Source: Chitinophaga ginsengisegetis (GTDB taxonomy: Bacteria; Bacteroidota; Bacteroidia; Chitinophagales; Chitinophagaceae). From it: a DNA stretch of 64,000 bases. Made by a program: the position numbers and the translations under genes. Numbering within the stretch: the stretch's first letter is position 1; every line of letters starts with the position of its first letter. The DNA lies in the NCBI RefSeq assembly GCF_900168065.1, contig NZ_FUZZ01000004.1:1-64000 (forward strand), in the 5' to 3' direction. Under the pieces are notes generated by a model, which worked only from the letters and a program-made list of their open reading frames with translations, was not told where the DNA came from and did no database searches. This document shows, piece by piece, positions 1-64,000 of the stretch.

Positions 1-3000
1 CTGGTTTTTTCAGGCTTGTGATTCTTACGGTATCATAAGTAATGGCAGAACACTTTGAATTTGAAATCTGCCAGAAGAGCAACACGGTGCTATCTGCGGG
101 AACAGTTACCGTAGTATTGGCTTTATTTTTATCTGCAAAAATTACAGAAGCCGTAGCCGGTGTAAACGACCAGGTACCTTTGGCACCCAGCTCAGTAGGA
201 GCGGTAGCGTTGAGGGTAAACACGGTTTTATCACAGGCAATCTGGTTGGTGCCGGCATCACGAACAGCCGGCTGCTTATAATTGGTAATAAATACTGTGT
301 CATTAGTAGTCAAACATGGTCCGTTGGAAATAGTCCACACCAATGAAGCAGTGTCACCAACAGGTACTTTCACAGTAGCATTCCACTGTGTTGGATTGGT
401 AATCGTAACTCTTGGATTAGGAGATGTCCATACGCCCGTTGCGCCGGCAGGAGCAGGCGTATTACCGGCTAACTGGAAGTCAGTGGCGCGTTCGCATTCT
501 GTTTGATCGGTACTTGCGTTAGCAGCATTAGGCTTGGCAAATACTTTTACTGTTACACTTGCACAGGCGGTGTTTCCACAAGGACCGGTACTTTCTGCAC
601 GTACATAATAAGTAGTGGTAGCAGTTACATTATTAAACACCACTTCAGCTCCATTATTAATGGAGGAAGCCGGAGTAACGGCTACGCTGCCTGGTAAACC
701 AGGACAGGCGCCGGTATACCATTTCCATTTATGGGTATTACCGAGAGAATCAGTTCCCAGGGAACCGCCAATCACTTTTAAAGTAACATTACCGGAAACG
801 CATATACTATCTGTGCTGGCATCAATAGCAGTAGGAGCTATGGATGGTTTCTCCACCGAAACAGAAAATGGTACAGTAACGCTACATCCATGTAAGGTGT
901 CCTCCTTTGCAGTAATTACGAAGTCGTAACTACCGGCCGGTGTGTTAGCAGGCAGCGGCACATTAAAGGTACCGGAGGTATTATTAGATGGCCATGCCTG
1001 GGCCACCGTTACAAAACCGGGCATCTTCCTGGTGCTGGCTACATCGAGTACATACTTCGTTAAAGTTCCCGGTTTCACATTGCTGTAGGCTACGGTAAAG
1101 GAGGCTACGTTATTACAAACCGCTGCTGCTGTAACACTCAGCGTAGGCTTATCCTTAATGGTGAGGTTAACGGTAGTTGAGTTCGGACCAGGACAAACGC
1201 CATTGGAGATAGTCCATGTCAACACAAAGGTTTTAGGCCGAGCATTGCTGACAACGGAGGCAATCGCATTATAAGCGGTGTCGTAGTTAATGGTGATATC
1301 CGAAGAGGTGGTACCGGGCTGTAATGTCCATTTACCGGTTTCACCAACACCTGGCTTACTGGCGTTCAACTGGAAATCACGTATCTCGCATTGTACCTGA
1401 TCCAGGCCGGCAACACTTGGTGTGAGCGGTTTGGTGTTAATGAGTGTAATCCGGTTGGTATCTGTACACGCAGCCAGCGCTTTGTTGGTAATTACCCAGA
1501 AGAGACGTACGGTATCACCCGCGGGAACACCCGTTACGCTGGTGGCGGGAGTAGTGGCACTGGTGATAACAGCTCCTTTGCTCAAACCGTCAAATGACCA
1601 GGCACCTTTCTGATCCGCAGGAGGCGTGCTCCTTTTAATATTAAAGGTAGAGGTATTACACTGTCTGTAGATAGTGTCCACATCTGCTACCGGCACCGAC
1701 CGCACATTTACCCTGAATGTGTCAACCACCACGCAGGTTTTGTTGGTCACCACAACGTTATACGCTTTGGTACCGGTATCTGCAGGAACATGGGTAATAG
1801 CAGGAACTTTACCTTTAATAGAATCAATTCCGTATTTCCATTTCCAGTTCAGGCTGTCCACGGGCGCGCCTGTTATGCCTAAGTTCAGGTTAACCTGTGC
1901 ACCAAGACAAATATTTACCGGTCCGCCTGTGATAGCAGTTACCGGTTTTTTATCTACAATAACCCTGGCAAATCCACTGTCCTTACATTGCCGCGGTTCA
2001 TTCTTCACGGAGTTCCAGCCATAATCGGCAATCCCGATAGCCCAGTAGTCTCTGGTGCTGTCGGGAAATACCGTCATTTTAGGACCAATATAAACCGGGT
2101 TCACTTTCCATTCATAGGTACTATATCCTCCATCTGCCGTCAGATCCACACTTTCGCCGATACAGATCCTGCCGGACGAAATGGTTACTTTAGGTTTGGG
2201 GAGAATAGTGATCTTGGTGTATTTCGATGGAGACGCACAGTTGCTGACGTTCCCCGATTCGAGGATATTTACCCGGTAGTATTTATGTACTATCTGGTTG
2301 GGATCCCCTTTCAGCGCGCCATCCGCAAATGTGAGCGTGTTGGTGGCTGCTCCCGAAATACCATTTCCGTTTACAACAGGAAACCAGTCGGCCGGATTAT
2401 TTTCGTCGCCGGTGTTACTGTAAAACCATTGGTATATTGGATTCTTAAAATAATCCTGGTTGGGATCATAAGTACCGTTCGGCAGATGACCATCCGGGCT
2501 ATATAACGCTTTAATAGTAATAGGAGCGCCTTCGCAAAGTGAATCCGCTCTTAATTCTGTATCAATCTGACCATCGATAAATGAGTAGATATCCGGGCTG
2601 CAATAATTAAAGCCGATATCATCTATCGCAATATCATTTCCGCAATCACCAAGACGGTCATTCACAATTTCCAGTGTAACAGCTGTTACACCTCCGGGTG
2701 TTTTAAAGCTGCCGCCATATTGCTGCCATGTTGAATAAGACAGGTTCATGGATACATCGTAAGTTTTAAACCTGGCGAGTGTATCCCACAAAGCAGCGTT
2801 AGTACTGCCCTTTTTATTAATGATAAGAAAGGTAACCCCGGCATAGTGATAACCATCCCAGTTACCTGCCGCACAGTTATTGTTAAATACACCGTAACTG
2901 TTCACGTTCAGGAACCAGGCGCTGAAATTATAAGAAGAGCCCGGACATACCTGCACATTATTTTTAGTATAGAAAGATTTTTTATTGATAGATGAGTTGG

Positions 3001-3667
3001 CGATGAGCATACCACCCACGGAATCTACGGTGCTTCCTGTGTGGTCAGTTGCCTTTACCCACTCACTTCTTATTTGTGTATGCCAGAAGATATTGTAACT
3101 GTCATCAATAAAATTAGCCCCGTTCAGAGGCATGGGTACATAGTTATATCCGGTAACCGCTGCGTTGGAGCGGCTGTCGGTTGCATTCTTTTTAAATTTA
3201 CCAAAGTCCTCCAGGAAATCGCTCTTGCTGGTGGTATTACCCAAACAGGGTTGAATAGTACAGTCTTTTACATAAATAGGCTTTTTAACTGTATACTTAT
3301 TGTTTCCTCTGAACAACACTACGGTGACCTGGTACTGGCTGGCGTCGTTGAATTTAATGGTCAGAGAGTTCTTATTAATATTTGTGCTGTTATCCCGCAG
3401 CTGTCCCACTAACTCATGGCCTGGCCTGTTGTCAGTGGTGAAGAGAACATCATAGGTCCCCCCCGTGATGGTCCAGGTAGCCGAATCCGCGTAGTTACTG
3501 GTGTTATTCCAGAAAAAGGCATTCATACTGGCGAAACTTCCCTTACATATAGTATCGGGAAGGTTCATAAAAGGAGTGCCGTTTGCCGGCGCAGATTGTG
3601 CTGCCACCTGCTTATTAAGCAGCACAAACCCCAGTATCAGGTACAAAAAGGTTAATAGTCGTTTCAT
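1..3667 (-). CDS. Giant secreted Ig/PKD-like repeat surface protein (C-terminus outside window)
   Basis: The frame opens with ATG at 3667 and stays open to the left edge, giving at least 1222 residues. It begins with a signal peptide (MKRLLTFLYLILGFVLL, then AAQS). An N-terminal part of about 350 residues looks like a jelly-roll ligand-binding module. After it come many repeated modules of about 80-90 residues. They share recurring phrases such as CxxxxxFxLxA, GxWSF or GKWTL, VxVPxGDTxxLxW and ISNGxC, typical of Ig/PKD-like domains in Bacteroidota gliding-motility or adhesin proteins. Such proteins usually end in a type IX secretion sorting domain, which would lie outside the window. The exact ligand cannot be told. 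No broken frame was seen. Identification as a large cell-surface repeat protein is firm; a role in adhesion or gliding is inferred. Confidence 0.85.
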   Translation of the reverse strand, partial: MKRLLTFLYLILGFVLLNKQVAAQSAPANGTPFMNLPDTICKGSFASMNAFFWNNTSNYADSATWTITGGTYDVLFTTDNRPGHELVGQLRDNSTNINKNSLTIKFNDASQYQVTVVLFRGNNKYTVKKPIYVKDCTIQPCLGNTTSKSDFLEDFGKFKKNATDSRSNAAVTGYNYVPMPLNGANFIDDSYNIFWHTQIRSEWVKATDHTGSTVDSVGGMLIANSSINKKSFYTKNNVQVCPGSSYNFSAWFLNVNSYGVFNNNCAAGNWDGYHYAGVTFLIINKKGSTNAALWDTLARFKTYDVSMNLSYSTWQQYGGSFKTPGGVTAVTLEIVNDRLGDCGNDIAIDDIGFNYCSPDIYSFIDGQIDTELRADSLCEGAPITIKALYSPDGHLPNGTYDPNQDYFKNPIYQWFYSNTGDENNPADWFPVVNGNGISGAATNTLTFADGALKGDPNQIVHKYYRVNILESGNVSNCASPSKYTKITILPKPKVTISSGRICIGESVDLTADGGYSTYEWKVNPVYIGPKMTVFPDSTRDYWAIGIADYGWNSVKNEPRQCKDSGFARVIVDKKPVTAITGGPVNICLGAQVNLNLGITGAPVDSLNWKWKYGIDSIKGKVPAITHVPADTGTKAYNVVVTNKTCVVVDTFRVNVRSVPVADVDTIYRQCNTSTFNIKRSTPPADQKGAWSFDGLSKGAVITSATTPATSVTGVPAGDTVRLFWVITNKALAACTDTNRITLINTKPLTPSVAGLDQVQCEIRDFQLNASKPGVGETGKWTLQPGTTSSDITINYDTAYNAIASVVSNARPKTFVLTWTISNGVCPGPNSTTVNLTIKDKPTLSVTAAAVCNNVASFTVAYSNVKPGTLTKYVLDVASTRKMPGFVTVAQAWPSNNTSGTFNVPLPANTPAGSYDFVITAKEDTLHGCSVTVPFSVSVEKPSIAPTAIDASTDSICVSGNVTLKVIGGSLGTDSLGNTHKWKWYTGACPGLPGSVAVTPASSINNGAEVVFNNVTATTTYYVRAESTGPCGNTACASVTVKVFAKPNAANASTDQTECERATDFQLAGNTPAPAGATGVWTSPNPRVTITNPTQWNATVKVPVGDTASLVWTISNGPCLTTNDTVFITNYKQPAVRDAGTNQIACDKTVFTLNATAPTELGAKGTWSFTPATASVIFADKNKANTTVTVPADSTVLLFWQISNSKCSAITYDTVRITSLKKP

Positions 3668-4095
3668 AGGTGCAAACAGTTAAGTAAGAAAAGTATCAGG
3701 GTTGAGCAGTTTGTTTGCTCAATCCATATTGTACCTCAACTCTTTACATCGGTTATTTTTCCCGGACGGTTTTTTCCGGCAGAGGGTGGAGCAAGTGTAA
3801 AATGGTTTCATAGGCGTCAGGTGTTTATACATGGTATGGCTAAAATATATAATTAAAATAAGATTAAAATTAGATATAATATAGTGAAATAAAAAAAGTA
3901 TCATTATTTGTAATATGATAAAGTGCCAGATAAGTTGGAGGAATGGGTTAGCGAAAAATTGATTGTCAATTGCTTAAAGGGGGTAAAAAAATATCAGAAA
4001 AGTTATCCACATTCAGGATGGGAGCCGAATTATTTGCAGGAGACTGTGCTTTATTAAATTATTTTCATACCTTTGCAGACCAAATTTGATGTAAG
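3668..4095. other. AT-rich divergent intergenic region
   Basis: This gap of 428 bases separates the divergent surface-protein and bL35 genes. It is strongly AT-rich. A 61-codon minus-strand frame (3719-3904) has no family resemblance and is probably chance. No infC (IF3) gene lies here, although infC often precedes rpmI in bacteria. The only recognisable signal is the promoter box listed separately. Confidence 0.6.
4068..4075 (+). promoter_or_regulatory. -7 box of the rpmI-rplT promoter
   Basis: TACCTTTG matches the Bacteroidota -7 consensus TAnnTTTG and ends 20 bases before the rpmI ATG, which would give a very short leader. A matching -33 TTG at the usual spacing is not evident. Confidence 0.55.
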
Positions 4096-4293
4096 ATGCC
4101 CAAAGTAAAGACACATTCCCGTGCCAAGAAAACGTTCAAGGTTGGTGGGAACGGACAGATTAAGCGGTTCATGGCCTTCAAAAGCCACTTACTGACTAAA
4201 AAATCTACGAAAAGAAAACGTAGCTTAAGAGGTAGTACGCTGGTTCATGAAGCAAATCTTAACCTGGTTAAGAGAATGCTCGGAATGCGCTAG
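4096..4293 (+). CDS. rpmI: 50S ribosomal protein bL35
   Basis: This 65-residue, very basic protein starts [15 protein letters not shown], the family hallmark, and ends in the conserved region around [16 protein letters not shown]. bL35 is a structural protein of the large ribosomal subunit. The length is normal. It is followed after 48 bases by rplT in the usual rpmI-rplT order, so the two are almost certainly co-transcribed. The start is fixed by the conserved MPKxKTH N-terminus. Confidence 0.98.
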
Positions 4294-4341
4294 TATCTGT
4301 CAAAAGAATCGAATTTTATAACCTGAGAAAAAACAAAGCAA

Positions 4342-4686
4342 ATGCCTCGTTCAGTTAATGCCGTAGCTTCAAGAGCCCGGAGAAAAAGGATCTTAAAGCA
4401 AGCCAAAGGCTTCTACGGTAAAAGAAAAAATGTGTACACCGTAGCAAAGAACGTTCTTGAAAAAGGACTCACTTATAGCTATGTTGGCCGTAAATTAAAG
4501 AAAAGAAACTATCGCCAGCTGTGGATCGCCCGTATCAACGCTGCTGTTAGAGCGGAAGGGTTGACCTATTCTGTGTTTATGAACAAATTAGCCGGTAAGA
4601 ATATCGACCTGAACAGAAAAGTTCTCGCTGATCTGGCTATGAATGAACCAGAAACATTTAAAGCACTGGTAGCTTCTGTAAAGTAA
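4342..4686 (+). CDS. rplT: 50S ribosomal protein bL20
   Basis: This 114-residue basic protein begins [19 protein letters not shown] and carries the conserved [13 protein letters not shown] segment of bL20. It binds 23S rRNA early in large-subunit assembly, and in many bacteria bL20 also represses its own operon; no leader structure for this could be established here. The length is normal. It stops 3 bases before the convergent stop codon of ispE, and no terminator hairpin is visible between them. Confidence 0.98.
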
Positions 4687-4689
4687 GAC

Positions 4690-5499
4690 TTACCTGATAG
4701 TAAATACCCGGTAGCTGGCATCCCACAGGATGTCAGCTATTTTGTTTTTAGGATATATCCCGAATATCGCAGAACCACTACCACTCATCGCTGCGTATAT
4801 CGCCCCGGAAGCATACATCTGCTCCTTTATCGCCCCCAGCACGGAATGTGCCCGGAACACCGGCGCCTCAAAATCGTTCGTCACTATATCTTTCCATTCT
4901 TCCACCGGCAGCTGGATCATCTCCCGGAGCGAATGAACCGGCGTACCCGGAATGAGTTGCTTAAATGCCCAGCCCGTATTTACATGAATACCCGGATGTA
5001 CCAGCAAAAAGGAGTAGCCGGACAAATCCAGCGTTATCTCTTCCATGATTTCTCCACGCCCGGTGGCATAGCAAGGCTTATTGACAACAAAAAAAGGGCA
5101 ATCACTGCCCAGTTGAGCGGCATAGTTCACCAGCGCAGCTTCCGGAAGCCCCAGCTGGTATTTCTGGTTCAGGAGCTGCAGCATAAATGCGGCATCCGCA
5201 GAACCACCACCCAGGCCGGCGCCAATGGGTATGTTCTTCAGTAAATGAATGTTCACTGGTTGCAATTGCGGAAAGTCGGCCTGCAACAACTGAAATGCCC
5301 GTATACAAAGATTATCAGCTGCATCACCGGGAACCGGAATGCCGCTGCTTTCAAACTGAAGCTGCGTATGCGTAATTACCTCCAGTGCGTCATTAACGGG
5401 CAGGGGGTAGAAGATGGTTTCCAGGTCATGGAAACCATCCGGGCGCCTACCGGTAACATGCAGGCCCAGGTTTATTTTACAGTTTGGAAATACAATCAT
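4690..5499 (-). CDS. ispE: 4-diphosphocytidyl-2-C-methyl-D-erythritol kinase
   Basis: This 269-residue GHMP-family kinase phosphorylates CDP-methylerythritol in the non-mevalonate isoprenoid pathway. The N-terminal motif FPNCKINLGLHVTGRRPDGF is the family signature. The ATP-binding loop PIGAGLGGGSADAA lies near residue 95, and the third GHMP motif (AAMSGSGSAIFG) is near the C-terminus. The longer frame would need a TTG start at 5523; the ATG at 5499 (MIVFPNCK) matches the family start and was chosen. It ends convergently with rplT. Confidence 0.95.
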   Translation of the reverse strand: MIVFPNCKINLGLHVTGRRPDGFHDLETIFYPLPVNDALEVITHTQLQFESSGIPVPGDAADNLCIRAFQLLQADFPQLQPVNIHLLKNIPIGAGLGGGSADAAFMLQLLNQKYQLGLPEAALVNYAAQLGSDCPFFVVNKPCYATGRGEIMEEITLDLSGYSFLLVHPGIHVNTGWAFKQLIPGTPVHSLREMIQLPVEEWKDIVTNDFEAPVFRAHSVLGAIKEQMYASGAIYAAMSGSGSAIFGIYPKNKIADILWDASYRVFTIR

Positions 5500-5573
5500 A
5501 TAGTTAATTGCACGGCAAACCAACAGCTACAGTCTTTACACCGCCGGCTGCAGGGAGTATACGAAATAAAAGG

Positions 5574-6173
5574 TTATTTGCTTTTGCGGCTGTTGATCTC
5601 ATCGCGGATAGCGATGGCACGGATATAATCTTCCTGTTCCAGCACTTCCTGTAACAGGGTCGTTAATTCCTCTACATTCAATGCTTTCAGGTCATCTTCT
5701 ACACCTTTCTCATGCTCTGAAATAGTAGGGGTTACCGGCTTATTGGTTTTCTTGCCGGCAGGGTCATCCAGCAGGATCCCTGCGCTGTTGAGGATATTTT
5801 CAAAAGTATAAATAGGGCATCCAAAGCGAACTGCGAGGGCCAGTGCATCCGATGTCCTGGAATCTATCTCTATTGTTTCGTCGTTGTTAGAACAGATAAG
5901 CTTTGAGTAAAAGATGCCTTCCTGCAGATTACTAATGACCACCTCCTGTAATTCTACATTAAAGGCGTTCATAAAGTTTTTCATCAGGTCGTGTGTTAAA
6001 GGCCGGCTGGGTTGCATTTTTTCCAGAGCTACTGCAATCGCCTGCGCTTCAAAGCCACCAATCACAATAGGCAAACGGCGCAAACCGTTTACTTCTCCCA
6101 GTACCACGGCATATGAATGAGTCTGCGTAATGCTGTGCGATAAAGCAACTATTTCCAGTTCTATTTTTCTCAT
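5574..6173 (-). CDS. Bifunctional nuclease (DUF151) family protein with C-terminal UVR motif
   Basis: This 199-residue protein has two parts. Residues about 1-135 are the bifunctional-nuclease/DUF151 domain: MRKIELEIVALSHSITQTHS, LPIVIGGFEAQAIA, and RTSDALALAVRFGCPIY with its conserved acidic and Arg positions. After a polar linker, residues about 165-197 (LTTLLQEVLEQEDYIRAIAI, ending RDEI) form a UVR-type helical hairpin as in UvrB/UvrC and McsA. Members of this family have been reported to have nuclease activity; the cellular role here is unknown. It lies 74 bases upstream of ispE on the same strand, so the two may be co-transcribed. Confidence 0.85.
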   Translation of the reverse strand: MRKIELEIVALSHSITQTHSYAVVLGEVNGLRRLPIVIGGFEAQAIAVALEKMQPSRPLTHDLMKNFMNAFNVELQEVVISNLQEGIFYSKLICSNNDETIEIDSRTSDALALAVRFGCPIYTFENILNSAGILLDDPAGKKTNKPVTPTISEHEKGVEDDLKALNVEELTTLLQEVLEQEDYIRAIAIRDEINSRKSK

Positions 6174-6273
6174 ATCTGTCTTGCGTTGTCGCTGAATAGT
6201 TTGTAAGACCGTGAAGTTAGAAAAATATTCCTTATCTAAAAAAAATCTATAATGATAAATCTATGATATAAGA

Positions 6274-6353
6274 ATTACGGTACAGGAATTACGAATGAAA
6301 AATCAACACGATCTTAAAAATTGAATACCTCACTCGTAATTCTTATACCGTAA
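6274..6353. repeat. Long imperfect inverted repeat
   Basis: The arm TTACGGTACAGGAATTACGA (6274-6293) pairs with TCGTAATTCTTATACCGTAA (6334-6353) with about three mismatches. The pairing continues inward for a few bases (CGAATGA with TCACTCG), leaving a loop of about 32 bases. It lies just downstream of etfA. It could act as a hairpin terminator or mRNA-stabilising element, or be a copy of an interspersed palindromic repeat. Confidence 0.6.
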
Positions 6354-6362
6354 ACCCTTTGA

Positions 6363-7334
6363 TTAGCGCTGTTTCAGCTTTTTCACTGCGTCCGTAAGCT
6401 TAGGCACTATTTCAAATGCATCACCTACTATGCCATAATCTGCTGCTTTGAAAAAAGGCGCTTCCGGATCCTTGTTAATGACCACAATCACCTTGCTGCC
6501 GTTCACACCGGCGAGGTGCTGAATGGCCCCGGAAATGCCCACCGCGATGTAAAGGTTGGGGCGTACCGTTAAACCAGTCTGACCCACATGCTCATGATGC
6601 GGACGCCAGCCTGCATCAGCTACCGGGCGGGAACTTGCAGTTGCAGCTCCCAGCGCCTTTGCCAGGTCTTCCAGGATTCCCCAGTTTTCAGGACCCTTCA
6701 TACCACGGCCACCACTCACAATTACCTCAGCTTCGGTTAACGGCACTTCGCCGCTCACGGTTTCAGTTTTCACCACCTTCACTTTAAAATCAGCATCGCT
6801 GATAGCGGGAGAGAAGGCTTCTACTGTTGCTGTGGCAGTTCCCGGGTTAGCAGGGAAGGTATTGGGTATAATGGCAATCACTTTCTTATCTGAGGTAATA
6901 TTGATATTGGCAAAAGCCTTACCGGAGAATACGTTCTTCTTTACCACAAAACCGTTGGTCGTATCCGGATAGGAGATGGCGCCGGCCACCAGCCCCGCTT
7001 TCAGCCTGGCAGATACTCTCGGTGCTATGGCTTTACCATCAAAATTATGAGGGAAGATCAGCACCTTACTGCCTTCCTTTTCTGCTGCTTCAGCAATAGC
7101 TTTAGTATATACAATGCTTTCCACTTCATGTAACCGGGCATCTGCTGCGTGTAAAACTTTCTGAGCGCCATAGTTGCCCAGTGCGGCCAGCTCGGCTGCG
7201 TCAACAGGACCCAGTACCAGTGCTGTAGCAGTAGTACCCAGCTGTTCAGCCACTTTAGCGCCATATTGCACGGCTTCCAGTGCCGCTTTCTTGATTTTAC
7301 CCTGTGCCTGGTCGGCGAATATTAATATAGACAT
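6363..7334 (-). CDS. etfA: Electron transfer flavoprotein alpha subunit
   Basis: This 323-residue protein has an N-terminal adenine-nucleotide-like fold and a C-terminal FAD-binding domain. The FAD signature is clear: SGGRGMKGPENWGILEDLA, then RPVADAGWRPHHEHVGQTG, GISGAIQHLAGVNGSKVIVV and NKDPEAPFFKAADYGIVGD. With EtfB it forms the soluble FAD dimer that collects electrons from acyl-CoA dehydrogenases and passes them to ETF:quinone oxidoreductase. It follows etfB after 36 bases on the same strand, so they form an operon. The ATG at 7334 gives a normal family length. Confidence 0.97.
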   Translation of the reverse strand: MSILIFADQAQGKIKKAALEAVQYGAKVAEQLGTTATALVLGPVDAAELAALGNYGAQKVLHAADARLHEVESIVYTKAIAEAAEKEGSKVLIFPHNFDGKAIAPRVSARLKAGLVAGAISYPDTTNGFVVKKNVFSGKAFANINITSDKKVIAIIPNTFPANPGTATATVEAFSPAISDADFKVKVVKTETVSGEVPLTEAEVIVSGGRGMKGPENWGILEDLAKALGAATASSRPVADAGWRPHHEHVGQTGLTVRPNLYIAVGISGAIQHLAGVNGSKVIVVINKDPEAPFFKAADYGIVGDAFEIVPKLTDAVKKLKQR

Positions 7335-7370
7335 GAATAATTTAATTAGTAGTTGAGAGATAGTTTACCC

Positions 7371-8111
7371 TTAGATCACTTTGGCTTCTTCGTGAAGTAA
7401 TTTCACCAGTTCGTCCACGTTATCAGGACTGATCAGTTTAACGCCGGCCTTTGCAGGAGGCAGTTCAAAGCTTACTACGGAAGTGAGGGCATCTGCGGCA
7501 ACAGGTTCCACCACCGTGAGGGGTTTGGTTCTGGCTGCCATAATACCGCGCATATTGGGGATCCGGGCTTCTGCCATTCCTTTCTGGCAGGAAACAACTA
7601 CCGGTAGCGATACTTCACAAACTTCTTCTCCGCCTTCTATTTCCCTGTTAACGGTAGCTACTGTACCATTCAGGTCAAATTTGGCAGCTATGGATACATA
7701 GGGCCGTTCCAGCAGCTCCGCCACCATACCGCCTATACCGGAACCATTGTAATCAATGGTTTCTTTCCCGGTAAAAATAATATCGTATTGTTTATCCTTT
7801 GCATGCGCAGCTATCTGCGATGCAATATAGTAACTGTCTGCACTATCCGCATTTACACGGAATGCCTCGTCTCCGCCCAAAGCCAGGGCCTTGCGGATCA
7901 CAGGATCACAATCTGCACCACCTACCGTAATGAGATGCACATCAGCCCCTATGGTTTCTTTCAGCTCCAGCGCCCTTACCAATGCATACCATTCATCGTA
8001 CGGATTAATAATAAACTGTACACCAGCCTCATTGAATTTCGTGTTATTGTCCGTGAAAGCTATTTTTGCAGTCGTGTCCGGAGTTTTGCTGATACATACT
8101 AAAATCTTCAT
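7371..8111 (-). CDS. etfB: Electron transfer flavoprotein beta subunit
   Basis: This 246-residue protein starts MKILVCISKTPDTTAKIAF and shows the EtfB pattern NPYDEWYALVRALELKE near residue 47, plus the nucleotide-binding and partner region DYNGSGIGGMVAELL. It binds AMP and docks with partner dehydrogenases as the EtfA/EtfB heterodimer. A longer frame would need a TTG codon at 8150, so the ATG at 8111 was chosen. It is first in the etfBA operon and is divergent from the TPR-protein gene, with a 136-base AT-rich promoter region between them. Confidence 0.96.
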   Translation of the reverse strand: MKILVCISKTPDTTAKIAFTDNNTKFNEAGVQFIINPYDEWYALVRALELKETIGADVHLITVGGADCDPVIRKALALGGDEAFRVNADSADSYYIASQIAAHAKDKQYDIIFTGKETIDYNGSGIGGMVAELLERPYVSIAAKFDLNGTVATVNREIEGGEEVCEVSLPVVVSCQKGMAEARIPNMRGIMAARTKPLTVVEPVAADALTSVVSFELPPAKAGVKLISPDNVDELVKLLHEEAKVI

Positions 8112-8247
8112 GGCCTTAAACTGTTTTGTTTTAAAATGCGGTAATAGCAAATATATCTAAATAATATACGCCAACCGCAGAGAGGGAAGATGATTTTAAT
8201 CAGTGTCAGAGATCGACATATTGTATAATTAAATAATAACAAACGGA

Positions 8248-8559
8248 ATGGACAGAATCGCACAAATAAAGCAGTTCCTGGCAGCCACACCTAACGACAG
8301 CTTCCTGAAACATGCGTTGGCGCTGGAATATATTAAGCTCAACGACGACGTAACCGCCAGGCAGTTGTTCGAAGAACTGCTGGCTCATGAACCCGGCTAT
8401 GTAGGTTCTTATTATCACCTGGGGAAGTTACTGGAACGTGCAGGTGATAACGCCGCTGCCATCAGCACCTATGAAAAAGGAATGGCAATGGCTAAAGCAG
8501 GTAATGAAAGACATGCATACAACGAATTACAGTCGGCCTACGAAGACCTGGTATACTGA
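8248..8559 (+). CDS. Small tetratricopeptide-repeat protein
   Basis: This 103-residue protein consists mainly of TPR helices: FLKHALALEYIKLNDDVTAR at about residues 19-38, then a canonical repeat GSYYHLGKLLERAGDNAAAI at about 52-71. There is no signal peptide or membrane segment, so it is probably a cytoplasmic adaptor. It precedes tilS by 24 bases on the same strand and is probably co-transcribed with it. No specific partner can be inferred. Confidence 0.8.
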   Translation: MDRIAQIKQFLAATPNDSFLKHALALEYIKLNDDVTARQLFEELLAHEPGYVGSYYHLGKLLERAGDNAAAISTYEKGMAMAKAGNERHAYNELQSAYEDLVY

Positions 8560-8583
8560 TATTATTAATCCAACAAACAACGC

Positions 8584-9921
8584 ATGCCTCAACATTTAGT
8601 AACTGATTTCGCTGCTTATATCTCCCGCCAGCAATTGTTTGATCCTGCACAAAAGGTGCTGCTGGCCGTAAGTGGCGGTGTGGATTCCATCGTAATGGCC
8701 TGGTTGTTTAAAAATGCCGGTTACCGTGCCGGTATTGCCCACTGCAACTTTCAGCTGCGGGGCGAAGAGTCTGAACGGGATGAAGCCTTTGTGCGGAACA
8801 TGGCTGCAACCCTGGAACTGCCGCTGCACGTAGTGAAATTTGATACCAATGCCTATGTGGCCCAACATCGTGTAACCATACAGGTAGCCGCCCGCGAACT
8901 GCGCTATCAGTGGTTGGAAGAAATGCGCGCCGCTGAAGGATATGCGTATGTTGCTACTGCCCATCATATGCAGGACAGCGTGGAAACAGCGCTGATGAAT
9001 TTTGCAAAAGGAACCGGCATCGCCGGCCTGCATGGTATTCTGCCAAAGCAGGAGCACCTGATCCGCCCGCTGTTATTTACGGAGAAAGACAGGCTCGTAG
9101 CTTATGCTGCCTTGAATAATATATCTTTTGTAGAAGACAGTTCCAATATAACTGACAAGTATACACGCAATTATTTCCGTCACCAGGTAATTCCGCGCTT
9201 ACAGGAAGCTTTTCCCGGTGTGGTGAAAAATATGTCGGCTACCATTGAGCGGATGAAGGAGGCGGAAATCCTTTACCAGGAAGCATTAACGAAGCACCGT
9301 AAACGGCTGCTGTTTCAACAGGGGAATACCTGGATGGTTCCTGTGCTGAAGCTGCAGAAAACAATTCCGCTGCAAACAATTGCCTGGGAACTGTTCCGCA
9401 CCTTTGGCTGTTCTTCCGCGCAAACGCAGCAGGTATTGTCATTGCTGGAAAGTGAGTCCGGCCGTTATGTTGATACTGCGAGTCACCGCATCGTGCGTAA
9501 CCGCCAATGGCTGCTCATTACCCCGCTGGCAACAGCAGCGTCGCCGCTGGTGGTGATTGAACCGGGACAACAACACATTCATTTCGGCGGCGGACAATTA
9601 CAGATCCGTGAGCAGGAGCGGGGCAACGCCGGTATTCCAACAGCACCGGAAATTGCCTGGCTGGATGCCGCGCAGGTTAGCTTCCCGCTGATCCTGAGAA
9701 AATGGAAACAAGGGGATTACTTTTACCCGCTGGGTATGCCAAAAAAGAAGAAGGTAAGCCGCTTTCTGATTGATCAGAAGTTATCAATGCCGCAGAAAGA
9801 AAATGTATGGGTGCTGGAATCCAACAAACGTATCGTGTGGCTGGTAGGAATGCGGGTAGATGACCGTGTGAAAATTACGCCCAAAACGAAAGCAATACTT
9901 AGTATCACTTTTGCGAAATAA
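8584..9921 (+). CDS. tilS: tRNA(Ile)-lysidine synthetase
   Basis: This 445-residue enzyme attaches lysine to C34 of tRNA-Ile(CAU), so that the tRNA reads AUA. The PP-loop ATP-binding motif LLAVSGGVDSIVMAWL is at about residues 26-41. Downstream lie HCNFQLRGEESERDE and YVATAHHMQDSVETALMNFA, typical of TilS. The C-terminal domain (about 360-440) has the family phrase LRKWKQGDYFYPLGM and a lysine-rich stretch. It is followed by a perfect hairpin whose T-run serves the opposite strand. Confidence 0.96.
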   Translation: MPQHLVTDFAAYISRQQLFDPAQKVLLAVSGGVDSIVMAWLFKNAGYRAGIAHCNFQLRGEESERDEAFVRNMAATLELPLHVVKFDTNAYVAQHRVTIQVAARELRYQWLEEMRAAEGYAYVATAHHMQDSVETALMNFAKGTGIAGLHGILPKQEHLIRPLLFTEKDRLVAYAALNNISFVEDSSNITDKYTRNYFRHQVIPRLQEAFPGVVKNMSATIERMKEAEILYQEALTKHRKRLLFQQGNTWMVPVLKLQKTIPLQTIAWELFRTFGCSSAQTQQVLSLLESESGRYVDTASHRIVRNRQWLLITPLATAASPLVVIEPGQQHIHFGGGQLQIREQERGNAGIPTAPEIAWLDAAQVSFPLILRKWKQGDYFYPLGMPKKKKVSRFLIDQKLSMPQKENVWVLESNKRIVWLVGMRVDDRVKITPKTKAILSITFAK

Positions 9922-9936
9922 CATCTGTTATTAAAA

Positions 9937-9966
9937 GGACTGGCTTCCAATTTTGGAAGCCAGTCC
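9937..9966 (-). terminator. Hairpin terminator for the acetyltransferase gene
   Basis: A perfect 12-bp stem (GGACTGGCTTCC with its complement) around a 6-base loop is followed on the minus strand by TTTTAATA. It therefore mainly terminates the minus-strand gene ending at 9992, and lies just past the stop of convergent tilS. Confidence 0.85.
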
Positions 9967-9991
9967 GGAGAGGTGACCAGGTTAGTGTGTG

Positions 9992-10528
9992 TTACTCAAA
10001 AAACTCATGAGGATATTCAACTGTCCCGGAAACTCCTTCCAGTCCTTTCGGGGCAAGTTCCACAGCCATACAATTTTCCGCAGGAACTTCAAAGGGCAGG
10101 GAAATGCCAAAGTTAACTGTTGGCACATAGCCGAATTTAGGGTAATATTCGGCGTGTCCTAACAGTATCACTGATTTGTGGCCTGATTCAGCTGCAATGC
10201 GATGCGCGGCCATAATCAATTTCCCACCAATTCCTTGTCCCTGGAAATCAGGATCCACAGCTACCGGAGCCAAAGCCAATGATGGCCATTCCCCGCTACC
10301 GTTTTTGATGCAGATGCCTGTCAGTAAAATGTATCCAACAATCCGGTTATCAATTTCTGCCACCAGGGATAATTCCGGGATAAAAGCAGTCGAGTTCCTT
10401 AATCGTTCTACCAGGAATTGCTCTTTATGGTCTGAATGTTCTAAAGCGCTAAAAGCTTTCGTAATCAGGGTAAAGACATGTTTATGGTCAGCGGATGTTT
10501 CTTTCCGGATATTTAAATGTGCGGTCAT
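9992..10528 (-). CDS. GNAT-family N-acetyltransferase (YhbS-like)
   Basis: This 178-residue protein has the GNAT acetyl-CoA fold. Motif A reads VDPDFQGQGIGGKLIMAAHR (about residues 101-120), followed by VILLGHAEYYPKFGYVPTV. The LGHAEYYPKFGF-type phrase and the early IRKETSADHKHVFTLI match the YhbS-like subgroup. The substrate is unknown. The frame extends to a TTG at 10555, but the ATG at 10528 (MTAHLNIRKE) fits the family start. It is a single-gene unit ending in a strong hairpin. Confidence 0.88.
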   Translation of the reverse strand: MTAHLNIRKETSADHKHVFTLITKAFSALEHSDHKEQFLVERLRNSTAFIPELSLVAEIDNRIVGYILLTGICIKNGSGEWPSLALAPVAVDPDFQGQGIGGKLIMAAHRIAAESGHKSVILLGHAEYYPKFGYVPTVNFGISLPFEVPAENCMAVELAPKGLEGVSGTVEYPHEFFE

Positions 10529-10854
10529 TGTATAAATATTTATCTCATCGTTCAAGTGTTAAAACTTTAAACGATAAAAGATCGTGTTCAATAATAAATA
10601 AATAGATAACGTGCCATAGGTCTATGGCAGTGATATAGCGCCCGGAAATGGGCTATTATGCTATTGCAGAGAGGCGATATATGAAGTTGTTACTTAACAT
10701 AGGACACGAAAATAGGATTTTAAAATTAAACTGCCTATAATTTATGGGGAAATTTTACATGATCCGATAGGGCTTCCATATTTTAGCAGGATGCTTTCGC
10801 CGGAAAAGAAAATGGGATGAGTCTATTAATTTTAGACTCCTCCCATTTTGTGAC
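10529..10854. promoter_or_regulatory. Intergenic region with an 18-base palindrome
   Basis: This stretch of 326 bases holds the upstream region of the acetyltransferase gene and the terminator of the small membrane gene. TGCCATAG-GT-CTATGGCA at 10612-10629 is a perfect palindrome about 85 bases upstream of the acetyltransferase ATG, and could be a repressor site. A short GCCC/GGGC hairpin lies at about 10640. No open frame of note was seen. Confidence 0.45.
10809..10849 (-). terminator. Hairpin terminator of the small membrane-protein gene
   Basis: A stem of about 16 pairs (AAAATGGGA-GAGTCTA with its complement, one internal mismatch) is followed on the minus strand by TTTTCTTTTCC. It sits 6 bases past the stop of the gene ending at 10855. 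Confidence 0.85.
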
Positions 10855-11040
10855 CTATTGTTTGTTTTTTGAATTTTTTATTAGAAGATATATTGAGAAT
10901 ATGAACACAATTGCGTAAATAATGGCTAGTCCTGTATTCTCAAATTTTAAATTTTTGAAGTCGAATTGCTTGAACAATGTTACACCTAAAATGATTGCTA
11001 CAACACTAAAAGTAAACGTTAGTGCCTTTTTCTTTTCCAT
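10855..11040 (-). CDS. Small two-helix membrane protein
   Basis: This 61-residue protein starts MEKKKALTFTFSVVAIILG and has two hydrophobic helices (about residues 7-23 and 37-55) with a lysine-rich C-terminal tail. No family was recognised. Its reality is supported by an ATG start and a strong terminator hairpin immediately downstream. It is more AT-rich than its neighbours, which is common for small inner-membrane proteins or recently acquired genes. It is divergent from the PAS-LuxR regulator gene. Confidence 0.6.
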   Translation of the reverse strand: MEKKKALTFTFSVVAIILGVTLFKQFDFKNLKFENTGLAIIYAIVFIFSIYLLIKNSKNKQ

Positions 11041-11249
11041 ATTTCTATTGTTTTATTATCAGGTTATTGATGTTGGTGAAAGAATTGCTGTTAGCGTAAA
11101 TGTTATTGATAGCCCGGGTACAATAAGCAACACGTGTAAAACCCGCGTTGCATTAGGTCAAAATGTATTATGCTGATAGGATTCAGGGGTGTTCCGGCGA
11201 AAGGAGACATGCTACAATTGTATTTTTCTCAAAAATCGAAACAAAAAAT

Positions 11250-11280
11250 TTGTAAATGCCTACACCGGGGTGTAAATTTA
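11250..11280 (+). promoter_or_regulatory. Candidate promoter and operator of the PAS-LuxR regulator gene
   Basis: TTG (11250-11252), a 20-bp spacer and TAAATTTA (11273-11280) resemble a Bacteroidota promoter. A perfect palindrome TACACC-GG-GGTGTA (11261-11274) fills the spacer. GTAAAT also repeats three times between 11250 and 11295. This looks like an autoregulatory or repressor site. Confidence 0.45.
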
Positions 11281-11300
11281 GTTTTCTGTAAATTTTGTAC

Positions 11301-12050
11301 ATGAAGCACAACGCCGGTTCTACCTTACTGACCACCAATAAGCTGGGAGACATCACGGAAACCGACCAGCACTACCTGGAGGCGGTAAAGGCCTTTGCGC
11401 GCCTGAGCTACGAGAGTATCTATGTGATCGACTATAAGGACATGTCTTTCGAATACGTTTCAGAAAATCCGCTTTTCCTGTGCGGGTATAGTGCGGCCGA
11501 GGTATTGCAACTGGGCTATGAATTTTACTTCCGGCAGGTCCCACCCCAGGACATGGAGTTATTATCGGAGCTCAATGAAGCTGGCTTTGATTTCTACGCG
11601 CAACTCCCGGTGGAGGAGCGAATACTTTACAGTATTACCTATGATTTTCATCTGCGTCATAAAAACGGCAAACAAATCCTCATCAATCATAAACTAACTC
11701 CGCTCTTCCTGACACCAGAGGGGAAGATGTGGAAGTCTATGTGCTTAGTATCCTTATCGCGGCAGCAGGCTGCAGGGAATGTACGGATTTACAGACAGGG
11801 GAGCAACGAGATGTGGGAGCTATCCATTGGAAAAAAGAGCTGGCAGAAGTTGGTAAAGCCTTCGCTCACGGAAAGAGAGCTGGACGTTTTGCGGTTGCAT
11901 GCCCAGGGCTTTTCAATCGATCAGATTGCGGAGAAGTTATTTGTTGCTCCGGATACGGTGAAATATTACCGTAGAAAGATCTTTGAACGGCTGGAGGTGG
12001 GCAATGTGATGGATGCGTTGTCGTTTGCAGTGGCAAGTAAGTTGATTTGA
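11301..12050 (+). CDS. PAS-domain LuxR-type transcriptional regulator
   Basis: This 249-residue protein combines a PAS-like sensor region (about residues 30-150; YVIDYKDMSFEYVSENPLFL, then LRHKNGKQILINHKL) with a C-terminal LuxR helix-turn-helix (about 188-245; LTERELDVLRLHAQGFSIDQ, then IAEKLFVAPDTVKYYRRKIF). There is no phospho-acceptor receiver domain, so it probably senses a ligand or partner through the PAS region. The frame can be read from a TTG at 11295, but the ATG at 11301 is preferred. Proteins of this layout are common in Bacteroidota; no target is recognisable here. A hairpin terminator follows. Confidence 0.85.
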   Translation: MKHNAGSTLLTTNKLGDITETDQHYLEAVKAFARLSYESIYVIDYKDMSFEYVSENPLFLCGYSAAEVLQLGYEFYFRQVPPQDMELLSELNEAGFDFYAQLPVEERILYSITYDFHLRHKNGKQILINHKLTPLFLTPEGKMWKSMCLVSLSRQQAAGNVRIYRQGSNEMWELSIGKKSWQKLVKPSLTERELDVLRLHAQGFSIDQIAEKLFVAPDTVKYYRRKIFERLEVGNVMDALSFAVASKLI

Positions 12051-12092
12051 GGGGTAGCTAAACGAATTTAGTGTCTCCATCGTATAAAAGAA

Positions 12093-12124
12093 AAAGAGGC
12101 ACCGGTTAAGATGCCTCTTTCTTT
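12093..12124. terminator. Bidirectional terminator between the regulator and tRNA-Arg genes
   Basis: A 9-bp stem AAAGAGGCA/TGCCTCTTT has T-rich tracts on both sides (TTTCTTT on plus, TTTTTCTTTTA on minus). It can stop both the PAS-LuxR mRNA and the minus-strand tRNA transcript. Confidence 0.8.
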
Positions 12125-12126
12125 CG

Positions 12127-12200
12127 TGACCCCGTCAGGATTCAAACCTGAAACCTTCTGATCCGTAGTCAGATGCTCTATTCAATTGAGCTACGGAGCC
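12127..12200 (-). tRNA. tRNA-Arg (anticodon ACG)
   Basis: The minus strand folds as a complete 74-base cloverleaf. The acceptor stem is GGCTCCG/CGGGGTC, the D-stem GCTC/GAGC, the anticodon stem TCTGA/TCAGA with loop CTACGGA, and the T-stem TCAGG/CCTGA. The anticodon is ACG (Arg, CGN codons; A34 would be edited to inosine). CCA is not encoded. The D-loop has A at position 19 and the T-loop T at position 56, in place of the usual G19-C56 pair. It differs from the two tandem copies at 15690 and 15908. Confidence 0.95.
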
Positions 12201-12324
12201 ATGCGTTTATAGTGGATGCCAAAGGTAGGAGATTTTTTGAAAATCCCAAATAGTTGTTAAAAAAAATCCTGCAATCTTCTGATTTACACTTACTTTTACA
12301 TCAATTGCTTAATTATTATACGAA

Positions 12325-12798
12325 GTGAAAATTCAACTCTGGAGCATAGGAAAAGAACATGATCCCTACATCAGGGATGGGATGGCTGTTTTTCAGAAAA
12401 GACTGCAGCATTACGTGGATTTTGAGGTGAAATTGATCCCGACGGTAAAGCAGGCGGCCAGTTTATCTGTTCCGGAGTTGAAGAAACAGGAAGCAAAAAT
12501 TATCCTGGATATGTTGCAGCCCACCGACTTTCTGCTGGCGCTGGATGAAAAGGGAAAAATGATGACTACTGTGCAATTTGCCGACTTCCTGCAACAACGT
12601 AATAATGCAGGTACGCGGCAGCTGATCATATTAATCGGCGGTGCATTTGGTATCGATGATGCCGTGCTGCAAAGAGCGCAACTGAAAATGTCTTTATCCC
12701 CGCTTACTTTCCCGCATCAGCTGGTGCGTCTTATTTTTGCAGAACAATTGTATCGTGCCTATACAGTTTTAAACAGAGAAAAGTATCATCATCAATAA
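12325..12798 (+). CDS. rlmH: 23S rRNA (pseudouridine1915-N3)-methyltransferase
   Basis: This 157-residue SPOUT-family enzyme methylates pseudouridine 1915 in helix 69 of 23S rRNA. The family core is clear: FLLALDEKGKMMTTVQFADF, LIILIGGAFGIDDAVLQRA (the S-adenosylmethionine-binding trefoil knot), and the C-terminal LTFPHQLVRLIFAEQLYRAY. The length matches the family (about 155). Translation appears to start at GTG (12325, giving MKIQLWSIGKE), since no in-frame ATG fits the conserved N-terminus. The rhomboid gene follows 30 bases later. Confidence 0.95.
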   Translation: MKIQLWSIGKEHDPYIRDGMAVFQKRLQHYVDFEVKLIPTVKQAASLSVPELKKQEAKIILDMLQPTDFLLALDEKGKMMTTVQFADFLQQRNNAGTRQLIILIGGAFGIDDAVLQRAQLKMSLSPLTFPHQLVRLIFAEQLYRAYTVLNREKYHHQ

Positions 12799-12828
12799 GT
12801 ACCTTTACTATCTAAATAAACCGGCTAT

Positions 12829-13449
12829 ATGACGCTTTCTATCAGTTTGATCATTATCATCATTACCTGTCTTGTTTCCTATACTGCCCTTAAGAACTAT
12901 GACCAGCTGGACAAGATGAGCCTGCAACCCTATATGGTACAGCGTTACAAACAATATTACCGCTTTATTACTTCAGGGTTTGTGCATGCCGATTTTCAGC
13001 ATCTTATTTTCAATATGCTCACCTTATTTTTCTTTGGACCGGCCATTGAAAATTTATTCATGCAGCTTTTTCATAGCAAGCTGGTTTATATCTTATACTA
13101 TATACTGGGAATAATTGTTGCGAATATTCCATCTTACATAAAACACCGGAACAACTCCAGTTATTCTTCCCTGGGCGCTTCGGGCGCAATTTCCGCGGTA
13201 GTGTTTACCGCCATCATGATAGATCCGTGGAACACTATCTTTTTATTTTTCATTCCCATTCCTGCGGTAATTTATGGCGTTTTATTTCTCGCTTTATCAG
13301 CGTATATGTCGAGAAAAGGCGGAGACAACATCAACCATGATGCGCATATGTGGGGAGCATTATTCGGGATTGTATTTCCACTGATCTTCCATCCTGAACT
13401 GGGAGCCTATTTCCTGGAAGCGCTCAGGCATCCAAGATTCGGACGATAA
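12829..13449 (+). CDS. Rhomboid-family intramembrane serine protease
   Basis: This 206-residue protein has about six membrane helices. The catalytic dyad is visible: Ser118 in LGASGAISA and His173 in HDAHMWGALFG. The upstream HLIFNMLTLFFFG carries the rhomboid HxxxN motif. It would cleave single-pass membrane proteins within the bilayer; the substrate is unknown. It is compact, without an extra cytoplasmic domain. It follows rlmH closely and is probably co-transcribed with it. Confidence 0.92.
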   Translation: MTLSISLIIIIITCLVSYTALKNYDQLDKMSLQPYMVQRYKQYYRFITSGFVHADFQHLIFNMLTLFFFGPAIENLFMQLFHSKLVYILYYILGIIVANIPSYIKHRNNSSYSSLGASGAISAVVFTAIMIDPWNTIFLFFIPIPAVIYGVLFLALSAYMSRKGGDNINHDAHMWGALFGIVFPLIFHPELGAYFLEALRHPRFGR

Positions 13450-13457
13450 ATAAAAAC

Positions 13458-13493
13458 GGCCGGCAGTAGCGGTATTTTCCGCTCCTGCCGGCC
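13458..13493 (-). terminator. Hairpin terminator of the second acetyltransferase gene
   Basis: A GC-rich stem (GGCCGGCAG-GCGG with its complement and one symmetric internal mismatch) around TATTTT is followed on the minus strand by GTTTTTATTTA. It serves mainly the minus-strand gene ending at 13521, and may also stop rhomboid transcripts. Confidence 0.8.
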
Positions 13494-13520
13494 CGTCTCA
13501 AAAGCTGCCATACAGGCCGG

Positions 13521-13973
13521 TTATCTGCTGAAGTCTGCTTCTTCCTTATATTCCAGGTGAACAGTTGGATGATATATTTCCAGTAAGCCGGAAGCGTTAG
13601 CAAGATCCTTAAATTGAAATTGACGATATAAGCCATGTGCATCGCTTGTATTCAACATCTTCCTCCTCAAACGCTTTGACCAGGGCTGATCCAGTATATA
13701 GGATAACATTTTTTTTGAAATGCCCTTCCCCCGGTATGCGGGTAATACAAAAAAGTCGGCGAACCATCCGAAAGTATAGTAATCGGTAATCACTCTTCCA
13801 AACCCTACCTGTTCGCCATCTACAAAAGCGCCGGTACAAAATGAGTGGGTCAGTGAATGATCTACCAGCGCATAAGAAATGCCTTTCGCCCAATAGGAGT
13901 CTTCCTGCAGGAAACGATGTATCATCTTAACATCCATATTTTCCTTACCCGTTTTAATGATTACTTCTGGCAT
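13521..13973 (-). CDS. GNAT-family N-acetyltransferase
   Basis: This 150-residue GNAT protein has motif A at about residues 75-95: FFVLPAYRGKGISKKMLSYI, which carries the acetyl-CoA pyrophosphate loop RGKGIS. Upstream, FGRVITDYYTFGWFADFFVL forms the central sheet. The C-terminal HGLYRQFQFKDL resembles single-domain acetyltransferases acting on small molecules. It is divergent from a MocR regulator gene with only 95 bases between the starts. Genes placed this way are often the regulator's target, so it may act on an amine or amino acid related to pyridoxal metabolism; this is inference. Confidence 0.85.
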   Translation of the reverse strand: MPEVIIKTGKENMDVKMIHRFLQEDSYWAKGISYALVDHSLTHSFCTGAFVDGEQVGFGRVITDYYTFGWFADFFVLPAYRGKGISKKMLSYILDQPWSKRLRRKMLNTSDAHGLYRQFQFKDLANASGLLEIYHPTVHLEYKEEADFSR

Positions 13974-14068
13974 ATTAAAGTATAGTTTTTATGCAAAAAT
14001 AATCATGACGGTTCAATGGATACAGTCACAGTTTTGTGTATTTTGATAGACACAGTTATCTTTATCCT
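13974..14068. promoter_or_regulatory. Divergent acetyltransferase/MocR promoter region with direct repeats
   Basis: GATACAGT (14019-14026) recurs as GACACAGT (14049-14056), 30 bp apart, or about three helical turns. CACA-GTTT-TGTG lies between them (14027-14038). MocR regulators are known to bind direct repeats near their own divergent promoters, so this is a plausible operator. Confidence 0.45.
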
Positions 14069-15481
14069 ATGAAGAACGACTTTCTATACGTGGAGATATC
14101 AGATAACATGGCAAAGCTGATCAGGAACGGAGTTTTAAAAGCGGGTGACCGCCTGCCTTCCGTCAGAATGCTATGCCGGGAACACAACATCAGTATGAAC
14201 ACTGCCAAAAGGGTATTCCTGGAACTGGAAGCGCAATCGCTTATCGAATCAAAGCCACAGTCGGGGTACTTTGTAAGCAGGCTGCCTTATCAGAGGCTTC
14301 CGCTTCCGGAAGTAAGCAAACCTTCACCGGTCAGTAACAGTAAGGAGCCAGCAGAATTGATCGGGAAAGTTTATGCCAACATGGGTAAAAATAACCTTAC
14401 GCTTTTTTCTGTTGGCGCGCCGTCTAATGAATTATTGCCTTTGGCAAAACTGAATAAGGAAATAATGCTTGCCACCCGTGAACTCAGCGATAGTGGTACC
14501 GGGTATGAACAGTTGCAGGGCAACGAAAAATTGCGGAGAATAGTTGCAGCCCGCTCCTTATCATGGGGAGGGAACCTCCATGAAAATGACCTGGTAACTA
14601 CTGCCGGGGGAATGAATGCCTTATCTTTTTGTATGATGGCTTTGGGAAAGCGGGGTGATACCATTGCTATTGAAAGTCCTTGTTATCCGGGTATCCTGCA
14701 ACTGGCGGGCAGTTTAGGGCTAAAAGTATTGGAGCTGCCTACACATCCGGCTACAGGTATTGAATTGGATGCCCTGAAGAAAGCCATCCCAAAAATCGAC
14801 CTTTGTTTGCTGGTTCCCAACTTCAATACGCCTTTGGGCTCTTGTATGCCTGATGAACATAAAAAGGAAGTGGTGAAGCTTTTGGCCAGTCATGGTATTC
14901 CGCTTATCGAAGATGATATTTATGGCGATCTTTATTTTGGAAGGCAACGTCCCAAATGTTGCAAGTCGTTTGATCAAGAAGGTATAGTGCTGTGGTGCAG
15001 CTCTGTTTCCAAAACCCTTGCGCCGGGCTACCGGGTAGGCTGGGTAGCACCTGGCATATACAAAGAGCAGATCCTGAAACTAAAACTGGTGCATGCCATA
15101 TCCTCGCCTGCAATTACGCAGGAAGCAGTAGCCGGCTTTCTGAAAAGCGGGCGGTATGAAAATCATCTGCGTAAGCTTCGGCACACTTTACAGAGCAATT
15201 ATCAGCACTATATAGAGGCCATCGCTGGATATTTTCCGGCGGGTACCAAAACAAGCAGACCACAGGGTGGGCTTGCCTTGTGGGTGGAGTTCAATAAAAA
15301 AATCAATACTACAGAACTGTTTGAAAGTGCCATGAAACAAAAGATCAGCATTGCTCCGGGAAGGATGTTCACCATGCAAAATCAATTTGAAAACTGCATG
15401 AGACTTTCTATCGGCCTGCCCTGGTCGGAAGAGGTGCAGCTTAAATTGAAACAGCTCGGCAGATTGGTTGCAAATTTATGA
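14069..15481 (+). CDS. MocR-type GntR/aminotransferase fusion regulator
   Basis: This 470-residue protein joins an N-terminal GntR winged helix-turn-helix (about residues 1-75; GDRLPSVRMLCREHNISMNT) to a full-length fold-type I aminotransferase-like domain. The PLP lysine is in SSVSKTLAPGYRVGW, and the cofactor-binding aspartate in LIEDDIYGDLYFG. MocR proteins sense PLP or an external aldimine and control vitamin B6, GABA or taurine genes. The frame could start at a GTG (14036), but the ATG at 14069 (MKNDFLYVEISDNM) fits GntR domains. The divergent acetyltransferase gene is the obvious candidate target. Confidence 0.93.
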   Translation: MKNDFLYVEISDNMAKLIRNGVLKAGDRLPSVRMLCREHNISMNTAKRVFLELEAQSLIESKPQSGYFVSRLPYQRLPLPEVSKPSPVSNSKEPAELIGKVYANMGKNNLTLFSVGAPSNELLPLAKLNKEIMLATRELSDSGTGYEQLQGNEKLRRIVAARSLSWGGNLHENDLVTTAGGMNALSFCMMALGKRGDTIAIESPCYPGILQLAGSLGLKVLELPTHPATGIELDALKKAIPKIDLCLLVPNFNTPLGSCMPDEHKKEVVKLLASHGIPLIEDDIYGDLYFGRQRPKCCKSFDQEGIVLWCSSVSKTLAPGYRVGWVAPGIYKEQILKLKLVHAISSPAITQEAVAGFLKSGRYENHLRKLRHTLQSNYQHYIEAIAGYFPAGTKTSRPQGGLALWVEFNKKINTTELFESAMKQKISIAPGRMFTMQNQFENCMRLSIGLPWSEEVQLKLKQLGRLVANL

Positions 15482-15640
15482 GTTACTGCCCGGTGCTATT
15501 TTTCAATTTAATTTCCTGCTATTATTTTTTTACAGAAGAATGATCGCCGCCATCCATTGATGGCAGCGGGTTGCAGCGATGTGCATAAACTGCGTGTACC
15601 CGTTAACGATAGCCTCCCGAAAAAATAGTGCTTATTTTTT

Positions 15641-15670
15641 TTGTTTAATTTAAAACAAATCCTACATTTG
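15641..15670 (+). promoter_or_regulatory. Promoter of first tandem tRNA-Arg
   Basis: TTG (15641-15643), a 19-bp spacer and TACATTTG (15663-15670) match the Bacteroidota consensus. The -7 box ends 19 bases before the tRNA 5' end. Confidence 0.75.
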
Positions 15671-15689
15671 CAATCCCAAACGGGGAAAT

Positions 15690-15763
15690 GGCTTCATAGC
15701 TCAACTGAATAGAGCATTTGACTACGAATCAAAAGGTTTCTGGTTTGAATCCAGATGAGGTCA
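15690..15763 (+). tRNA. tRNA-Arg (anticodon ACG), tandem copy 1
   Basis: A complete 74-base cloverleaf: acceptor GGCTTCA/TGAGGTC, D-stem GCTC/GAGC, anticodon stem TTTGA/TCAAA with loop CTACGAA (anticodon ACG), T-stem TCTGG/CCAGA. Compared with the tRNA-Arg at 12127-12200 the stems differ by paired compensating changes, so it looks functional rather than decayed. CCA is not encoded. It shares the A19 and U56 elbow change. Its sequence is identical to copy 2. Confidence 0.95.
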
Positions 15764-15773
15764 CAAAAAGATA

Positions 15774-15803
15774 GAAATGCTGCATTAACTGCAGCATTTT
15801 CTG
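15774..15803 (+). terminator. Hairpin terminator of tRNA-Arg copy 1
   Basis: A 9-bp perfect stem AATGCTGCA/TGCAGCATT around TTAAC is followed by TTCTGTC. It sits 11 bases after the tRNA, so copy 1 appears to be its own transcription unit. Confidence 0.75.
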
Positions 15804-15857
15804 TCAAAAGAAAAAATCTGAAGAAAAGCTTTCAGATATAAAAAATTGAAAAATAAT

Positions 15858-15887
15858 TTGTTAGAATAAGAAATTGTTCTACATTTG
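15858..15887 (+). promoter_or_regulatory. Promoter of second tandem tRNA-Arg
   Basis: TTG (15858-15860), a 19-bp spacer and TACATTTG (15880-15887), followed by the same CAATCCC start region as copy 1. The promoter was evidently duplicated together with the tRNA. Confidence 0.75.
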
Positions 15888-15907
15888 CAATCCCGAAACG
15901 GGAAAAC

Positions 15908-15981
15908 GGCTTCATAGCTCAACTGAATAGAGCATTTGACTACGAATCAAAAGGTTTCTGGTTTGAATCCAGATGAGGTCA
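15908..15981 (+). tRNA. tRNA-Arg (anticodon ACG), tandem copy 2
   Basis: This 74-base gene is identical over its whole length to the copy at 15690, with start points 218 bases apart. Its own promoter precedes it and a hairpin terminator follows. All stems are fully paired, the anticodon is ACG, and CCA is not encoded. Confidence 0.95.
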
Positions 15982-15987
15982 CCAACT

Positions 15988-16027
15988 AAAGGACGAACAC
16001 GAGTTACATCGGTTCGTCCTTTTTTTA
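15988..16027 (+). terminator. Hairpin terminator of tRNA-Arg copy 2
   Basis: An 11-bp stem AAAGGACGAAC/GTTCGTCCTTT is followed by a run of T. It is a textbook intrinsic terminator a few bases past the tRNA. Confidence 0.9.
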
Positions 16028-16105
16028 TGTGCGGATATTTATATTATTTATATTTAGTATATATTTAGGTGTCGCTACCTATTGCTGTCTTTTGCCAACA
16101 CAACC

Positions 16106-16639
16106 ATGAAAACACTACTCGCATCCGCCGTTCTTATACTGATCTCGGCTACCTCCCTGGCTCAGCCGCAAAACAATCATACGGAAGAGAAGATCTGCTT
16201 CCTTACCTACGGCTTCCCGGACGTGGAAAGAGTGGAGGTGGAACAGGCCATCGCCGGAAAATGGGGCTTTGCTTTTTATACGGTGGGAGAGTGTACCATC
16301 GATCAGGCGCTGATCGACAGCGTGGCCCGTGTAAATGACGCAGCCAATAAGAGGATGGAAGCAAGATACGGCAGCAACTGGCGAAGCAGGTACCAGCAGG
16401 AAGTAGATGCGGCTTTCGCTACGCCTGAAAGGGCGCAGCAACTGGTAAATCAGCAGTTGTACATCTGGCGTAAAGAACAGGAATTAAAAATGCATAACGA
16501 CAGCCTGCACTATGCCTGGGCTGCCACCGGAAGAAAAGGCGTTTATAAGGTAATCGTTTCCGGATCACTAAAAAATACTATCTTTTACAAGCTGTTGGTG
16601 GACTATCCGAAATATAAAGTTTCCCTGCTGACAAACTGA
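16106..16639 (+). CDS. Secreted protein of unknown function
   Basis: This 177-residue protein has a signal peptide (MKTLLASAVLILISATSLAQ). The mature part is polar, with an early segment EEKICFLTYGFPDVERVEVE that reads like a short alpha/beta fold, then a helical middle rich in Gln/Arg and a C-terminal KGVYKVIVSGSLKNTIFYKL. No family was recognised. The frame can be read from a TTG at 16082; the ATG at 16106 gives a proper signal peptide. It precedes the GH130 gene by 32 bases and may be co-transcribed with it. Confidence 0.7.
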   Translation: MKTLLASAVLILISATSLAQPQNNHTEEKICFLTYGFPDVERVEVEQAIAGKWGFAFYTVGECTIDQALIDSVARVNDAANKRMEARYGSNWRSRYQQEVDAAFATPERAQQLVNQQLYIWRKEQELKMHNDSLHYAWAATGRKGVYKVIVSGSLKNTIFYKLLVDYPKYKVSLLTN

Positions 16640-16671
16640 TAACTGTTTTACCCAAACGGAAACCGGGAATT

Positions 16672-17676
16672 ATGATACGGATCAAAAAAGAAGGCATACT
16701 CCTGAAACAAAGCGATCTGGAATTTGAAAACGAAGGCGTGCTGAATCCAGCCACTATCAGGGCGGGAAACCAGGTGCTTTTTTACTACCGGGCAGTGCAG
16801 AAAGGCAATCACTCCAGTATTGGTTTTTGTAAATTAAGCGATCCGCTTACAATAGAACAACGCCTGGATAAACCCATTTTATTTCCGGAACACGATTACG
16901 AGGCCAAAGGACTGGAAGATCCGCGCGTGGTGCATATCGACGGGTTATACTACCTCACCTATACCGCTTACGATGGCGTGAGCGCCTGTGCAGCACTGGC
17001 TACTTCTTCAGATGGTCTGCAATTCGAAAAGCACGGGCTGATAGTGGCGCAGATGGACTTCACCGAGTTTAAACAACTCGCGGAAACCAATGCGCCGCTG
17101 GATGAAAAATATATCCGGTACAACGATTTTAATCCCCGTTTATGGGATAAGGATGTTGTATTTTTTCCCAGAAAGATTAACGGCAAATTCTATTTTCTGC
17201 ACCGTATCAAACCGCATATACAACTGGTGGCGGTGAACGAAATAGCTGACCTCACCCCGGAGTTCTGGAAAGATTATTATCTCCACCTTCAGGATCATAT
17301 CATACTAACGCCAAAGTATAAACACGAAATGAGTTATGTGGGCGCTGGCTGTCCGCCGGTGGAAACCCCGCACGGCTGGCTTTTCATATATCACGGCGTG
17401 CATGAAACACCTGGCGGGTACGTATACGTTGGCTGCGCTGCACTGTTCGATCTGGATGATCCCATGAAGGAAATTGCGCGGTTACCTTACCCAATACTGG
17501 TACCGGAGCGGGATTGGGAAATCAGGGGAGATGTGGACAATGTTTGTTTTCCTACAGGCACGGTCGTATTCGATGATACCCTCTATATTTACTATGGCGC
17601 CGGCGATGAGGTGATCGCCACCGGAACCATCTGCTTAACCGCATTGCTCAATGAATTGTTGGCTTATCCTGTATAG
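16672..17676 (+). CDS. Glycoside hydrolase family 130 enzyme (beta-mannoside phosphorylase or mannosidase)
   Basis: This 334-residue five-bladed beta-propeller lacks a signal peptide, so it is cytoplasmic. The GH130 catalytic region GLEDPRVVHIDGLYYLTYTA (Asp83) is clear. Repeated propeller phrases include HEMSYVGAGCPPVETPHGW and IYHGVHETPGGYVYVGCA, and the C-terminus has VDNVCFPTGTVVFDDTLYIY. GH130 enzymes phosphorolyse or hydrolyse beta-1,4- or beta-1,2-linked mannosides. Which activity applies cannot be read from this sequence without an alignment. The gene overlaps the convergent HAD phosphatase gene by 13 bases. Confidence 0.9.
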   Translation: MIRIKKEGILLKQSDLEFENEGVLNPATIRAGNQVLFYYRAVQKGNHSSIGFCKLSDPLTIEQRLDKPILFPEHDYEAKGLEDPRVVHIDGLYYLTYTAYDGVSACAALATSSDGLQFEKHGLIVAQMDFTEFKQLAETNAPLDEKYIRYNDFNPRLWDKDVVFFPRKINGKFYFLHRIKPHIQLVAVNEIADLTPEFWKDYYLHLQDHIILTPKYKHEMSYVGAGCPPVETPHGWLFIYHGVHETPGGYVYVGCAALFDLDDPMKEIARLPYPILVPERDWEIRGDVDNVCFPTGTVVFDDTLYIYYGAGDEVIATGTICLTALLNELLAYPV

Positions 17677-18410
17677 CAGGCTATAATCGTTTCTATTACC
17701 CGTTTCGTTTCATCAGGGTCACGCACTTTGATACAGGCCACGCCGGTTTCTTTTGCCGGGTAATCATTGCCACCGGGAAAAATAGCATCTCCCGCAAACA
17801 ACATCTCTTCAATAGGGATACCTAAAATATCCCGGAGTTTACGGATGCCGTAAGCCTTGTCGATACCTGGTTTGGTGATATCTACCGAAGTAGTGCCGCC
17901 CAGGCTCACAGAAAATTCAGGAATGATACCCGCCAGCAATGCTTTCATTTTTTGCCGCTTTGCAAAGTCAGGGTCCCACTTTTTCTTTTCTTCCAGCGGT
18001 GCTTCCTGTCCTAATGCAGAGAAAGTGATCTGGCTGCCACGGTCTTCTATAGCAGGCCCCCAGAGTTTAGCCGCCTTGTAGCCCAGGGTGTTTACCACTT
18101 CGTTCAAAGCATCGGTGATTTTCTTTTTTTCTGCTGTGGTAAAATCTTCCGCATATAGTTTATGCCATTTGCCGGTATACTCATAAAACTGCGTGCCGCA
18201 GGTAGGGAGAATGGATAATCGTTCCAGCCCTTTTTCGCCAGGCAGTTTTGCCAGTACCTGCTGCTCAAACTGTGGCCAGGCACCACCGGAAATAATCGCT
18301 ACCCTGGCCACAGTTAACAGTGAATATAATAATCCGCTCATCTCTTCATCAATAGCAGACTTGCTTTGCGCCAACGTGCCATCCAGGTCAAATACCACCA
18401 GCTTCTTCAT
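17664..18410 (-). CDS. HAD-superfamily IIB phosphatase (sugar-phosphatase / phosphomannomutase-like)
   Basis: This 248-residue protein opens with HAD motif I, VVFDLDGTLAQSK (nucleophile Asp8, acid Asp10). Motif II is in VAIISGGAWPQFEQ, and the late acidic motif is AGDAIFPGGNDYPA. The cap inserted between motifs is of the C2B type found in sucrose, trehalose and mannosyl-3-phosphoglycerate phosphatases and eukaryotic-type phosphomannomutase. The convergent GH130 neighbour hints at mannose phosphate metabolism, but the substrate is inferred only. It lies 9 bases downstream of transketolase on the same strand. Confidence 0.85.
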   Translation of the reverse strand: MKKLVVFDLDGTLAQSKSAIDEEMSGLLYSLLTVARVAIISGGAWPQFEQQVLAKLPGEKGLERLSILPTCGTQFYEYTGKWHKLYAEDFTTAEKKKITDALNEVVNTLGYKAAKLWGPAIEDRGSQITFSALGQEAPLEEKKKWDPDFAKRQKMKALLAGIIPEFSVSLGGTTSVDITKPGIDKAYGIRKLRDILGIPIEEMLFAGDAIFPGGNDYPAKETGVACIKVRDPDETKRVIETIIACYTG

Positions 18411-18419
18411 TTGTGATAG

Positions 18420-20495
18420 TTATTTTTTTAATAAGGCCAGTGCATGTTCACAGATATTTTCTACCGTGAATCCAAACTCGCGTAATAACACTGGTCCCGG
18501 TGCGGATGCTCCAAAGTGGTCGATGGATATAATTTCGCCTTTGTCGCCCGCATAACGGTGCCAGCCCTGTGAAATGCCTGCTTCCACCACTATCCTGTTG
18601 GTGACGTCAGGAGGAAGTATCTGGTCGCGGTACGCCGGCGACTGCGCTTCAAACAATTCCCAGCTGGGCATGGATACGGTGCGCACCGCGATATTAAACG
18701 ATTGCAGTTTTTCCTGTGCGGCCACAATTAAATCCACTTCAGCGCCGGTGGCTATCAGGATCAGCTCAGGCTTTGCATCGGGCGCATCTGCGAGGATATA
18801 ACCGCCATAGCGCAGGCCATTTGCTGCGGCATATTTGCTGCGATCCAGCGTAGGCACCGCCTGGCGGGAGAGGATCAATGCAACCGGTTTGTCCGGTTCA
18901 AGTATAGCTATTTGCCACGCTGCAATGGTTTCATTGGCATCTGCCGGACGAATCACTACCAGGTGGGGTATGGCGCGAAGTGCGGCCAGCAGTTCCACCG
19001 GTTGGTGTGTGGGGCCATCTTCTCCCATCGCAATACTGTCGTGCGTAAAAACATAGATCACTTTCAGCTCTGAAAGTGCCGCCAGCCGGATGGATGGCCG
19101 CATATAATCTGAAAAAGTGAGGAAGGTGGCGCAATAGGGGATAATACCTCCATGTGCTGCCAAACCGTTGGAAATAGCGCCCATAGCGTGTTCACGCACA
19201 CCATACTGGATGTTCCTGCCGTCGTATCCCCATACGCCGCCGGCTGCGCCCTGGAGGTCGCCCTGCTTCATCGCCGGACTTTCAAAATTACCGGCATCCT
19301 TTAATTCAGTATTAGTGGAAGTATTGAGGTCCGCAGAGCCGCCGATGAAGCCGGGAAGGTGTTTAAAAAATGCCTGTATCACTTTACCGGAAGCAGCACG
19401 GGTGGCCAGTCCTTTAGGATCTGCCGGGAATGGAGTGATATCCTTATCCCAGTCTTCCGGAATATGATCATGTATCAGCGAACGTAATTCTTTTGCCAGC
19501 TCTGGGTATTTTTGTCCGTAGATGATCATTTGCTCTTCCCATTTGGAAGATAATGTTTTCCCAACGTCTACGGCTGCACGAAAATGATCCAGGGCTTCCG
19601 CAGGTTCTAAAAAATCCGGTGCTACCGGCCAGCCGAGTTTTTCTTTCGTCAGTTTTACATCTTCAGGCCCCAGCGGGGAACCATGCGCGCCGGTAGTATC
19701 CTGTTTCGGGGAACCAAAACCAATATGCGTGCGCACCAGGATGATAGAAGGCCGGTCTGTTTCCGCCTGTGCATTGCGGATCGCTTCATCAATGGCTTCC
19801 AGGTCGTTGCCGTCTGCTACTTTCTGGGTATGCCATCCATACGATTCAAACCGTTTGGCGTGATCTTCTGTAAAGGTAACCGGTGTGGCAGATGCCAGGG
19901 TAATCCGGTTATCATCGTATAAATAGATCAGCTTGCCGAGCCGTAAATGGCCGGCGAGGGAAGCGGCTTCGGAGGCTACGCCTTCCATCAGGTCGCCATC
20001 GCTTACCAGCGCATAGGTGTAGTGATCAATTACCGCATCACCCGGACGGTTATACTTTTCTGCCAGGTAGGCTTCCGCCATGGCAAGACCCACGCCATTG
20101 GCAAAGCCCTGTCCAAGCGGACCGGTAGTTACTTCCACGCCCGGCGCCAAACCCCGTTCGGGATGCCCCGGCGTTTTACTGCCCCATTGCCGGAACCGTT
20201 TCAGTTCTTCTAACGGTAAATCATACCCGGTAACATGCAGCAAACTATATAACAATGCAGACCCATGCCCGGCAGATAAAACAAACCGGTCGCGGTTAAA
20301 CCAGTGCGGATCTGAAGGGTTGTGACGCAGGAACCGGGTCCACAATACATAGGCCATCGGCGCCGCTCCCAATGGCAGCCCGGGATGTCCGCTGTCTGCT
20401 TTCTGCACGGCATCCACCGATAAGAAACGAAGCGTATTGATACATAGCTCATCCAACGCAGCAGGATTGGGAATAAGAGAAGTGTTGTTGGTCAT
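18420..20495 (-). CDS. tkt: Transketolase
   Basis: This 691-residue, full-length thiamine-diphosphate enzyme transfers two-carbon ketol units in the pentose phosphate pathway. Visible motifs are [20 protein letters not shown] at the N-terminus, the TPP/Mg motif [40 protein letters not shown], and in the pyrimidine domain [16 protein letters not shown] with the catalytic Glu, then [20 protein letters not shown]. The frame could begin at an ATG at 20528; the ATG at 20495 ([10 protein letters not shown]) is preferred by family length. It is probably co-transcribed with the HAD phosphatase. Confidence 0.96.
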
Positions 20496-20907
20496 GGTAT
20501 TCTTTTTTTGTAAAAGATGATCACACATAGGTCAACAAACTTCATGCGCAGAAGGTTGCCGTATTATTTTTTAATTAGTCTACTAAAATTATAGACTTTT
20601 CAAAAAATATTGTATTATTGTACTTCGTAGGCTTTCCGGGTCCGCTTTAGGGGAAATTCATCCACCTGTTGACATACCCCGTTTATCTTTCAAAAAATAC
20701 CGACATGGATATATCATTACACTTAATGAGGAAAATTTGCTGCGTGGAATATTCAGCAAACCGATGTTAGGAAGCATCAATCAGAAATAAAAAGGCCGGA
20801 ACTGTTGACGCAGTTCCGGCTGGTAATCAAGGCTGTTGGAGACATTTTACAGTGATGGCAGTTACCTGCTTTCACCGGCCTCATTTTTTCATACCAAAGT
20901 AAAGATA
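20496..20907. promoter_or_regulatory. Divergent tkt/susC regulatory region
   Basis: This region of 412 bases has no convincing gene. AGTCTA-N9-TAGACT (20577-20597) is an inverted repeat that also contains TAGT-CT-ACTA, the kind of site used by TetR or MarR repressors. A perfect 10-bp hairpin GCCGGAACTG/CAGTTCCGGC (20795-20820) is followed on the minus strand by CTTTTTATTTC. It would stop transcription entering tkt from the right. A 21-codon frame at 20705-20770 is probably chance. Confidence 0.5.
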
Positions 20908-23900
20908 ATGAAAATTGCTATTGCATGCAGCTGCGGGCTGCTGCTGGCGGCTACCGCATGGTCGCAGGAATTGCGCGCACCTCACAGCGCCGACACCACC
21001 AAACCTGCGCACAGGAACATCGTTCAAAACAACATTTCCCTTTCCGGACGAATTATCGACGCCAAATCACAACAACCTATCGCCGGCGCTATTGTACATA
21101 TCAAAGGCACCACCCATGAGGTGCAGAGCGGTACAAACGGGGAGTTCGCGTTTCTTACCGGTCAGAAAGTGCCGGTCATCTACCAGATCTCTTCCCTGGG
21201 TTATAAACTCAAAGAAGTATATGCCGATAAGTCCAATGCCGGCAACATCGCCCTGGAAGAGCTCAGTACACAACTGAACGACGTGGTGGTAGTAGGGTAT
21301 GGTACCCAGAAAAGAAGGGATCTTACCAGCGCCATTTCCTCCGTAAAAGGCAGCGACGTGGTAACCGTACCGGTAGCCAGCTTTGATGCACAGCTGCAGG
21401 GCAGGGCGGCCGGGGTGCAAATTAATTCGAATACCGGCGTTCCCGGCGATGGCGTGTTTGTAAGGGTACGCGGTACTACCTCCATCAACGCCGACAATGA
21501 TCCGCTATATATCATCGACGGCGTATTTATGAATAATTCCAGCCTGCAAACGGTAAACACCGGCGGCCGGTCCAGCTCCCCGCTGGCAGATATCAATCCT
21601 GCCGATATAGAAAATATAGAGGTATTGAAAGATGCCAGCGCAACAGCCATCTATGGCTCCCGGGGCGCCAACGGCGTGGTGATTGTTACTACCCGTCGCG
21701 GCAATTATAACAGTAAAGCCAAAGTAACTGCAGATGTATCGGCAGGCGTGGCCTGGGCGCCCAAAATGTGGGACCTCACCACGGGGCCGGAACATGCTAC
21801 GCTGGTCAATGAGTTTTACCGCAACTCCCTGGCAGATGCCACGGCCCTTAACGATAAGGCTGGCATCACCAAATACAGCTACCAGCCTTTCCGCGCGCTG
21901 AATGATAATCCGGATAAATCGCCTGCCCCGCGTGGACTGCCGCAGGATCAGCATACCTACGACCGCCTCGGGGAAATTTTCCAGACAGCCCCGCTCCAGA
22001 ATTATAACTTATCCCTTTCCGGTGGTAACCGCGAAACAAAGTATTATTTCGGTGGCGGCTACTCGAAGCAGGAGTCTATTCTCCGGCCCATTTCCTTTGA
22101 AAGGGCCAGCTTCAAACTGAATATCGATCAGCGCGTGAATGACAAGGTAACCATTGGTTCCAGCAACAGCTTCTCGCGTAGCTTCCGCAGCCAGGGCCGC
22201 GCAGGTGATGGTCCGCAGGGAGGTTTGTTACAGGCGGCCTTACATACGCCTACCTATCTCCCGGAAACAAATCCCGACGGTACACCCGCCCGGTGGGCAG
22301 GCTTTGATAACGTGCAGGTACTCATCGATAACTACGACGTACACACGACAAGCCTCCGTTATATCGGTAACCTTTACCTCGATGCCACACTGCTGCCGGA
22401 TCTGAAATTTCACAGTAATATCAGCATCGATTATAACAACTACAACGAATCCGAATACTGGAATAACCTCACCCAGCTGGGAGCCAGTCCCACCAACGGT
22501 TTGGCCACTTCCGCCATTACACAGAATACTTCCTGGATCAATGAACAAACACTTACCTGGCGCAAACATGCAGGAGAAAAACATTTCTTCGGCGTACTGG
22601 TAGGCAACACCATCCAGAGTAATACGGAAACATTAACGGCTGCACAGGGCACGGGTTTCCCTAACAATTCCTACAAATATATTTCCGCTGCTGCTACACG
22701 GACTGCTACGCAAACATGGACCCGCAGCACGTTGTCGTCTTTCTTCTCCAGGATCGATTATAACTACGCAGGTAAATATTATTTTGAAGCCAGCATCCGC
22801 GCAGATGGTTCTTCCAAGTTCGGCGACAACTATAAATGGGGGTATTTCCCTTCCGTCAGCGCCTCCTGGCGGCTCAAGGAAGAAAATTTCCTGAAGTCGG
22901 TGAACAGTATCAGCGATCTGAAAGTTCGCGCCAGCTACGGCATCACCGGGAATCAGTCCGGTATCAGCAACTTTGCGGCAAAAGGACTGTGGTCCGGTGG
23001 TGCAGGCTACCCCGACAACAGCACCGGCGATCAGCCAGGCACGGCGCCTTTGCAGCTGCCCAACCCCGACCTGCGCTGGGAAAAAACCAGTCAGCTCAAC
23101 GGCGGAGTGGACCTCGGATTATTCAATGGCCGTATCAATATCACCGCAGATGTATATTACAAATACACCAGCGATGTACTGCTGCAACTGCCTAAGGCAG
23201 GCGTTTCCGGCTTTACTTCTATCTATAGCAACGCCGGTGAAATCAGCAATAAAGGATATGAAATCGGGATCAATACTACCAATATCAGCACCCGTAATTT
23301 CACCTGGACCAGCAGCCTGAATATTGCCGGTAATACCAACCGTATTGAAAAACTGCCAACACCGATTTACCAGTATAACCGCGACTGGATCATTATGCAG
23401 GAAGGTTCACCCATGTATTCCTTCTGGCTGTACAACCAGCTGGGTGTGGATCCGCAAACCGGTAACGTAATCTTTGAAGGCGAGAAAGATGGTAAGCTTC
23501 CTGTGTCTGCGCGTAAGGTAATGGGTAACGCTATGCCCAAATTCTATGGTGGCTTCAGCAATACCGTTTCCTATAAAGGTTTTGATCTGAGCGTGCTGTT
23601 GTCATTTCAGTATGGCAACGATGTATATAACCTGAACAAATTTTTCGGAGAAGGAGGTGGCACCCGCGATGCCAACCGTGTACTGTTTGCCGATCAGCTG
23701 AACCGCTGGCAGAAACCCGGCGACATCACAAATGTACCGCGCCTCACCGCTTACGGTCTTAACTACACCATCGATCAGAACAACCGCTTCCTGGAAGATG
23801 GTTCCTTCCTGCGGCTCAAATCACTCACACTGGGATATACCATTCCCAAGTCTGTCAGCGAAAAACTGCATATCCAGTTGCTGCGTGTATACTTCACCGG

Positions 23901-24042
23901 TAGTAACCTCTGGTTGCTTACCAAATACACCGGGCTGGATCCTGAATCAAACGTAACCGGTATACAAACCGTACAGGGACTGGATCTTGGCACACCGCCG
24001 CAACCGCGCAGTGTACAGTTTGGCTTAAACGTAACTCTTTAA
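20908..24042 (+). CDS. SusC/RagA-family TonB-dependent outer-membrane transporter
   Basis: This 1044-residue protein has a signal peptide (MKIAIACSCGLLLAATAWSQ). A carboxypeptidase-regulatory-like domain follows (LSGRIIDAKSQQPIAGAIVH, about residues 45-125). The TonB-box/plug region is LNDVVVVGYGTQKRRDLTSA, with the SusC signature DPLYIIDGVFMN and VLKDASATAIYGSRGANGVV. The rest is a 22-strand-type barrel ending LGLDLGTPPQPRSVQFGLNV-like. There is no STN domain, so signalling to an anti-sigma factor is unlikely. It imports a ligand captured by SusD. It heads a six-gene operon, and neighbouring genes suggest a sulfur-containing substrate, which is inference. The ATG at 20908 is chosen over 20836 because it starts the signal peptide. 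Confidence 0.95.
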   Translation: MKIAIACSCGLLLAATAWSQELRAPHSADTTKPAHRNIVQNNISLSGRIIDAKSQQPIAGAIVHIKGTTHEVQSGTNGEFAFLTGQKVPVIYQISSLGYKLKEVYADKSNAGNIALEELSTQLNDVVVVGYGTQKRRDLTSAISSVKGSDVVTVPVASFDAQLQGRAAGVQINSNTGVPGDGVFVRVRGTTSINADNDPLYIIDGVFMNNSSLQTVNTGGRSSSPLADINPADIENIEVLKDASATAIYGSRGANGVVIVTTRRGNYNSKAKVTADVSAGVAWAPKMWDLTTGPEHATLVNEFYRNSLADATALNDKAGITKYSYQPFRALNDNPDKSPAPRGLPQDQHTYDRLGEIFQTAPLQNYNLSLSGGNRETKYYFGGGYSKQESILRPISFERASFKLNIDQRVNDKVTIGSSNSFSRSFRSQGRAGDGPQGGLLQAALHTPTYLPETNPDGTPARWAGFDNVQVLIDNYDVHTTSLRYIGNLYLDATLLPDLKFHSNISIDYNNYNESEYWNNLTQLGASPTNGLATSAITQNTSWINEQTLTWRKHAGEKHFFGVLVGNTIQSNTETLTAAQGTGFPNNSYKYISAAATRTATQTWTRSTLSSFFSRIDYNYAGKYYFEASIRADGSSKFGDNYKWGYFPSVSASWRLKEENFLKSVNSISDLKVRASYGITGNQSGISNFAAKGLWSGGAGYPDNSTGDQPGTAPLQLPNPDLRWEKTSQLNGGVDLGLFNGRINITADVYYKYTSDVLLQLPKAGVSGFTSIYSNAGEISNKGYEIGINTTNISTRNFTWTSSLNIAGNTNRIEKLPTPIYQYNRDWIIMQEGSPMYSFWLYNQLGVDPQTGNVIFEGEKDGKLPVSARKVMGNAMPKFYGGFSNTVSYKGFDLSVLLSFQYGNDVYNLNKFFGEGGGTRDANRVLFADQLNRWQKPGDITNVPRLTAYGLNYTIDQNNRFLEDGSFLRLKSLTLGYTIPKSVSEKLHIQLLRVYFTGSNLWLLTKYTGLDPESNVTGIQTVQGLDLGTPPQPRSVQFGLNVTL

Positions 24043-24061
24043 ACGCTCTTAATTCTCCTAT

Positions 24062-25423
24062 ATGAAAGCATATCGGAAATATATATCGCTCTTCTTTCTT
24101 TCGCTGACAGCTTTGTCATGCAAGAAATTTCTCGACGTGGAACCACGGGATAGTGTGTCTGATGAACAAACGATCATTGATAAAACGTCCGCCAATACTG
24201 CCTTGCGCGGCGTATATCGGAAGCTGGGCAGCGACGGCTACTACGGCGCTTTGTTCCAGACCTTCGGCTACCTGCCTGGCGACAATGTGCAGTGGACCGG
24301 CTCCCAGTCGGTTATTCAGCAGTTTATCACCCATAAAATAAATGCGGACAATGGCAACCTGCAAACTGTGTGGGCAGCTATTTACGCTACTATTAACGGC
24401 GCCAACAACGTGATTGCAAAAGTTCCCGGCTTGCAGGATGCTACGTTTTCTGCCACAGAAAAGAACCAGGCAGTGGGAGAGGCGTACTTTATCCGCGCCC
24501 TGAGCTACTTTGATCTCGCCCGCACCTGGGGAAATGTGCAGATAACGCTAACGCCTACACTCAATGCTTCCGATAAGCTGGATGTAAAAGGCAGCACACA
24601 GGCGCAGGTATACCAGCAGGTATTGAGCGATCTGAATGCGGCAGATTCCCTGCTGCAGCCGCCTTCTCAAACACCCAACCCGGTGAGGGTAAACCAGCAA
24701 ACCGCCTGGGCGCTGAAAGCGCGCTACTATTTGTACCAGTCTGATTGGGCGCAGGCAGAAGCCTATGCCACCAAAGTAATCAGCGATACCAGAAGTTATT
24801 CTTTGCTGAAGCCTTACAGCGCTTTCTTTTCACCGGCCAGCGCCATCGCTACAAAGGAATCAGTATTTGAGCTGTCGTACAGCGCTACTTACCTGAGTGG
24901 CCACCGCAACTACTGGCAGCCGCCCGCCAACGGCGGTACCCGGCAATGGGCGCCGTCGGACGCGTTTATCACGCTGGTAAATGATCCGAAAACAGGCGGC
25001 AACCGCAACGCGCTGGTTGCTAAAACCTCCGCCGGCCTGTGGTATGGTAACCTGTATTACAGAAGCCCCGCCACCGATCCTGCCTATGTTATCCGCATTG
25101 CTGAGCTGTACCTGATCCGCGCAGAAGCACGCGCCCAGCTGGGTAAAACGGACCTGGCCCGCGAAGATCTCAACAGCATCCGCGACAGGGCCGGGCTCAC
25201 ACCGGTGACGGAACTGATCGGAAAAGATGATCTGCTGCTGGCTATTGAAAATGAACGGAGAATAGAATTCGCACTGGAACCTCACCGATGGTTCGATCTG
25301 GTACGTACCAAACGCGCAGGCGCTGTTTTAAATATCACGAATCCTCAGCTATATGTATTTCCGATCCCGGCCAACGAAGTCACATTATCGAACGGCAATC
25401 TGAAACAAAATGATGGTTACTGA
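24062..25423 (+). CDS. SusD/RagB-family substrate-binding outer-membrane lipoprotein
   Basis: This 453-residue protein is a lipoprotein: the signal LFFLSLTALSC ends in a lipobox Cys at about residue 20, followed by KKFLDVEPRDSVSDEQ, the classic SusD opening. TPR-type helical segments (YFIRALSYFDLARTWGNVQ) and the C-terminal RAEARAQLGKTDLAREDLNS and ENERRIEFALEPHRWFDLVR complete the family pattern. It sits on the cell surface as the lid of the SusC barrel. It follows susC by 19 bases. Its binding specificity cannot be predicted from sequence. Confidence 0.95.
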   Translation: MKAYRKYISLFFLSLTALSCKKFLDVEPRDSVSDEQTIIDKTSANTALRGVYRKLGSDGYYGALFQTFGYLPGDNVQWTGSQSVIQQFITHKINADNGNLQTVWAAIYATINGANNVIAKVPGLQDATFSATEKNQAVGEAYFIRALSYFDLARTWGNVQITLTPTLNASDKLDVKGSTQAQVYQQVLSDLNAADSLLQPPSQTPNPVRVNQQTAWALKARYYLYQSDWAQAEAYATKVISDTRSYSLLKPYSAFFSPASAIATKESVFELSYSATYLSGHRNYWQPPANGGTRQWAPSDAFITLVNDPKTGGNRNALVAKTSAGLWYGNLYYRSPATDPAYVIRIAELYLIRAEARAQLGKTDLAREDLNSIRDRAGLTPVTELIGKDDLLLAIENERRIEFALEPHRWFDLVRTKRAGAVLNITNPQLYVFPIPANEVTLSNGNLKQNDGY

Positions 25424-25449
25424 TCTTATCACCTTATAACAAATCACCA

Positions 25450-26799
25450 ATGAGTAATGTCATAACCGCGGAAACTCCTGCCTGGAAAGACTATGAAAAG
25501 ATTGGGTTCAGGGTAATATTTATTTATTTCCTGTTGCAGGCGTTGCCGTTCGACTGGAAGTTTTACAGTTACCTTTTTTCTACTCCCATTTTTAACCTTC
25601 ATTATGAAGATATTTTTAACCTGGCCAACTTTACAACACGCTTTGGCGCGGGGCCTGCAACGTATGCCGACTGGGGCATACTGCTGATAATTGCAGTAGC
25701 CGGCGCTATCGTGTGGACTTACACCGACCGTCAACGGACACGCACCTACGACGAAGCCTTTTACTGGTTGCGCGTGATTCTCCGGTACCGGCTGGCGCTG
25801 GCATTGCTGGCCTATGGCTTCCTGAAGCTGTACGCGTTGCAGGCGCCCTATCCTTCGCTGAGCAGCCTCAATACACCGTATGGTGATTTTAACCGCTGGA
25901 AATTATTTTCACTGAGCCTGGGTATCGTACCTTCCTACGAACTGTTTCTCGGTGGCGTGGAAATCGGGTTAGCATTGCTGCTGCTGTTCCGCAAAACCGC
26001 TTCTATCGGCGCTTTCATGTTCCTCATCTTTTGCGGCAACATCTTCGTGTCCAACCTTGCATACGAAGGGGGCGACCAGGTATACAGCCTGTTACTGATC
26101 ACTTACGCTTTTGTTATCCTGAGCTTTGATCTGCAACGGATCATCCGCCTGCTCATTTTACAACAGCCCACAGCGGCGGCTACTTTTAAACCGGTGTTTG
26201 AAGGCATCCGGAAAAACGGCAGATGGATTTTGAAGACAGCCTTCCTGCTTTTCTTTGTGGTGATCTATGGTGTAAAAACAGGCGTGGGCGCCAAACACGA
26301 TCCTTACCAGTATCCCACCACCAAAGGATTACCGGCTATCAGCGGGTTATATAACGTGGCCACGTTTATTGTCAATGGCGACACACTCGCTTATTCTTTA
26401 ACGGATTCCCTTCGCTGGCGCAACGTGGTGTTTGAAGAATGGAATACGATCAGCATCCGCACTAACAAACCGGCACTGGTAGATTCCAATAATCTGCACC
26501 TGGTGAAACGGGATAATGCGGAACGGCTATACGAAATAGAAGGTACCAGCGGCCGGCATTACTACAGTTATGCAGCCGATACCACGCAACACCTGCTCAC
26601 GCTGCAAAACAGGCATCCCGCGTTGTCGGCGGAAACCTTGTCGCTGCACTATTCGCGGCCTGATACAAACCGGGTGATCCTCACAGGCACCACTTACAGC
26701 AGGGATTCTATCTATGTAGTACTGGAAAAAGTAAATAAAAAATACCTGTTGGAAGAAGTGGCAAACGGAGGGGGACGAAACAGGAAGTTAAAACTTTAA
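25450..26799 (+). CDS. DoxX-like polytopic membrane protein with C-terminal extracytoplasmic domain (paralogue 1)
   Basis: This 449-residue protein has about seven hydrophobic helices in residues 15-280. Included is the conserved block ILRYRLALALLAYGFLKLYA, then QAPYPSLSSLNTPYGDF, which resembles the GFxKL region of DoxX/DoxD-type proteins. Residues about 285-445 form a soluble, mostly beta domain (FIVNGDTLAYSLTDSLRWRN; YVVLEKVNKKYLL). The next gene encodes a clear paralogue. DoxD is the membrane subunit of archaeal thiosulfate:quinone oxidoreductase, so a role in sulfur-compound electron transfer fits the operon. Assignment to DoxX is by pattern only and should be read as tentative. Confidence 0.7.
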   Translation: MSNVITAETPAWKDYEKIGFRVIFIYFLLQALPFDWKFYSYLFSTPIFNLHYEDIFNLANFTTRFGAGPATYADWGILLIIAVAGAIVWTYTDRQRTRTYDEAFYWLRVILRYRLALALLAYGFLKLYALQAPYPSLSSLNTPYGDFNRWKLFSLSLGIVPSYELFLGGVEIGLALLLLFRKTASIGAFMFLIFCGNIFVSNLAYEGGDQVYSLLLITYAFVILSFDLQRIIRLLILQQPTAAATFKPVFEGIRKNGRWILKTAFLLFFVVIYGVKTGVGAKHDPYQYPTTKGLPAISGLYNVATFIVNGDTLAYSLTDSLRWRNVVFEEWNTISIRTNKPALVDSNNLHLVKRDNAERLYEIEGTSGRHYYSYAADTTQHLLTLQNRHPALSAETLSLHYSRPDTNRVILTGTTYSRDSIYVVLEKVNKKYLLEEVANGGGRNRKLKL

Positions 26800-26809
26800 A
26801 CCAATTATC

Positions 26810-28462
26810 ATGGCTCATAACACACAAACATTACCAGATGAACCCGTGATCAGGGACGCTGCTTCTGTGGCTATCAACGCACCGCTGTTGCAGCTGCCCG
26901 CCTGGAAAGAATATCAGCTGATATTATTCCGCATCGCTTTTATTTTTTTCATTGCGTTATCCGTTCCCAATAGTGTGGAGTGGTACCAGCAACTGGTGCA
27001 ACTGGATTGGGCACGGCTGAATTACCGCGACCTGTATGATATTGCGCGCTTTGGTTCCGGGATTAATTTTCTCGGCAACACCATCTTTGGCAGTTCCCTG
27101 CTGGGATATGCCAACTGGATCACCACAGCGTTGATAGCTACCGCCGGCGGCCTTGTATGGACCGGTATTGTAAAGGTCCGTAAACTGCCGCGGAAGGAAT
27201 ATTATACCGCATGGTACTGGCTGCGGGTAGTGGTAAGATACCGCGCCGGTATCGGCATCATCGGCTTTGGGTTTACGAAGCTGTTACCGGTACAGATGCC
27301 GTATCCATCTTTCGGAATTTTAAATACCAACTTTGGTGATCTTACTGCCCAGAAAATTTACTGGTTATCTATCGGCATTGTGCCCTGGTACCAGATCTTT
27401 GCGGGCGTGGTGGAAGTAGCGGCAGGCACGCTGTTATTTTTCCGTAAAACTACCACGCTGGGTTCCATTTTACTGTTCGCCGCGCTGGGAGATATTGTGT
27501 ACGTGAATTTTGCCTACGACGGCGGCGTACATGTATACAGCAGTTATTTCGTACTGCTGGCAGCGTTACTGCTGGTAAATGATGTCCCCAAAATTTATCG
27601 TTTGCTGGTACAGGAGCGGTTTACTGTGCCGGTGAATTATTATCCGGTTTTTCCGGAGAGATGGCAACGCTATACCCGCATAGGGCTGAAATCTGCTACC
27701 ATCTTCCTTTTCCTGGGAGTGCTTTTTTATTTGCAGCTGATTAACTTCCTGTATGATCCATACAAGCAACCATCCGTAGCGGGCGTAAAGGAGTTACGCG
27801 GTAACTACCAGGTAACGGAATTCCGGTTAAACGACCAGGTGATCCCGTATTCACCGGTAGATACGGTTCGCTGGCAGGAAGCCACGTTTGAGAACTGGTC
27901 TACTTTTACTTATCGCGTAAATAAACCGCATCCGCTCGATTTGTCGAATGGTGGCGGCGATCCGCAGCGTGATGTGAACCGCACCTTTGAAATAACGGGT
28001 CTTGCCGGTGGTCAGCGGGCTTTTCACTATTATGCCGATGAAGTAAATAAAGTGCTTTATCTCGAAGATAAATACAAACCCATTCCGGACAGGCGTAACC
28101 GCACTGCCGGTGTGGGCGGCGATGGCGGCGTGGTAGTGGATGTAGCTGCGGAAAAGGCCGCGCGTGAAGAGGCGGCCAAATCGGCGAAAGACTGGATCCC
28201 CGCAGCAGCGCGTAAAAATATTGGAGATGAATCACTCAAGATAGCACCCATTGCATTGTCTGCCCGAAGGGCGAAAGACTATGCCGCCGCACCTGCCTGG
28301 GAAAACAGGAAACGCTTTACTGTGAAATATTCCACCGGCGATGGTTCGCATGTAATACTCACCGGTGTGGATGAGAATAAGAATAGCATTTATGTAGTGC
28401 TGGACCGCATCGACAGGAAATACACATTGACGCCAAGCACTTTGCAGGCAGGAAAATATTAA
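26810..28462 (+). CDS. DoxX-like polytopic membrane protein with C-terminal extracytoplasmic domain (paralogue 2)
   Basis: This 550-residue paralogue of the preceding protein shares VRYRAGIGIIGFGFTKLLPV, then QMPYPSFGILNTNFGDL, and the GIVPWYQIFAGVVEV helix. The soluble C-terminal domain is alike (FRLNDQVIPYSPVDTVRWQE; YVVLDRIDRKYTL) but is interrupted by about 90 extra residues rich in Gly, Ala, Lys and Arg (GVGGDGGVVVDVAAEKAARE). These extra residues may be a flexible linker. The gene lies 10 bases after paralogue 1 and 8 bases before the cytochrome gene, so co-translation is likely. Two adjacent, diverged copies suggest a heterodimer. Confidence 0.7.
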   Translation: MAHNTQTLPDEPVIRDAASVAINAPLLQLPAWKEYQLILFRIAFIFFIALSVPNSVEWYQQLVQLDWARLNYRDLYDIARFGSGINFLGNTIFGSSLLGYANWITTALIATAGGLVWTGIVKVRKLPRKEYYTAWYWLRVVVRYRAGIGIIGFGFTKLLPVQMPYPSFGILNTNFGDLTAQKIYWLSIGIVPWYQIFAGVVEVAAGTLLFFRKTTTLGSILLFAALGDIVYVNFAYDGGVHVYSSYFVLLAALLLVNDVPKIYRLLVQERFTVPVNYYPVFPERWQRYTRIGLKSATIFLFLGVLFYLQLINFLYDPYKQPSVAGVKELRGNYQVTEFRLNDQVIPYSPVDTVRWQEATFENWSTFTYRVNKPHPLDLSNGGGDPQRDVNRTFEITGLAGGQRAFHYYADEVNKVLYLEDKYKPIPDRRNRTAGVGGDGGVVVDVAAEKAAREEAAKSAKDWIPAAARKNIGDESLKIAPIALSARRAKDYAAAPAWENRKRFTVKYSTGDGSHVILTGVDENKNSIYVVLDRIDRKYTLTPSTLQAGKY

Positions 28463-28470
28463 GCAGTACT

Positions 28471-29037
28471 ATGTTTATAAAACGAACCAACTGTTACCGG
28501 GCGGCCGTTGTAATGGTGTTGGGTATGCTGGCTTGCCATACCAACACCCGGCCACCGGTACCAGGTTGGCCGGAACATTTCGGATTTGGAAAAACAGCCA
28601 CCCGCAGGCAAATCGATTCACTGAACATCTCCATTGCCCCCGATGGCAAAGGATTGCCCGCCGGCAGCGGCAATGCGGCAGCAGGCCGGGTTATTTACCT
28701 GGCAAAATGCGCTTCCTGTCATGGTGAAACCGGCGCAGAGCCCACACCAAACCGGCTGGTGGCCACGCTCAGCGATACGGTGCGCACAAAAACGATCGGT
28801 AACTACTGGCCTTACGCCACCACGGTATTTGATTATATCCGCCGCGCTATGCCCTTTAATGCACCGGGATCGCTCACAAATGAAGAGGTGTATAGTCTTA
28901 CTGCTTTCCTGCTGTACCGCAACAATATCATTGACAGCACCCTGCAGCTGGATGCCGTGAAGCTGCCAAACATTGTGATGCCGGCGAAAAAATATTATGT
29001 GAATGACGATCGTCGCGGTGGTAATGAAATAAAATGA
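28471..29037 (+). CDS. c-type cytochrome, SoxD-like
   Basis: This 188-residue monoheme cytochrome c has a hydrophobic N-terminus ending GMLAC at Cys22, a possible lipobox, so it may be a periplasm-facing lipoprotein. The heme motif CASCH is at 80-84. The distal Met is probably Met127 in YIRRAMPFNAPGSL. The block WPYATTVFDYIRRAMPFNAP is the hallmark of SoxD-type cytochromes that accept electrons from the SoxC molybdenum subunit. SoxD proper often has two hemes; only one is present here. The stop codon overlaps the start of the next gene (ATGA), pointing to a tight functional pair. Confidence 0.88.
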   Translation: MFIKRTNCYRAAVVMVLGMLACHTNTRPPVPGWPEHFGFGKTATRRQIDSLNISIAPDGKGLPAGSGNAAAGRVIYLAKCASCHGETGAEPTPNRLVATLSDTVRTKTIGNYWPYATTVFDYIRRAMPFNAPGSLTNEEVYSLTAFLLYRNNIIDSTLQLDAVKLPNIVMPAKKYYVNDDRRGGNEIK

Positions 29038-30281
29038 ATATTATGTCAGGCGAAGATAAAAAGATACCAAGAAGAACGATACTGAGAGCAGTGGCAGTTT
29101 CTGCTGCTGCGGCATTAATGGGCGCTTCCAGGGTGCAGCGTGGCACAGATACTACCGCCACAGGAAAAGACACTACCTATATTGATCCTACCAAAATCAC
29201 GGGTACACTTCCCGGAAAACTGGGCACCCGATCCCCATTTGAGCAGCCGGTAAAAAAGCCCTCTGATATTTCCTCCCGCACACCGTTGCAGGACCTGTAT
29301 GGCATTATCACCCCGTCGGATCTTCATTTTGAAAGAAGTCATGCCGGCGTGCCGCTTATCCATCCTGATAAATACGAGTTGCTGATTCACGGGATGGTGG
29401 ATCGGCCTATGATCTTTACCTTGCGCGATTTAAAGCGTTTTCCGGCGGCATCCCGTATCGCCTTTATCGAGTGCTCAGGCAACTTCAGATCGGGCAAGGA
29501 AACCATGACGCCGCAGGAAATTTGTGGACTCACCAGTCAGAGTGAATGGACCGGTGTAATGCTGTCCACTCTTTTCCGCGAAGTAGGCGTGCATCCAAAG
29601 GCCACCTGGTTCCTGGCAGAAGGCTCTGATGCCGCGGTGATGACCCGCAGTATCCCCGTGGAAAAGGGCTGGAAAGACGCTATGATCGCCTACGGGCAGA
29701 ATGGAGAGGCGATCCGCCCGGAGCAGGGTTATCCTGCGCGGTTATTTCTGCCGGGATGGGAGGGGAATACCAATGTGAAATGGATCCGGCGTATTGAATT
29801 ATCGGACCAGCCCTTTATGACGCGGGAGGAAACGTCCAAATACACGGAAACCATCCGGGATCATAAGATCCGGCAGTTCAGCTTCGACATGGATGCCCGT
29901 TCTATCATCACCTATCCGTCGTTTCCGCAGCAAGTGGAAAAGGGCTGGATAGAAATCAGAGGCATCGCATGGAGTGGCCGCGGAAAAATTGATAGCGTGG
30001 AAATCAGTACTGATGCGGGGAAGCACTGGACCAAAGCGGTATTGCAGGAGCCGGTAATGGACAAAGCACATACATATTTCCGTCATCTCTGGTATTGGGA
30101 CGGGCAACCCACAGAGATCATGAGCCTTGCGGTAGATGACACCGGCTATCGTCAGCCAACATTAAAACAACTGATCCAGGCGCGTGGTACAGACATGGGC
30201 GGGTATCATGTGAACCCGGTTACCGCATGGGTGCTGAAGAGAGATGGCACCGTGTTGTTCAAGCCGGAAAAATGGAAGTGA
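29034..30281 (+). CDS. SoxC-like molybdenum sulfite/sulfur dehydrogenase
   Basis: This 415-residue protein carries a twin-arginine signal (PRRTILRAVAVSAAAALMG), so it is exported folded to the periplasm. The sulfite-oxidase fold is clear. LHFERSHAGVPLIHPDKYEL is followed by RIAFIECSGNFRSG, where Cys147 would ligate molybdenum. PARLFLPGWEGNTNVKWIRR and a C-terminal dimerisation domain (about 300-410; IEIRGIAWSGRGKIDSVEIS) follow. It oxidises sulfite or protein-bound sulfane sulfur and reduces the partner cytochrome encoded just upstream. No soxXYZAB genes are present, so a free sulfite dehydrogenase is more likely than a full Sox system. The alternative start at 29043 is possible. Confidence 0.9.
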   Translation: MNIMSGEDKKIPRRTILRAVAVSAAAALMGASRVQRGTDTTATGKDTTYIDPTKITGTLPGKLGTRSPFEQPVKKPSDISSRTPLQDLYGIITPSDLHFERSHAGVPLIHPDKYELLIHGMVDRPMIFTLRDLKRFPAASRIAFIECSGNFRSGKETMTPQEICGLTSQSEWTGVMLSTLFREVGVHPKATWFLAEGSDAAVMTRSIPVEKGWKDAMIAYGQNGEAIRPEQGYPARLFLPGWEGNTNVKWIRRIELSDQPFMTREETSKYTETIRDHKIRQFSFDMDARSIITYPSFPQQVEKGWIEIRGIAWSGRGKIDSVEISTDAGKHWTKAVLQEPVMDKAHTYFRHLWYWDGQPTEIMSLAVDDTGYRQPTLKQLIQARGTDMGGYHVNPVTAWVLKRDGTVLFKPEKWK

Positions 30282-30283
30282 TC

Positions 30284-30697
30284 TTACTCAAATAAGGTAA
30301 GTTCATCGCGGGTAACTGCATGAAAAAGATTTTGCAGCTGGTGTACATGTACAATGGCGCGGCCGTAGGGTACCAGTCCTTCTGCGGCGTCTGTAAGCGG
30401 CTGGAATACTTCGTTTTCGTGCCTGATATGCACGCTGTGCAGCCGGTTATATTTCAGGGAATATACATTTACATCTTCGCCGTAGTCGGGATCTCCTTTG
30501 ATAAAGCCAAATCTCAGCAGGAGGTCCACATCCAGCACCATCGGGTTTACTTTTGCATAGGGAAGTTTGCTGAGCGGCAGTCCTGAATTATACACAAAAC
30601 CCTGCAAAATGCCTTCTACTACAAAGGCTGTTTCTTCCATGTTATAATCAAAGTAGGATACATAGTTGCCTATCCTTATGTCTGATTCTTCTATCAT
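30284..30697 (-). CDS. Uncharacterised protein with HQLQNLF-type C-terminus
   Basis: This 137-residue soluble protein begins MIEESDIRIGNYVSYFD and ends VHVHQLQNLFHAVTRDELTL. The pairing of an N-terminal IGNxV and a C-terminal HQLQNLxxAxTxxEL resembles a widespread Bacteroidota family of unknown role that is frequent in prophages and mobile elements. No phage genes lie nearby. It converges on the SoxC-like gene with 2 bases between the stops. The function is unknown. Confidence 0.75.
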   Translation of the reverse strand: MIEESDIRIGNYVSYFDYNMEETAFVVEGILQGFVYNSGLPLSKLPYAKVNPMVLDVDLLLRFGFIKGDPDYGEDVNVYSLKYNRLHSVHIRHENEVFQPLTDAAEGLVPYGRAIVHVHQLQNLFHAVTRDELTLFE

Positions 30698-30705
30698 GTT
30701 TTATC

Positions 30706-31068
30706 TTAATAAAATATAATCAGCAACAGGGTGATCAACGCCGGTAATGCCTGTACGAAAAAGATTTTTTTATCGGCGGTAAGCGCTCCGTATATACCGG
30801 CAACGGCTACACAACCTAAAAAGAAAGCGGCTACCCGTAAGCTCCATACCGGGTCTGAAATAAAAAAGGTCCAGGCGAGGCCGGCAGCCAGGAAACCGTT
30901 GTACAGGCCCTGATTAGCCGCCAGGGCTTTGGTAGGAGGAAACAGCTCTTTGGGCAGTTGCTTGAATATTTTAGGCCCCCTGCTGGTCCATGCGAACATT
31001 TCAAACCAAAGGATATAAAGATGTTCCAGCATCACAAAAGCGATCAGTATTTTGATGAGTACCAGCAT
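30706..31068 (-). CDS. DUF1304-family small membrane protein
   Basis: This 120-residue protein has four predicted membrane helices. The conserved pattern is IAFVMLEHLYILWFEMFAWT near the start, FPPTKALAANQGLYNGFLAA in the middle and a GIYGALTADKKIFFVQALPA tail, matching DUF1304. The function of the family is unknown. It lies 8 bases upstream of the preceding gene on the same strand and 28 bases downstream of the DUF2809 gene, so all three may be one operon. Confidence 0.85.
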   Translation of the reverse strand: MLVLIKILIAFVMLEHLYILWFEMFAWTSRGPKIFKQLPKELFPPTKALAANQGLYNGFLAAGLAWTFFISDPVWSLRVAAFFLGCVAVAGIYGALTADKKIFFVQALPALITLLLIIFY

Positions 31069-31096
31069 AGTGTTGTGGTTTATAAATAAATATAGG

Positions 31097-31480
31097 TCAA
31101 ATTATTCTTTCTGCAAGCCAGGCAACTGCCAGCGCCAGGAGGGTGCCCACGGCATAACATACGCAGTCGCTCCACAGGAATCCATGTCCCAGCAGGATGC
31201 CGGCAGGCGTGTTCCTGAACTTCACGGCCCATTCGGCCTGGTATAGCTGCTGTATTTCTATCAGCAGGCAAACCACGTAGTTGCCGATGCCAATTTTCCA
31301 CAGTGAGGCGACCGGAAAAAGGAAACGGATGCCAAAAAAGATACAGGTGGCCGATAATACATCGCCTCCATATATACGTATGATATCAGGGAAATATTGA
31401 GGAGCCCACCTGGTGGCGAGTCCTAAAGGGATATTCAGTAAAATAAGGAAAAAGTAAATCCAGCGCCTTTTTGCTACCAT
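31097..31480 (-). CDS. DUF2809-family membrane protein
   Basis: This 127-residue protein has about four helices. Its N-terminus (RRWIYFFLILLNIPLGLATR) and the motif YGGDVLSATCIFFGIRFLF match DUF2809, whose role is unknown. The C-terminal part has FRNTPAGILLGHGFLWSDCV, also conserved in the family. The longer frame to 31573 adds 31 residues unlike the family, so the ATG at 31480 was chosen. Confidence 0.85.
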   Translation of the reverse strand: MVAKRRWIYFFLILLNIPLGLATRWAPQYFPDIIRIYGGDVLSATCIFFGIRFLFPVASLWKIGIGNYVVCLLIEIQQLYQAEWAVKFRNTPAGILLGHGFLWSDCVCYAVGTLLALAVAWLAERII

Positions 31481-31590
31481 AGGTAAAAAAGCGGTAAATA
31501 TAGCAAAGAAATCTGGAATATGAGTGTGGTCAGGAGAGAGAAAAAGGGACCTGTGGCCCCTTATGCGATGCAATAACCCGGGTGATCGGG

Positions 31591-31911
31591 TTATTGCTGA
31601 TTATCACTTTCAACGCTACTTTTCTTTTTTCCGCGGTTGGTTCCGCCTTTACGGCCAATAGCGGCCATGTGTTCACGGTTTCTGCTAACGGCTTCACCGC
31701 CTTTTTTGCCTGCAGCACGGGCTTCCTCAGAAGTGAATTTGTGGGCAACACCTTGCTGGTGTGCAGCTTTTCCACCTTCTCTTGAAATGGCACGTTGCTG
31801 TTCAGGGTCCATAGAAGCAAATCCGCGTTTACTGTGTTTACTCTTTTGATCAGAGTTCTTTTCCGAAACATGATTAACCGGCATGGCAGTTTGATATCTG
31901 ATGTCTTCCAT
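31591..31911 (-). CDS. KGG-repeat stress-type protein
   Basis: This 106-residue hydrophilic protein has a Lys/Ser-rich N-terminus. Three KGG-type repeats then run along its C-terminal half: RAISREGGKAAHQQG, EEARAAGKKGGEAVS and MAAIGRKGGTNRG. This motif is found in general-stress proteins such as Bacillus GsiB and in small desiccation-linked proteins, where it is probably intrinsically disordered or DNA-associating. The function here is inferred from the motif. It is divergent from the histone-H1-like gene, with 271 bases between the starts. Confidence 0.85.
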   Translation of the reverse strand: MEDIRYQTAMPVNHVSEKNSDQKSKHSKRGFASMDPEQQRAISREGGKAAHQQGVAHKFTSEEARAAGKKGGEAVSRNREHMAAIGRKGGTNRGKKKSSVESDNQQ

Positions 31912-32182
31912 AATCCTGAGGTTTTTTTAGTGATAGTAGTTAAACATTTACGCTAACCCGGAACAAGATATGTGCCATCACGGATCAGCCACGCTGGTAG
32001 CGGACTTGAGGCTCGTGGGGATATGAAATGGGGCAATACATTCCACAATCCATAGAATTTTCCACACACTTTTATTGTCCATTCTACAGTTTTTAAACAG
32101 GAACTCCCTCATTTTCCGTGGCTTATATTTTGTTTTTGCTTCAACGTTATTTCTTTTCTTAACCCATCTAAATTTTTTTGTT

Positions 32183-32602
32183 ATGGCAAAATATTCAAAA
32201 GAATCACAGAATAAAGTGAAAAGAAGTATGCACGAAATGCATGAAGGAAAACTGAAAAGCGGAAGAAGTAATAAAAAGGTTACGAATCCTAAGCAAGCTA
32301 TCGCCATAGGTTTGTCTGAGGCCCGCGAAGAAGGAGCAAAGGTGCCTGAAAAACCGGCGTCAAAAAAATCCACTACCAGGAAATCCACCGCAAAAAAAGC
32401 AGCGCCCAAAAAAGCAGCAGCGAAAAAATCTCCCGCTAAAAAAACAACCGCTAAAAGAGCCGCACCAGGAAAAGCCGCGGCTAAAAAATCTGCCGGAAGA
32501 AAAACGGCTGCTAAGAAAACAACGGCCAGAAAAGCTACCGCAAAAAAAGCAGCGCCTAAAAGAAAGTCAGCCGCCCGTAAAAAATCAGCCGCAACTGCAT
32601 GA
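32183..32602 (+). CDS. DUF6496 plus histone-H1-like tail, DNA-binding basic protein
   Basis: This 139-residue protein has an N-terminal DUF6496-like domain (YSKESQNKVKRSMHEMHEGK; TNPKQAIAIGLSEAREEGAK) and a tail of about 80 residues made almost only of Lys, Ala, Arg, Thr and Pro. Its repeats are of the AAKK/TAKKA type seen in histone H1 and bacterial H1-like proteins. Such tails bind DNA without sequence specificity and compact the nucleoid. The frame runs back to 32075, but the ATG at 32183 (MAKYSKESQ) is the family start. A strong terminator follows. Confidence 0.85.
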   Translation: MAKYSKESQNKVKRSMHEMHEGKLKSGRSNKKVTNPKQAIAIGLSEAREEGAKVPEKPASKKSTTRKSTAKKAAPKKAAAKKSPAKKTTAKRAAPGKAAAKKSAGRKTAAKKTTARKATAKKAAPKRKSAARKKSAATA

Positions 32603-32648
32603 ATAACGGGCTTTCCGGGTCGTTTTATCCGTTCAATATATACAAAAG

Positions 32649-32680
32649 GACCGGTGACTGGACAGCACCGGTCTTTTTTT
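32649..32680 (+). terminator. Intrinsic terminator of the H1-like gene
   Basis: A perfect 8-bp stem GACCGGTG/CACCGGTC around a 9-base loop is followed by seven T. Confidence 0.92.
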
Positions 32681-32708
32681 GTGGTATATCGCTTGCAGGA
32701 TTTTAAGT

Positions 32709-32963
32709 ATGGAAAAACACAGCATTACTGTGATCATCAGAGGGAAGCCCTATGGGTTGATTATTACGATCGACAAGGGCGCTCTGGAAACAGCATTTCA
32801 AGTGATTCCTGATGTGAGCGAACATGTGCTCGATGAATTTGAACCCCATAGTACTAGCTTTACTGCTGATCACGAAGATACGCTTGAGGGAAGCATCCGC
32901 ACGGTAGAAACCGAACAGATTGCCCGCATTATCTGGGAAGATATTCTGGATAAAATGAAATAA
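32709..32963 (+). CDS. Small hypothetical protein
   Basis: This 84-residue acidic protein reads MEKHSITVIIRGKPYGLIIT, then EHVLDEFEPHSTSFTADHED and a helical C-terminus (EQIARIIWEDILDKMK). No family was recognised. The reading frame from the ATG at 32709 is compact and follows the H1-like terminator, so it probably has its own promoter. The pattern of a short beta-hairpin and terminal helix suggests a small soluble domain. Confidence 0.55.
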   Translation: MEKHSITVIIRGKPYGLIITIDKGALETAFQVIPDVSEHVLDEFEPHSTSFTADHEDTLEGSIRTVETEQIARIIWEDILDKMK

Positions 32964-33021
32964 GGCTTTGTTGCTTAACCACTACGGTTGTACCTTCGCA
33001 GCAAAGCGAGTATGAATTGCT

Positions 33022-33906
33022 ATGATGGTAACCGATAAAACCTATAAAAACGCTAATCGCAGGGAGAGGGTCATATTCCTCGTAAAACTGCTGGTATATC
33101 TGGGCATTGTTTATTTTAACCTTGAACACCCTCCCGTATATGATAAGTTTACATGGTTGTTTAAGCTCACCAACGCGCTCTCTTTTTTCCTGGGCGCCAA
33201 TCTGGTTATCTCCCTGGCCTGGCTGGTGATCCTCTCCTGGTACACCCGCCGCCGCAACCGGCAGCGGCCCATTGAAAAGGATAATTTTATTCTAGGGATC
33301 AACCGTATTTCCTCTGTTTTAAATACGCTTTTTCTCCTGCTGGCTATCACCATCTTTTTTGGCGTGGATCTCCTGAGGCTTGTAACCAGCATCACTATTG
33401 TGGCAGCAGCTATCGCCCTGCTTACAAAAGATTATATTACCAATATGATCAATGGCCTCATCATTATGTTCTCGGATCAGTTGTCGCTCGGCGATCATAT
33501 CCGCATCGGTGAAGTAAAAGGCAGGGTGATGGATATTACCCTTATCAACGTGGTGTTGCAGAACGACGACGATGATATCATTATTATTCCTAATTCGGTA
33601 GTGTTTACTTCGACTGTACTGAACCAGTCCAAGCAAAATATCCGGAAACTGACCATTGAATTTGAGTTGGATCATAAACACCCGTTTACGATCCGCGGAG
33701 TGGAAGACCGGCTGAAACGCTCTATAGACGCCTATTCCCGCAGCTATACGCCGGAAAGTTTTTCCCTGAAAACAATCGAGATCAAAAAAGACTTTGTACA
33801 GTTTAAAGTACAACTGCTGATGCCGCAAACCAACAAGGAAACGGAACGCCTCATCAGGCGGGCGCTCAACACCGAGATCATGGCCATTGCAGAGGGCGTA
33901 AATTAA
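33022..33906 (+). CDS. MscS-family mechanosensitive ion channel
   Basis: This 294-residue protein has about four helices in its first 140 residues, then the MscS beta domain. The pore-lining TM3-like segment SITIVAAAIALLTKDYITNM and the conserved NGLIIMFSDQLSLGDHIRIG and VKGRVMDITLINVVLQND are typical, and IPNSVVFTSTVLNQS completes the domain. It would open under membrane tension to release solutes during osmotic downshock. The last bases overlap the convergent decarboxylase gene by 4 bases. Confidence 0.9.
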   Translation: MMVTDKTYKNANRRERVIFLVKLLVYLGIVYFNLEHPPVYDKFTWLFKLTNALSFFLGANLVISLAWLVILSWYTRRRNRQRPIEKDNFILGINRISSVLNTLFLLLAITIFFGVDLLRLVTSITIVAAAIALLTKDYITNMINGLIIMFSDQLSLGDHIRIGEVKGRVMDITLINVVLQNDDDDIIIIPNSVVFTSTVLNQSKQNIRKLTIEFELDHKHPFTIRGVEDRLKRSIDAYSRSYTPESFSLKTIEIKKDFVQFKVQLLMPQTNKETERLIRRALNTEIMAIAEGVN

Positions 33907-35033
33907 ACCAACGCCATCGCGCCAACGAAGCTGTCCACAAATTCATCTACCTGCGCCTTACTTACGTTAGGCATGCAAATGATATGCGAACAACCGCTTT
34001 CTGAAGCCAGCTGCCACTTCCGGCGGATGCTTCCGGGAGGATCCGGAAACACCACCGTAATAGCATCGGGGTTGCGCCATGCCGGAATACCGTTTTCGTT
34101 GAGGCGTTCCACGGCATACGCAGCTACTGTTAAACTGTGCCTGGCCCTTTCCCGCAAACCTTCCACACCCAGGCTTTTCAGTGCATACCACAGGAACAAT
34201 GGACTATGGCCGTTTCTTGAACCGGTAATGGTGGTGTCCATACTCCCGATATACGCCACCGAGCGGGCAATCCGGTCGCGGTTGGATTTTCTCGCAATCA
34301 CCACACCGCAGGGGATGGGTGCGCCAATAAATTTGTGACCGCTGATAGCAATACTATCTGCCCCGTCCGCAAAATCAAAAGCGGGCCGCGGCTCCAGGAA
34401 AGCGCTGTAGCTGCCGGACAGCGCCCCATCTGCATGAATATAGTGATGACGTATTGCCAGGTTCTTCAAAATACCCTTGATCCTTTTTACATCATCCCGT
34501 GCTTCGGTCATGGTAGTACCAATATTTGCCAGCATGATTACCGGCAGATGCCTGTTCATACGGATGGTATTTTCCAGGTCGTCATAATCTATTTCACCAT
34601 TGGGCAATGTGCGGATAATAATTCCCGGCATATTGAGCAGATGCAGGTTCTTTTGCACACTGTAATGAGTGGCTTCGGAATAATAGACCATCCCTTTGGG
34701 ATACAGCTCCCTCGCAAGATATAAGCCATATAAATTGCCTTCGGAACCGCCGTTGGTAACATATCCCCACCAGTCGTCTTCCGGTGCGCGGAAAAGGCCG
34801 GCAAAGAAGGAAACAACGTATTTCTCCATCTCCCTGGACCCCACAGCATAAGTGGCGGGCACAAAAGGATCACCGAGGTTATTTAACGGATATTGTAAAA
34901 AAGGCAGGAGGGGACTATAATCAAAATCTTTGGATACAGGATATCCTAGGAAATCCCTGGTACGTGTTTGTACCTGCGCTAACAGTTCATTCAGCGCCGC
35001 AGCATCTGCTGCAGCCAGCCGGTACTCTTTCAT
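33903..35033 (-). CDS. PLP-dependent histidine-decarboxylase-type enzyme
   Basis: This 376-residue fold-type I enzyme matches the histidine/serine decarboxylase group: DFLGYPVSKDFDYSPLLPFL, LNNLGDPFVPATYAV, YVTNGGSEGNLYGLYLARE, and the PLP lysine Lys234 in AISGHKFIGAPIPCGVV. IHADGALSGSYSAFL holds the cofactor-binding Asp. The family decarboxylates histidine to histamine in many bacteria, but close relatives act on serine or other amino acids, so the substrate is not certain. It is divergent from an Lrp/AsnC regulator, which may sense the same amino acid. Confidence 0.82.
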   Translation of the reverse strand: MKEYRLAAADAAALNELLAQVQTRTRDFLGYPVSKDFDYSPLLPFLQYPLNNLGDPFVPATYAVGSREMEKYVVSFFAGLFRAPEDDWWGYVTNGGSEGNLYGLYLARELYPKGMVYYSEATHYSVQKNLHLLNMPGIIIRTLPNGEIDYDDLENTIRMNRHLPVIMLANIGTTMTEARDDVKRIKGILKNLAIRHHYIHADGALSGSYSAFLEPRPAFDFADGADSIAISGHKFIGAPIPCGVVIARKSNRDRIARSVAYIGSMDTTITGSRNGHSPLFLWYALKSLGVEGLRERARHSLTVAAYAVERLNENGIPAWRNPDAITVVFPDPPGSIRRKWQLASESGCSHIICMPNVSKAQVDEFVDSFVGAMALV

Positions 35034-35040
35034 AATCGTA

Positions 35041-35066
35041 TTTTACAGGTGTATGATGCTGTAAAA
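35041..35066. promoter_or_regulatory. Perfect inverted repeat upstream of the decarboxylase gene
   Basis: TTTTACAG-N10-CTGTAAAA lies 8 bases upstream of the decarboxylase ATG, within the 166-base divergent region shared with the Lrp-type regulator. It could be a binding site for that regulator or a 5' mRNA hairpin. Confidence 0.5.
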
Positions 35067-35199
35067 GTAAGTATTGATAATCTGATTGAACTGGTATAAT
35101 AATATAATTAGAAAAGATATACTACTTTTAAGTTTCTGGAAGATAAATAGCACTGCCCGGCCACCGCCGGACATCTTTTAAAAGAAAAATATAACTACT

Positions 35200-35664
35200 A
35201 TGGATACACTGGATAAAACAGACCGGAAAATACTGGAGGCACTACAGGCAGATGCCCGCCTGAACACCAAAGAAATTGCGCATCGTATAGGGCTGTCCGT
35301 TACCCCCACCTATGAACGGCTTAAAAAGATTGAGAAAAGCGGGGTGATCAAAAGCTATGTAACCCTGCTGCATGGCGATAAAGCCGGCAAAACACTGGCG
35401 GCCTACTGTAATGTATCGCTGCAACTGCACTCACTGCCGCTGATAAAGAAATTTGAAACCGCTATCGCAAAAATGGAAGAAGTGATGGAGTGTTATCATG
35501 TGGCCGGTACCTACGACTACCTGTTGAAGGTAGTGGTAAACGATATGCGCAGCTACCAACATTTTTTAACCAATAAACTGGCGGCCATTGAAAATATCGG
35601 GCAGGTACACAGCTCTTTCGTAATGACGGAAATCAAGCACACCACAGCTTTCCGGCTGGGATAG
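35200..35664 (+). CDS. Lrp/AsnC-family transcriptional regulator
   Basis: This 154-residue protein has the Lrp helix-turn-helix in its first 60 residues (DKTDRKILEALQADARLNTK; IGLSVTPTYERLKKIEKSGV) and a C-terminal RAM ligand-binding domain (VMECYHVAGTYDYLLKVVVN). Lrp/AsnC proteins form octamers and respond to amino acids. Its divergent neighbour is a PLP decarboxylase, the likely target. Its stop directly abuts the stop of the convergent histidine kinase gene. Confidence 0.95.
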   Translation: MDTLDKTDRKILEALQADARLNTKEIAHRIGLSVTPTYERLKKIEKSGVIKSYVTLLHGDKAGKTLAAYCNVSLQLHSLPLIKKFETAIAKMEEVMECYHVAGTYDYLLKVVVNDMRSYQHFLTNKLAAIENIGQVHSSFVMTEIKHTTAFRLG

Positions 35665-37686
35665 TTATCGCCTCAGCACACTCACGCCGCCCAACGGATG
35701 ATCCTGTACCACCACCGTATAGGCGCGGGGGTTAGGCTCCGGTTCTTCAGACAGGGGAACGGTAAAGGAAAAACTGCTGCCGCTGCCAGGCATACTGTTA
35801 AACCAGATCTGCCCGTGATTGCGTTCTACAAAGTCTTTGGAGAGATGCAGCCCAAGTCCGCAGCCTTTTTCATTCTGCGTGCCGGTAGTAGAGTAGTAGA
35901 TGTTGGAGAAAATACGGTGCTGGTTTTCCACGGGAATACCGGTACCATTGTCTTTTACCGTGATTTCCGCCTGCTCATTATCATGTGTGGCGGTAATCAG
36001 TACTTCACCGCCGGAAGGGGTGAACTTAATGGCGTTATTGATCAGGTTACGCATTACCAGCCTGATCATATCAGGGTCTGCGTATACCATAATGCATTCG
36101 TTCAGTTCGTGCGACAGCTTCACTTCTTTTTGCCGCGCCAGGGTTTGCAGCAGCTCAAATTCGCGGTTTAATAACAGGGTCACATCAAAATCATCCGCTT
36201 TCACACCAATACCTTTCATCTGGTTGCTGGCCCATTGCAGCATATTGTCCATCATGTAGGCCGTATTTTTTACGTCCCTCCATAATTCATCGGTATAGAT
36301 GCGGAACTGCGCCGCATCAATTTTTTCATCTTTCAGTAAAAAGAGCAGTCCCTCCAGGATGGCCAGCGGCGAACGCAGATCATGTGAAATAACCGAGAAT
36401 ATTTTATCCTTTACCTGGTTGAGATTTTCCAGGGTAGCGTTTTGTTCCAGGATAATGCGGTTCTGCATGGATACTTCCCGGTTCTTGTTATTCAGTTCAA
36501 GATACAGCTCCTGCTGCCTTTTATAAAGGCGGTACACCATCACGGTAATCAGCAGCAACGCCAGGAAAAGAGCAGCGGCAGACAGTACCAGCACCCGCTG
36601 TTGCTGTATGGTAGCAAGGTGCATGTGTTGTTCCTTCTTCAGTAAAATATTTTCGCGTTGCTTTTTTTCAGATTCATATTTCTCCTGCGAGCGGGATATC
36701 AGCCGGCCTTTTTCGGCGTTGAAAAAGTCGATGTTCCGGTTACTGAATTCCTTATAGCTCTCAAAGGCGGCGGCATAATCTTTCCGGGCAGAATCCAGCT
36801 CATAGCGGATCTTGTAATAGATCATCTCATTTTTCACATTGCCCAGCGTATCATTTAACAGCTTCGCTTTTTCCAGGTTTTTCGCGGCGCCTTTCAGATC
36901 GCCCTGCATGGTTTGTATTTCAGCGAGGTTCAGGCTGGATTTCACCACACCGGGTAAATTGCCGGCATCCTGGTAATAGGTATTGGAAAGCTGGTGGTAG
37001 CGCAGCGCATCATCATACCGGTGCCGGAGCATGGCTACAATACCCATGTTTTCATAGGTATAGGCCAGTCCGCGCTGATCATGCAGTTCCAGCTTTATTT
37101 TCTCGGCCCTCTCCAGGAACAGCATCGCAGAATCTGGTATTTTCAGGGAGATATATGCGGAGCCAATATTATTGAGGGTCTTGGCAATTTCTGTTTTTTC
37201 GTTTCTTTTCAGCTTTATTGCCAGGGCCTTTTTAAGATAAATGAGTGCGTCCCGCGGGGTATTCAGTTCTGTGAAAATATTCCCCACATCGTTATTCAGT
37301 ACGCCCAGGGTATAAGAATCGCCCAGGGCTTCCGCCAGTTTCAGGGCATTGAGGGTCAGCTGCATCTGTTGATCCAGGTGTCCTTTGGTATTTTCCACGA
37401 GGGCAAGGTTGCGCCAGGCCCATATTTTTCCTTTGGTATAATGAAGACTATCGCTTAACCGGAGCGCTTCGGCGCCATATTTTGCTGCAGTGGGGGCGTC
37501 TATAGTGAAATACGTCCTGGCCACCTGGTTCAGCAGGTTCACCCGGGTGGTATCGTTTTGTGAATGGGAGTGCAGTACTGCCAGCAGGCTGTCGTTGATA
37601 AACTGTTGCGCTGTTACCGCAGGCGACAGCAAAATCAGACATAATGGGATTAAAACGCTCTTCTTCAAAGGACTGGCCGGCAGCAT
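35665..37686 (-). CDS. TPR-containing sensor histidine kinase
   Basis: This 673-residue protein has a signal peptide (LKKSVLIPLCLILLSPAVTA) and about seven periplasmic TPR repeats (about residues 60-310; SYTLGVLNNDVGNIFTELNT; KTLNNIGSAYISLKIPDSAM). A membrane helix near 365-388, a coiled coil and HisKA follow, with His435 in FSVISHDLRSPLAILEG. The HATPase boxes are NNAIKFTPSGG, VKDNGTGIPV and GCGLGLHLSKDFVERNHGQI. No response regulator gene is adjacent. The longest frame starts at 37842, but the ATG at 37686 begins the signal peptide. Confidence 0.93.
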   Translation of the reverse strand: MLPASPLKKSVLIPLCLILLSPAVTAQQFINDSLLAVLHSHSQNDTTRVNLLNQVARTYFTIDAPTAAKYGAEALRLSDSLHYTKGKIWAWRNLALVENTKGHLDQQMQLTLNALKLAEALGDSYTLGVLNNDVGNIFTELNTPRDALIYLKKALAIKLKRNEKTEIAKTLNNIGSAYISLKIPDSAMLFLERAEKIKLELHDQRGLAYTYENMGIVAMLRHRYDDALRYHQLSNTYYQDAGNLPGVVKSSLNLAEIQTMQGDLKGAAKNLEKAKLLNDTLGNVKNEMIYYKIRYELDSARKDYAAAFESYKEFSNRNIDFFNAEKGRLISRSQEKYESEKKQRENILLKKEQHMHLATIQQQRVLVLSAAALFLALLLITVMVYRLYKRQQELYLELNNKNREVSMQNRIILEQNATLENLNQVKDKIFSVISHDLRSPLAILEGLLFLLKDEKIDAAQFRIYTDELWRDVKNTAYMMDNMLQWASNQMKGIGVKADDFDVTLLLNREFELLQTLARQKEVKLSHELNECIMVYADPDMIRLVMRNLINNAIKFTPSGGEVLITATHDNEQAEITVKDNGTGIPVENQHRIFSNIYYSTTGTQNEKGCGLGLHLSKDFVERNHGQIWFNSMPGSGSSFSFTVPLSEEPEPNPRAYTVVVQDHPLGGVSVLRR

Positions 37687-37876
37687 ATGTAATAGTGTTG
37701 GCAGTGACAAGGGTGGAGCGATTCGGGGACGGTCCACTTTAACATAGGTTAAAATTAAAGATAATGTGCCACGATTCAAAGTAAGTTGAGAAAAAAGTGA
37801 GGAATGGGGCGATGAATTTAGTGTTATGACCCTATAAATCAATTATGGTTGTACCTTTCTGCAAAGTTTAGTAACG

Positions 37877-38155
37877 ATGAAACCGCTCATTACCATAGAA
37901 TATTGCCCGAAATGCGGCTGGCTGCTCCGTGCCGCCTACATGGCCCAGGAACTCCTCACCACTTTTACAGATGAATTGGGAGGCGTTACCCTTCGTCCCA
38001 GTGAAATTGGGGGCTCCTATATTATCTGGCTCGGCGAAGAAAAAATCTTCGACCGCAAGGAAAGCGGGCATTTCCCGGAAATCAAATTCCTGAAACAGCT
38101 GGTACGGGATCAGGTGAATCCTGAAAAGAGCTTGGGGCATTCGGACAGGCCATGA
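37877..38155 (+). CDS. SelT/SelW/SelH (Rdx) family selenoprotein-W-like protein
   Basis: This 92-residue thioredoxin-like protein has the redox motif YCPKCGWLLRAAYMAQELL near the N-terminus (CxxC at about residues 10-13) and the family pattern GGVTLRPSEIGGSYIIWLGE, then IFDRKESGHFPEIKFLKQLV. In animals the second Cys is selenocysteine; here both are Cys. A role in redox chemistry is inferred; the substrate is unknown. It lies just upstream of a perfect 13-bp inverted repeat. Confidence 0.9.
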   Translation: MKPLITIEYCPKCGWLLRAAYMAQELLTTFTDELGGVTLRPSEIGGSYIIWLGEEKIFDRKESGHFPEIKFLKQLVRDQVNPEKSLGHSDRP

Positions 38156-38159
38156 TTTC

Positions 38160-38194
38160 AGAGAAGAGGATCCCGGAATGCGATCCTCTTCTCT
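38160..38194. repeat. Perfect 13-bp inverted repeat
   Basis: AGAGAAGAGGATC and its exact complement GATCCTCTTCTCT are separated by 9 bases. No T-run follows on either strand, so a simple terminator is doubtful. It overlaps the expected -33 region of the next promoter and may be an operator. Confidence 0.6.
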
Positions 38195-38202
38195 AAAATC
38201 TT

Positions 38203-38210
38203 TACATTTG
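38203..38210 (+). promoter_or_regulatory. -7 box of the BamA/TamA-like gene
   Basis: TACATTTG matches the Bacteroidota -7 consensus and ends 6 bases before the ATG at 38217, so the transcript would be almost leaderless or start within the codons. Confidence 0.5.
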
Positions 38211-38216
38211 CACCCT

Positions 38217-39404
38217 ATGCGTAAAAACCTCCATATCACGGCTTTATCACTTTTATTAGCAATAGGCGCAAAGGCTCAGCAGGATAGCACTATCACAACC
38301 CCTTCTTCTTCACGGGAAGGGCTATACGACAGCGTATGGTTACGTAAGCGGAGCTTCTTTCCGTTGCCGGTGCTGGGCTATTCCCAGGAAAAAGGACTGG
38401 AAATCGGCGCCGCCATGTTGTATTCTTTTTATACCGATAACAAGAATCCCGACAGGACTACCCGGAACTCGACCCTCAACCTGATCCCCGCAGTTACCAC
38501 GGAGAGCCAGTTTAAAATCGACCTGAAAGCAAATATCTGGACCCGCAGCAATACCTGGCATTTTAAAAGCAATCTCCGGTATCATAATTACCCGCTCTAT
38601 TTCTCTGGCATCGGCGATACTACCCATTACGATAACCGGTCGCTGGTAAACAACAGCCGCTATAAAGTACAGGTGGAAGGGGAGCGGCGCATCAGCGGAC
38701 ACTTTTACGCAGGTGCCTCCATATTATACCAGCATGACACGTACAGCAGCGGCGATGATAAAGGCATTTACACTACCATGCCGCTTACCGACAAAGAAGG
38801 GGGATATGTTACCTTTCTCGGGCTCACCGGTATTTTCGATAACCGCGATAATGAAAACTATGCCCGCCGCGGTTCCTGGCTGAAACTCAACCTGGCATAC
38901 GCACCTTCTTTTTTAAGCAAACATCCGCTCTTTAAAATAGAAGCACAGGGTTCACATTTCCTGTCCATCTCCCGCAAAAGCACACTGGGCTTTAACGGCA
39001 TCTTCAATAGCCTCCAGGGCAATGAGCTGCCCTTTTACCTGCTGCCTGAAATGGGAAACGACCTGATCATGCGCGGCTATTACACCGGCAGGTACCGTAA
39101 CCAGAACTACCTGGCCGGGCAGGCGGAATATCGTTATCTCATCGATCCTAAAATGCGCATTCATATCTGGTTTGTAGATATCAAACCAAAATTTGCACTG
39201 GCTGCATTTGCCGGTACCGGTACCGTATTCGCCAACCGTGATTTCCGTTTCGGCGGATTTAAGCCAAGCTATGGCGCCGGAATCCGTTACTTCTATGACG
39301 AAAATGCAAGGCTCACTATTCGTATAGACTATGCCGTTGGTGAAAAACGAAGCGGTGAATCCAGACAAAAAGGATTGTATCTGTCTCTGGCGGAAGCATT
39401 CTAA
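38217..39404 (+). CDS. Omp85/BamA-TamA-like outer-membrane surface antigen barrel
   Basis: This 395-residue protein has a signal peptide (MRKNLHITALSLLLAIGAKA). It is mainly amphipathic beta strands: PLPVLGYSQEKGLEIGAAML, FLGLTGIFDNRDNENYARRG and GNDLIMRGYYTGRYRNQNYL, with the last block typical of the Omp85 family (surface antigen D15). POTRA domains are missing, so it is a barrel-only member. Its role is unknown; it may be a phospholipase-like or transport barrel. The ATG at 38217 is used rather than an upstream frame that would precede the signal peptide. Confidence 0.8.
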   Translation: MRKNLHITALSLLLAIGAKAQQDSTITTPSSSREGLYDSVWLRKRSFFPLPVLGYSQEKGLEIGAAMLYSFYTDNKNPDRTTRNSTLNLIPAVTTESQFKIDLKANIWTRSNTWHFKSNLRYHNYPLYFSGIGDTTHYDNRSLVNNSRYKVQVEGERRISGHFYAGASILYQHDTYSSGDDKGIYTTMPLTDKEGGYVTFLGLTGIFDNRDNENYARRGSWLKLNLAYAPSFLSKHPLFKIEAQGSHFLSISRKSTLGFNGIFNSLQGNELPFYLLPEMGNDLIMRGYYTGRYRNQNYLAGQAEYRYLIDPKMRIHIWFVDIKPKFALAAFAGTGTVFANRDFRFGGFKPSYGAGIRYFYDENARLTIRIDYAVGEKRSGESRQKGLYLSLAEAF

Positions 39405-39486
39405 CTGAATGCTTCCGGCGATGGTTATGTGGTAATAATTTGTTAACTTTCAATAGATTAAATACCATACTCCAAAACCATCGCAT

Positions 39487-40524
39487 ATGAAAAATCTATT
39501 CCTGCTAGGGGCAGTCGCCATGCTTTTGATTGTTACCCACAGCACCCAGGCACAGGACAATTCCAGCACCCAGGCACAGGACAATTCCAGCACAAGCTCT
39601 TCTTCACACTCAAAATTTTATCTGAAAGTTGTAGGCGGTTATTTTTTCAGCGTATCCCCGGGGCAGTTCCCGAATGTTGGCCCATATCCACCGCAGGATC
39701 TGCATACTGAATTTGGTGCATCCGGCCTGGATACCATTAGCCGTAAGGTGCTTACAGGCTCTTACGGAGAAGGTTTCAGGGCTGGTCTTTCTGTCGGCTA
39801 TAATATCAACAAATATTTTGCGGTAGAAGGAACCTTTAACTATTTCCACAGTAAAAAAAATCTGATGACCCGTCAGCGTGCTACTATGGCTGGTTCCGGC
39901 AAGGAACTGGGCCATGTGGAGTCGCACGGATATGTAAACGCAATTGATTTTGCACCCAGCCTGGTGGTAAGTCCGGGCCTGGAAAAAGTAAATCCATATG
40001 TGCGCTTCGGTGTTATAGTGCCGTTATGGGGCCGTCTCTATATTGAAACCGATGCTACCCAGGTGTCCAGTCCTGCCGGTATTCCTCCGGGTACGCAGGT
40101 GGTTACCAATATCAGCAGGAAAGAGGAAATTAAACCTAATCCTACTGTCGGTTTCCAGGGCGCATTGGGTGTGTCTTTTACGGTATCGCCCCGCTTTGAT
40201 ATTTTCGTGGAAACGGAGTACAAAAATGTACCGGTGCGCAGTAAAGAAAAAGAGATCACTGAATACAATGAAACCAATACGCTCATAAATGGTACCACCG
40301 GTGCAGTAGTACAATCGCTGCCGGGCCGTACCATCAACGATTTGTCGGTAGCGGAAAAGAATACAAAATATGTAACCACGCTGGATCAGAGCTCCAATAC
40401 ACCGGTAAACCAGCAGGGCACCAAAGTGATTTATAAAGATGATAATAAACCGGCCAATGACCTGAAATCCTATATCAATATCGGGGGACTGGGATTGAAT
40501 GCAGGATTGAAATTCCGGTTGTAA
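39487..40524 (+). CDS. Outer-membrane beta-barrel protein with duplicated N-terminal segment
   Basis: This 345-residue protein has a signal peptide (MKNLFLLGAVAMLLIVTHST) followed by a duplicated octapeptide STQAQDNS and a Ser/Thr-rich stretch. The rest is a beta-barrel: FYLKVVGGYFFSV, YGEGFRAGLSVGYNINKYFA, AIDFAPSLVVSP and a C-terminal LNAGLKFRL strand ending in a barrel signature. It resembles OmpA/OmpW-type outer-membrane barrels with long extracellular loops (about residues 230-330). Its function is unknown. Confidence 0.8.
   Translation: MKNLFLLGAVAMLLIVTHSTQAQDNSSTQAQDNSSTSSSSHSKFYLKVVGGYFFSVSPGQFPNVGPYPPQDLHTEFGASGLDTISRKVLTGSYGEGFRAGLSVGYNINKYFAVEGTFNYFHSKKNLMTRQRATMAGSGKELGHVESHGYVNAIDFAPSLVVSPGLEKVNPYVRFGVIVPLWGRLYIETDATQVSSPAGIPPGTQVVTNISRKEEIKPNPTVGFQGALGVSFTVSPRFDIFVETEYKNVPVRSKEKEITEYNETNTLINGTTGAVVQSLPGRTINDLSVAEKNTKYVTTLDQSSNTPVNQQGTKVIYKDDNKPANDLKSYINIGGLGLNAGLKFRL
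39541..39588 (+). repeat. Perfect 24-bp tandem duplication
   Basis: Two exact 24-base copies lie directly head to tail and keep the frame, duplicating STQAQDNS around the signal-peptide cleavage site. Such units can expand or contract by slippage without a frameshift. Confidence 0.9.
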
Positions 40525-40591
40525 CAATAAGCAAGTGCATAAAAAAGGGAAGGCTAAAAGCCTTCCCTTTTTTTACGCACTTGCTTTATTG
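40525..40591. terminator. Long bidirectional terminator
   Basis: GGGAAGGC-TAAAA-GCCTTCCC with flanking A/T tracts forms the core hairpin. Outside it, GCAAGTGC pairs with GCACTTGC. It serves the outer-membrane barrel gene (plus), and its right arm encodes the last residues of the convergent aldo/keto reductase. Confidence 0.85.
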
Positions 40592-41520
40592 AGTAATGCC
40601 ACCGCTGCTGTATCCAGCTGGAGCTGCACCCCGTTCATCAACTCATGCAGCTGTTCTTTACTGGTGGCACTGGCAATAGGCGCCGCCACCGCAGGGCGTG
40701 TAAGCAGCCACGCCAGTGCAACGCCCGCCGGTGTGGAATGATATTGTGCGGCTACCTGGTCCAGCGCCGCCAGGATACGGAGCCCTCTTTCATTGAGATA
40801 GCTGAGTGCTTTCTGCCCGCGGGCCGCACTCTTGCCGGTATCGGCGGCTGTGCGGTATTTGCCCGTAAGAAAACCACTCGCCAGTGAATAATAATTGATC
40901 ACGCTGAGGTGATGTTCTTCGCAGATCTTTGCATATTGCCGCTCATAATTTTCCCGGTCGTACAGGTTGTACTCCGGCTGAAATGTTTCATACCGTGGCA
41001 AGCCGTTTTGCTTACTGGCTTCCAGGCTTGCCAGCAGGCGGGCAGCGCTCATATTGGAAGCGCCGATAGCTCTGACCTTACCTGCTTTTATCAGCGTATC
41101 ATAAGCTGCCAGCGTTTCTTCTACAGGAGTCGCCTCATTATCAAAATGTGTTTGGTAGAGATCTATATAATCTGTTTGCAGACGCTTCAGGGAAGCCTCT
41201 GCGGCTTTGAGGATATAAGCTTTGCTCACATTTTTGCCCTCGCCCATATCGCCGCCTGCTTTGGTGGCCACAATTATTTTGTCGCGGTTGCCGCGGTCAC
41301 GCATCCATTTACCGATAATGGTTTCAGATTCGCCACCCGAATTTCCCGGTACCCAACGCGGGTATACGTCTGCGGTATCTATAAGGTTGAAACCAGTTGC
41401 AGTAAATTCATCCAGTAATGAAAAAGAAGTGGATTCATTGGCCGACCAGCCGAATACATTGCCGCCAAAGGCCAGCGGGGCTACCAATAGCCCGGATTGT
41501 CCCAGTTTCCGTTTTTCCAT
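40573..41520 (-). CDS. Aldo/keto reductase
   Basis: This 315-residue (beta/alpha)8 NADPH enzyme opens MEKRKLGQSGLLVAPLAFGG. The tetrad is seen as Asp50 and Tyr55 (IDTADVYPRWVPGN, a slightly altered tyrosine region), the Lys in IVATKAGG and the His in LYQTHFDNEATPVEETL. SNMSAARLLASLEAS and the C-terminal PIASATSKEQLHELM bind cofactor. It resembles the YajO/perakine-reductase type (AKR11-13) that acts on small aldehydes. The physiological substrate is unknown. Its C-terminal codons lie inside the terminator hairpin. Confidence 0.92.
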   Translation of the reverse strand: MEKRKLGQSGLLVAPLAFGGNVFGWSANESTSFSLLDEFTATGFNLIDTADVYPRWVPGNSGGESETIIGKWMRDRGNRDKIIVATKAGGDMGEGKNVSKAYILKAAEASLKRLQTDYIDLYQTHFDNEATPVEETLAAYDTLIKAGKVRAIGASNMSAARLLASLEASKQNGLPRYETFQPEYNLYDRENYERQYAKICEEHHLSVINYYSLASGFLTGKYRTAADTGKSAARGQKALSYLNERGLRILAALDQVAAQYHSTPAGVALAWLLTRPAVAAPIASATSKEQLHELMNGVQLQLDTAAVALLNKASA

Positions 41521-41601
41521 AATAATTTTTTTTATTGATTCATACTACGGGTACATCCCGTACGTAATTTAACTACTTTTGTCTTTCACCGACTAATTTT
41601 T

Positions 41602-42420
41602 ATGCCAGAACAGATGCCTGCTATTTCTCGTGAAGATTTTAACTGGTTAACACAAACCTATGGGAAGGAGAGTGGCTACTCGCACATAGATACCAAAGAA
41701 AGCGTGGTACACGAAATATTCATGGATAAGGTACTTATCGGTACTGCCTTCCTGAATTGTGCTTCTTATGAGCTTTCTTTTGGTACGCCGGGATTGCACA
41801 TCCGGAAAAACAGGCTGGATAATTATAAGTTGCACGACAAAGCAGTGCTCATCCCGGATGAGATGAATGAGGAAGATGAAGAAGAACTGTTGCTCCGCTG
41901 GTCCGCTCTCATGCAGGAACTAAAGATGCTGGAAAACCTGCACGGTCTGTCCAATGCCCGTGAACCACTGGTACAGCTATATCTCGATATCTTTAATGAA
42001 GACGATGCCGAGGAGCAGATCAGCCATTTGCCGGATATCGTGCTGCCAAATGCCACCGCCATCTGGGAAGAATTATATACTGCATTATCAGCTACCGGCA
42101 ACGTGGTGGAATTTGAATGGCAGCAGTTTGCAGAAAGCGGCATCAGCGCGCTGAATGAACTTACCCCTTTGCGGCAGGCCGGTATTATGTTGAAAGCCCC
42201 TGATGCGGCCGATTTTGAAGCCATCATCGGCGCGGAAGATTTCGCTAAAGGCGTGCTGGACTTTGTAAATGATCAGCTGGATGAACACGAACTGAAAATA
42301 GTAGCAGCCGGCACCAGCCTGGATGAATATCAATCCTTCACCTGCCTCAATATGCAGGACTTCCGCCTTGCCAATGCCCTGCTGAAAATGGAAGAACTCT
42401 GTCTCATCTGTTTTTTTTAA
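41602..42420 (+). CDS. Acidic hypothetical protein
   Basis: This 272-residue protein is acidic and mostly helical, with no signal peptide or membrane segment. It contains a strongly acidic patch (IPDEMNEEDEEELLLRWSAL) and a C-terminal half that may be a second domain (LKAPDAADFEAIIGAEDFAK, then VLDFVNDQLDEHELKIVAAG). No family was recognised. A TACTTTTG promoter-like box lies at 41574-41581, 20 bases before the ATG. It ends in three Phe codons. Confidence 0.65.
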   Translation: MPEQMPAISREDFNWLTQTYGKESGYSHIDTKESVVHEIFMDKVLIGTAFLNCASYELSFGTPGLHIRKNRLDNYKLHDKAVLIPDEMNEEDEEELLLRWSALMQELKMLENLHGLSNAREPLVQLYLDIFNEDDAEEQISHLPDIVLPNATAIWEELYTALSATGNVVEFEWQQFAESGISALNELTPLRQAGIMLKAPDAADFEAIIGAEDFAKGVLDFVNDQLDEHELKIVAAGTSLDEYQSFTCLNMQDFRLANALLKMEELCLICFF

Positions 42421-42507
42421 GACATTAAAATCCGGTTAAAAAAATATATACCGGCTACCGAAGCCCGTACTTTTGGATATCTTAGTAAATTCATTACAGT
42501 ATACCAC

Positions 42508-42864
42508 ATGAAATTATTCCGGCATTTATTTTTTGTATTAATCGCGGTGATGTTCCTCCCACAGGTGCAGGGGCAGACCGGGAGGATACAATTAAAAGGC
42601 ACGGATAATATTCACGCCACCACCGGCATCACGTTTAAAGCGGTGGATAAAGCGCCCCGGTTCCGCGCTACCATTAACCGGTTCAAACGCCGCCCCGTTG
42701 GTATCAACGACAGCTACGGCCACGAAAAGGTTTGCCCGCTTTTATTGTCGGCGGTTACTACCCGGTTTATTTATGTAGACAAAATCCTCAAAGGATATTA
42801 TTTCAATCCTTACCTCAGCGTACCCACGCCGCTAAGAAGCTGGAGAGGCCCACCTGCCGCCTGA
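42508..42864 (+). CDS. Small secreted protein upstream of the efflux operon
   Basis: This 118-residue protein has a convincing signal peptide (MKLFRHLFFVLIAVMFLPQV, then QGQ). The mature part is basic and has no recognised domain (KAVDKAPRFRATINRFKRRP; VCPLLLSAVTTRFIYVDKIL). It ends 48 bases before the tolC-type gene. It might be a short secreted protein of the efflux operon, or its C-terminal part may be out of frame. Confidence that it is a gene is moderate. Confidence 0.5.
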   Translation: MKLFRHLFFVLIAVMFLPQVQGQTGRIQLKGTDNIHATTGITFKAVDKAPRFRATINRFKRRPVGINDSYGHEKVCPLLLSAVTTRFIYVDKILKGYYFNPYLSVPTPLRSWRGPPAA

Positions 42865-42912
42865 TAACCCGTTTTATCATTTTATTTATTTCATTTTCTT
42901 TTTTAGCGATTT

Positions 42913-44310
42913 ATGAACTTACATAGGATCGTGAAGAAGAGGTGTTGGTGGTTGCTATGTATTGTCCCCTTCACTTCTTTATTCGCACAATCTGCAGCGG
43001 ATAGCTTTTCGCTGCAGCGGGCTATTGCGCTTACCCTCGCACATTACCCCGCTATAAAGGCCAAACAGGCCCAGGTAAACGCCGGACAGGCCAGCCTTAC
43101 AGATATTAAACACAATTGGTACCCGGCCATAAAACTGCACGACCAGGTAGATGCCGGTACAGACAACAGCATTTATGGATCTTACTTCACATTGGGGATG
43201 ATCCCTTCCACATCAGGTGGTATCCGTGCAGAAAATAACAGCGCCTTATTGAGCGGTAACATCGCAATGGCAGCCATGCAATGGGAGATCTACAATTTCG
43301 GCGCCTATGGCAGTGAACAGAAAGAAGCGGCCCAGTCGCTGAAAGTACAGCAAACAGATCTGAATAATACGGCTAACCAGCTTACGGTATCCGTTATTCA
43401 AAACTACCTGGAACTGCTCCGGCTATACGCATTGCAGCAAATAGCCACAGACAATATCCAGCGTAATGCAGAAGTGCTGAAGGCGGTTACGGCCACCGTG
43501 CTGCATGGCCTCAAACCCGGGGTGGACAGTGCCATCGCAGCCGCAGAGTTGTCGAAAGCCAGACTCACGCTGCTGGATATAAAAAACAATTACAACCAGA
43601 TACGCATTCAACTGGGCGTTTTTACCGGTCTTGATACTGCACAGATACAGCCTGATACCGTTAATAACAAACGCTTACCGGTACTGCTGGGCAGTGAAGC
43701 GCCGGATAGCCTGGCGGCCCATCCTATGCTGGCATATTACAATGCCGTATACCAGCAACAACGCGCCGCCGCCGATGTGATCCGCAAATCACGGCTGCCA
43801 AAAGTAAACCTGATGGCAGCAGGATGGATGCGCGGTTCCAGTGGATCATTCAATGATGTATATGATAAAAACCTGTGGAGCGGCTTGGGATACAGCAGGT
43901 ACAACTATTTGCTCGGACTGGGAATCACTTACAATCTTACTGACCTGAAACGCACACATGAAAAAGTAGCCGTACAGCAATACCGTTCGGAAGTAGCCGC
44001 ACAACAACTGGCCACTACCCGCACTACGCTCAGCGGGTTACTGCAACAGGCGCAGTCGGATATCCAAACATCGCGCGATAAGCTGAAGGAGCTGCCTTTG
44101 CAACTGGCCGCCGCACGGGCTGCAGCAAGGCAGAAAATGGCGCTGTATAAAGGAGGACTCACCAATATTATTGATGTCACCACCGCTTTGTTTGTGCTGA
44201 ACCGCGCGGAAACAGACCTGGTACAAACCCGCGACGCCGCCTGGAAAGCACTGTTCCGTGCAGCTTACGCGGGCAATACTATTTCACAACTTTTACCTGA
44301 TCTGAACTAA
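42913..44310 (+). CDS. TolC-family outer-membrane efflux protein
   Basis: This 465-residue protein has a signal peptide ending LFAQSAADS. It shows the duplicated TolC helical repeat: RAIALTLAHYPAIKAKQAQV near the start and AVQQYRSEVAAQQLATTRTT in the second half, with the ALxxxLYKGGLTNIIDVTTA end motif. It forms the trimeric outer-membrane channel of the tripartite pump made with the RND and membrane-fusion proteins just downstream. It is first in the order tolC, RND, MFP, spaced 12 bases from the RND gene. Confidence 0.93.
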   Translation: MNLHRIVKKRCWWLLCIVPFTSLFAQSAADSFSLQRAIALTLAHYPAIKAKQAQVNAGQASLTDIKHNWYPAIKLHDQVDAGTDNSIYGSYFTLGMIPSTSGGIRAENNSALLSGNIAMAAMQWEIYNFGAYGSEQKEAAQSLKVQQTDLNNTANQLTVSVIQNYLELLRLYALQQIATDNIQRNAEVLKAVTATVLHGLKPGVDSAIAAAELSKARLTLLDIKNNYNQIRIQLGVFTGLDTAQIQPDTVNNKRLPVLLGSEAPDSLAAHPMLAYYNAVYQQQRAAADVIRKSRLPKVNLMAAGWMRGSSGSFNDVYDKNLWSGLGYSRYNYLLGLGITYNLTDLKRTHEKVAVQQYRSEVAAQQLATTRTTLSGLLQQAQSDIQTSRDKLKELPLQLAAARAAARQKMALYKGGLTNIIDVTTALFVLNRAETDLVQTRDAAWKALFRAAYAGNTISQLLPDLN

Positions 44311-44322
44311 ACGCTATTCATT

Positions 44323-47300
44323 ATGTCATTTGTATCTTCGGCACTGAAGAAGCCTATTGCAGTGGTGGTGATCACCGGCGGGTTGCTGCTTTTTTCTTTG
44401 CTGTCTGTTTTCAATATACCCATCGACATCTTTCCGAAATTAAACCTGCCCACTATCTATGTGATAGAGCCATACGGGGGGATGTCGCCGCAGCAGATGG
44501 AAGGCTTCTTTGCCACCCGCCTGCAGGATCAGTTCCTGTATGTAAATGGCGTAAAAAGTATTTCTACGAAAAACATACAGGGGTTAACGTTATTAAAGCT
44601 CACCTTTTATGAAAATACAGATATGGCGGAAGCCTCCGCCCAGGTGGCATTACAGGTAAACCGGGCCATGAAATTTTTTCCGCCGGGAGCACTGCCACCG
44701 CAGGTAATGCGTTTCGACGCATCATCCCTTCCTGTGGGAGAGCTGGTGTTCAGCAGCCCGAAAAAGTCGCTGAAGGAAATTTACGACCTGGCCGCTACCC
44801 GCATCCGGCCTATGTTTGCCTCTGTACCCGGACTTTCGGCGCCACCGCCTTTTGGCGCCAACTCCCGGTCGGTGGTCATTAATGTTGATCCGCAAAAGCT
44901 GCGCAGCTTCAACCTCAGCGCTGATGAAGTAGTAGAAGCCATCGCAAAAAATAATGTGATGACACCCTCCGGCAATATCCGTATCAACAACACCATGTTC
45001 GTAACCACCATCAACTCCCTCGAAAAGGAGGTGGCCGGCTTTGGCGATATTCCCATTGTGACCAATGGCAACAACAACGTGTTTGTACGCGATGTGGCCC
45101 GCGTGGCCGACGCCACGGATGTAACGGTGGATTATGCACTGGTCAACGGTAAGCGCTCGGTGTATATCCCCGTTGTAAAAACGGCCGACGCCTCCACCTG
45201 GGATGTGGTGAAAACACTGAAATCCAAAATCCCGGAAATGCAAAGCCTGCTGCCGGACGACGTAAACGTATCGTACGAATTTGACCAGTCGGTGTTTGTG
45301 ATCAATGCCGTGAAAAGCCTCATCACAGAAGGCGCACTGGGTGCATTGCTCACAGGGCTGATGGTACTGCTGTTTCTGCGGGACCTGCGCAGCTGCCTGG
45401 TGGTGGTAGTCACCATACCGGTGGCGGTGTTATGCGCGGTAATGGGGCTTAAACTGGCCGGGCAAACCATTAACATCATGACGCTAAGCGGCCTCGCACT
45501 GGCCATTGGCATCCTGGTAGACCAGGCCACGGTGACTATTGAAAACATCCACCAGCACCTGGAAATGGGTAAATCCAAACGGCAGGCGATTTATGATGCG
45601 TGCGAGGAAATTGCATTCCCGCTGTTGCTCATCCTGCTTTGTATCCTGGCGGTTTTTGCACCGTCACTTATCATGACGGGCGTACCTCGCGCCATGTTCC
45701 TGCCACTGTCGTTATCCATCGGTTTTGCGATGGTAGCTTCCTATTTCGCGGCGCAAACACTGGTGCCGGTTATAGCCAACTGGTGGCTGAAGGCAGATAA
45801 ATACCAGCATCATGCGCACGCCGTGATGGCACTGGATGCGGAAGAAGTAAAAGAAGTGAATGAACATCTGCAACAGGCCACGCGGCACCCGGAAAAAGCA
45901 ACGGGCTTCGAACGTTTTAAAGGAGGCTTTATGCGGGTGCTCGAAAGCGGTATGAATAAATCGCGTGTAGTCGTTACCGTTTATATCATTGGTTCGCTGC
46001 TGCTGGCAGGTGGTTGCTATGTATGGATAGGGAAGGACCTCATGCCCCACATCAACGCCGGGCAGTTCCAGCTTCGTTTACGCATGCCCGATGGTACACG
46101 TCTGGAACGTACGGAAACCGCACTGCATGAAGTGCTGGCAGTAGTGGACAGCACCGTGGAAGGACATGTGGCCATCAGTTCCGCTTACGTGGGACTAATT
46201 CCCAGCAGCTACGGTACCAGCAACCTCTATATTTTTAACAGCGGCACGCACGAAGCGGTGTTGCAGGTGAACCTGGAGGAAAACTATAAGGTAAATATCG
46301 AAACACTGAAAGATCAGCTCAGGAAGAACATCACGGCAAAAATACCGGAGATGCGGTTGTCTTTTGAGCCGATAGATCTCACGGAAAAAATTATGAGCCA
46401 GGGAGCCGCTACACCTATAGAAGTAAGGGTGGCCGGGAAGGATATGCAACAGATCTCGACGTATGCACAACAACTGGTGAATAAGCTGCACGACATTCCA
46501 TTTCTGCGGGATGTACAGATTGCGCAGCCACTGCATTTCCCGGTGATCAGCATTCACATCGATCGCCTCAAACTGGCGCAGATGGGGTTAAACATTTACC
46601 AGGTAGCCCGCTCTGTTACCGCATCCACGTCCTCCAGCCGTTTTACCGAAAAAAATCAATGGCTCGATGAAAAGGTGGCCTATACCTACCAGGTGCAGGT
46701 ACAGGTGCCGGAGTATAACATGACGGCATTAAATGACCTGAAAGAGATCCCGCTGGTGCAAGGCCAGCCGCGGCCCGTACTGGCAGACGTGGCCACTTTT
46801 ACCCAAACGGAAATGCCGGGGGAATACGATCGTTCCGGTCCGCGTAGGTTCGTTACCGTTAGTGCCAATATTTCCGGTAAAGATCTGGGCGCTGCCACCG
46901 CCGCCGTACAACAGGCAATCCGGGAAACCGGCACGCCGCCAAAGGGATTGATCACAGAACTGAAAGGCGCTTCCAGTCTCCTCGTGGAAACGCTGAACAG
47001 CCTGCAGAACGGGCTGATGATAGCGGTAGCCGTTATCTTCCTCCTGCTGGCCGCCAACTACCAGTCGTTTAAATTATCACTGGTGGTACTTACTACCATC
47101 CCGGCGGTAATTGCAGGCGCGCTGATTGCATTGTTGCTCACGGGCGCTACGCTGAATCTGCAATCTTATATGGGTATGATCATGTCTACCGGTGTGTCGG
47201 TAGCCAATGCCATCCTGATTGTTACCAATGCGGAAAAGCTCCGGATGGAATACCATGATGCACGGAAAGCGGCCATTGTGAGCGCCGGCGTAAGATTGCG

Positions 47301-47526
47301 CCCCATCCTGATGACCAGCCTGGCCATGATTGCAGGGATGATCCCGATGGCGAGCGGCCTCGGGGAAGCTGGCGATCAGACAGCGCCGCTGGGCCGCGCC
47401 GTTATCGGCGGACTGATAGCTTCCACACTCGCAGCCCTGCTCATATTGCCACAGGTATATGCACTGATGCAACGTAAAACAGGCTACCAGTCGCCTTCCT
47501 TAATGCCGGACAACGCCAATGTTTAA
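44323..47526 (+). CDS. RND efflux transporter permease
   Basis: This 1067-residue inner-membrane protein has the RND layout: helix 1, a large periplasmic loop, helices 2-6, and a repeat of the pattern with a second loop and helices 8-12. The TM4 proton-relay region reads LAIGILVDQATVTIENIH. Asp400 is present, but the next residue is Gln401 in place of the second Asp seen in AcrB. It probably exports drugs, lipids or metals, with the TolC and MFP partners. The C-terminal cytoplasmic tail is short. The stop overlaps the start region of the MFP gene. Confidence 0.93.
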   Translation: MSFVSSALKKPIAVVVITGGLLLFSLLSVFNIPIDIFPKLNLPTIYVIEPYGGMSPQQMEGFFATRLQDQFLYVNGVKSISTKNIQGLTLLKLTFYENTDMAEASAQVALQVNRAMKFFPPGALPPQVMRFDASSLPVGELVFSSPKKSLKEIYDLAATRIRPMFASVPGLSAPPPFGANSRSVVINVDPQKLRSFNLSADEVVEAIAKNNVMTPSGNIRINNTMFVTTINSLEKEVAGFGDIPIVTNGNNNVFVRDVARVADATDVTVDYALVNGKRSVYIPVVKTADASTWDVVKTLKSKIPEMQSLLPDDVNVSYEFDQSVFVINAVKSLITEGALGALLTGLMVLLFLRDLRSCLVVVVTIPVAVLCAVMGLKLAGQTINIMTLSGLALAIGILVDQATVTIENIHQHLEMGKSKRQAIYDACEEIAFPLLLILLCILAVFAPSLIMTGVPRAMFLPLSLSIGFAMVASYFAAQTLVPVIANWWLKADKYQHHAHAVMALDAEEVKEVNEHLQQATRHPEKATGFERFKGGFMRVLESGMNKSRVVVTVYIIGSLLLAGGCYVWIGKDLMPHINAGQFQLRLRMPDGTRLERTETALHEVLAVVDSTVEGHVAISSAYVGLIPSSYGTSNLYIFNSGTHEAVLQVNLEENYKVNIETLKDQLRKNITAKIPEMRLSFEPIDLTEKIMSQGAATPIEVRVAGKDMQQISTYAQQLVNKLHDIPFLRDVQIAQPLHFPVISIHIDRLKLAQMGLNIYQVARSVTASTSSSRFTEKNQWLDEKVAYTYQVQVQVPEYNMTALNDLKEIPLVQGQPRPVLADVATFTQTEMPGEYDRSGPRRFVTVSANISGKDLGAATAAVQQAIRETGTPPKGLITELKGASSLLVETLNSLQNGLMIAVAVIFLLLAANYQSFKLSLVVLTTIPAVIAGALIALLLTGATLNLQSYMGMIMSTGVSVANAILIVTNAEKLRMEYHDARKAAIVSAGVRLRPILMTSLAMIAGMIPMASGLGEAGDQTAPLGRAVIGGLIASTLAALLILPQVYALMQRKTGYQSPSLMPDNANV

Positions 47527-47539
47527 AATAAAATCTAAC

Positions 47540-48631
47540 ATGATGAAGCATTCTAAATATTATCTGTTCACTGTAAGTATGATCGTTATCATGGCTGCCT
47601 GTAATTCAGCCGCTATGACCGATAAAAAGAAAACAAGTAAAGACGAACGTCATTATACCCTTGCAACAGCGGTACAACGGCCCCTGGCAGGGAGTATCCG
47701 CCTGCCTGGTACGTTGGTTGCCTTTCAGAAAGTAAGCATCTATCCGAGGATTAATGGTTTTGTAAAAAGCATTTCGGTAGACCGTGGCTCCAAAGTAAAG
47801 AAAGGACAGGTACTGCTGGTGCTGGAAGCACCGGAAGTAACCCAGCATTACTACGCGGCACAATCCAAATACCTGCAGGCAGCGGCCATGTTCGCCTCCA
47901 GCAAGGATAACTACGAACGCACCGTGGCCACCAGCGAAGAACCAGGCACCATTTCCCCGCACGACCTGGAGCTGGCTAAAGCCCGTATGCTGGCCGACAG
48001 CGCATTAATGAACAGCGAACAGGCCAATTTCCGCGCACAGGAAGTGAACCGCGGCTACTTAACCGTTACGGCGCCCTTCGATGGTGTGATCACAGAACGC
48101 AATATCCATCCCGGCGCACTGGTAGGGCCGGATACCAAAGTTGATGATAAGCCCATGTTGATGCTGGAGCAGGAAGATAAGCTGAGGCTGATGCTGGAGG
48201 TGCCCGAAATATACAGTGCGCAGCTATCGGAGCAATCGGCAATTACCTTTGAGGTAAACGCTATTCCCGGTGGGCATTTCGAGGGTACCATTGCCCGGCA
48301 GGCAGGCACGCTGAATGATAAATACCGCTCTGAAGCTGTAGAAATAGATGTACAGAACGCGAAACGGTTACTCAAAGCAGGAATGTATACGGAAGTGATG
48401 CTGCCGCTGAAAGGCTCGGCACAGGCGCTGCTGGTGCCCGCCAGCGCCATTGTAATGTCTACGGAAAAAAAGTATGTCATCGCCGTAAGGAATCATCATA
48501 CAAAATGGATTGATATAGAAGAAGGCAATCACCACAATGATTCCACGGAAGTGTTCGGCCGCCTGCAGGCAGATGAACGGGTGATTGCGCCTGCAACAGA
48601 TGAAATTAAAGAGGGTATTATGATTCCGTAA
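47540..48631 (+). CDS. RND membrane-fusion (periplasmic adaptor) protein
   Basis: This 363-residue protein is a lipoprotein (SMIVIMAACNSAA). The two halves of the lipoyl/barrel-sandwich domain are SIYPRINGFVKSISVDRGSK and VTAPFDGVITERNIHPGALV, joined by a helical hairpin. A beta-barrel domain follows (VPEIYSAQLSEQSAITFEVN). It bridges the RND permease and TolC. An ATG at 47519 overlaps the RND stop and could couple translation; the ATG at 47540 gives a cleaner lipoprotein signal. Confidence 0.92.
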   Translation: MMKHSKYYLFTVSMIVIMAACNSAAMTDKKKTSKDERHYTLATAVQRPLAGSIRLPGTLVAFQKVSIYPRINGFVKSISVDRGSKVKKGQVLLVLEAPEVTQHYYAAQSKYLQAAAMFASSKDNYERTVATSEEPGTISPHDLELAKARMLADSALMNSEQANFRAQEVNRGYLTVTAPFDGVITERNIHPGALVGPDTKVDDKPMLMLEQEDKLRLMLEVPEIYSAQLSEQSAITFEVNAIPGGHFEGTIARQAGTLNDKYRSEAVEIDVQNAKRLLKAGMYTEVMLPLKGSAQALLVPASAIVMSTEKKYVIAVRNHHTKWIDIEEGNHHNDSTEVFGRLQADERVIAPATDEIKEGIMIP

Positions 48632-48679
48632 ATGTGGTTCCGGCGTTTTTTTTGTAACCCTACCATAAAACCATGACTT

Positions 48680-48880
48680 ATGACGATCAAAAAAAGCACT
48701 TCCGAAAAGCGTGAGCTGAAAGAAACAAAGCGTAGGAATGAAGCACTGGCCCCGGCAAAAGGCGGCGCCAAAAAGGAAAGGAACGACGACCGGAACAATG
48801 TACTGGAAGGATACGACGAAGACGAATATGATCAGAAAGATATAGCAGACAGCAAGCGCAGAAAGAAAAGCCAGGGCTGA
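48680..48880 (+). CDS. Small highly charged protein
   Basis: This 66-residue protein is almost entirely charged: a basic first half (KKSTSEKRELKETKRRNEAL), an acidic middle (EGYDEDEYDQKDIAD) and a basic tail (SKRRKKSQG). It probably lacks a fixed fold. A good ATG and a terminator just behind the stop support it being real. It may bind nucleic acid or be a stress protein; no family was recognised. Confidence 0.55.
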   Translation: MTIKKSTSEKRELKETKRRNEALAPAKGGAKKERNDDRNNVLEGYDEDEYDQKDIADSKRRKKSQG

Positions 48881-48888
48881 AAAAAAGT

Positions 48889-48916
48889 GCCGTCCCGAGG
48901 AATCGGGACGGCTTTT
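48889..48916 (+). terminator. Intrinsic terminator
   Basis: A perfect 10-bp stem GCCGTCCCGA/TCGGGACGGC around GGAA is followed by TTTT, 8 bases past the small charged gene. Confidence 0.92.
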
Positions 48917-49272
48917 CTGCTAACTGTTCCGTCTATATTGATTTTCTTATGTTCTTATTAAAAAAAGAGAACAAATAACATCCACCTAGTAATCAATAAC
49001 GGATTTACCTGTTGTTCAACTAAAAAAAGTTTTTAAAGAAGGCAATAAGATTCCCTCACGCTTTTTACGTGAAGAGTTTCAATAGGATAAAATGGTTTTG
49101 GATTTTTTTGAATGATGCGTAATGACAGTCATAGCGGGCTAACGCTATGTGGATGATGGCTGCTATCTTCTTAAATATTCTTTCCTTTTTGTTTTTACCC
49201 TAAATAATCCTTTTAATGCGCATCTGAAATAATAACACGAAACGATTTAAAATTGTTCTCTGAAAAACTATT
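48917..49272. other. AT-rich intergenic region
   Basis: This region of 356 bases lies between a plus-strand terminator and the 3' end of the minus-strand marC gene. A short hairpin with arms CATAGCG/CGCTATG (about 49131-49151) and a CACG/CGTG hairpin near 49057 were seen. No gene was found. Confidence 0.5.
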
Positions 49273-49920
49273 TTAAAAATTAAAAAGTTCGCGGATGCCG
49301 AGGGCAAACATCTGAACGCCGATAACGGCCAGGATAAGTCCCATCATTTTTGTGATCACCATCATGACGTTGGTGCCGATAATTTTTACAATGCGTTCAC
49401 CTGCAATAAAGAGGAGATAGGTGATATAACATATAAATGCATAAATGCCTATTACAATTGCGAGATGTGTGAGATCTTTAGCCGCTGAATAGCTCATAGA
49501 AGTGGTAATAGCGCCGGGGCCCGCCAGCAGCGGCATCGCCAGTGGGGTAATGGCTACGCTGATTCCCTGGTCGGCCTTCACCGGTTGTGTACCGAGTTTT
49601 GGATTCTCATTTTTATTCTCCTTTTCTCCGCGTACCATTTCATATCCAATCACAAAAACAAGGATACCGCCGGTAACCCGCAGTGCAGCCAGCGTGATGC
49701 CAAAAACATGAAAAATGAGTTTGCCCGCCACACTGAAAACAAGAATAATACAAAAGGCAATGATCACTGATTTGGTGGCAATGTTTCGCTTCGCTTTTTT
49801 ATCCATATTGGATGTCAGCTCCATGAAAACAGGGATGGCTGAAACAGGATTTACAATTGCCAGTAATCCCATAAATACGGTAGTCGCAAACGCGATATAA
49901 TTATCAAATAATGCCATCAT
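49273..49920 (-). CDS. MarC-family integral membrane protein
   Basis: This 215-residue protein has six predicted helices and the MarC pattern: MGLLAIVNPVSAIPVFMELT near the N-terminus, VIAFCIILVFSVAGKLIFHV and ITPLAMPLLAGPGAITTSM. Despite its name the family is not a proven antibiotic exporter; its function is unknown. The longest frame would start at TTG 49953; ATG 49920 is used (an ATG at 49917 is also possible). A TRIC-family gene lies 42 bases upstream on the same strand and may be co-transcribed with it. Confidence 0.92.
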   Translation of the reverse strand: MMALFDNYIAFATTVFMGLLAIVNPVSAIPVFMELTSNMDKKAKRNIATKSVIIAFCIILVFSVAGKLIFHVFGITLAALRVTGGILVFVIGYEMVRGEKENKNENPKLGTQPVKADQGISVAITPLAMPLLAGPGAITTSMSYSAAKDLTHLAIVIGIYAFICYITYLLFIAGERIVKIIGTNVMMVITKMMGLILAVIGVQMFALGIRELFNF

Positions 49921-49962
49921 ATCAGCAATATAATAAATTTTATTTATCAGCAAATATCCCCG

Positions 49963-50577
49963 CTAGGAACGTAACCGGGGCAGTTGCCAGTTATGCCGCA
50001 GACTTGCCAGCCGGATGCCCACTATAACGGTAACGGCTATACCCTGCGCAATATCTCCGGAAACACCGGTAAAGTGCCCGGCAACCAGGTACAGGATGCC
50101 ACCCGCTATGGACGCGGCTGCATATATTTCACGGGTAAAAAGAATGGGTTGCTCCCCGGTGATAACGTCACGCAGCAATCCGCCGAAAGTACCGGTAATT
50201 ACGCCCAGCGCCACACATATAGGCATGGGAAGCCCCGCTGCCAGTCCTTTGTTGATACCGGTAATAGTAAAGAGTCCCAGCCCTATCGCATCAAAGGTGC
50301 TGAGTAAACGGGTGAGTTTTTTTACATAGGAAAAAAATAATGCGGCAATAATGGCGGCCACAATAATAGCACTGTTGGTGAGTTCATCCGTCATCCAGGC
50401 AACTGGTGTGGCGCCGGTTAGGAGGTCGCGGATAGTACCGCCGCCAATTGCCGTGATAAAGGCCAGCGCCAGTAGTCCGATTACATCATACGATTTATTA
50501 ATAGCTGCTGTGGCTCCCGAAACAGCAAACGCAAAAGTGCCCAGTAATTCCAATACCTGGATGAAGGTAAGCTGCAT
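49963..50577 (-). CDS. TRIC-type trimeric intracellular cation channel family protein
   Basis: This 204-residue membrane protein has seven predicted helices arranged as two homologous halves. The repeated glycine-rich blocks FITAIGGGTIRDLLTGATPV and VITGTFGGLLRDVITGEQPI are the UPF0126/TRIC signature. Prokaryotic TRICs form homotrimeric K+ channels. The length is typical. It is upstream of marC and on the same strand. Confidence 0.92.
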   Translation of the reverse strand: MQLTFIQVLELLGTFAFAVSGATAAINKSYDVIGLLALAFITAIGGGTIRDLLTGATPVAWMTDELTNSAIIVAAIIAALFFSYVKKLTRLLSTFDAIGLGLFTITGINKGLAAGLPMPICVALGVITGTFGGLLRDVITGEQPILFTREIYAAASIAGGILYLVAGHFTGVSGDIAQGIAVTVIVGIRLASLRHNWQLPRLRS

Positions 50578-50656
50578 TCTCCTTGTCGTATTTATGAACT
50601 AAGGTAAGGATACTTTATATGACTATAACAGGAGAGAAGCAACTAATTAATGCTGC

Positions 50657-50920
50657 TTAATAATCATCCTCATAGGCAGATTCACCACGAAGCGTACGCT
50701 CTATCTGGTTACGCAGACCATGACTGAATCCTTCCACTTCAATTTTCGGATGATGATCCAGGTAGATCAGGAAACGGCCTGTTTCCTTTGAAACAAGGTC
50801 ATAAATGTCTTCCAGCAAAGCACAAAGTAATTTCCGGGTGTGTTCGGCTATCTGCGCAAGAGAGGAATCTTCAAAATGCCGGTATTCACGGTTTTTATAA
50901 GATAAGGCAATCTGTATCAT
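50657..50920 (-). CDS. Small hypothetical protein
   Basis: This 87-residue soluble protein reads MIQIALSYKNREYRHFEDSS, a helical middle (LAQIAEHTRKLLCALLEDIY) and FLIYLDHHPKIEVEGFSHGL. It ends in an acidic tail (SAYEDDY). No family was recognised. The ATG start and separate position from its neighbours support a real gene. It is followed by the TRIC/marC pair on the same strand. Confidence 0.6.
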   Translation of the reverse strand: MIQIALSYKNREYRHFEDSSLAQIAEHTRKLLCALLEDIYDLVSKETGRFLIYLDHHPKIEVEGFSHGLRNQIERTLRGESAYEDDY

Positions 50921-51140
50921 AACTGATGGTTTTTCTGCAGGATTTAGGATTACCGGTTAAAATATGGCTAACCGGCTGGTTTTCATTATCTAATTATTAA
51001 TTCTGACATAAAAATAGGCAAAAAGAAATTGTTTTTTTAATACGAAAGGGTGATTTTTTATCCAGTTAACGCTACCGTCCCTATATTGTTCATTTTTTTT
51101 CTATTATAATTTGGCTACCATTGCAAATTATTCTTACATA

Positions 51141-53303
51141 ATGAAGAAACTTACGCTACTCATTGTTTTTATCGCGCTGTATTATTTACCCACACAGGCG
51201 CAGCCCGGAAAGGGCATCCGGTGGAGCCTCGACGGCAAATCTTATTTTAAAGCCACCCCGGCCGGGATCGAATCTTTCCCGCTTTCCGGTGAACCATCTT
51301 CCCTTAAAATTCCCGCAGCCAGCTATCATAGCCTTGCTATAAAGGATTTTTATTTTTCCGGAGATGAAAAAAAAGTACTGCTTTATACCAACTCAAAAAA
51401 AGTATGGCGCTACGAAACCCGCGGCGACTACTGGCTACTGGACATTGCCAGCGGAAAGCTGCTGCAGCTCGGGAAAGATAAGCCCGCGTCTTCTCTTATG
51501 TTCGCTAAATTATCACCGGACGGCACCAAAGCCGCCTATGTAAGCGGACATAACATTTTCGTGGAAGACCTCTCCACCGGCGCCATTACTCCCATCACTA
51601 CTGATGGTACCCGCCGTTTTATCAATGGCACATTCGACTGGGCCTATGAAGAAGAATTCGGCTGCCGCGACGGCTTCCGCTGGAGCCCCGACAGCAAGCG
51701 CATCGCCTACTGGCAGATCGATGCCACGAAGATCCGCGACTTCCTCATGATCGATAATACCGATTCCATATATTCTTTTACAGTACCGGTAGAATACCCG
51801 AAAGCAGGAGAGAGCCCTTCCGCCTGCCGCATCGGCGTAGCAGATATACAAACTGCTAAAACAACCTGGATGCAGGTTCCAGGCGATCAGCAACAACACT
51901 ATATTCCCCGTATGGAATGGGTACCCGGTAAAAATACCCTCATCATCCAGCAGCTGAACCGCAAACAAAACGAAAGCAAAATAATGCTCTGCGATGCCGC
52001 TAATGGAAACGTTCGCTCTATTTACCAGGAAAAAGACAGCGCCTGGATCGATGTAAAATCACGCTGGGACGATGACAACATCGCCGGATGGGACTTTATC
52101 CGCAACAGCAAATCCTTCATCTGGGTAAGTGAACAGGACGGCTGGCGTCATCTCTACAATATTTCTACGGAAGATGGTAAAGCTACCTTGCTCACACCCG
52201 GTAACTATGATGTGATCAGCATTGCCAAAATTGATGAAGCCACCAACACTATCTATTTCCTGGCCTCGCCGGATAATCCCACCCAGCAATATCTTTATAG
52301 GGTGCCGTTAAACGGCGGCAAGGCGGAACGCATTACGCCGGCCAACGAACCTGGTTCCCACGAATATAAAATTTCCCCTTACGGCGCATGGGCTATCCAC
52401 GACTTTAGCAACGCCTATACTTATCCTGTTAGTGAAAACCTGCAGCTGCCTGCGCATAAAAGCAATGGCAATACAGTATTGAATGCGATCACCAAAGGCG
52501 CCGCAGCGCCCAATAAACCGGAGTTTTTCAGCATCACTACGGTTGATGGCGTTACCATGAGCGGCTGGATGAGTAAACCCGCCAATTTTAATCCCGCTAA
52601 AAAATACCCCGTGGTATTTTATGTATACGGCGAACCCGCCGGCGCTACAACACTGGACGCCATCGGCGCAGGCCGTAACTTCCTCTATGATGGTGACATG
52701 GCCGCCGATGGATATGTATACGTATCAATGGACAACAGGGGCACCCCGTTGCCCAAAGGCCGTACCTGGCGTAAATGCGTGTACCGCAAGGTAGGATTGA
52801 TCAATGCACGCGACCAGGCAATGGGCACTAAAGCATTGCTGCAGAAATATACTTTTCTTGATCCGCAACGGACCGCTGTATGGGGCTGGAGCGGTGGCGG
52901 CTCTATGACGCTGAACCTCCTGTTCCAGTATCCGGAAATTTATAAAACAGGGATCGCTATTGCCGCAGTAGGCAACCAGCTTACTTATGATAACATTTAC
53001 CAGGAACGTTACATGGGTCTGCCCGAAGAAAACCGGGAAGACTTTGTAAAAGGTTCGCCTATCACTTACGCAAAAAATCTCCAGGGCAACCTGCTGTACA
53101 TCCACGGCACCGGCGACGATAACGTACATTATCAGAATGCGGAAATGCTGCTGAATGAACTGATCAGGTATAACAAGCAGTTCCAGTTTATGGCTTATCC
53201 TAACCGTACGCACAGTATCTCTGAAGGACAAGGAACTTTCGAGCACCTGTCTACTTTATATACTAATTATTTGCGTTCGCATTGTGAACCGGGCGCAAAA
53301 TAA
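51141..53303 (+). CDS. Dipeptidyl peptidase IV (S9B)
   Basis: This 720-residue secreted peptidase has a signal peptide (MKKLTLLIVFIALYYLPTQA), a beta-propeller and a C-terminal alpha/beta hydrolase domain. The triad is Ser584 (VWGWSGGGSMTLNL), Asp659 (YIHGTGDDNVHYQN) and His691 (YPNRTHSISEG). The S9B N-terminal double-Glu motif is in FDWAYEEEFGCRDGFRWSP. It releases X-Pro dipeptides from peptide N-termini in the periplasm. The longest frame starts at TTG 51111; ATG 51141 starts the signal peptide. Confidence 0.96.
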   Translation: MKKLTLLIVFIALYYLPTQAQPGKGIRWSLDGKSYFKATPAGIESFPLSGEPSSLKIPAASYHSLAIKDFYFSGDEKKVLLYTNSKKVWRYETRGDYWLLDIASGKLLQLGKDKPASSLMFAKLSPDGTKAAYVSGHNIFVEDLSTGAITPITTDGTRRFINGTFDWAYEEEFGCRDGFRWSPDSKRIAYWQIDATKIRDFLMIDNTDSIYSFTVPVEYPKAGESPSACRIGVADIQTAKTTWMQVPGDQQQHYIPRMEWVPGKNTLIIQQLNRKQNESKIMLCDAANGNVRSIYQEKDSAWIDVKSRWDDDNIAGWDFIRNSKSFIWVSEQDGWRHLYNISTEDGKATLLTPGNYDVISIAKIDEATNTIYFLASPDNPTQQYLYRVPLNGGKAERITPANEPGSHEYKISPYGAWAIHDFSNAYTYPVSENLQLPAHKSNGNTVLNAITKGAAAPNKPEFFSITTVDGVTMSGWMSKPANFNPAKKYPVVFYVYGEPAGATTLDAIGAGRNFLYDGDMAADGYVYVSMDNRGTPLPKGRTWRKCVYRKVGLINARDQAMGTKALLQKYTFLDPQRTAVWGWSGGGSMTLNLLFQYPEIYKTGIAIAAVGNQLTYDNIYQERYMGLPEENREDFVKGSPITYAKNLQGNLLYIHGTGDDNVHYQNAEMLLNELIRYNKQFQFMAYPNRTHSISEGQGTFEHLSTLYTNYLRSHCEPGAK

Positions 53304-53312
53304 GTACCTTTG
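53282..53312 (+). promoter_or_regulatory. Promoter of the small membrane gene inside the DPP IV 3' end
   Basis: TTG (53282-53284), a 20-bp spacer and TACCTTTG (53305-53312) match the Bacteroidota consensus. The -33 element lies in the last codons of the DPP IV gene, so the next gene has its own promoter. Confidence 0.65.
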
Positions 53313-53331
53313 CCTCCCTAAATTGAAAAGT

Positions 53332-53727
53332 ATGTCCAGGACAGCTATTATTGGAATACTGGCAGTGTTGCTGGTGATTGTATGCGCCTTTTTGCCGTGG
53401 TCGGTGGTAGACGTGGAAGGCAGGCACCTGGTATTTACAGGCGTAAACGGAACAGGTTCCAATTACGGAGAGCCCGGCCGGTTATGTATTATCCTTTCTG
53501 TATTGGCAATTGGAATATTCCTGGTGAAGAACAAGTGGGTGTCCAGGGTGAACCTCTTTATTGTAGGGTTCCTGCTGGCCTGGACCTTCAGGAATATGTT
53601 GTTGTACTCAAGATGTGAAATGGGCGATTGCCCGCAGTCGCAACCCGGTCTGTACCTGTCTTTCGCCGGTGCGCTGGTGGCTTTTGCCTGTGTGTTGTTT
53701 ACACGCTCGCCAAAAAGCAGTAAATAA
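53332..53727 (+). CDS. Small four-helix membrane protein
   Basis: This 131-residue protein has about four hydrophobic helices (TAIIGILAVLLVIVCAFLPW; LCIILSVLAIGIFLV; VNLFIVGFLLAWTFRNMLLY; AGALVAFACVLF). The loop before helix 2 (VEGRHLVFTGVNGTGSNYG) and the CEMGDCPQSQPG loop with two Cys probably face the periplasm. No family with known function was recognised. The ATG at 53332 follows a good promoter. A strong terminator ends the gene. Confidence 0.75.
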   Translation: MSRTAIIGILAVLLVIVCAFLPWSVVDVEGRHLVFTGVNGTGSNYGEPGRLCIILSVLAIGIFLVKNKWVSRVNLFIVGFLLAWTFRNMLLYSRCEMGDCPQSQPGLYLSFAGALVAFACVLFTRSPKSSK

Positions 53728-53740
53728 GGAACGAATAACC

Positions 53741-53778
53741 AAAGCGGCATCCGGGTAATTTCCGGATGCCGCTTTTTT
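53741..53778 (+). terminator. Strong terminator between convergent genes
   Basis: A 14-bp perfect stem AAAGCGGCATCCGG with its complement is followed on the plus strand by TTTA. It lies 13 bases past the stop of the plus-strand membrane gene and just beyond the stop of the minus-strand VIT-like gene. Confidence 0.92.
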
Positions 53779-53782
53779 ATTT

Positions 53783-54427
53783 TCAGAAGATGGTTTTATG
53801 TAAGATCCACGCACCTGCCAGGATACCGGCTCCCATCACCCAATATCGTAAAATTACCGGGAGGGGACGTTGCGCGGTTACTTTCGCCTTGATAAAACTG
53901 AAAATGGTAAGCCCCAGGAAAACCAGGAGTATACTGGTTTGTGAGGCAGCCGCGAAATTTTCATTGGAGAGATAAGGCCCCAGCGAAAGGATACCGCCAA
54001 GCAAAAAGAAAACCCCTGTCATCAACGCACTCTTGATAGCACGGGAACGGCTAAACGCAGATTCCTTTACTTTCTCGTGTTCCAGCATCAGCTCCCATGA
54101 ATGGGCATCCTTCTCCATTTCCTGTTCTATATGCGCAATCACACGTGGCGTGATATCCAGGCGTTGCAACTTGGTGCGTTCCTGGTCCGACAACAGGGCG
54201 CTGTCGTGCTGCAGGTCGCCTTTGTTAGCCTGGAACGCGCTGATCATCACCAGCACAGCGCCGATAATCCACGCACACAGGTGAATGGTATAAAAGGTCT
54301 GGACCTCAATGGGAAATACCTGTATCACCTGCGTAGCAAAGAACAACAGGAAAAGCCCATCGGGGAACCCGATTAAAAAATCTGTCTTCCATCCTGAACT
54401 ACGGATGGCTTTATGGGATGTAGTCAT
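53783..54427 (-). CDS. VIT1/CCC1-like membrane protein
   Basis: This 214-residue protein starts MTTSHKAIRSSGWKTDFLIG, with a first helix DGLFLLFFATQVIQVF, and has about five helices. A cytosolic, Glu/His-containing helical segment joins them (HIEQEMEKDAHSWELMLEHE). The layout matches VIT1/CCC1 iron or manganese transporters, whose middle segment binds metal. Metal transport is inferred. The frame could extend to 54538 inside rocD; ATG 54427 is 10 bases after the rocD stop and is used. It is likely co-transcribed with rocD. Confidence 0.75.
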   Translation of the reverse strand: MTTSHKAIRSSGWKTDFLIGFPDGLFLLFFATQVIQVFPIEVQTFYTIHLCAWIIGAVLVMISAFQANKGDLQHDSALLSDQERTKLQRLDITPRVIAHIEQEMEKDAHSWELMLEHEKVKESAFSRSRAIKSALMTGVFFLLGGILSLGPYLSNENFAAASQTSILLVFLGLTIFSFIKAKVTAQRPLPVILRYWVMGAGILAGAWILHKTIF

Positions 54428-54437
54428 ACAAGGTTCA

Positions 54438-55676
54438 CTAACTGAAAGCCTGCTCCAGGCTTCTTTTAATGATTTGCACACAATCATTGATCTGTCCGGC
54501 ATTGATAGACAGGGGAGGTGCAAACCGTATTTTATCACCGTGGGTAGGCTTGGCCAGCAGGCCGTTTTCTTTTAAAGTAAGACAAAGGTCCCAGGCAGCT
54601 TCCGGGTCTTTATGTTCAATAACGATGGCATTCAGCAGTCCTTTACCACGGATGGTGGTGATGTATGGCGAATGCAGTTCCTTCAGGCCGTTGCGGAGCA
54701 ACAGGCCCATTTCCGCAGCGTTTTCCGCCATCTTCTCATCCTTCAGTACCTGCAGGGAAGCGATGGCCACTTTGCAGGCGAGCGGGTTGCCGCCGTAAGT
54801 AGAGCCATGTTCGCCCGGCTTGATGGTGAGCATGATCTCATCATCCGCGAGTACGGCGCTCACGGGCAGGGTGCCGGCCGACAACGCCTTTCCGAGTATC
54901 AGGATATCCGGGCGCACATTTTCATGATCGCATGCCAGCATTTTACCGGTACGGGCCAATCCTGTCTGGATCTCATCTGCAATGAACAGTACATTGGCGT
55001 CCTGGCAATACTGCCGCGCTTTGGACAAATATCCTTCATCCGGTACCATTACACCAGCTTCCCCTTGTATGGGTTCCACCAGGAAACCGGCTACGTTTTT
55101 ATCCTGTAAAGCCTGTTCCAGTGCGGTTAAGCTGTTGTATGGAATTACTTCATAACCCGGGGTAAACGGACCAAAGTTATCACGTGCCGCAGGATCTGTA
55201 CTAAAAGAGATCACATTCAGCGTACGTCCGTGGAAGTTATTGGCGCATACAATGATTTTTGCTTTGTCTTTCGGAACGCCTTTTACAATATATGCCCAGT
55301 GGCGGCAAAGCTTCAGCGCTGTTTCCACCGCTTCCACACCCGTGTTCATGGGCAGCACTTTATCATATCCGAAATAAGTAGTGATGTATTGTGCGTATTC
55401 TCCCAGCAGATCGTTGTGAAATGCACGGGAAGTAAGTGTCAGCTTTTTTGCCTGCTCTATGAGGGTGGCAATAATTTTAGGGTGACAATGCCCCTGGTTT
55501 ACGGCAGAATAGCCGGATAGAAAATCATAATAACGTTTGCCATCCACATCCCATAAAAAAACACCTTCGCCCCGGTCCAGTACAACCGGCAGCGGATGAT
55601 AATTATGGGCACCATACTGTTCTTCCAGCGCCAGGTAATGTTGTGATTTTTCGCTTATCGTGTATGAAGGTACCAT
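54438..55676 (-). CDS. rocD: Ornithine-oxo-acid aminotransferase
   Basis: This 412-residue PLP enzyme converts ornithine to glutamate semialdehyde. It opens with [20 protein letters not shown], then [20 protein letters not shown], followed by [20 protein letters not shown]. The PLP lysine is in [20 protein letters not shown], and [20 protein letters not shown] is the family signature. The ATG at 55676 gives a normal length. It catalyses a step of arginine/ornithine breakdown and proline interconversion. It is first in a two-gene unit with the VIT-like gene. Confidence 0.96.
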
Positions 55677-55705
55677 AACTCAAAAGTAAGGAAAAAGATG
55701 AAAGA

Positions 55706-55730
55706 AGCTGTTAGCCGTCAGCTAACAGCT
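55706..55730. terminator. Hairpin between ACBP and rocD genes
   Basis: A perfect 10-bp stem AGCTGTTAGC/GCTAACAGCT around CGTCA. On the minus strand it follows the ACBP stop and is followed by TTCTTTCATC, a weak T-rich tract, so it may attenuate or stop the ACBP transcript before rocD. Confidence 0.65.
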
Positions 55731-55735
55731 CCGGG

Positions 55736-55999
55736 CTAATTGCCTCCTTTCAGCTTCTTTACCAGGTCCACATATTCCTGCATAGCCGCATCTTTCGTTT
55801 TACCTTTCAGCTCCGCCCACGCTTCATGCTTGGCTTTCGCCACAAAGTCAAACGGGTTGGAAGGGCCGTCATTATCCACATCGCCGGTTGTTCCCTGTTT
55901 GTACAGGGCGTACAGCTGCAGCAAAATTTCATTGGACGGTTTCTCCGGCAGGGTTTTGCTCGCTGCCACTGCCTCTTCAAACTGACTAGTTAGTTCCAT
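55736..55999 (-). CDS. Acyl-CoA-binding protein
   Basis: This 87-residue four-helix protein matches the ACBP family: FEEAVAASKTLPEKPSNEIL, LLQLYALYKQGTTGDVDNDG and AKHEAWAELKGKTKDAAMQE. The conserved Tyr and Lys of the YxLYKQxTxGD motif that contact the CoA adenine are present. It binds medium- and long-chain acyl-CoA and buffers their pool. ACBPs are typical of eukaryotes and are found in some Bacteroidota and Proteobacteria. The ATG at 55999 is clear. Confidence 0.95.
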   Translation of the reverse strand: MELTSQFEEAVAASKTLPEKPSNEILLQLYALYKQGTTGDVDNDGPSNPFDFVAKAKHEAWAELKGKTKDAAMQEYVDLVKKLKGGN

Positions 56000-56180
56000 G
56001 TGCGGTGAATTTTTAATTTTTTAATAATATGGGGTAACACCCTCATTTTCCCTTATGTCTATAAAGTTGAGCTTTATATATTAATATATCAAAAAAAGCC
56101 CGCGCAATGGTTTCTATCTCCTTAAAAACCAAATAACAAAACATAATTACTAAACGCATTAACTAATGAACTAATTTCAA

Positions 56181-56188
56181 TACCTTTG
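56181..56188 (+). promoter_or_regulatory. -7 box of the lepA promoter
   Basis: TACCTTTG matches the Bacteroidota -7 consensus, with TTA at the -33 position in place of TTG. It lies 17 bases before the ATG at 56206 and about 60 bases before the chosen lepA start at 56248. Confidence 0.55.
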
Positions 56189-56247
56189 CCGGCTGAAAAG
56201 GTCCGATGCAGTACATTGCAGCAGACTACGGAACAGCAAAACATCAT

Positions 56248-58041
56248 ATGAAGAATATTCGCAATTTTTGTATCATTGCCCATATTGACCACGGTAAAAG
56301 TACCCTGGCAGACCGTTTACTGGAGTTTACACATACTATTTCCGACCGCGACATGCAGGCCCAGGTGCTGGATGACATGGATCTTGAACGTGAAAAAGGT
56401 ATCACCATCAAGAGCCACGCTATTCAAATGGATTACACTGCAAAAAATGGTGAAAAATATATCTTTAACCTGATTGATACCCCCGGCCACGTGGACTTCT
56501 CCTACGAAGTATCCCGCGCGCTTGCCGCCTGCGAAGGAGCGCTCCTCCTGGTAGATGCCGCACAGGGTATCCAGGCACAAACTATTTCAAATCTTTACCT
56601 GGCACTGGAAAACGACCTCGAAATCATCCCCGTTATCAATAAAATTGATATGCAGGGCGCCATGATCGAGGAAGTGAAAGACCAGATCATTGAACTCATC
56701 GGCGTAAAAGGAGAAGATATCCTGCTCGCTTCCGGTAAAACCGGTATCGGCATCGAAGATATCCTCGAAGCCATCGTACACCGTATTCCCGCTCCAAAAG
56801 GCAGTAACGACGCGCCATTGCAGGCACTCATCTTCGATAGCGTATTCAACTCCTTCCGTGGTATCATCGCATATTTCCGCGTGTTCAACGGCTCCATCAA
56901 AAAAGGAGATAAGATCAGGTTCTTTAACAGCGGGGAAGAATATTTTGCAGATGAAGTAGGCATCCTGAAACTGGGCCTCGATCCCCGCAAGGAAGTGTTC
57001 ACCGGGGATGTAGGGTATATTATTACCGGTATCAAAAGCGCTAAGGAAGTAAAGGTAGGAGACACCATCACGTTGTCGAACAACCCCTGCCTGGAAGGTA
57101 TCAACGGATTCCAGGAAGTAAAGCCAATGGTATTCGCCGGTATCTATCCTGTAAATACAGAAGATTTCGAAGAGCTGCGTGAATGTATGGACAAACTGCA
57201 GCTGAACGATGCCTCCCTGACCTATGAGCTGGAAACCTCACAGGCGCTGGGTTTTGGCTTCCGTTGTGGATTCCTCGGTATGCTCCACATGGAAATCATC
57301 CAGGAACGCCTCGAAAGGGAGTTCAATCAAACCGTGATCACCACGGTTCCCAACGTAAGCTTCATTGCACACACCACCCGCGATGGTGTAATCACCGTAA
57401 ATAACCCGAGCGAAATGCCCGATCCCACCAAGCTGGACAGGATCGAGGAACCTTTCATCCGCGCACAGATCATCACCAAACCCGAATATATCGGTAACAT
57501 CATGACCCTGTGCCTCGGCAAACGCGGTAACCTCCTGAATCAAAGCTATCTGACCACCACCCGTGTGGAGCTGATGTTTGAAATACCACTCACGGAAATC
57601 GTATTCGACTTTTATGATAAACTGAAAAGTCAGACACGCGGATACGCCTCCTTCGATTATACGCCGATCGGATTCCGCGACAGTGACATCGTGAAAATGG
57701 ATATCCTCCTGAACAACGAAAAAGTGGATGCACTCAGTGCCCTGATCCACAGAAGCCGCGCGCAGGAGTTTGGCCGTAAACTCACCGAAAAACTGAAGGA
57801 ACTGCTGCCACGCCAGCAATTCCTTATCGCCATCCAGGCTGCCATCGGCGCAAAGATTGTTGCCCGCGAAAATATCAGCGCTATGCGTAAAGACGTAACC
57901 GCGAAATGTTATGGCGGTGACATCTCCCGTAAACGTAAATTACTGGAAAAACAAAAAGAAGGTAAGAAGCGTATGCGCCAGATAGGTAACGTGGAGATAC
58001 CACAGGAAGCATTCCTGGCGGTACTCAAACTGGATGATTAA
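56248..58041 (+). CDS. lepA: Elongation factor 4 (LepA)
   Basis: This 597-residue translational GTPase begins [20 protein letters not shown], with the P-loop AHIDHGKS. G2 lies in [17 protein letters not shown]3 in [12 protein letters not shown] and G4 in INKIDMQGA. The C-terminal LepA-specific domain is complete ([20 protein letters not shown]). EF4 helps ribosome assembly and translation under stress. The ATG at 56206 would add 14 residues; 56248 matches the family start. It ends in a long, perfect terminator. Confidence 0.97.
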
Positions 58042-58065
58042 GAAAATAATACCGATACTTTTTAT

Positions 58066-58120
58066 AAGGATGAGGGAAGATGAACCGGCTATATAGCTTT
58101 CATCTTCCCTCATCCTTTTT
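58066..58120 (+). terminator. Perfect 19-bp stem terminator of lepA
   Basis: AAGGATGAGGGAAGATGAA and its exact complement flank a 14-base loop, followed by TTT then AACTTTT. The stem is unusually long and perfect for a terminator. Confidence 0.9.
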
Positions 58121-58169
58121 AACTTTTCTAATTCCGGGAAAAACTTACATTTGAGAAAACCAATCACCC

Positions 58170-58724
58170 ATGCGTTCTTTAGTTCTCTCTTTAACATTCG
58201 TATTATCCGCGCTCACTTTCTCTGCTGTAAAAGCCCAACAGGCGCCACCTGCGGCGGATGAAGTAGTAAAAGATGCCTGCGCACAGGCAGCAAAAGCCAA
58301 TAAAAAAGTGATCGTCATCTTTCACGCATCCTGGTGCGGCTGGTGCCATAAAATGGATACCGCGATGAATGATGCCAGTGTTAAGAAAGCATTCGATAAT
58401 AACTACGAGATCCGTCATATCACCGTGTTGGAAAACGGCGCCAACAAAGCACTGGAAAACCCGGGCGGCGCTGACCTGCTGGCAAAATACCACGGCGATC
58501 AGGAAGGTATTCCTTTCTGGCTGGTATTAAACACCAACGGCGAACTGCTGGCCGACAGCCGCATGAAAGGTCCTACCGGTAAACTGCAAAATGTAGGTTG
58601 CCCTGCCCAGAAAGAAGAAGTGGAATACTTTGTAGGCATCCTCGAAAAAACATCAAAAATGAAACGCGGAGAACTGGATGCAGTACGCACCCGGTTTGGT
58701 AAAATAGCCTCCGCCGCACACTAA
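58170..58724 (+). CDS. Secreted thioredoxin-fold protein
   Basis: This 184-residue protein has a signal peptide (MRSLVLSLTFVLSALTFSAV, then KAQQ) and a thioredoxin domain with the active site HASWCGWCHKMDTAM. The GIPFWLVLNTNGELL segment carries the cis-Pro loop. A C-terminal extension has NVGCPAQKEEVEYFVGILEK, with an extra Cys. It is a periplasmic or surface thiol reductase of the TlpA/DsbD-gamma type; the partner is unknown. A hairpin terminator follows. Confidence 0.9.
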   Translation: MRSLVLSLTFVLSALTFSAVKAQQAPPAADEVVKDACAQAAKANKKVIVIFHASWCGWCHKMDTAMNDASVKKAFDNNYEIRHITVLENGANKALENPGGADLLAKYHGDQEGIPFWLVLNTNGELLADSRMKGPTGKLQNVGCPAQKEEVEYFVGILEKTSKMKRGELDAVRTRFGKIASAAH

Positions 58725-58736
58725 ATATTTTTTATC

Positions 58737-58780
58737 AAAGCAGCTGTTCAGCTACCTGTAGGTAAACGAACAGCTGCTTT
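58737..58780 (+). terminator. Branched terminator of the thioredoxin gene
   Basis: A 13-bp perfect outer stem AAAGCAGCTGTTC/GAACAGCTGCTTT encloses an inner 5-bp hairpin TACCT-GT-AGGTA. It separates the thioredoxin gene from the urease operon. Confidence 0.85.
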
Positions 58781-58887
58781 ACTGTTTATATACCCCGCCG
58801 TTTTATCAGGAAAATTCGTACTTTACCACTCCTTTCATACACCAGCCAATCTCCCGGAAACAAGTTTTTATACAACAATCTATTCAT

Positions 58888-59190
58888 ATGCACCTGACTG
58901 CACGGGAAACCGAGAAATTATTACTGCATCTGGCCGGAGAACTGGCCGAGAAAAGAAAAGCAAGAGGACTGCGCCTTAACTACCCGGAAGCCATTGCCCT
59001 CATCAGCAGCCGTTTAATGGAAGCAGCCCGCGACGGGAATACCGTGGCCGCGCTCATGCACTACGGCGCTACCATTCTTACCCGCGAAGATGTAATGGAA
59101 GGAGTCCCCGAAATGATACACGAAGTACAAATCGAAGCTACCTTTCCCGATGGCACCAAACTGGTCACCGTGCACGATCCTATCCGTTAA
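58888..59190 (+). CDS. ureA: Urease gamma subunit
   Basis: This 100-residue protein matches Ure[41 protein letters not shown] and [20 protein letters not shown], ending in [18 protein letters not shown]. It is the small structural subunit of the urease apoenzyme (UreABC trimer). The length is normal. It is first in the urease operon and precedes ureB by 21 bases. Confidence 0.97.
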
Positions 59191-59211
59191 CCATTATTAA
59201 ATCTTACAACC

Positions 59212-59586
59212 ATGATCCCCGGAGAATATTTTTTGAAGAAAGAAGATATCATTGCCAATGCCGGCCGGAAAACGGTCAGGATCAGCGTGGTGAACACCGG
59301 CGACAGACCGGTACAGATAGGCTCCCACTGCCACTTTTTTGAAGTGAACCGCATGATGTCCTTCCCCAGGGAAGCGGCATTCGGTATGCGGCTTAATATT
59401 CCTTCAGGCAACGCAGTACGCTTTGAACCAGGGGAAGCCAAAGAAGTAGAACTGGTGGAACTCGGCGGCGCCCGGAAAGTGATCGGTATCAACAACCTCG
59501 TAAACGGCGATACCACCGATCCTGCTGTAAAAGCCGCTGCCATCGCCAAAGCAGCTTCCCTCAACTTTAAATCTGAACAACTATGA
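59212..59586 (+). CDS. ureB: Urease beta subunit
   Basis: This 124-residue subunit matches Ure[59 protein letters not shown] and [20 protein letters not shown]. It packs against UreC and stabilises the active-site flap. Its TGA stop overlaps the ureC ATG (ATGA), pointing to coupled translation. A minus-strand frame crossing this gene and ureC is a shadow. Confidence 0.97.
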
Positions 59587-61304
59587 GCCTGTCTATCAGC
59601 AAAACAAAATATGTAAACATGTACGGTCCTACCACCGGCGATCGCGTACGGCTGGCAGATACAGACCTCATCATCGAAATAGAAAAGGACTATAACGTAT
59701 ACGGCGATGAAAGCAAATTCGGCGGCGGCAAAAGCGTGAGAGACGGCATGGCGCAATCGGCCACTGCACTGCGCAGCGAAGGCGTGCTCGATTTTGTGAT
59801 CACCAACGTGATCATCATTGACCACTGGGGTATTGTGAAGGGAGATATAGGGATTAAAGACGGTAAGATTGTTGCCGTAGGGCAGGCCGGTAACCCCGAT
59901 ACAATGGACGGTGTACATCCGCAGCTCATCATCGGTGCATCTACCGAAGTACATAACGGCGCTAACCTCATTGCTACCGCAGGTGGTATTGATACACACA
60001 TTCACTTTATCTGCCCGCAACAGGTGGATCACGCCCTCTTCAGCGGGGTAACCACCCTGATAGGCGGCGGTACCGGTCCGGCGGATGGCACCAGCGCCAC
60101 CACGGTAACACCGGGGAAATGGAACATCCAGCGCATGCTGCAGGCCGCAGAGGCATACCCGGTAAACCTCGGCTTCTTTGGTAAAGGCAACTGCGCTACT
60201 ACAGAACCATTGGTGGAACAGATCGCCGCCGGCGCACTGGGACTCAAAATTCATGAAGATTGGGGCGCTACACCGGCCGTAATAGACGCTTCCCTGAAAG
60301 TAGCCGATGAACTGGATGTACAGATCGCCATTCATACCGATACGCTGAATGAAGCCGGTTTCCTCGAAGATACACTCAACGCCATCAACGGCCGCGTAAT
60401 ACATACCTTCCACACCGAAGGCGCCGGTGGCGGCCATGCACCGGATATCATCCGCGCAGCCTCCTTCCCGAATGTATTACCCGCATCTACCAATCCCACG
60501 CGCCCATACACGGTAAATACCATCGATGAACACCTCGACATGCTGATGGTATGCCATCACCTGGATAAAAAAGTGCCGGAAGATGTGGCCTTCGCAGATT
60601 CCCGCATCCGCCCGGAAACCATTGCTGCAGAAGATATCCTGCACGACATGGGCGTATTCAGCATCATGAGCTCCGACTCACAGGCAATGGGCCGGATCGG
60701 TGAAGTGATTATCCGCACCTGGCAAACCGCCGATAAAATGAAGAAACAACGCGGCGCACTGGAAGAAGATAAAAACAGCGACAACGATAACTTCCGCGTA
60801 AAAAGATACATTGCCAAATACACCATCAACCCGGCTATCGCACACGGCATCTCCACACATATCGGTTCCCTGGAACCCGGTAAGATGGCGGATCTGGTGC
60901 TATGGAAACCCGCTTTCTTTGGCGTGAAACCGGAAATGATCATTAAAGGCGGCATGATCAATGCCAGCCGCATGGGCGATCCCAACGCATCTATTCCAAC
61001 ACCACAGCCGGTGGTGTACCGCCATATGTTTGGCGCACACGGAAAAGCACTGTTGCACACCAGCGTATTGTTCGTATCTGCGTTATCGTTAGAGAAAGGG
61101 ATTAAAGAAGAATACGGTTTGCAGAAGCAGCTGTTACCGGTGAGCAACTGCCGTAACATCTCCAAAAAAGACCTGATCCACAACGATAAAACACCCGATA
61201 TCACCGTAAATCCTGAAACATATGAAGTACGGGTAGACGGCGAAAAAATTACCTGCGAACCGTTAAAGGAACTGTCGCTCGCACAGCGCTATTTTTTATT
61301 TTAA
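59583..61304 (+). CDS. ureC: Urease alpha subunit (catalytic)
   Basis: This 573-residue subunit carries the nickel site. Lys222 ([12 protein letters not shown]) is the carbamylated bridging lysine. His ligands lie in [10 protein letters not shown] and in [16 protein letters not shown], and Cys324 of the mobile flap is in [10 protein letters not shown]. The Arg and His of the flap and the [14 protein letters not shown] region are also present. It hydrolyses urea to ammonia and carbamate in the cytoplasm. All catalytic residues appear intact. Confidence 0.98.
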
Positions 61305-61316
61305 CCCGGAGGAGAT

Positions 61317-61820
61317 ATGTTGGTAAGGGAAATCATAGGAAATACGGATACGCATACACGCAGCAGTAAGGAAACCGACCTGCTGCCGCTGGAGTGGTTT
61401 GAAACCTCCCGGCGCATTCAGCGGAAACATACTGCCGGCGGCCGTGAAGTAGCATTGAAGTTTACAAAGGAAGGGCAGCAGCTCAGGCAAAATGATATCC
61501 TTTACCAGGATGATGACCTCATGATCGTGGTAGATATCCTTCCGTGCGAAGCCATCGTGATCAGCCCGCGGAATATGGCGGAAATGGCAAAGGTGTGTTA
61601 CGAAATCGGTAACAAACACCTGCCGCTTTTCCTCGAAGAAGAACAACTGCTGATTCCCGCAGATGAACCGCTGTACCGCTGGCTGCATGCAGCCGGTTAC
61701 CCGGTGGTAAAAGAACGCCGCAAGCTCCTGCACATCCTGCGTACTAACGTGCAGCCACATACGCACGGCAACGGCGGCCCTTCATTTTTTGAGAAGATCC
61801 TGGAACTGGCGTCAAAATAA
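61317..61820 (+). CDS. ureE: Urease accessory protein UreE
   Basis: This 167-residue nickel chaperone has an N-terminal peptide-binding domain (VREIIGNTDTHTRSSKETDL) and a nickel-binding domain near residues 75-150 (IVISPRNMAEMAKVCYEIGN; the ligand-like HLPLFLEEEQLL). The C-terminus has only a few His (NVQPHTHGNGG), not a His-rich tail. It delivers nickel to the UreDFG complex. It follows ureC by 12 bases. Confidence 0.9.
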   Translation: MLVREIIGNTDTHTRSSKETDLLPLEWFETSRRIQRKHTAGGREVALKFTKEGQQLRQNDILYQDDDLMIVVDILPCEAIVISPRNMAEMAKVCYEIGNKHLPLFLEEEQLLIPADEPLYRWLHAAGYPVVKERRKLLHILRTNVQPHTHGNGGPSFFEKILELASK

Positions 61821-61825
61821 AGCAT

Positions 61826-62506
61826 ATGGAACAGCATTATCTCGGCAGCTTACTACACCTGGCAGACAGCACATTGCCTATTGGCGGTTACACGCATTCT
61901 GCCGGGCTGGAAACCTTTGTGCAACAGGGTTTGGTGAACAACGCTGCTACGGCCGCCACCTTTGTACGTAACATGCTGCAGAATAATATCCGTTACAACG
62001 ATGCCGCATTTATGAGCCTGGCTTATGCCGCAGCTACACAAAACAATGTGAGCGAACTGCTGGAGCTGCATCACTTATGCACCGCCGTAAAAGCGCCGCG
62101 TGAACTCCGGGAAGCCAGCCAGAAGCTGGGAGCGCGGCTCACACGCATTTTCAGCCGCAGGTATACCAGCGAACTGGTTACGCAATATGAAACAGCTGCG
62201 GGCAACAGCCCGCACTACTGCCTCGTATTTGGCATCTATGCGCAGCTTACTAATATCCCGTTGTCGTCCGCGTTGTACGCATACTATTACAATGCTGCTA
62301 TGGGAATGGTGACCAACTGCGTAAAGCTGGTGCCCCTCGGGCAAATGGATGGGCAGGACATCCTCTTTGACCTGCAACCTTTACTGAAAGAACTGACGGA
62401 AGCAACAATACAACCCGATAAATCACTGCTCGGGCTTTGCAATGCGGCATTTGATATCCGCAGTATGCAGCACGAACGCCTGTACAGCCGGTTGTATATG
62501 TCGTAA
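61826..62506 (+). CDS. ureF: Urease accessory protein UreF
   Basis: This 226-residue all-helical protein matches Ure[21 protein letters not shown] at the start, [20 protein letters not shown], and [20 protein letters not shown] in the second half. With UreD and UreG it forms the activation complex that inserts nickel and CO2 into UreC. It starts 5 bases after ureE, so translation may be coupled. Confidence 0.95.
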
Positions 62507-62523
62507 CTATAATTAATGAAACC

Positions 62524-63159
62524 ATGAGCAGAGAATATATAAAAGTAGGAGTGGCCGGACCTGTAGGTTCCGGGAAAACAGCGCTCATTGAGCGCTTGAC
62601 AAGGCAAATGGCGCAACACTACCAGGTGGCCGTTATCACCAACGATATTTATACAAAGGAAGATGCGGAGTTCCTCACGCAGAATAGCCTGTTGCCACCG
62701 GAAAGGATCATCGGTGTGGAAACCGGCGGCTGCCCGCATACCGCTATCCGTGAAGATGCCAGCATGAACCTCGAAGCCGTGGAAGAAATGGTACGCCGTT
62801 TCCCGGATATCGAAATCATCTTCATAGAAAGCGGCGGCGATAACCTGTCGGCCACCTTCAGCCCCGATCTGGCGGATGTCACCATTTTTGTGATAGACGT
62901 AGCGGAAGGAGATAAGATCCCACGTAAAGGTGGTCCGGGTATTACCCGCTCCAACCTGCTCGTCATCAATAAAATTGACCTTGCCCCCTATGTACATGCG
63001 GATCTTGGCGTAATGGAAAGGGATGCCCGCAAAATGAGAGGGGGACAGCCTTTCGTGTTCACAGACCTCATGAGCGGCACCGGGCTGGAAGATGTGATCA
63101 ACTGGATTAAAAGATACGTATTACTGGAAGACATTGCAGCGCCCAATCTCTTAACATGA
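62524..63159 (+). CDS. ureG: Urease accessory GTPase UreG
   Basis: This 211-residue SIMIBI GTPase has the P-loop [19 protein letters not shown], then [39 protein letters not shown] (CPH motif for nickel binding) and [20 protein letters not shown]. The [10 protein letters not shown]4 motif binds guanine. It lacks an N-terminal His-rich extension. GTP hydrolysis drives nickel insertion. Its stop overlaps the ureD start (ATGA). Confidence 0.97.
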
Positions 63160-63935
63160 TCAGTGAACTGAAGATATTGACGGGTAAAAGAGACAGTGGC
63201 ACCTATCTGAAGGAATGCTACTGCACACGGCCTTTTAAAGTGGCTAATGTGCGGGAAGAACGCAGCGACCCGGTATTGCGTCTCATGATGATGAGCTCTT
63301 CACCGGGAATGCTGGATAAAGATCATTACCAGCTGGATATTACCGTTGCCGCAGGCACGGCTTTACACCTGCAAACGCAGGCGTACCAGCGGCTGTTTAA
63401 TATGGAAACCGGTGCTACACAGGAAATGCGCGTACGGCTGCAAACCGGGAGCACATTCACCTTTTTGCCGCACCCCCTGGTGCCGCATGAAAAGGCTACC
63501 TACACCGGCTATACGAACCTGCACCTCGCAAATAACTGCCGCCTCATCTGGGGAGAGATCATTACCTGCGGCCGGAAGTTAAACGGGGAAGTATTCCGCT
63601 TTACAAAACTGCACACCATCACGCAGGTATTTTCAGGAGAACAGCTGCTGCTAAGAGATAACCTCCTGATGCAACCCGGCGTTACCAGTTTTGAGGCAAT
63701 GGGCTGGATGGAAGAATACACGCACCAGGCTACCTTCCTGTTTTTCGATACCCATGAAAAGGAAGCCCTTAATGAAACTGCGGACAGGCTTCACCGTTAC
63801 CTGGAAGAACAACCCCGCATATTGGCGGGTGTTACACGCACCGCCGGCAACGGTATCATGGTAAGAATGCTGGGCCATAGCGGGGAACAACTATTTGAAT
63901 GTCAGCAACAACTGGCAAAGCTTTTATCTGTTTAA
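63156..63935 (+). CDS. ureD: Urease accessory protein UreD
   Basis: This 259-residue protein matches UreD (UreH): [60 protein letters not shown] and [20 protein letters not shown]. It is the scaffold that binds apo-urease and UreFG. In this genome the order is A-B-C-E-F-G-D. Translation is coupled with ureG through an ATGA overlap. Confidence 0.95.
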
Positions 63936-63944
63936 AACAGTAGT

Positions 63945-64000
63945 ATGTCATTTATCGATAACAGTTTATTACTAACAGCAGTTACCATCAGCTGTCTTCA
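63945..64000 (+). CDS. Start of a gene following ureD (partial)
   Basis: ATG at 63945 begins MSFIDNSLLLTAVTISCL and runs off the right edge. It lies 9 bases after ureD on the same strand, so it is probably in the urease operon. The hydrophobic start suggests a membrane protein or signal peptide. Genes for urea or nickel transport often sit here, but the piece is too short to identify. Confidence 0.5.
   Translation, partial: MSFIDNSLLLTAVTISCL

Follow-up and report, generated by a model that had tools for sequence, protein, structure and literature searches.

Here we describe a six-gene operon in the 64,000-nucleotide stretch of Chitinophaga ginsengisegetis DNA analysed in this study (the window), which has, in our estimation, a probability of about 0.5 of being the larger half of a Bacteroidota unit for the capture of sulfur compounds at the cell surface and the oxidation of sulfite to sulfate. 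According to this model, a SusCD pair would capture a sulfur compound, probably organic, and deliver it to the periplasm, and sulfite would be set free on breakdown of the imported compound, either in the cytoplasm or directly in the periplasm. Cytoplasmic sulfite would then be exported by the YeiH-type transporter of a second half-operon, and a SoxC-type molybdenum enzyme would oxidize sulfite to sulfate, passing the electrons through a one-heme SoxD-like cytochrome to the respiratory chain. We infer both sulfite as the SoxC substrate and the direction of flow; the nature of the compound imported by SusCD is a guess, as is the role of two tandem membrane proteins, which probably act in the transfer of electrons, or of a sulfur intermediate, between the periplasm and the membrane.

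Sulfur oxidation is seldom attributed to heterotrophic soil Bacteroidota. If the model is correct, the genomes of Chitinophaga, Niastella, Pedobacter, Mucilaginibacter and Spirosoma encode a so far unrecognized pathway that leads from a sulfur compound captured at the surface to sulfate, in which a type of importer not usually linked with sulfur feeding is joined to sulfite oxidation, and annotations of the SoxC-type enzyme in these genera should be changed to sulfite dehydrogenase. Our literature search found no paper joining SusCD (or SusC/SusD) with sulfite dehydrogenase in Bacteroidetes, and none joining DoxX, SusC and sulfur in this group.

A conserved and linked six-gene unit

The operon and its upstream palindrome comprise the following features:

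20577..20597, no strand assigned: putative operator palindrome AGTCTACTAAAATTATAGACT, upstream of susC
20908..24042, + strand: SusC/RagA-type TonB-dependent outer-membrane transporter, 1044 aa (TIGR04056)
24062..25423, + strand: SusD/RagB-type surface lipoprotein, 453 aa (PF07980, PF14322)
25450..26799, + strand: membrane protein A, 449 aa (about 7 helices plus a lipocalin-like barrel in an AlphaFold2 model)
26810..28462, + strand: membrane protein B, 550 aa (tandem paralogue of A, 36% identical)
28471..29037, + strand: SoxD-like monoheme cytochrome c, 188 aa (PF13442, PF00034, 2xts_B)
29034..30281, + strand: SoxC-type molybdenum oxidoreductase, 415 aa (TIGR04555, 2xts_A)

The coordinates of the six ORFs were confirmed, and recomputation of the intergenic distances gave 19, 26, 10, 8 and -4 bases. 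The SusCD and SoxCD genes, described as fused in an earlier reading of the sequence alone, are co-directional only. For SusC, the ATG at 20908 is a likelier start than an in-frame TTG at 20836. The only RNA elements at gathering threshold within positions 12000-33000 were three tRNAs.

The identity of the transporter genes is clear: SusC scores 810.5 bits with TIGR04056 (cut-off 368), both SusD domains (PF07980, PF14322) are above gathering, and the genes are adjacent, as expected of a SusCD transporter. SusCD pairs are usually read as importers of glycans or peptides. The closest solved chains were SusC homologues and RagA for the former protein and SusD homologues for the latter, a comparison that was uninformative on the substrate. 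As previously stated, neither a glycoside hydrolase nor a sulfatase was found among the six genes (Pfam, NCBIfam); they include no carbohydrate-active enzyme, a hallmark of polysaccharide utilization loci.

A search in other Bacteroidota revealed that the gene set recurs. Among 48 related loci, the tandem membrane pair is present in 47 and SoxC in 41, and SusCD is either present or cut by a contig end in all of them; the relatives do not, therefore, consistently lack SusCD or the membrane pair. Within 294 genomes of the family, SoxC was found in 12 (one a fragment), an orthologue of membrane protein B in 16 and both in 11, and in all 11 co-carrying genomes the whole six-gene unit is linked, even though the gene order within it is shuffled (L076, L081). 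Several entries of the locus and genome sets match at 100% and are not independent (L016/L075, L019/L082, L021/L083, L057/L080, L022/L141). This linkage led us to reject a chance neighbourhood. That the operon is more than a chance assembly is also shown by a dN/dS of 0.024-0.12 across the six genes (comparison with locus L015) and by conservation of the gene arrangement beyond the genus. Of the surface-fed sulfur-oxidation module proposed by the sequence-only reading, one conserved linked unit of SusCD, membrane pair and SoxCD thus stands; the role of SoxCD as a sulfur dehydrogenase is less well supported.

Second half-operon, shared palindrome and the core of the unit

The related loci often contain accessory genes, namely those of a PF03601 (YeiH-type) transporter (27/48) and of an FAD oxidoreductase (34/48). 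In the genome to which the window belongs these two genes are adjacent and reside on another contig, forming the second half-operon. The YeiH-type proteins of two loci score far below the TIGR00698 cut-off of 232.6 bits (76.3 in L044, 98.3 in L092), and that of L044 passes PF03601 (153.5 bits vs 24.5). In Salmonella, resistance to sulfite is reported to depend mainly on YeiH (PMC12880088). It is by a long analogy with that protein that we infer a possible sulfite exporter here.

The palindrome AGTCTAY-N7-RTAGACT lies upstream of both half-operons in this genome, 47 bp from the FAD-PF03601 pair (with 1 mismatch in the latter case). Allowing up to 2 mismatches, it occurs upstream of 26 of 40 testable relatives, compared with 28 of 255 control genes, and at 9 places in the window's genome, compared with 1 for a reversed control pattern. 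The 14 testable operons without it comprise ten Spirosoma/Fibrella-type loci plus L023, L024, L030 and L034. We consider the palindrome a putative operator through which the two half-operons may be co-regulated, and the earlier statement that the operon has no dedicated regulator needs amendment, as a conserved upstream palindrome is a sign of dedicated regulation. None of the papers listed in a search of the literature on Rrf2, Bacteroides, cysteine and sulfur regulons concerned its regulator by title. A further copy adjoins a gene for O-acetylhomoserine sulfhydrylase (named by eye). Other targets, also named by eye, include genes for SusCD or TonB receptors, one gene of YitT type and one for a phytanoyl-CoA dioxygenase, which are not plainly sulfur genes.

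Other accessory genes of the relatives also point to sulfur. A putative exported persulfide-dioxygenase/rhodanese is encoded in five of 15 SoxC-less relatives, O-acetylhomoserine sulfhydrylase in two related loci and an SsuD-like monooxygenase in one (L072), where a single row of genes encodes SusCD, an amidohydrolase, the SsuD-like enzyme, a permease and SoxDC. The window operon itself encodes no enzyme releasing sulfite.

SoxC is not the core of the unit, because six of 47 loci (L060, a 3.75-kb contig, was excluded) retain the membrane pair and lack SoxC. We also put forward, tentatively, a broader model: SusC, SusD and the membrane pair might form the constant core of a hitherto undescribed Bacteroidota system that takes up sulfur compounds at the cell surface, combined with swappable oxidation modules (the SoxCD sulfite dehydrogenase, an exported persulfide dioxygenase-rhodanese, the YeiH-type exporter) under one operator, and the pair might represent a new periplasmic sulfur- or electron-transfer protein.

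A rather unlikely alternative is that SoxCD is only a periplasmic sulfite detoxifier or energy saver, while SusCD and the membrane pair serve for an unrelated nutrient, for instance a peptide, and the two are linked through a shared regulator. It would account for the presence of SusCD and the pair without SoxC in 14 of 15 SoxC-less pair loci taken from the family (genomes with no SoxC at E <= 1e-60), as well as in L022 (identical to L141), L033, L038, L039 and L051. It would also suit an S51 peptidase, below the cyanophycinase cut-off, which is encoded in 26 of the 48 loci and suggests a peptide-like substrate, and genome G254 (L086), where SoxDC is in view on a 6.4-kb contig with neither SusCD nor the pair. 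However, the linkage of the six genes in every co-carrying genome despite their shuffled order argues against it, some SoxC-less loci carry other sulfur-related genes (persulfide-dioxygenase/rhodanese-like or YeiH-type), and L072, which lacks the membrane pair, keeps SusCD beside SoxDC together with the SsuD-like enzyme. In one further exceptional locus (L142) the pair is present and SusCD absent.

A probable sulfite dehydrogenase

The SoxC-like protein passes the equivalog model TIGR04555 (467.6 bits, cut-off 420), and its best PDB match is 2xts_A (E 1.2e-83). We take 2xts to be the SoxCD of Paracoccus; its residues around the molybdenum-ligand Cys match those of SoxC from a sox operon of Paracoccus (L074). 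A twin Arg at positions 13-14, as would suit Tat export, is found in 42/42 homologues. The partner cytochrome is above gathering for PF13442 and PF00034, with 2xts_B as its sole PDB match (E 6e-31). It has a single CxxCH, as do all 41 of its homologues; a strict lipobox pattern is found in 18 of these 41, and in the window's genome the cytochrome is a probable lipoprotein. No loss of catalytic motifs was seen, the molybdenum-ligand Cys being present in all 51 SoxC sequences.

This ligand is Cys147 in the window protein and is followed at the Cys+5 position by Arg152. Such an Arg is found in 40/40 SoxC proteins of Bacteroidota (39/39 full-length plus L072), in 9/9 sulfite-oxidase-like controls and in 0/11 further SoxC proteins, among which are 3 encoded in sox operons. 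Three of the 42 homologues, shorter than 350 aa, were excluded from the tree and from the 39/39 count, and the Arg is present in all 42; nine of 12 matches in the SoxC search were sulfite-oxidase-like (107-135 bits) and were not counted as SoxC. With both residues, the enzyme belongs among sulfite oxidases/dehydrogenases in the wide sense. The genome also contains moaA. A search of the genome for SoxY (PF13501) gave 0 matches, with both sox-bearing plasmid controls (2/2) matched, and membership in the Sox pathway was rejected on this ground. The Arg at Cys+5 and the lack of SoxY favour the reading of the enzyme as a sulfite dehydrogenase that has a monoheme cytochrome as its partner; the assignment of the two proteins as SoxC-like and SoxD-like is upheld, and their designation as a SoxCD sulfur dehydrogenase fits less well.

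It is improbable that SoxCD works instead on sulfane sulfur, either protein-bound or of low molecular mass, as the sulfane dehydrogenase of the Sox pathway does, with another carrier replacing SoxYZ. Besides the overall similarity to SoxC, this would be consistent with five of the 15 SoxC-less relatives, which encode a putative exported persulfide-dioxygenase/rhodanese adjoined in each case (5/5) by a secreted LCGC-motif protein, so that this system may also handle sulfane sulfur; a homologue of the former (48% identity) is encoded elsewhere in the window's genome (C9). Nevertheless, the ORFs of the 48 loci and of window positions 12001-38000 include no homologue of either protein, and the missing SoxY, an Arg152 typical of sulfite oxidases and the single heme motif all argue against a sulfane substrate.

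Membrane pair and comparison with known systems

Membrane proteins A and B are matched by no naming model of Pfam or NCBIfam. Their earlier description as two DoxX-like membrane proteins holds as regards a membrane pair, and the DoxX likeness is weakly indicated by profile signs and fold. Of 39 family members, 11 show a signal for Pfam MauE (best E 0.0075, below any cut-off shown) and one for DoxX (E 0.06); for A and B themselves neither model matches above the gathering cut-off, and no DoxD or DoxA model is among their listed hits. In the PDB, a profile search found nothing better than E 0.5 for the pair, and the sequence of protein B had no usable match. The AlphaFold2 model of protein A (pLDDT 82.1) contains about 7 helices at residues 14-283 and a lipocalin-like barrel at 294-429; predicted topology would place the barrels of both proteins in the periplasm. 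The barrel aligns with designed barrels as well as with lipocalins, the Z-score reaching 9.7 over some 90-105 residues. This domain dominated the fold search with the complete protein, and the helical part was folded separately. Helices 101-229 align with NACHO/TMEM35A, presumably a DoxX-type protein (Z 7.7, rmsd 3.1, 115 residues; next row 5.7), and possibly contain a DoxX/MauE-like four-helix core; the best Foldseek match of the helical part is vitamin K carboxylase (E 0.088). That SusCD and the pair, the most constant part of the unit, capture a cofactor or hydrophobic ligand, with the redox enzymes as swappable cargo, is suggested by the resemblance of the barrel to ligand-binding lipocalins and is nonetheless very doubtful, given that a fold does not show function, that the accessory genes are biased to sulfur and that none of four single-copy distant homologues is adjoined by this SusCD.

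The proposed sulfite-oxidizing unit resembles several known systems in part. Like polysaccharide and peptide utilization loci, it has a SusCD pair at the operon head, although redox enzymes replace the glycoside hydrolase or sulfatase. With DoxDA thiosulfate:quinone oxidoreductase and DoxX/MauE proteins it shares the weak profile signal and may share a four-helix core, whereas A and B are tandem paralogues with lipocalin-like domains. The likeness to the SoxCD sulfane dehydrogenase of Paracoccus (2xts) extends to the SoxC model, the best PDB matches of both chains and the molybdenum-ligand Cys. The operon differs from Sox-pathway systems in having no soxXYZAB, within a genome without SoxY, and the enzyme differs in its Arg at Cys+5 and one heme motif; its identity to three SoxC proteins from sox operons is 39-41%.

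The enzymes SorAB and SorT provide another parallel. SorAB has a cytochrome c partner, as here, and the molybdenum-ligand Cys and Cys+5 Arg are those of SorA, yet the SorA and SorT models are far from reached (NF052245, 119.4 of 600 bits; NF052247, 110.5 of 570 bits). The same pairing of SoxC with a small cytochrome occurs outside sox operons in Methylobacterium, Paraburkholderia, Paracoccus, Caballeronia and others. Of eight such non-Bacteroidota pairs without soxXYZAB in the stretches examined, three lie near sulfonate-type ABC parts, one with LLM monooxygenases. These pairs differ from the unit described here in the absence of SusCD and the membrane pair from the stretches examined and of the Cys+5 Arg (0/8), and their SoxC proteins are 43-52% identical to that of the window.

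The operon and its conservation among relatives

The six open reading frames of the operon, with gaps of 19, 26, 10, 8 and -4 bases between them, lie where the sequence-only reading had placed them, and curated models or domains, together with PDB matches, confirm the identities it gave to SusC and SusD as well as to the cytochrome and molybdenum enzyme, the top matches of SoxD and SoxC being the two chains of a single entry, 2xts. A divergent gene upstream and a convergent gene downstream delimit the operon:

18420-20528, minus strand: divergent neighbour gene, transketolase by eye
20577-20597, upstream of susC: palindrome AGTCTACTAAAATTATAGACT, putative operator
20908-24042, plus strand: susC
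24062-25423, plus strand: susD
25450-26799, plus strand: membrane protein A
26810-28462, plus strand: membrane protein B
28471-29037, plus strand: SoxD, monoheme cytochrome
29034-30281, plus strand: SoxC, molybdenum enzyme
30284-30697, minus strand: convergent neighbour gene, its stop end 2 bases beyond the SoxC stop

Measured against a Chitinophaga polysaccharea contig (L015), purifying selection acts on all six genes (dN/dS 0.024 for susC, 0.032 for susD, 0.053 for A, 0.066 for B, 0.120 for SoxD and 0.037 for SoxC). Elsewhere in the window, three tRNA-Arg genes with one anticodon (acg) lie inside 4 kb (12126-12200, 15690-15764 and 15908-15984).

With protein B as the query against genome_contigs, 48 loci were obtained from Chitinophaga, Niastella, Longitalea, Pedobacter, Mucilaginibacter, Spirosoma, Fibrella, Pontibacter and other genera. 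The tandem membrane pair is present in 47 of them, SusD in 45 and a full SusC ORF in 43, the other loci being cut there by contig ends; the 43 include L060, whose SusC is a distant one, on a contig of 3.75 kb beginning inside protein B. Absence of SusCD or of the membrane pair is not the rule among relatives. SoxC occurs in 41/48 loci and SoxD in 40 by ORF clustering (L035 is a 41st, via tblastn); an FAD oxidoreductase is present in 34/48, a PF03601/YeiH-type transporter in 27/48 and an S51 peptidase in 26/48 (on the opposite strand in L051). The same gene set is linked across genera of Bacteroidota. Gene order shuffles while linkage persists: SusCD follows SoxC in L076 and the membrane pair in L022, and SoxD is preceded by the FAD gene in L055 and by FAD and YeiH-type genes in L081.

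Among 294 genomes drawn from the family (SoxC at E <= 1e-60; protein B orthologues above 560 bits, the next genome reaching 312), SoxC was found in 12, the protein B orthologue in 16 and both in 11 (Fisher p ~ 2e-15, related genomes not being independent). In all 11, window included, SusCD, the membrane pair and SoxDC form a single cluster. The twelfth SoxC genome, G669, carries a 171-aa SoxC piece beside an FAD gene (L085), the rest of the unit, SusCD and membrane pair included, being absent from the 19-kb stretch read; the fragment looks like a decaying copy. Other exceptions are SoxDC alone on a 6.4-kb contig (L086 of genome G254) and a membrane pair without SusCD (L142). As read by the search, protein B has one internal stop in genome G640 and two in G452. 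A broader sample, 395 genomes from across the phylum, yielded 12 matches at E <= 1e-30, of which just three are of the SoxC type (the window's genome G000, G300 and G254), so the unit is patchily distributed.

The molybdenum enzyme

With nine sulfite-oxidase-like proteins as the root of the tree, 39 Bacteroidota SoxC and that of Spirosoma oryzicola (L072) form one group (support 0.877), separate from three sox-operon SoxC (support 1.0). Loss of the Mo-ligand Cys in close relatives was sought, and all 51 SoxC sequences keep it. At Cys+5 stands Arg, the oxyanion-binding residue of sulfite oxidases, in 39/39 full-length Bacteroidota SoxC and in L072. It is shared with 9/9 sulfite-oxidase-like controls and with SorA, at the matching position of the SoxC-SorA alignment, whereas it is absent from all 11 other SoxC, namely the three from sox operons and eight further SoxC-cytochrome pairs; since the latter also lack it, Arg is not needed for SoxC model membership.

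SoxY was not found in the window's genome and the SoxD-like cytochrome has one heme motif, on which grounds the molybdenum enzyme would best be called a sulfite dehydrogenase of the SoxC type. What was proposed as a SoxCD-like sulfur dehydrogenase is better read in this way; the likeliest reaction of SoxCD would be sulfite to sulfate. The genome also contains moaA.

The accessory genes and the palindrome

No FAD or YeiH-type gene lies beside SoxC in the window's genome; the two are found together on another contig:

L092 8794-11494, contig C7, minus strand: FAD and YeiH-type genes, side by side

The unit therefore seems to be split in two there, with this pair as the apparent other half. The YeiH-type protein of L044 passes Pfam PF03601, and this protein and that of L092 (76.3 and 98.3 bits) fall below the NCBIfam YeiH cut-off of 232.6 bits. 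The FAD protein passed no NCBIfam cut-off, its top match, a CrtO model, being far under threshold. In a Salmonella study, YeiH is the main sulfite-resistance factor, and its transport function is a suggestion only (PMC12880088).

The pattern WGTCTAYN7RTAGACW occurs at 9 places in the window's genome versus 1 for the reversed control pattern, and at 7 versus 0 in genome G558. Within 600 bp and with <=2 mismatches, the palindrome lies upstream of 26/40 testable operons (exact at 9), compared with 28/255 other genes from these loci, a number of them lying on the same intergenic stretch; with the same limits it was not found at ten Spirosoma/Fibrella-type operons or at L023, L024, L030 and L034. 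It precedes protein A where this is the first gene (L076), the YeiH-type gene in L077-L079 and, by 47 bp, the FAD-YeiH pair of the window's genome (L092 11542-11562, 1 mismatch). Other neighbours in G000 and G558, identified by eye, are O-acetylhomoserine sulfhydrylase, SusCD or TonB receptor, phytanoyl-CoA dioxygenase, YitT-type and TlpA-like genes. One such sulfhydrylase gene with a palindrome copy lies just past the window (contig C5 of G000, ~68.5 kb; L189 5165-6532, minus strand).

The membrane pair and its other neighbourhoods

With 36% identity, A and B form a paralogous pair. In the predicted structure of A (pLDDT 82.1), about seven helices are followed by a barrel at the C-terminus (294-429), which aligns with lipocalins and designed barrels (Z <= 9.7); by loop charges and the positive-inside rule, the N-terminus would be cytoplasmic and the barrel periplasmic. 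When folded by itself, the helical part has NACHO/TMEM35A as its top row (Z 7.7, rmsd 3.1, 115 residues; weak for helical folds), followed by a row at Z 5.7 and, lower, vitamin K carboxylase and VKOR-like rows, and Pfam MauE touches 11/39 family members (best E 0.0075). The label 'DoxX-like' is therefore plausible, not proven.

Of the family's loci that carry the pair without SoxC, fifteen were examined (L141-L155; L145 and L155 are one genome, and L141 is L022), and 14 of them retain SusCD. Five (L146, L147, L148, L150, L155), whose operons hold SusCD and the membrane pair, encode a secreted-looking protein with a conserved LCGC motif and, next to it, a putative persulfide-dioxygenase-like protein, which scores above the Pfam cut-offs for rhodanese and metallo-beta-lactamase, reaches no NCBIfam cut-off, aligns along most of its length with 3tp9 and 3r2u (BpPRF and ETHE1 lower) and in 4/5 cases has a twin-Arg-like N-terminal stretch. 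Such proteins are not special to SoxC-less loci, since homologues (48%, 32% and 32% identity) occur elsewhere in the window's genome. Four single-copy distant pair homologues (L156-L159) have no SusCD of the operon's kind alongside, L157 and L159 having only distant SusC-type genes further away. The Spirosoma oryzicola locus combines SusCD, an amidohydrolase, an SsuD-like monooxygenase (246.6 bits, under the cut-off of 518), a permease, SoxD and SoxC. In L037, L040 and L043 the membrane pair and SoxD are separated by an insertion that encodes another SusCD pair, a distant one, along with a TPR protein and one with DUF1684; in L040 and L043, moreover, SusD is followed by a gene of the O-acetylhomoserine sulfhydrylase type, ahead of protein A.

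The sulfur theme of the unit is well supported. Set against the systems already described, it joins known parts in a new combination and adds one uncharacterised protein pair.
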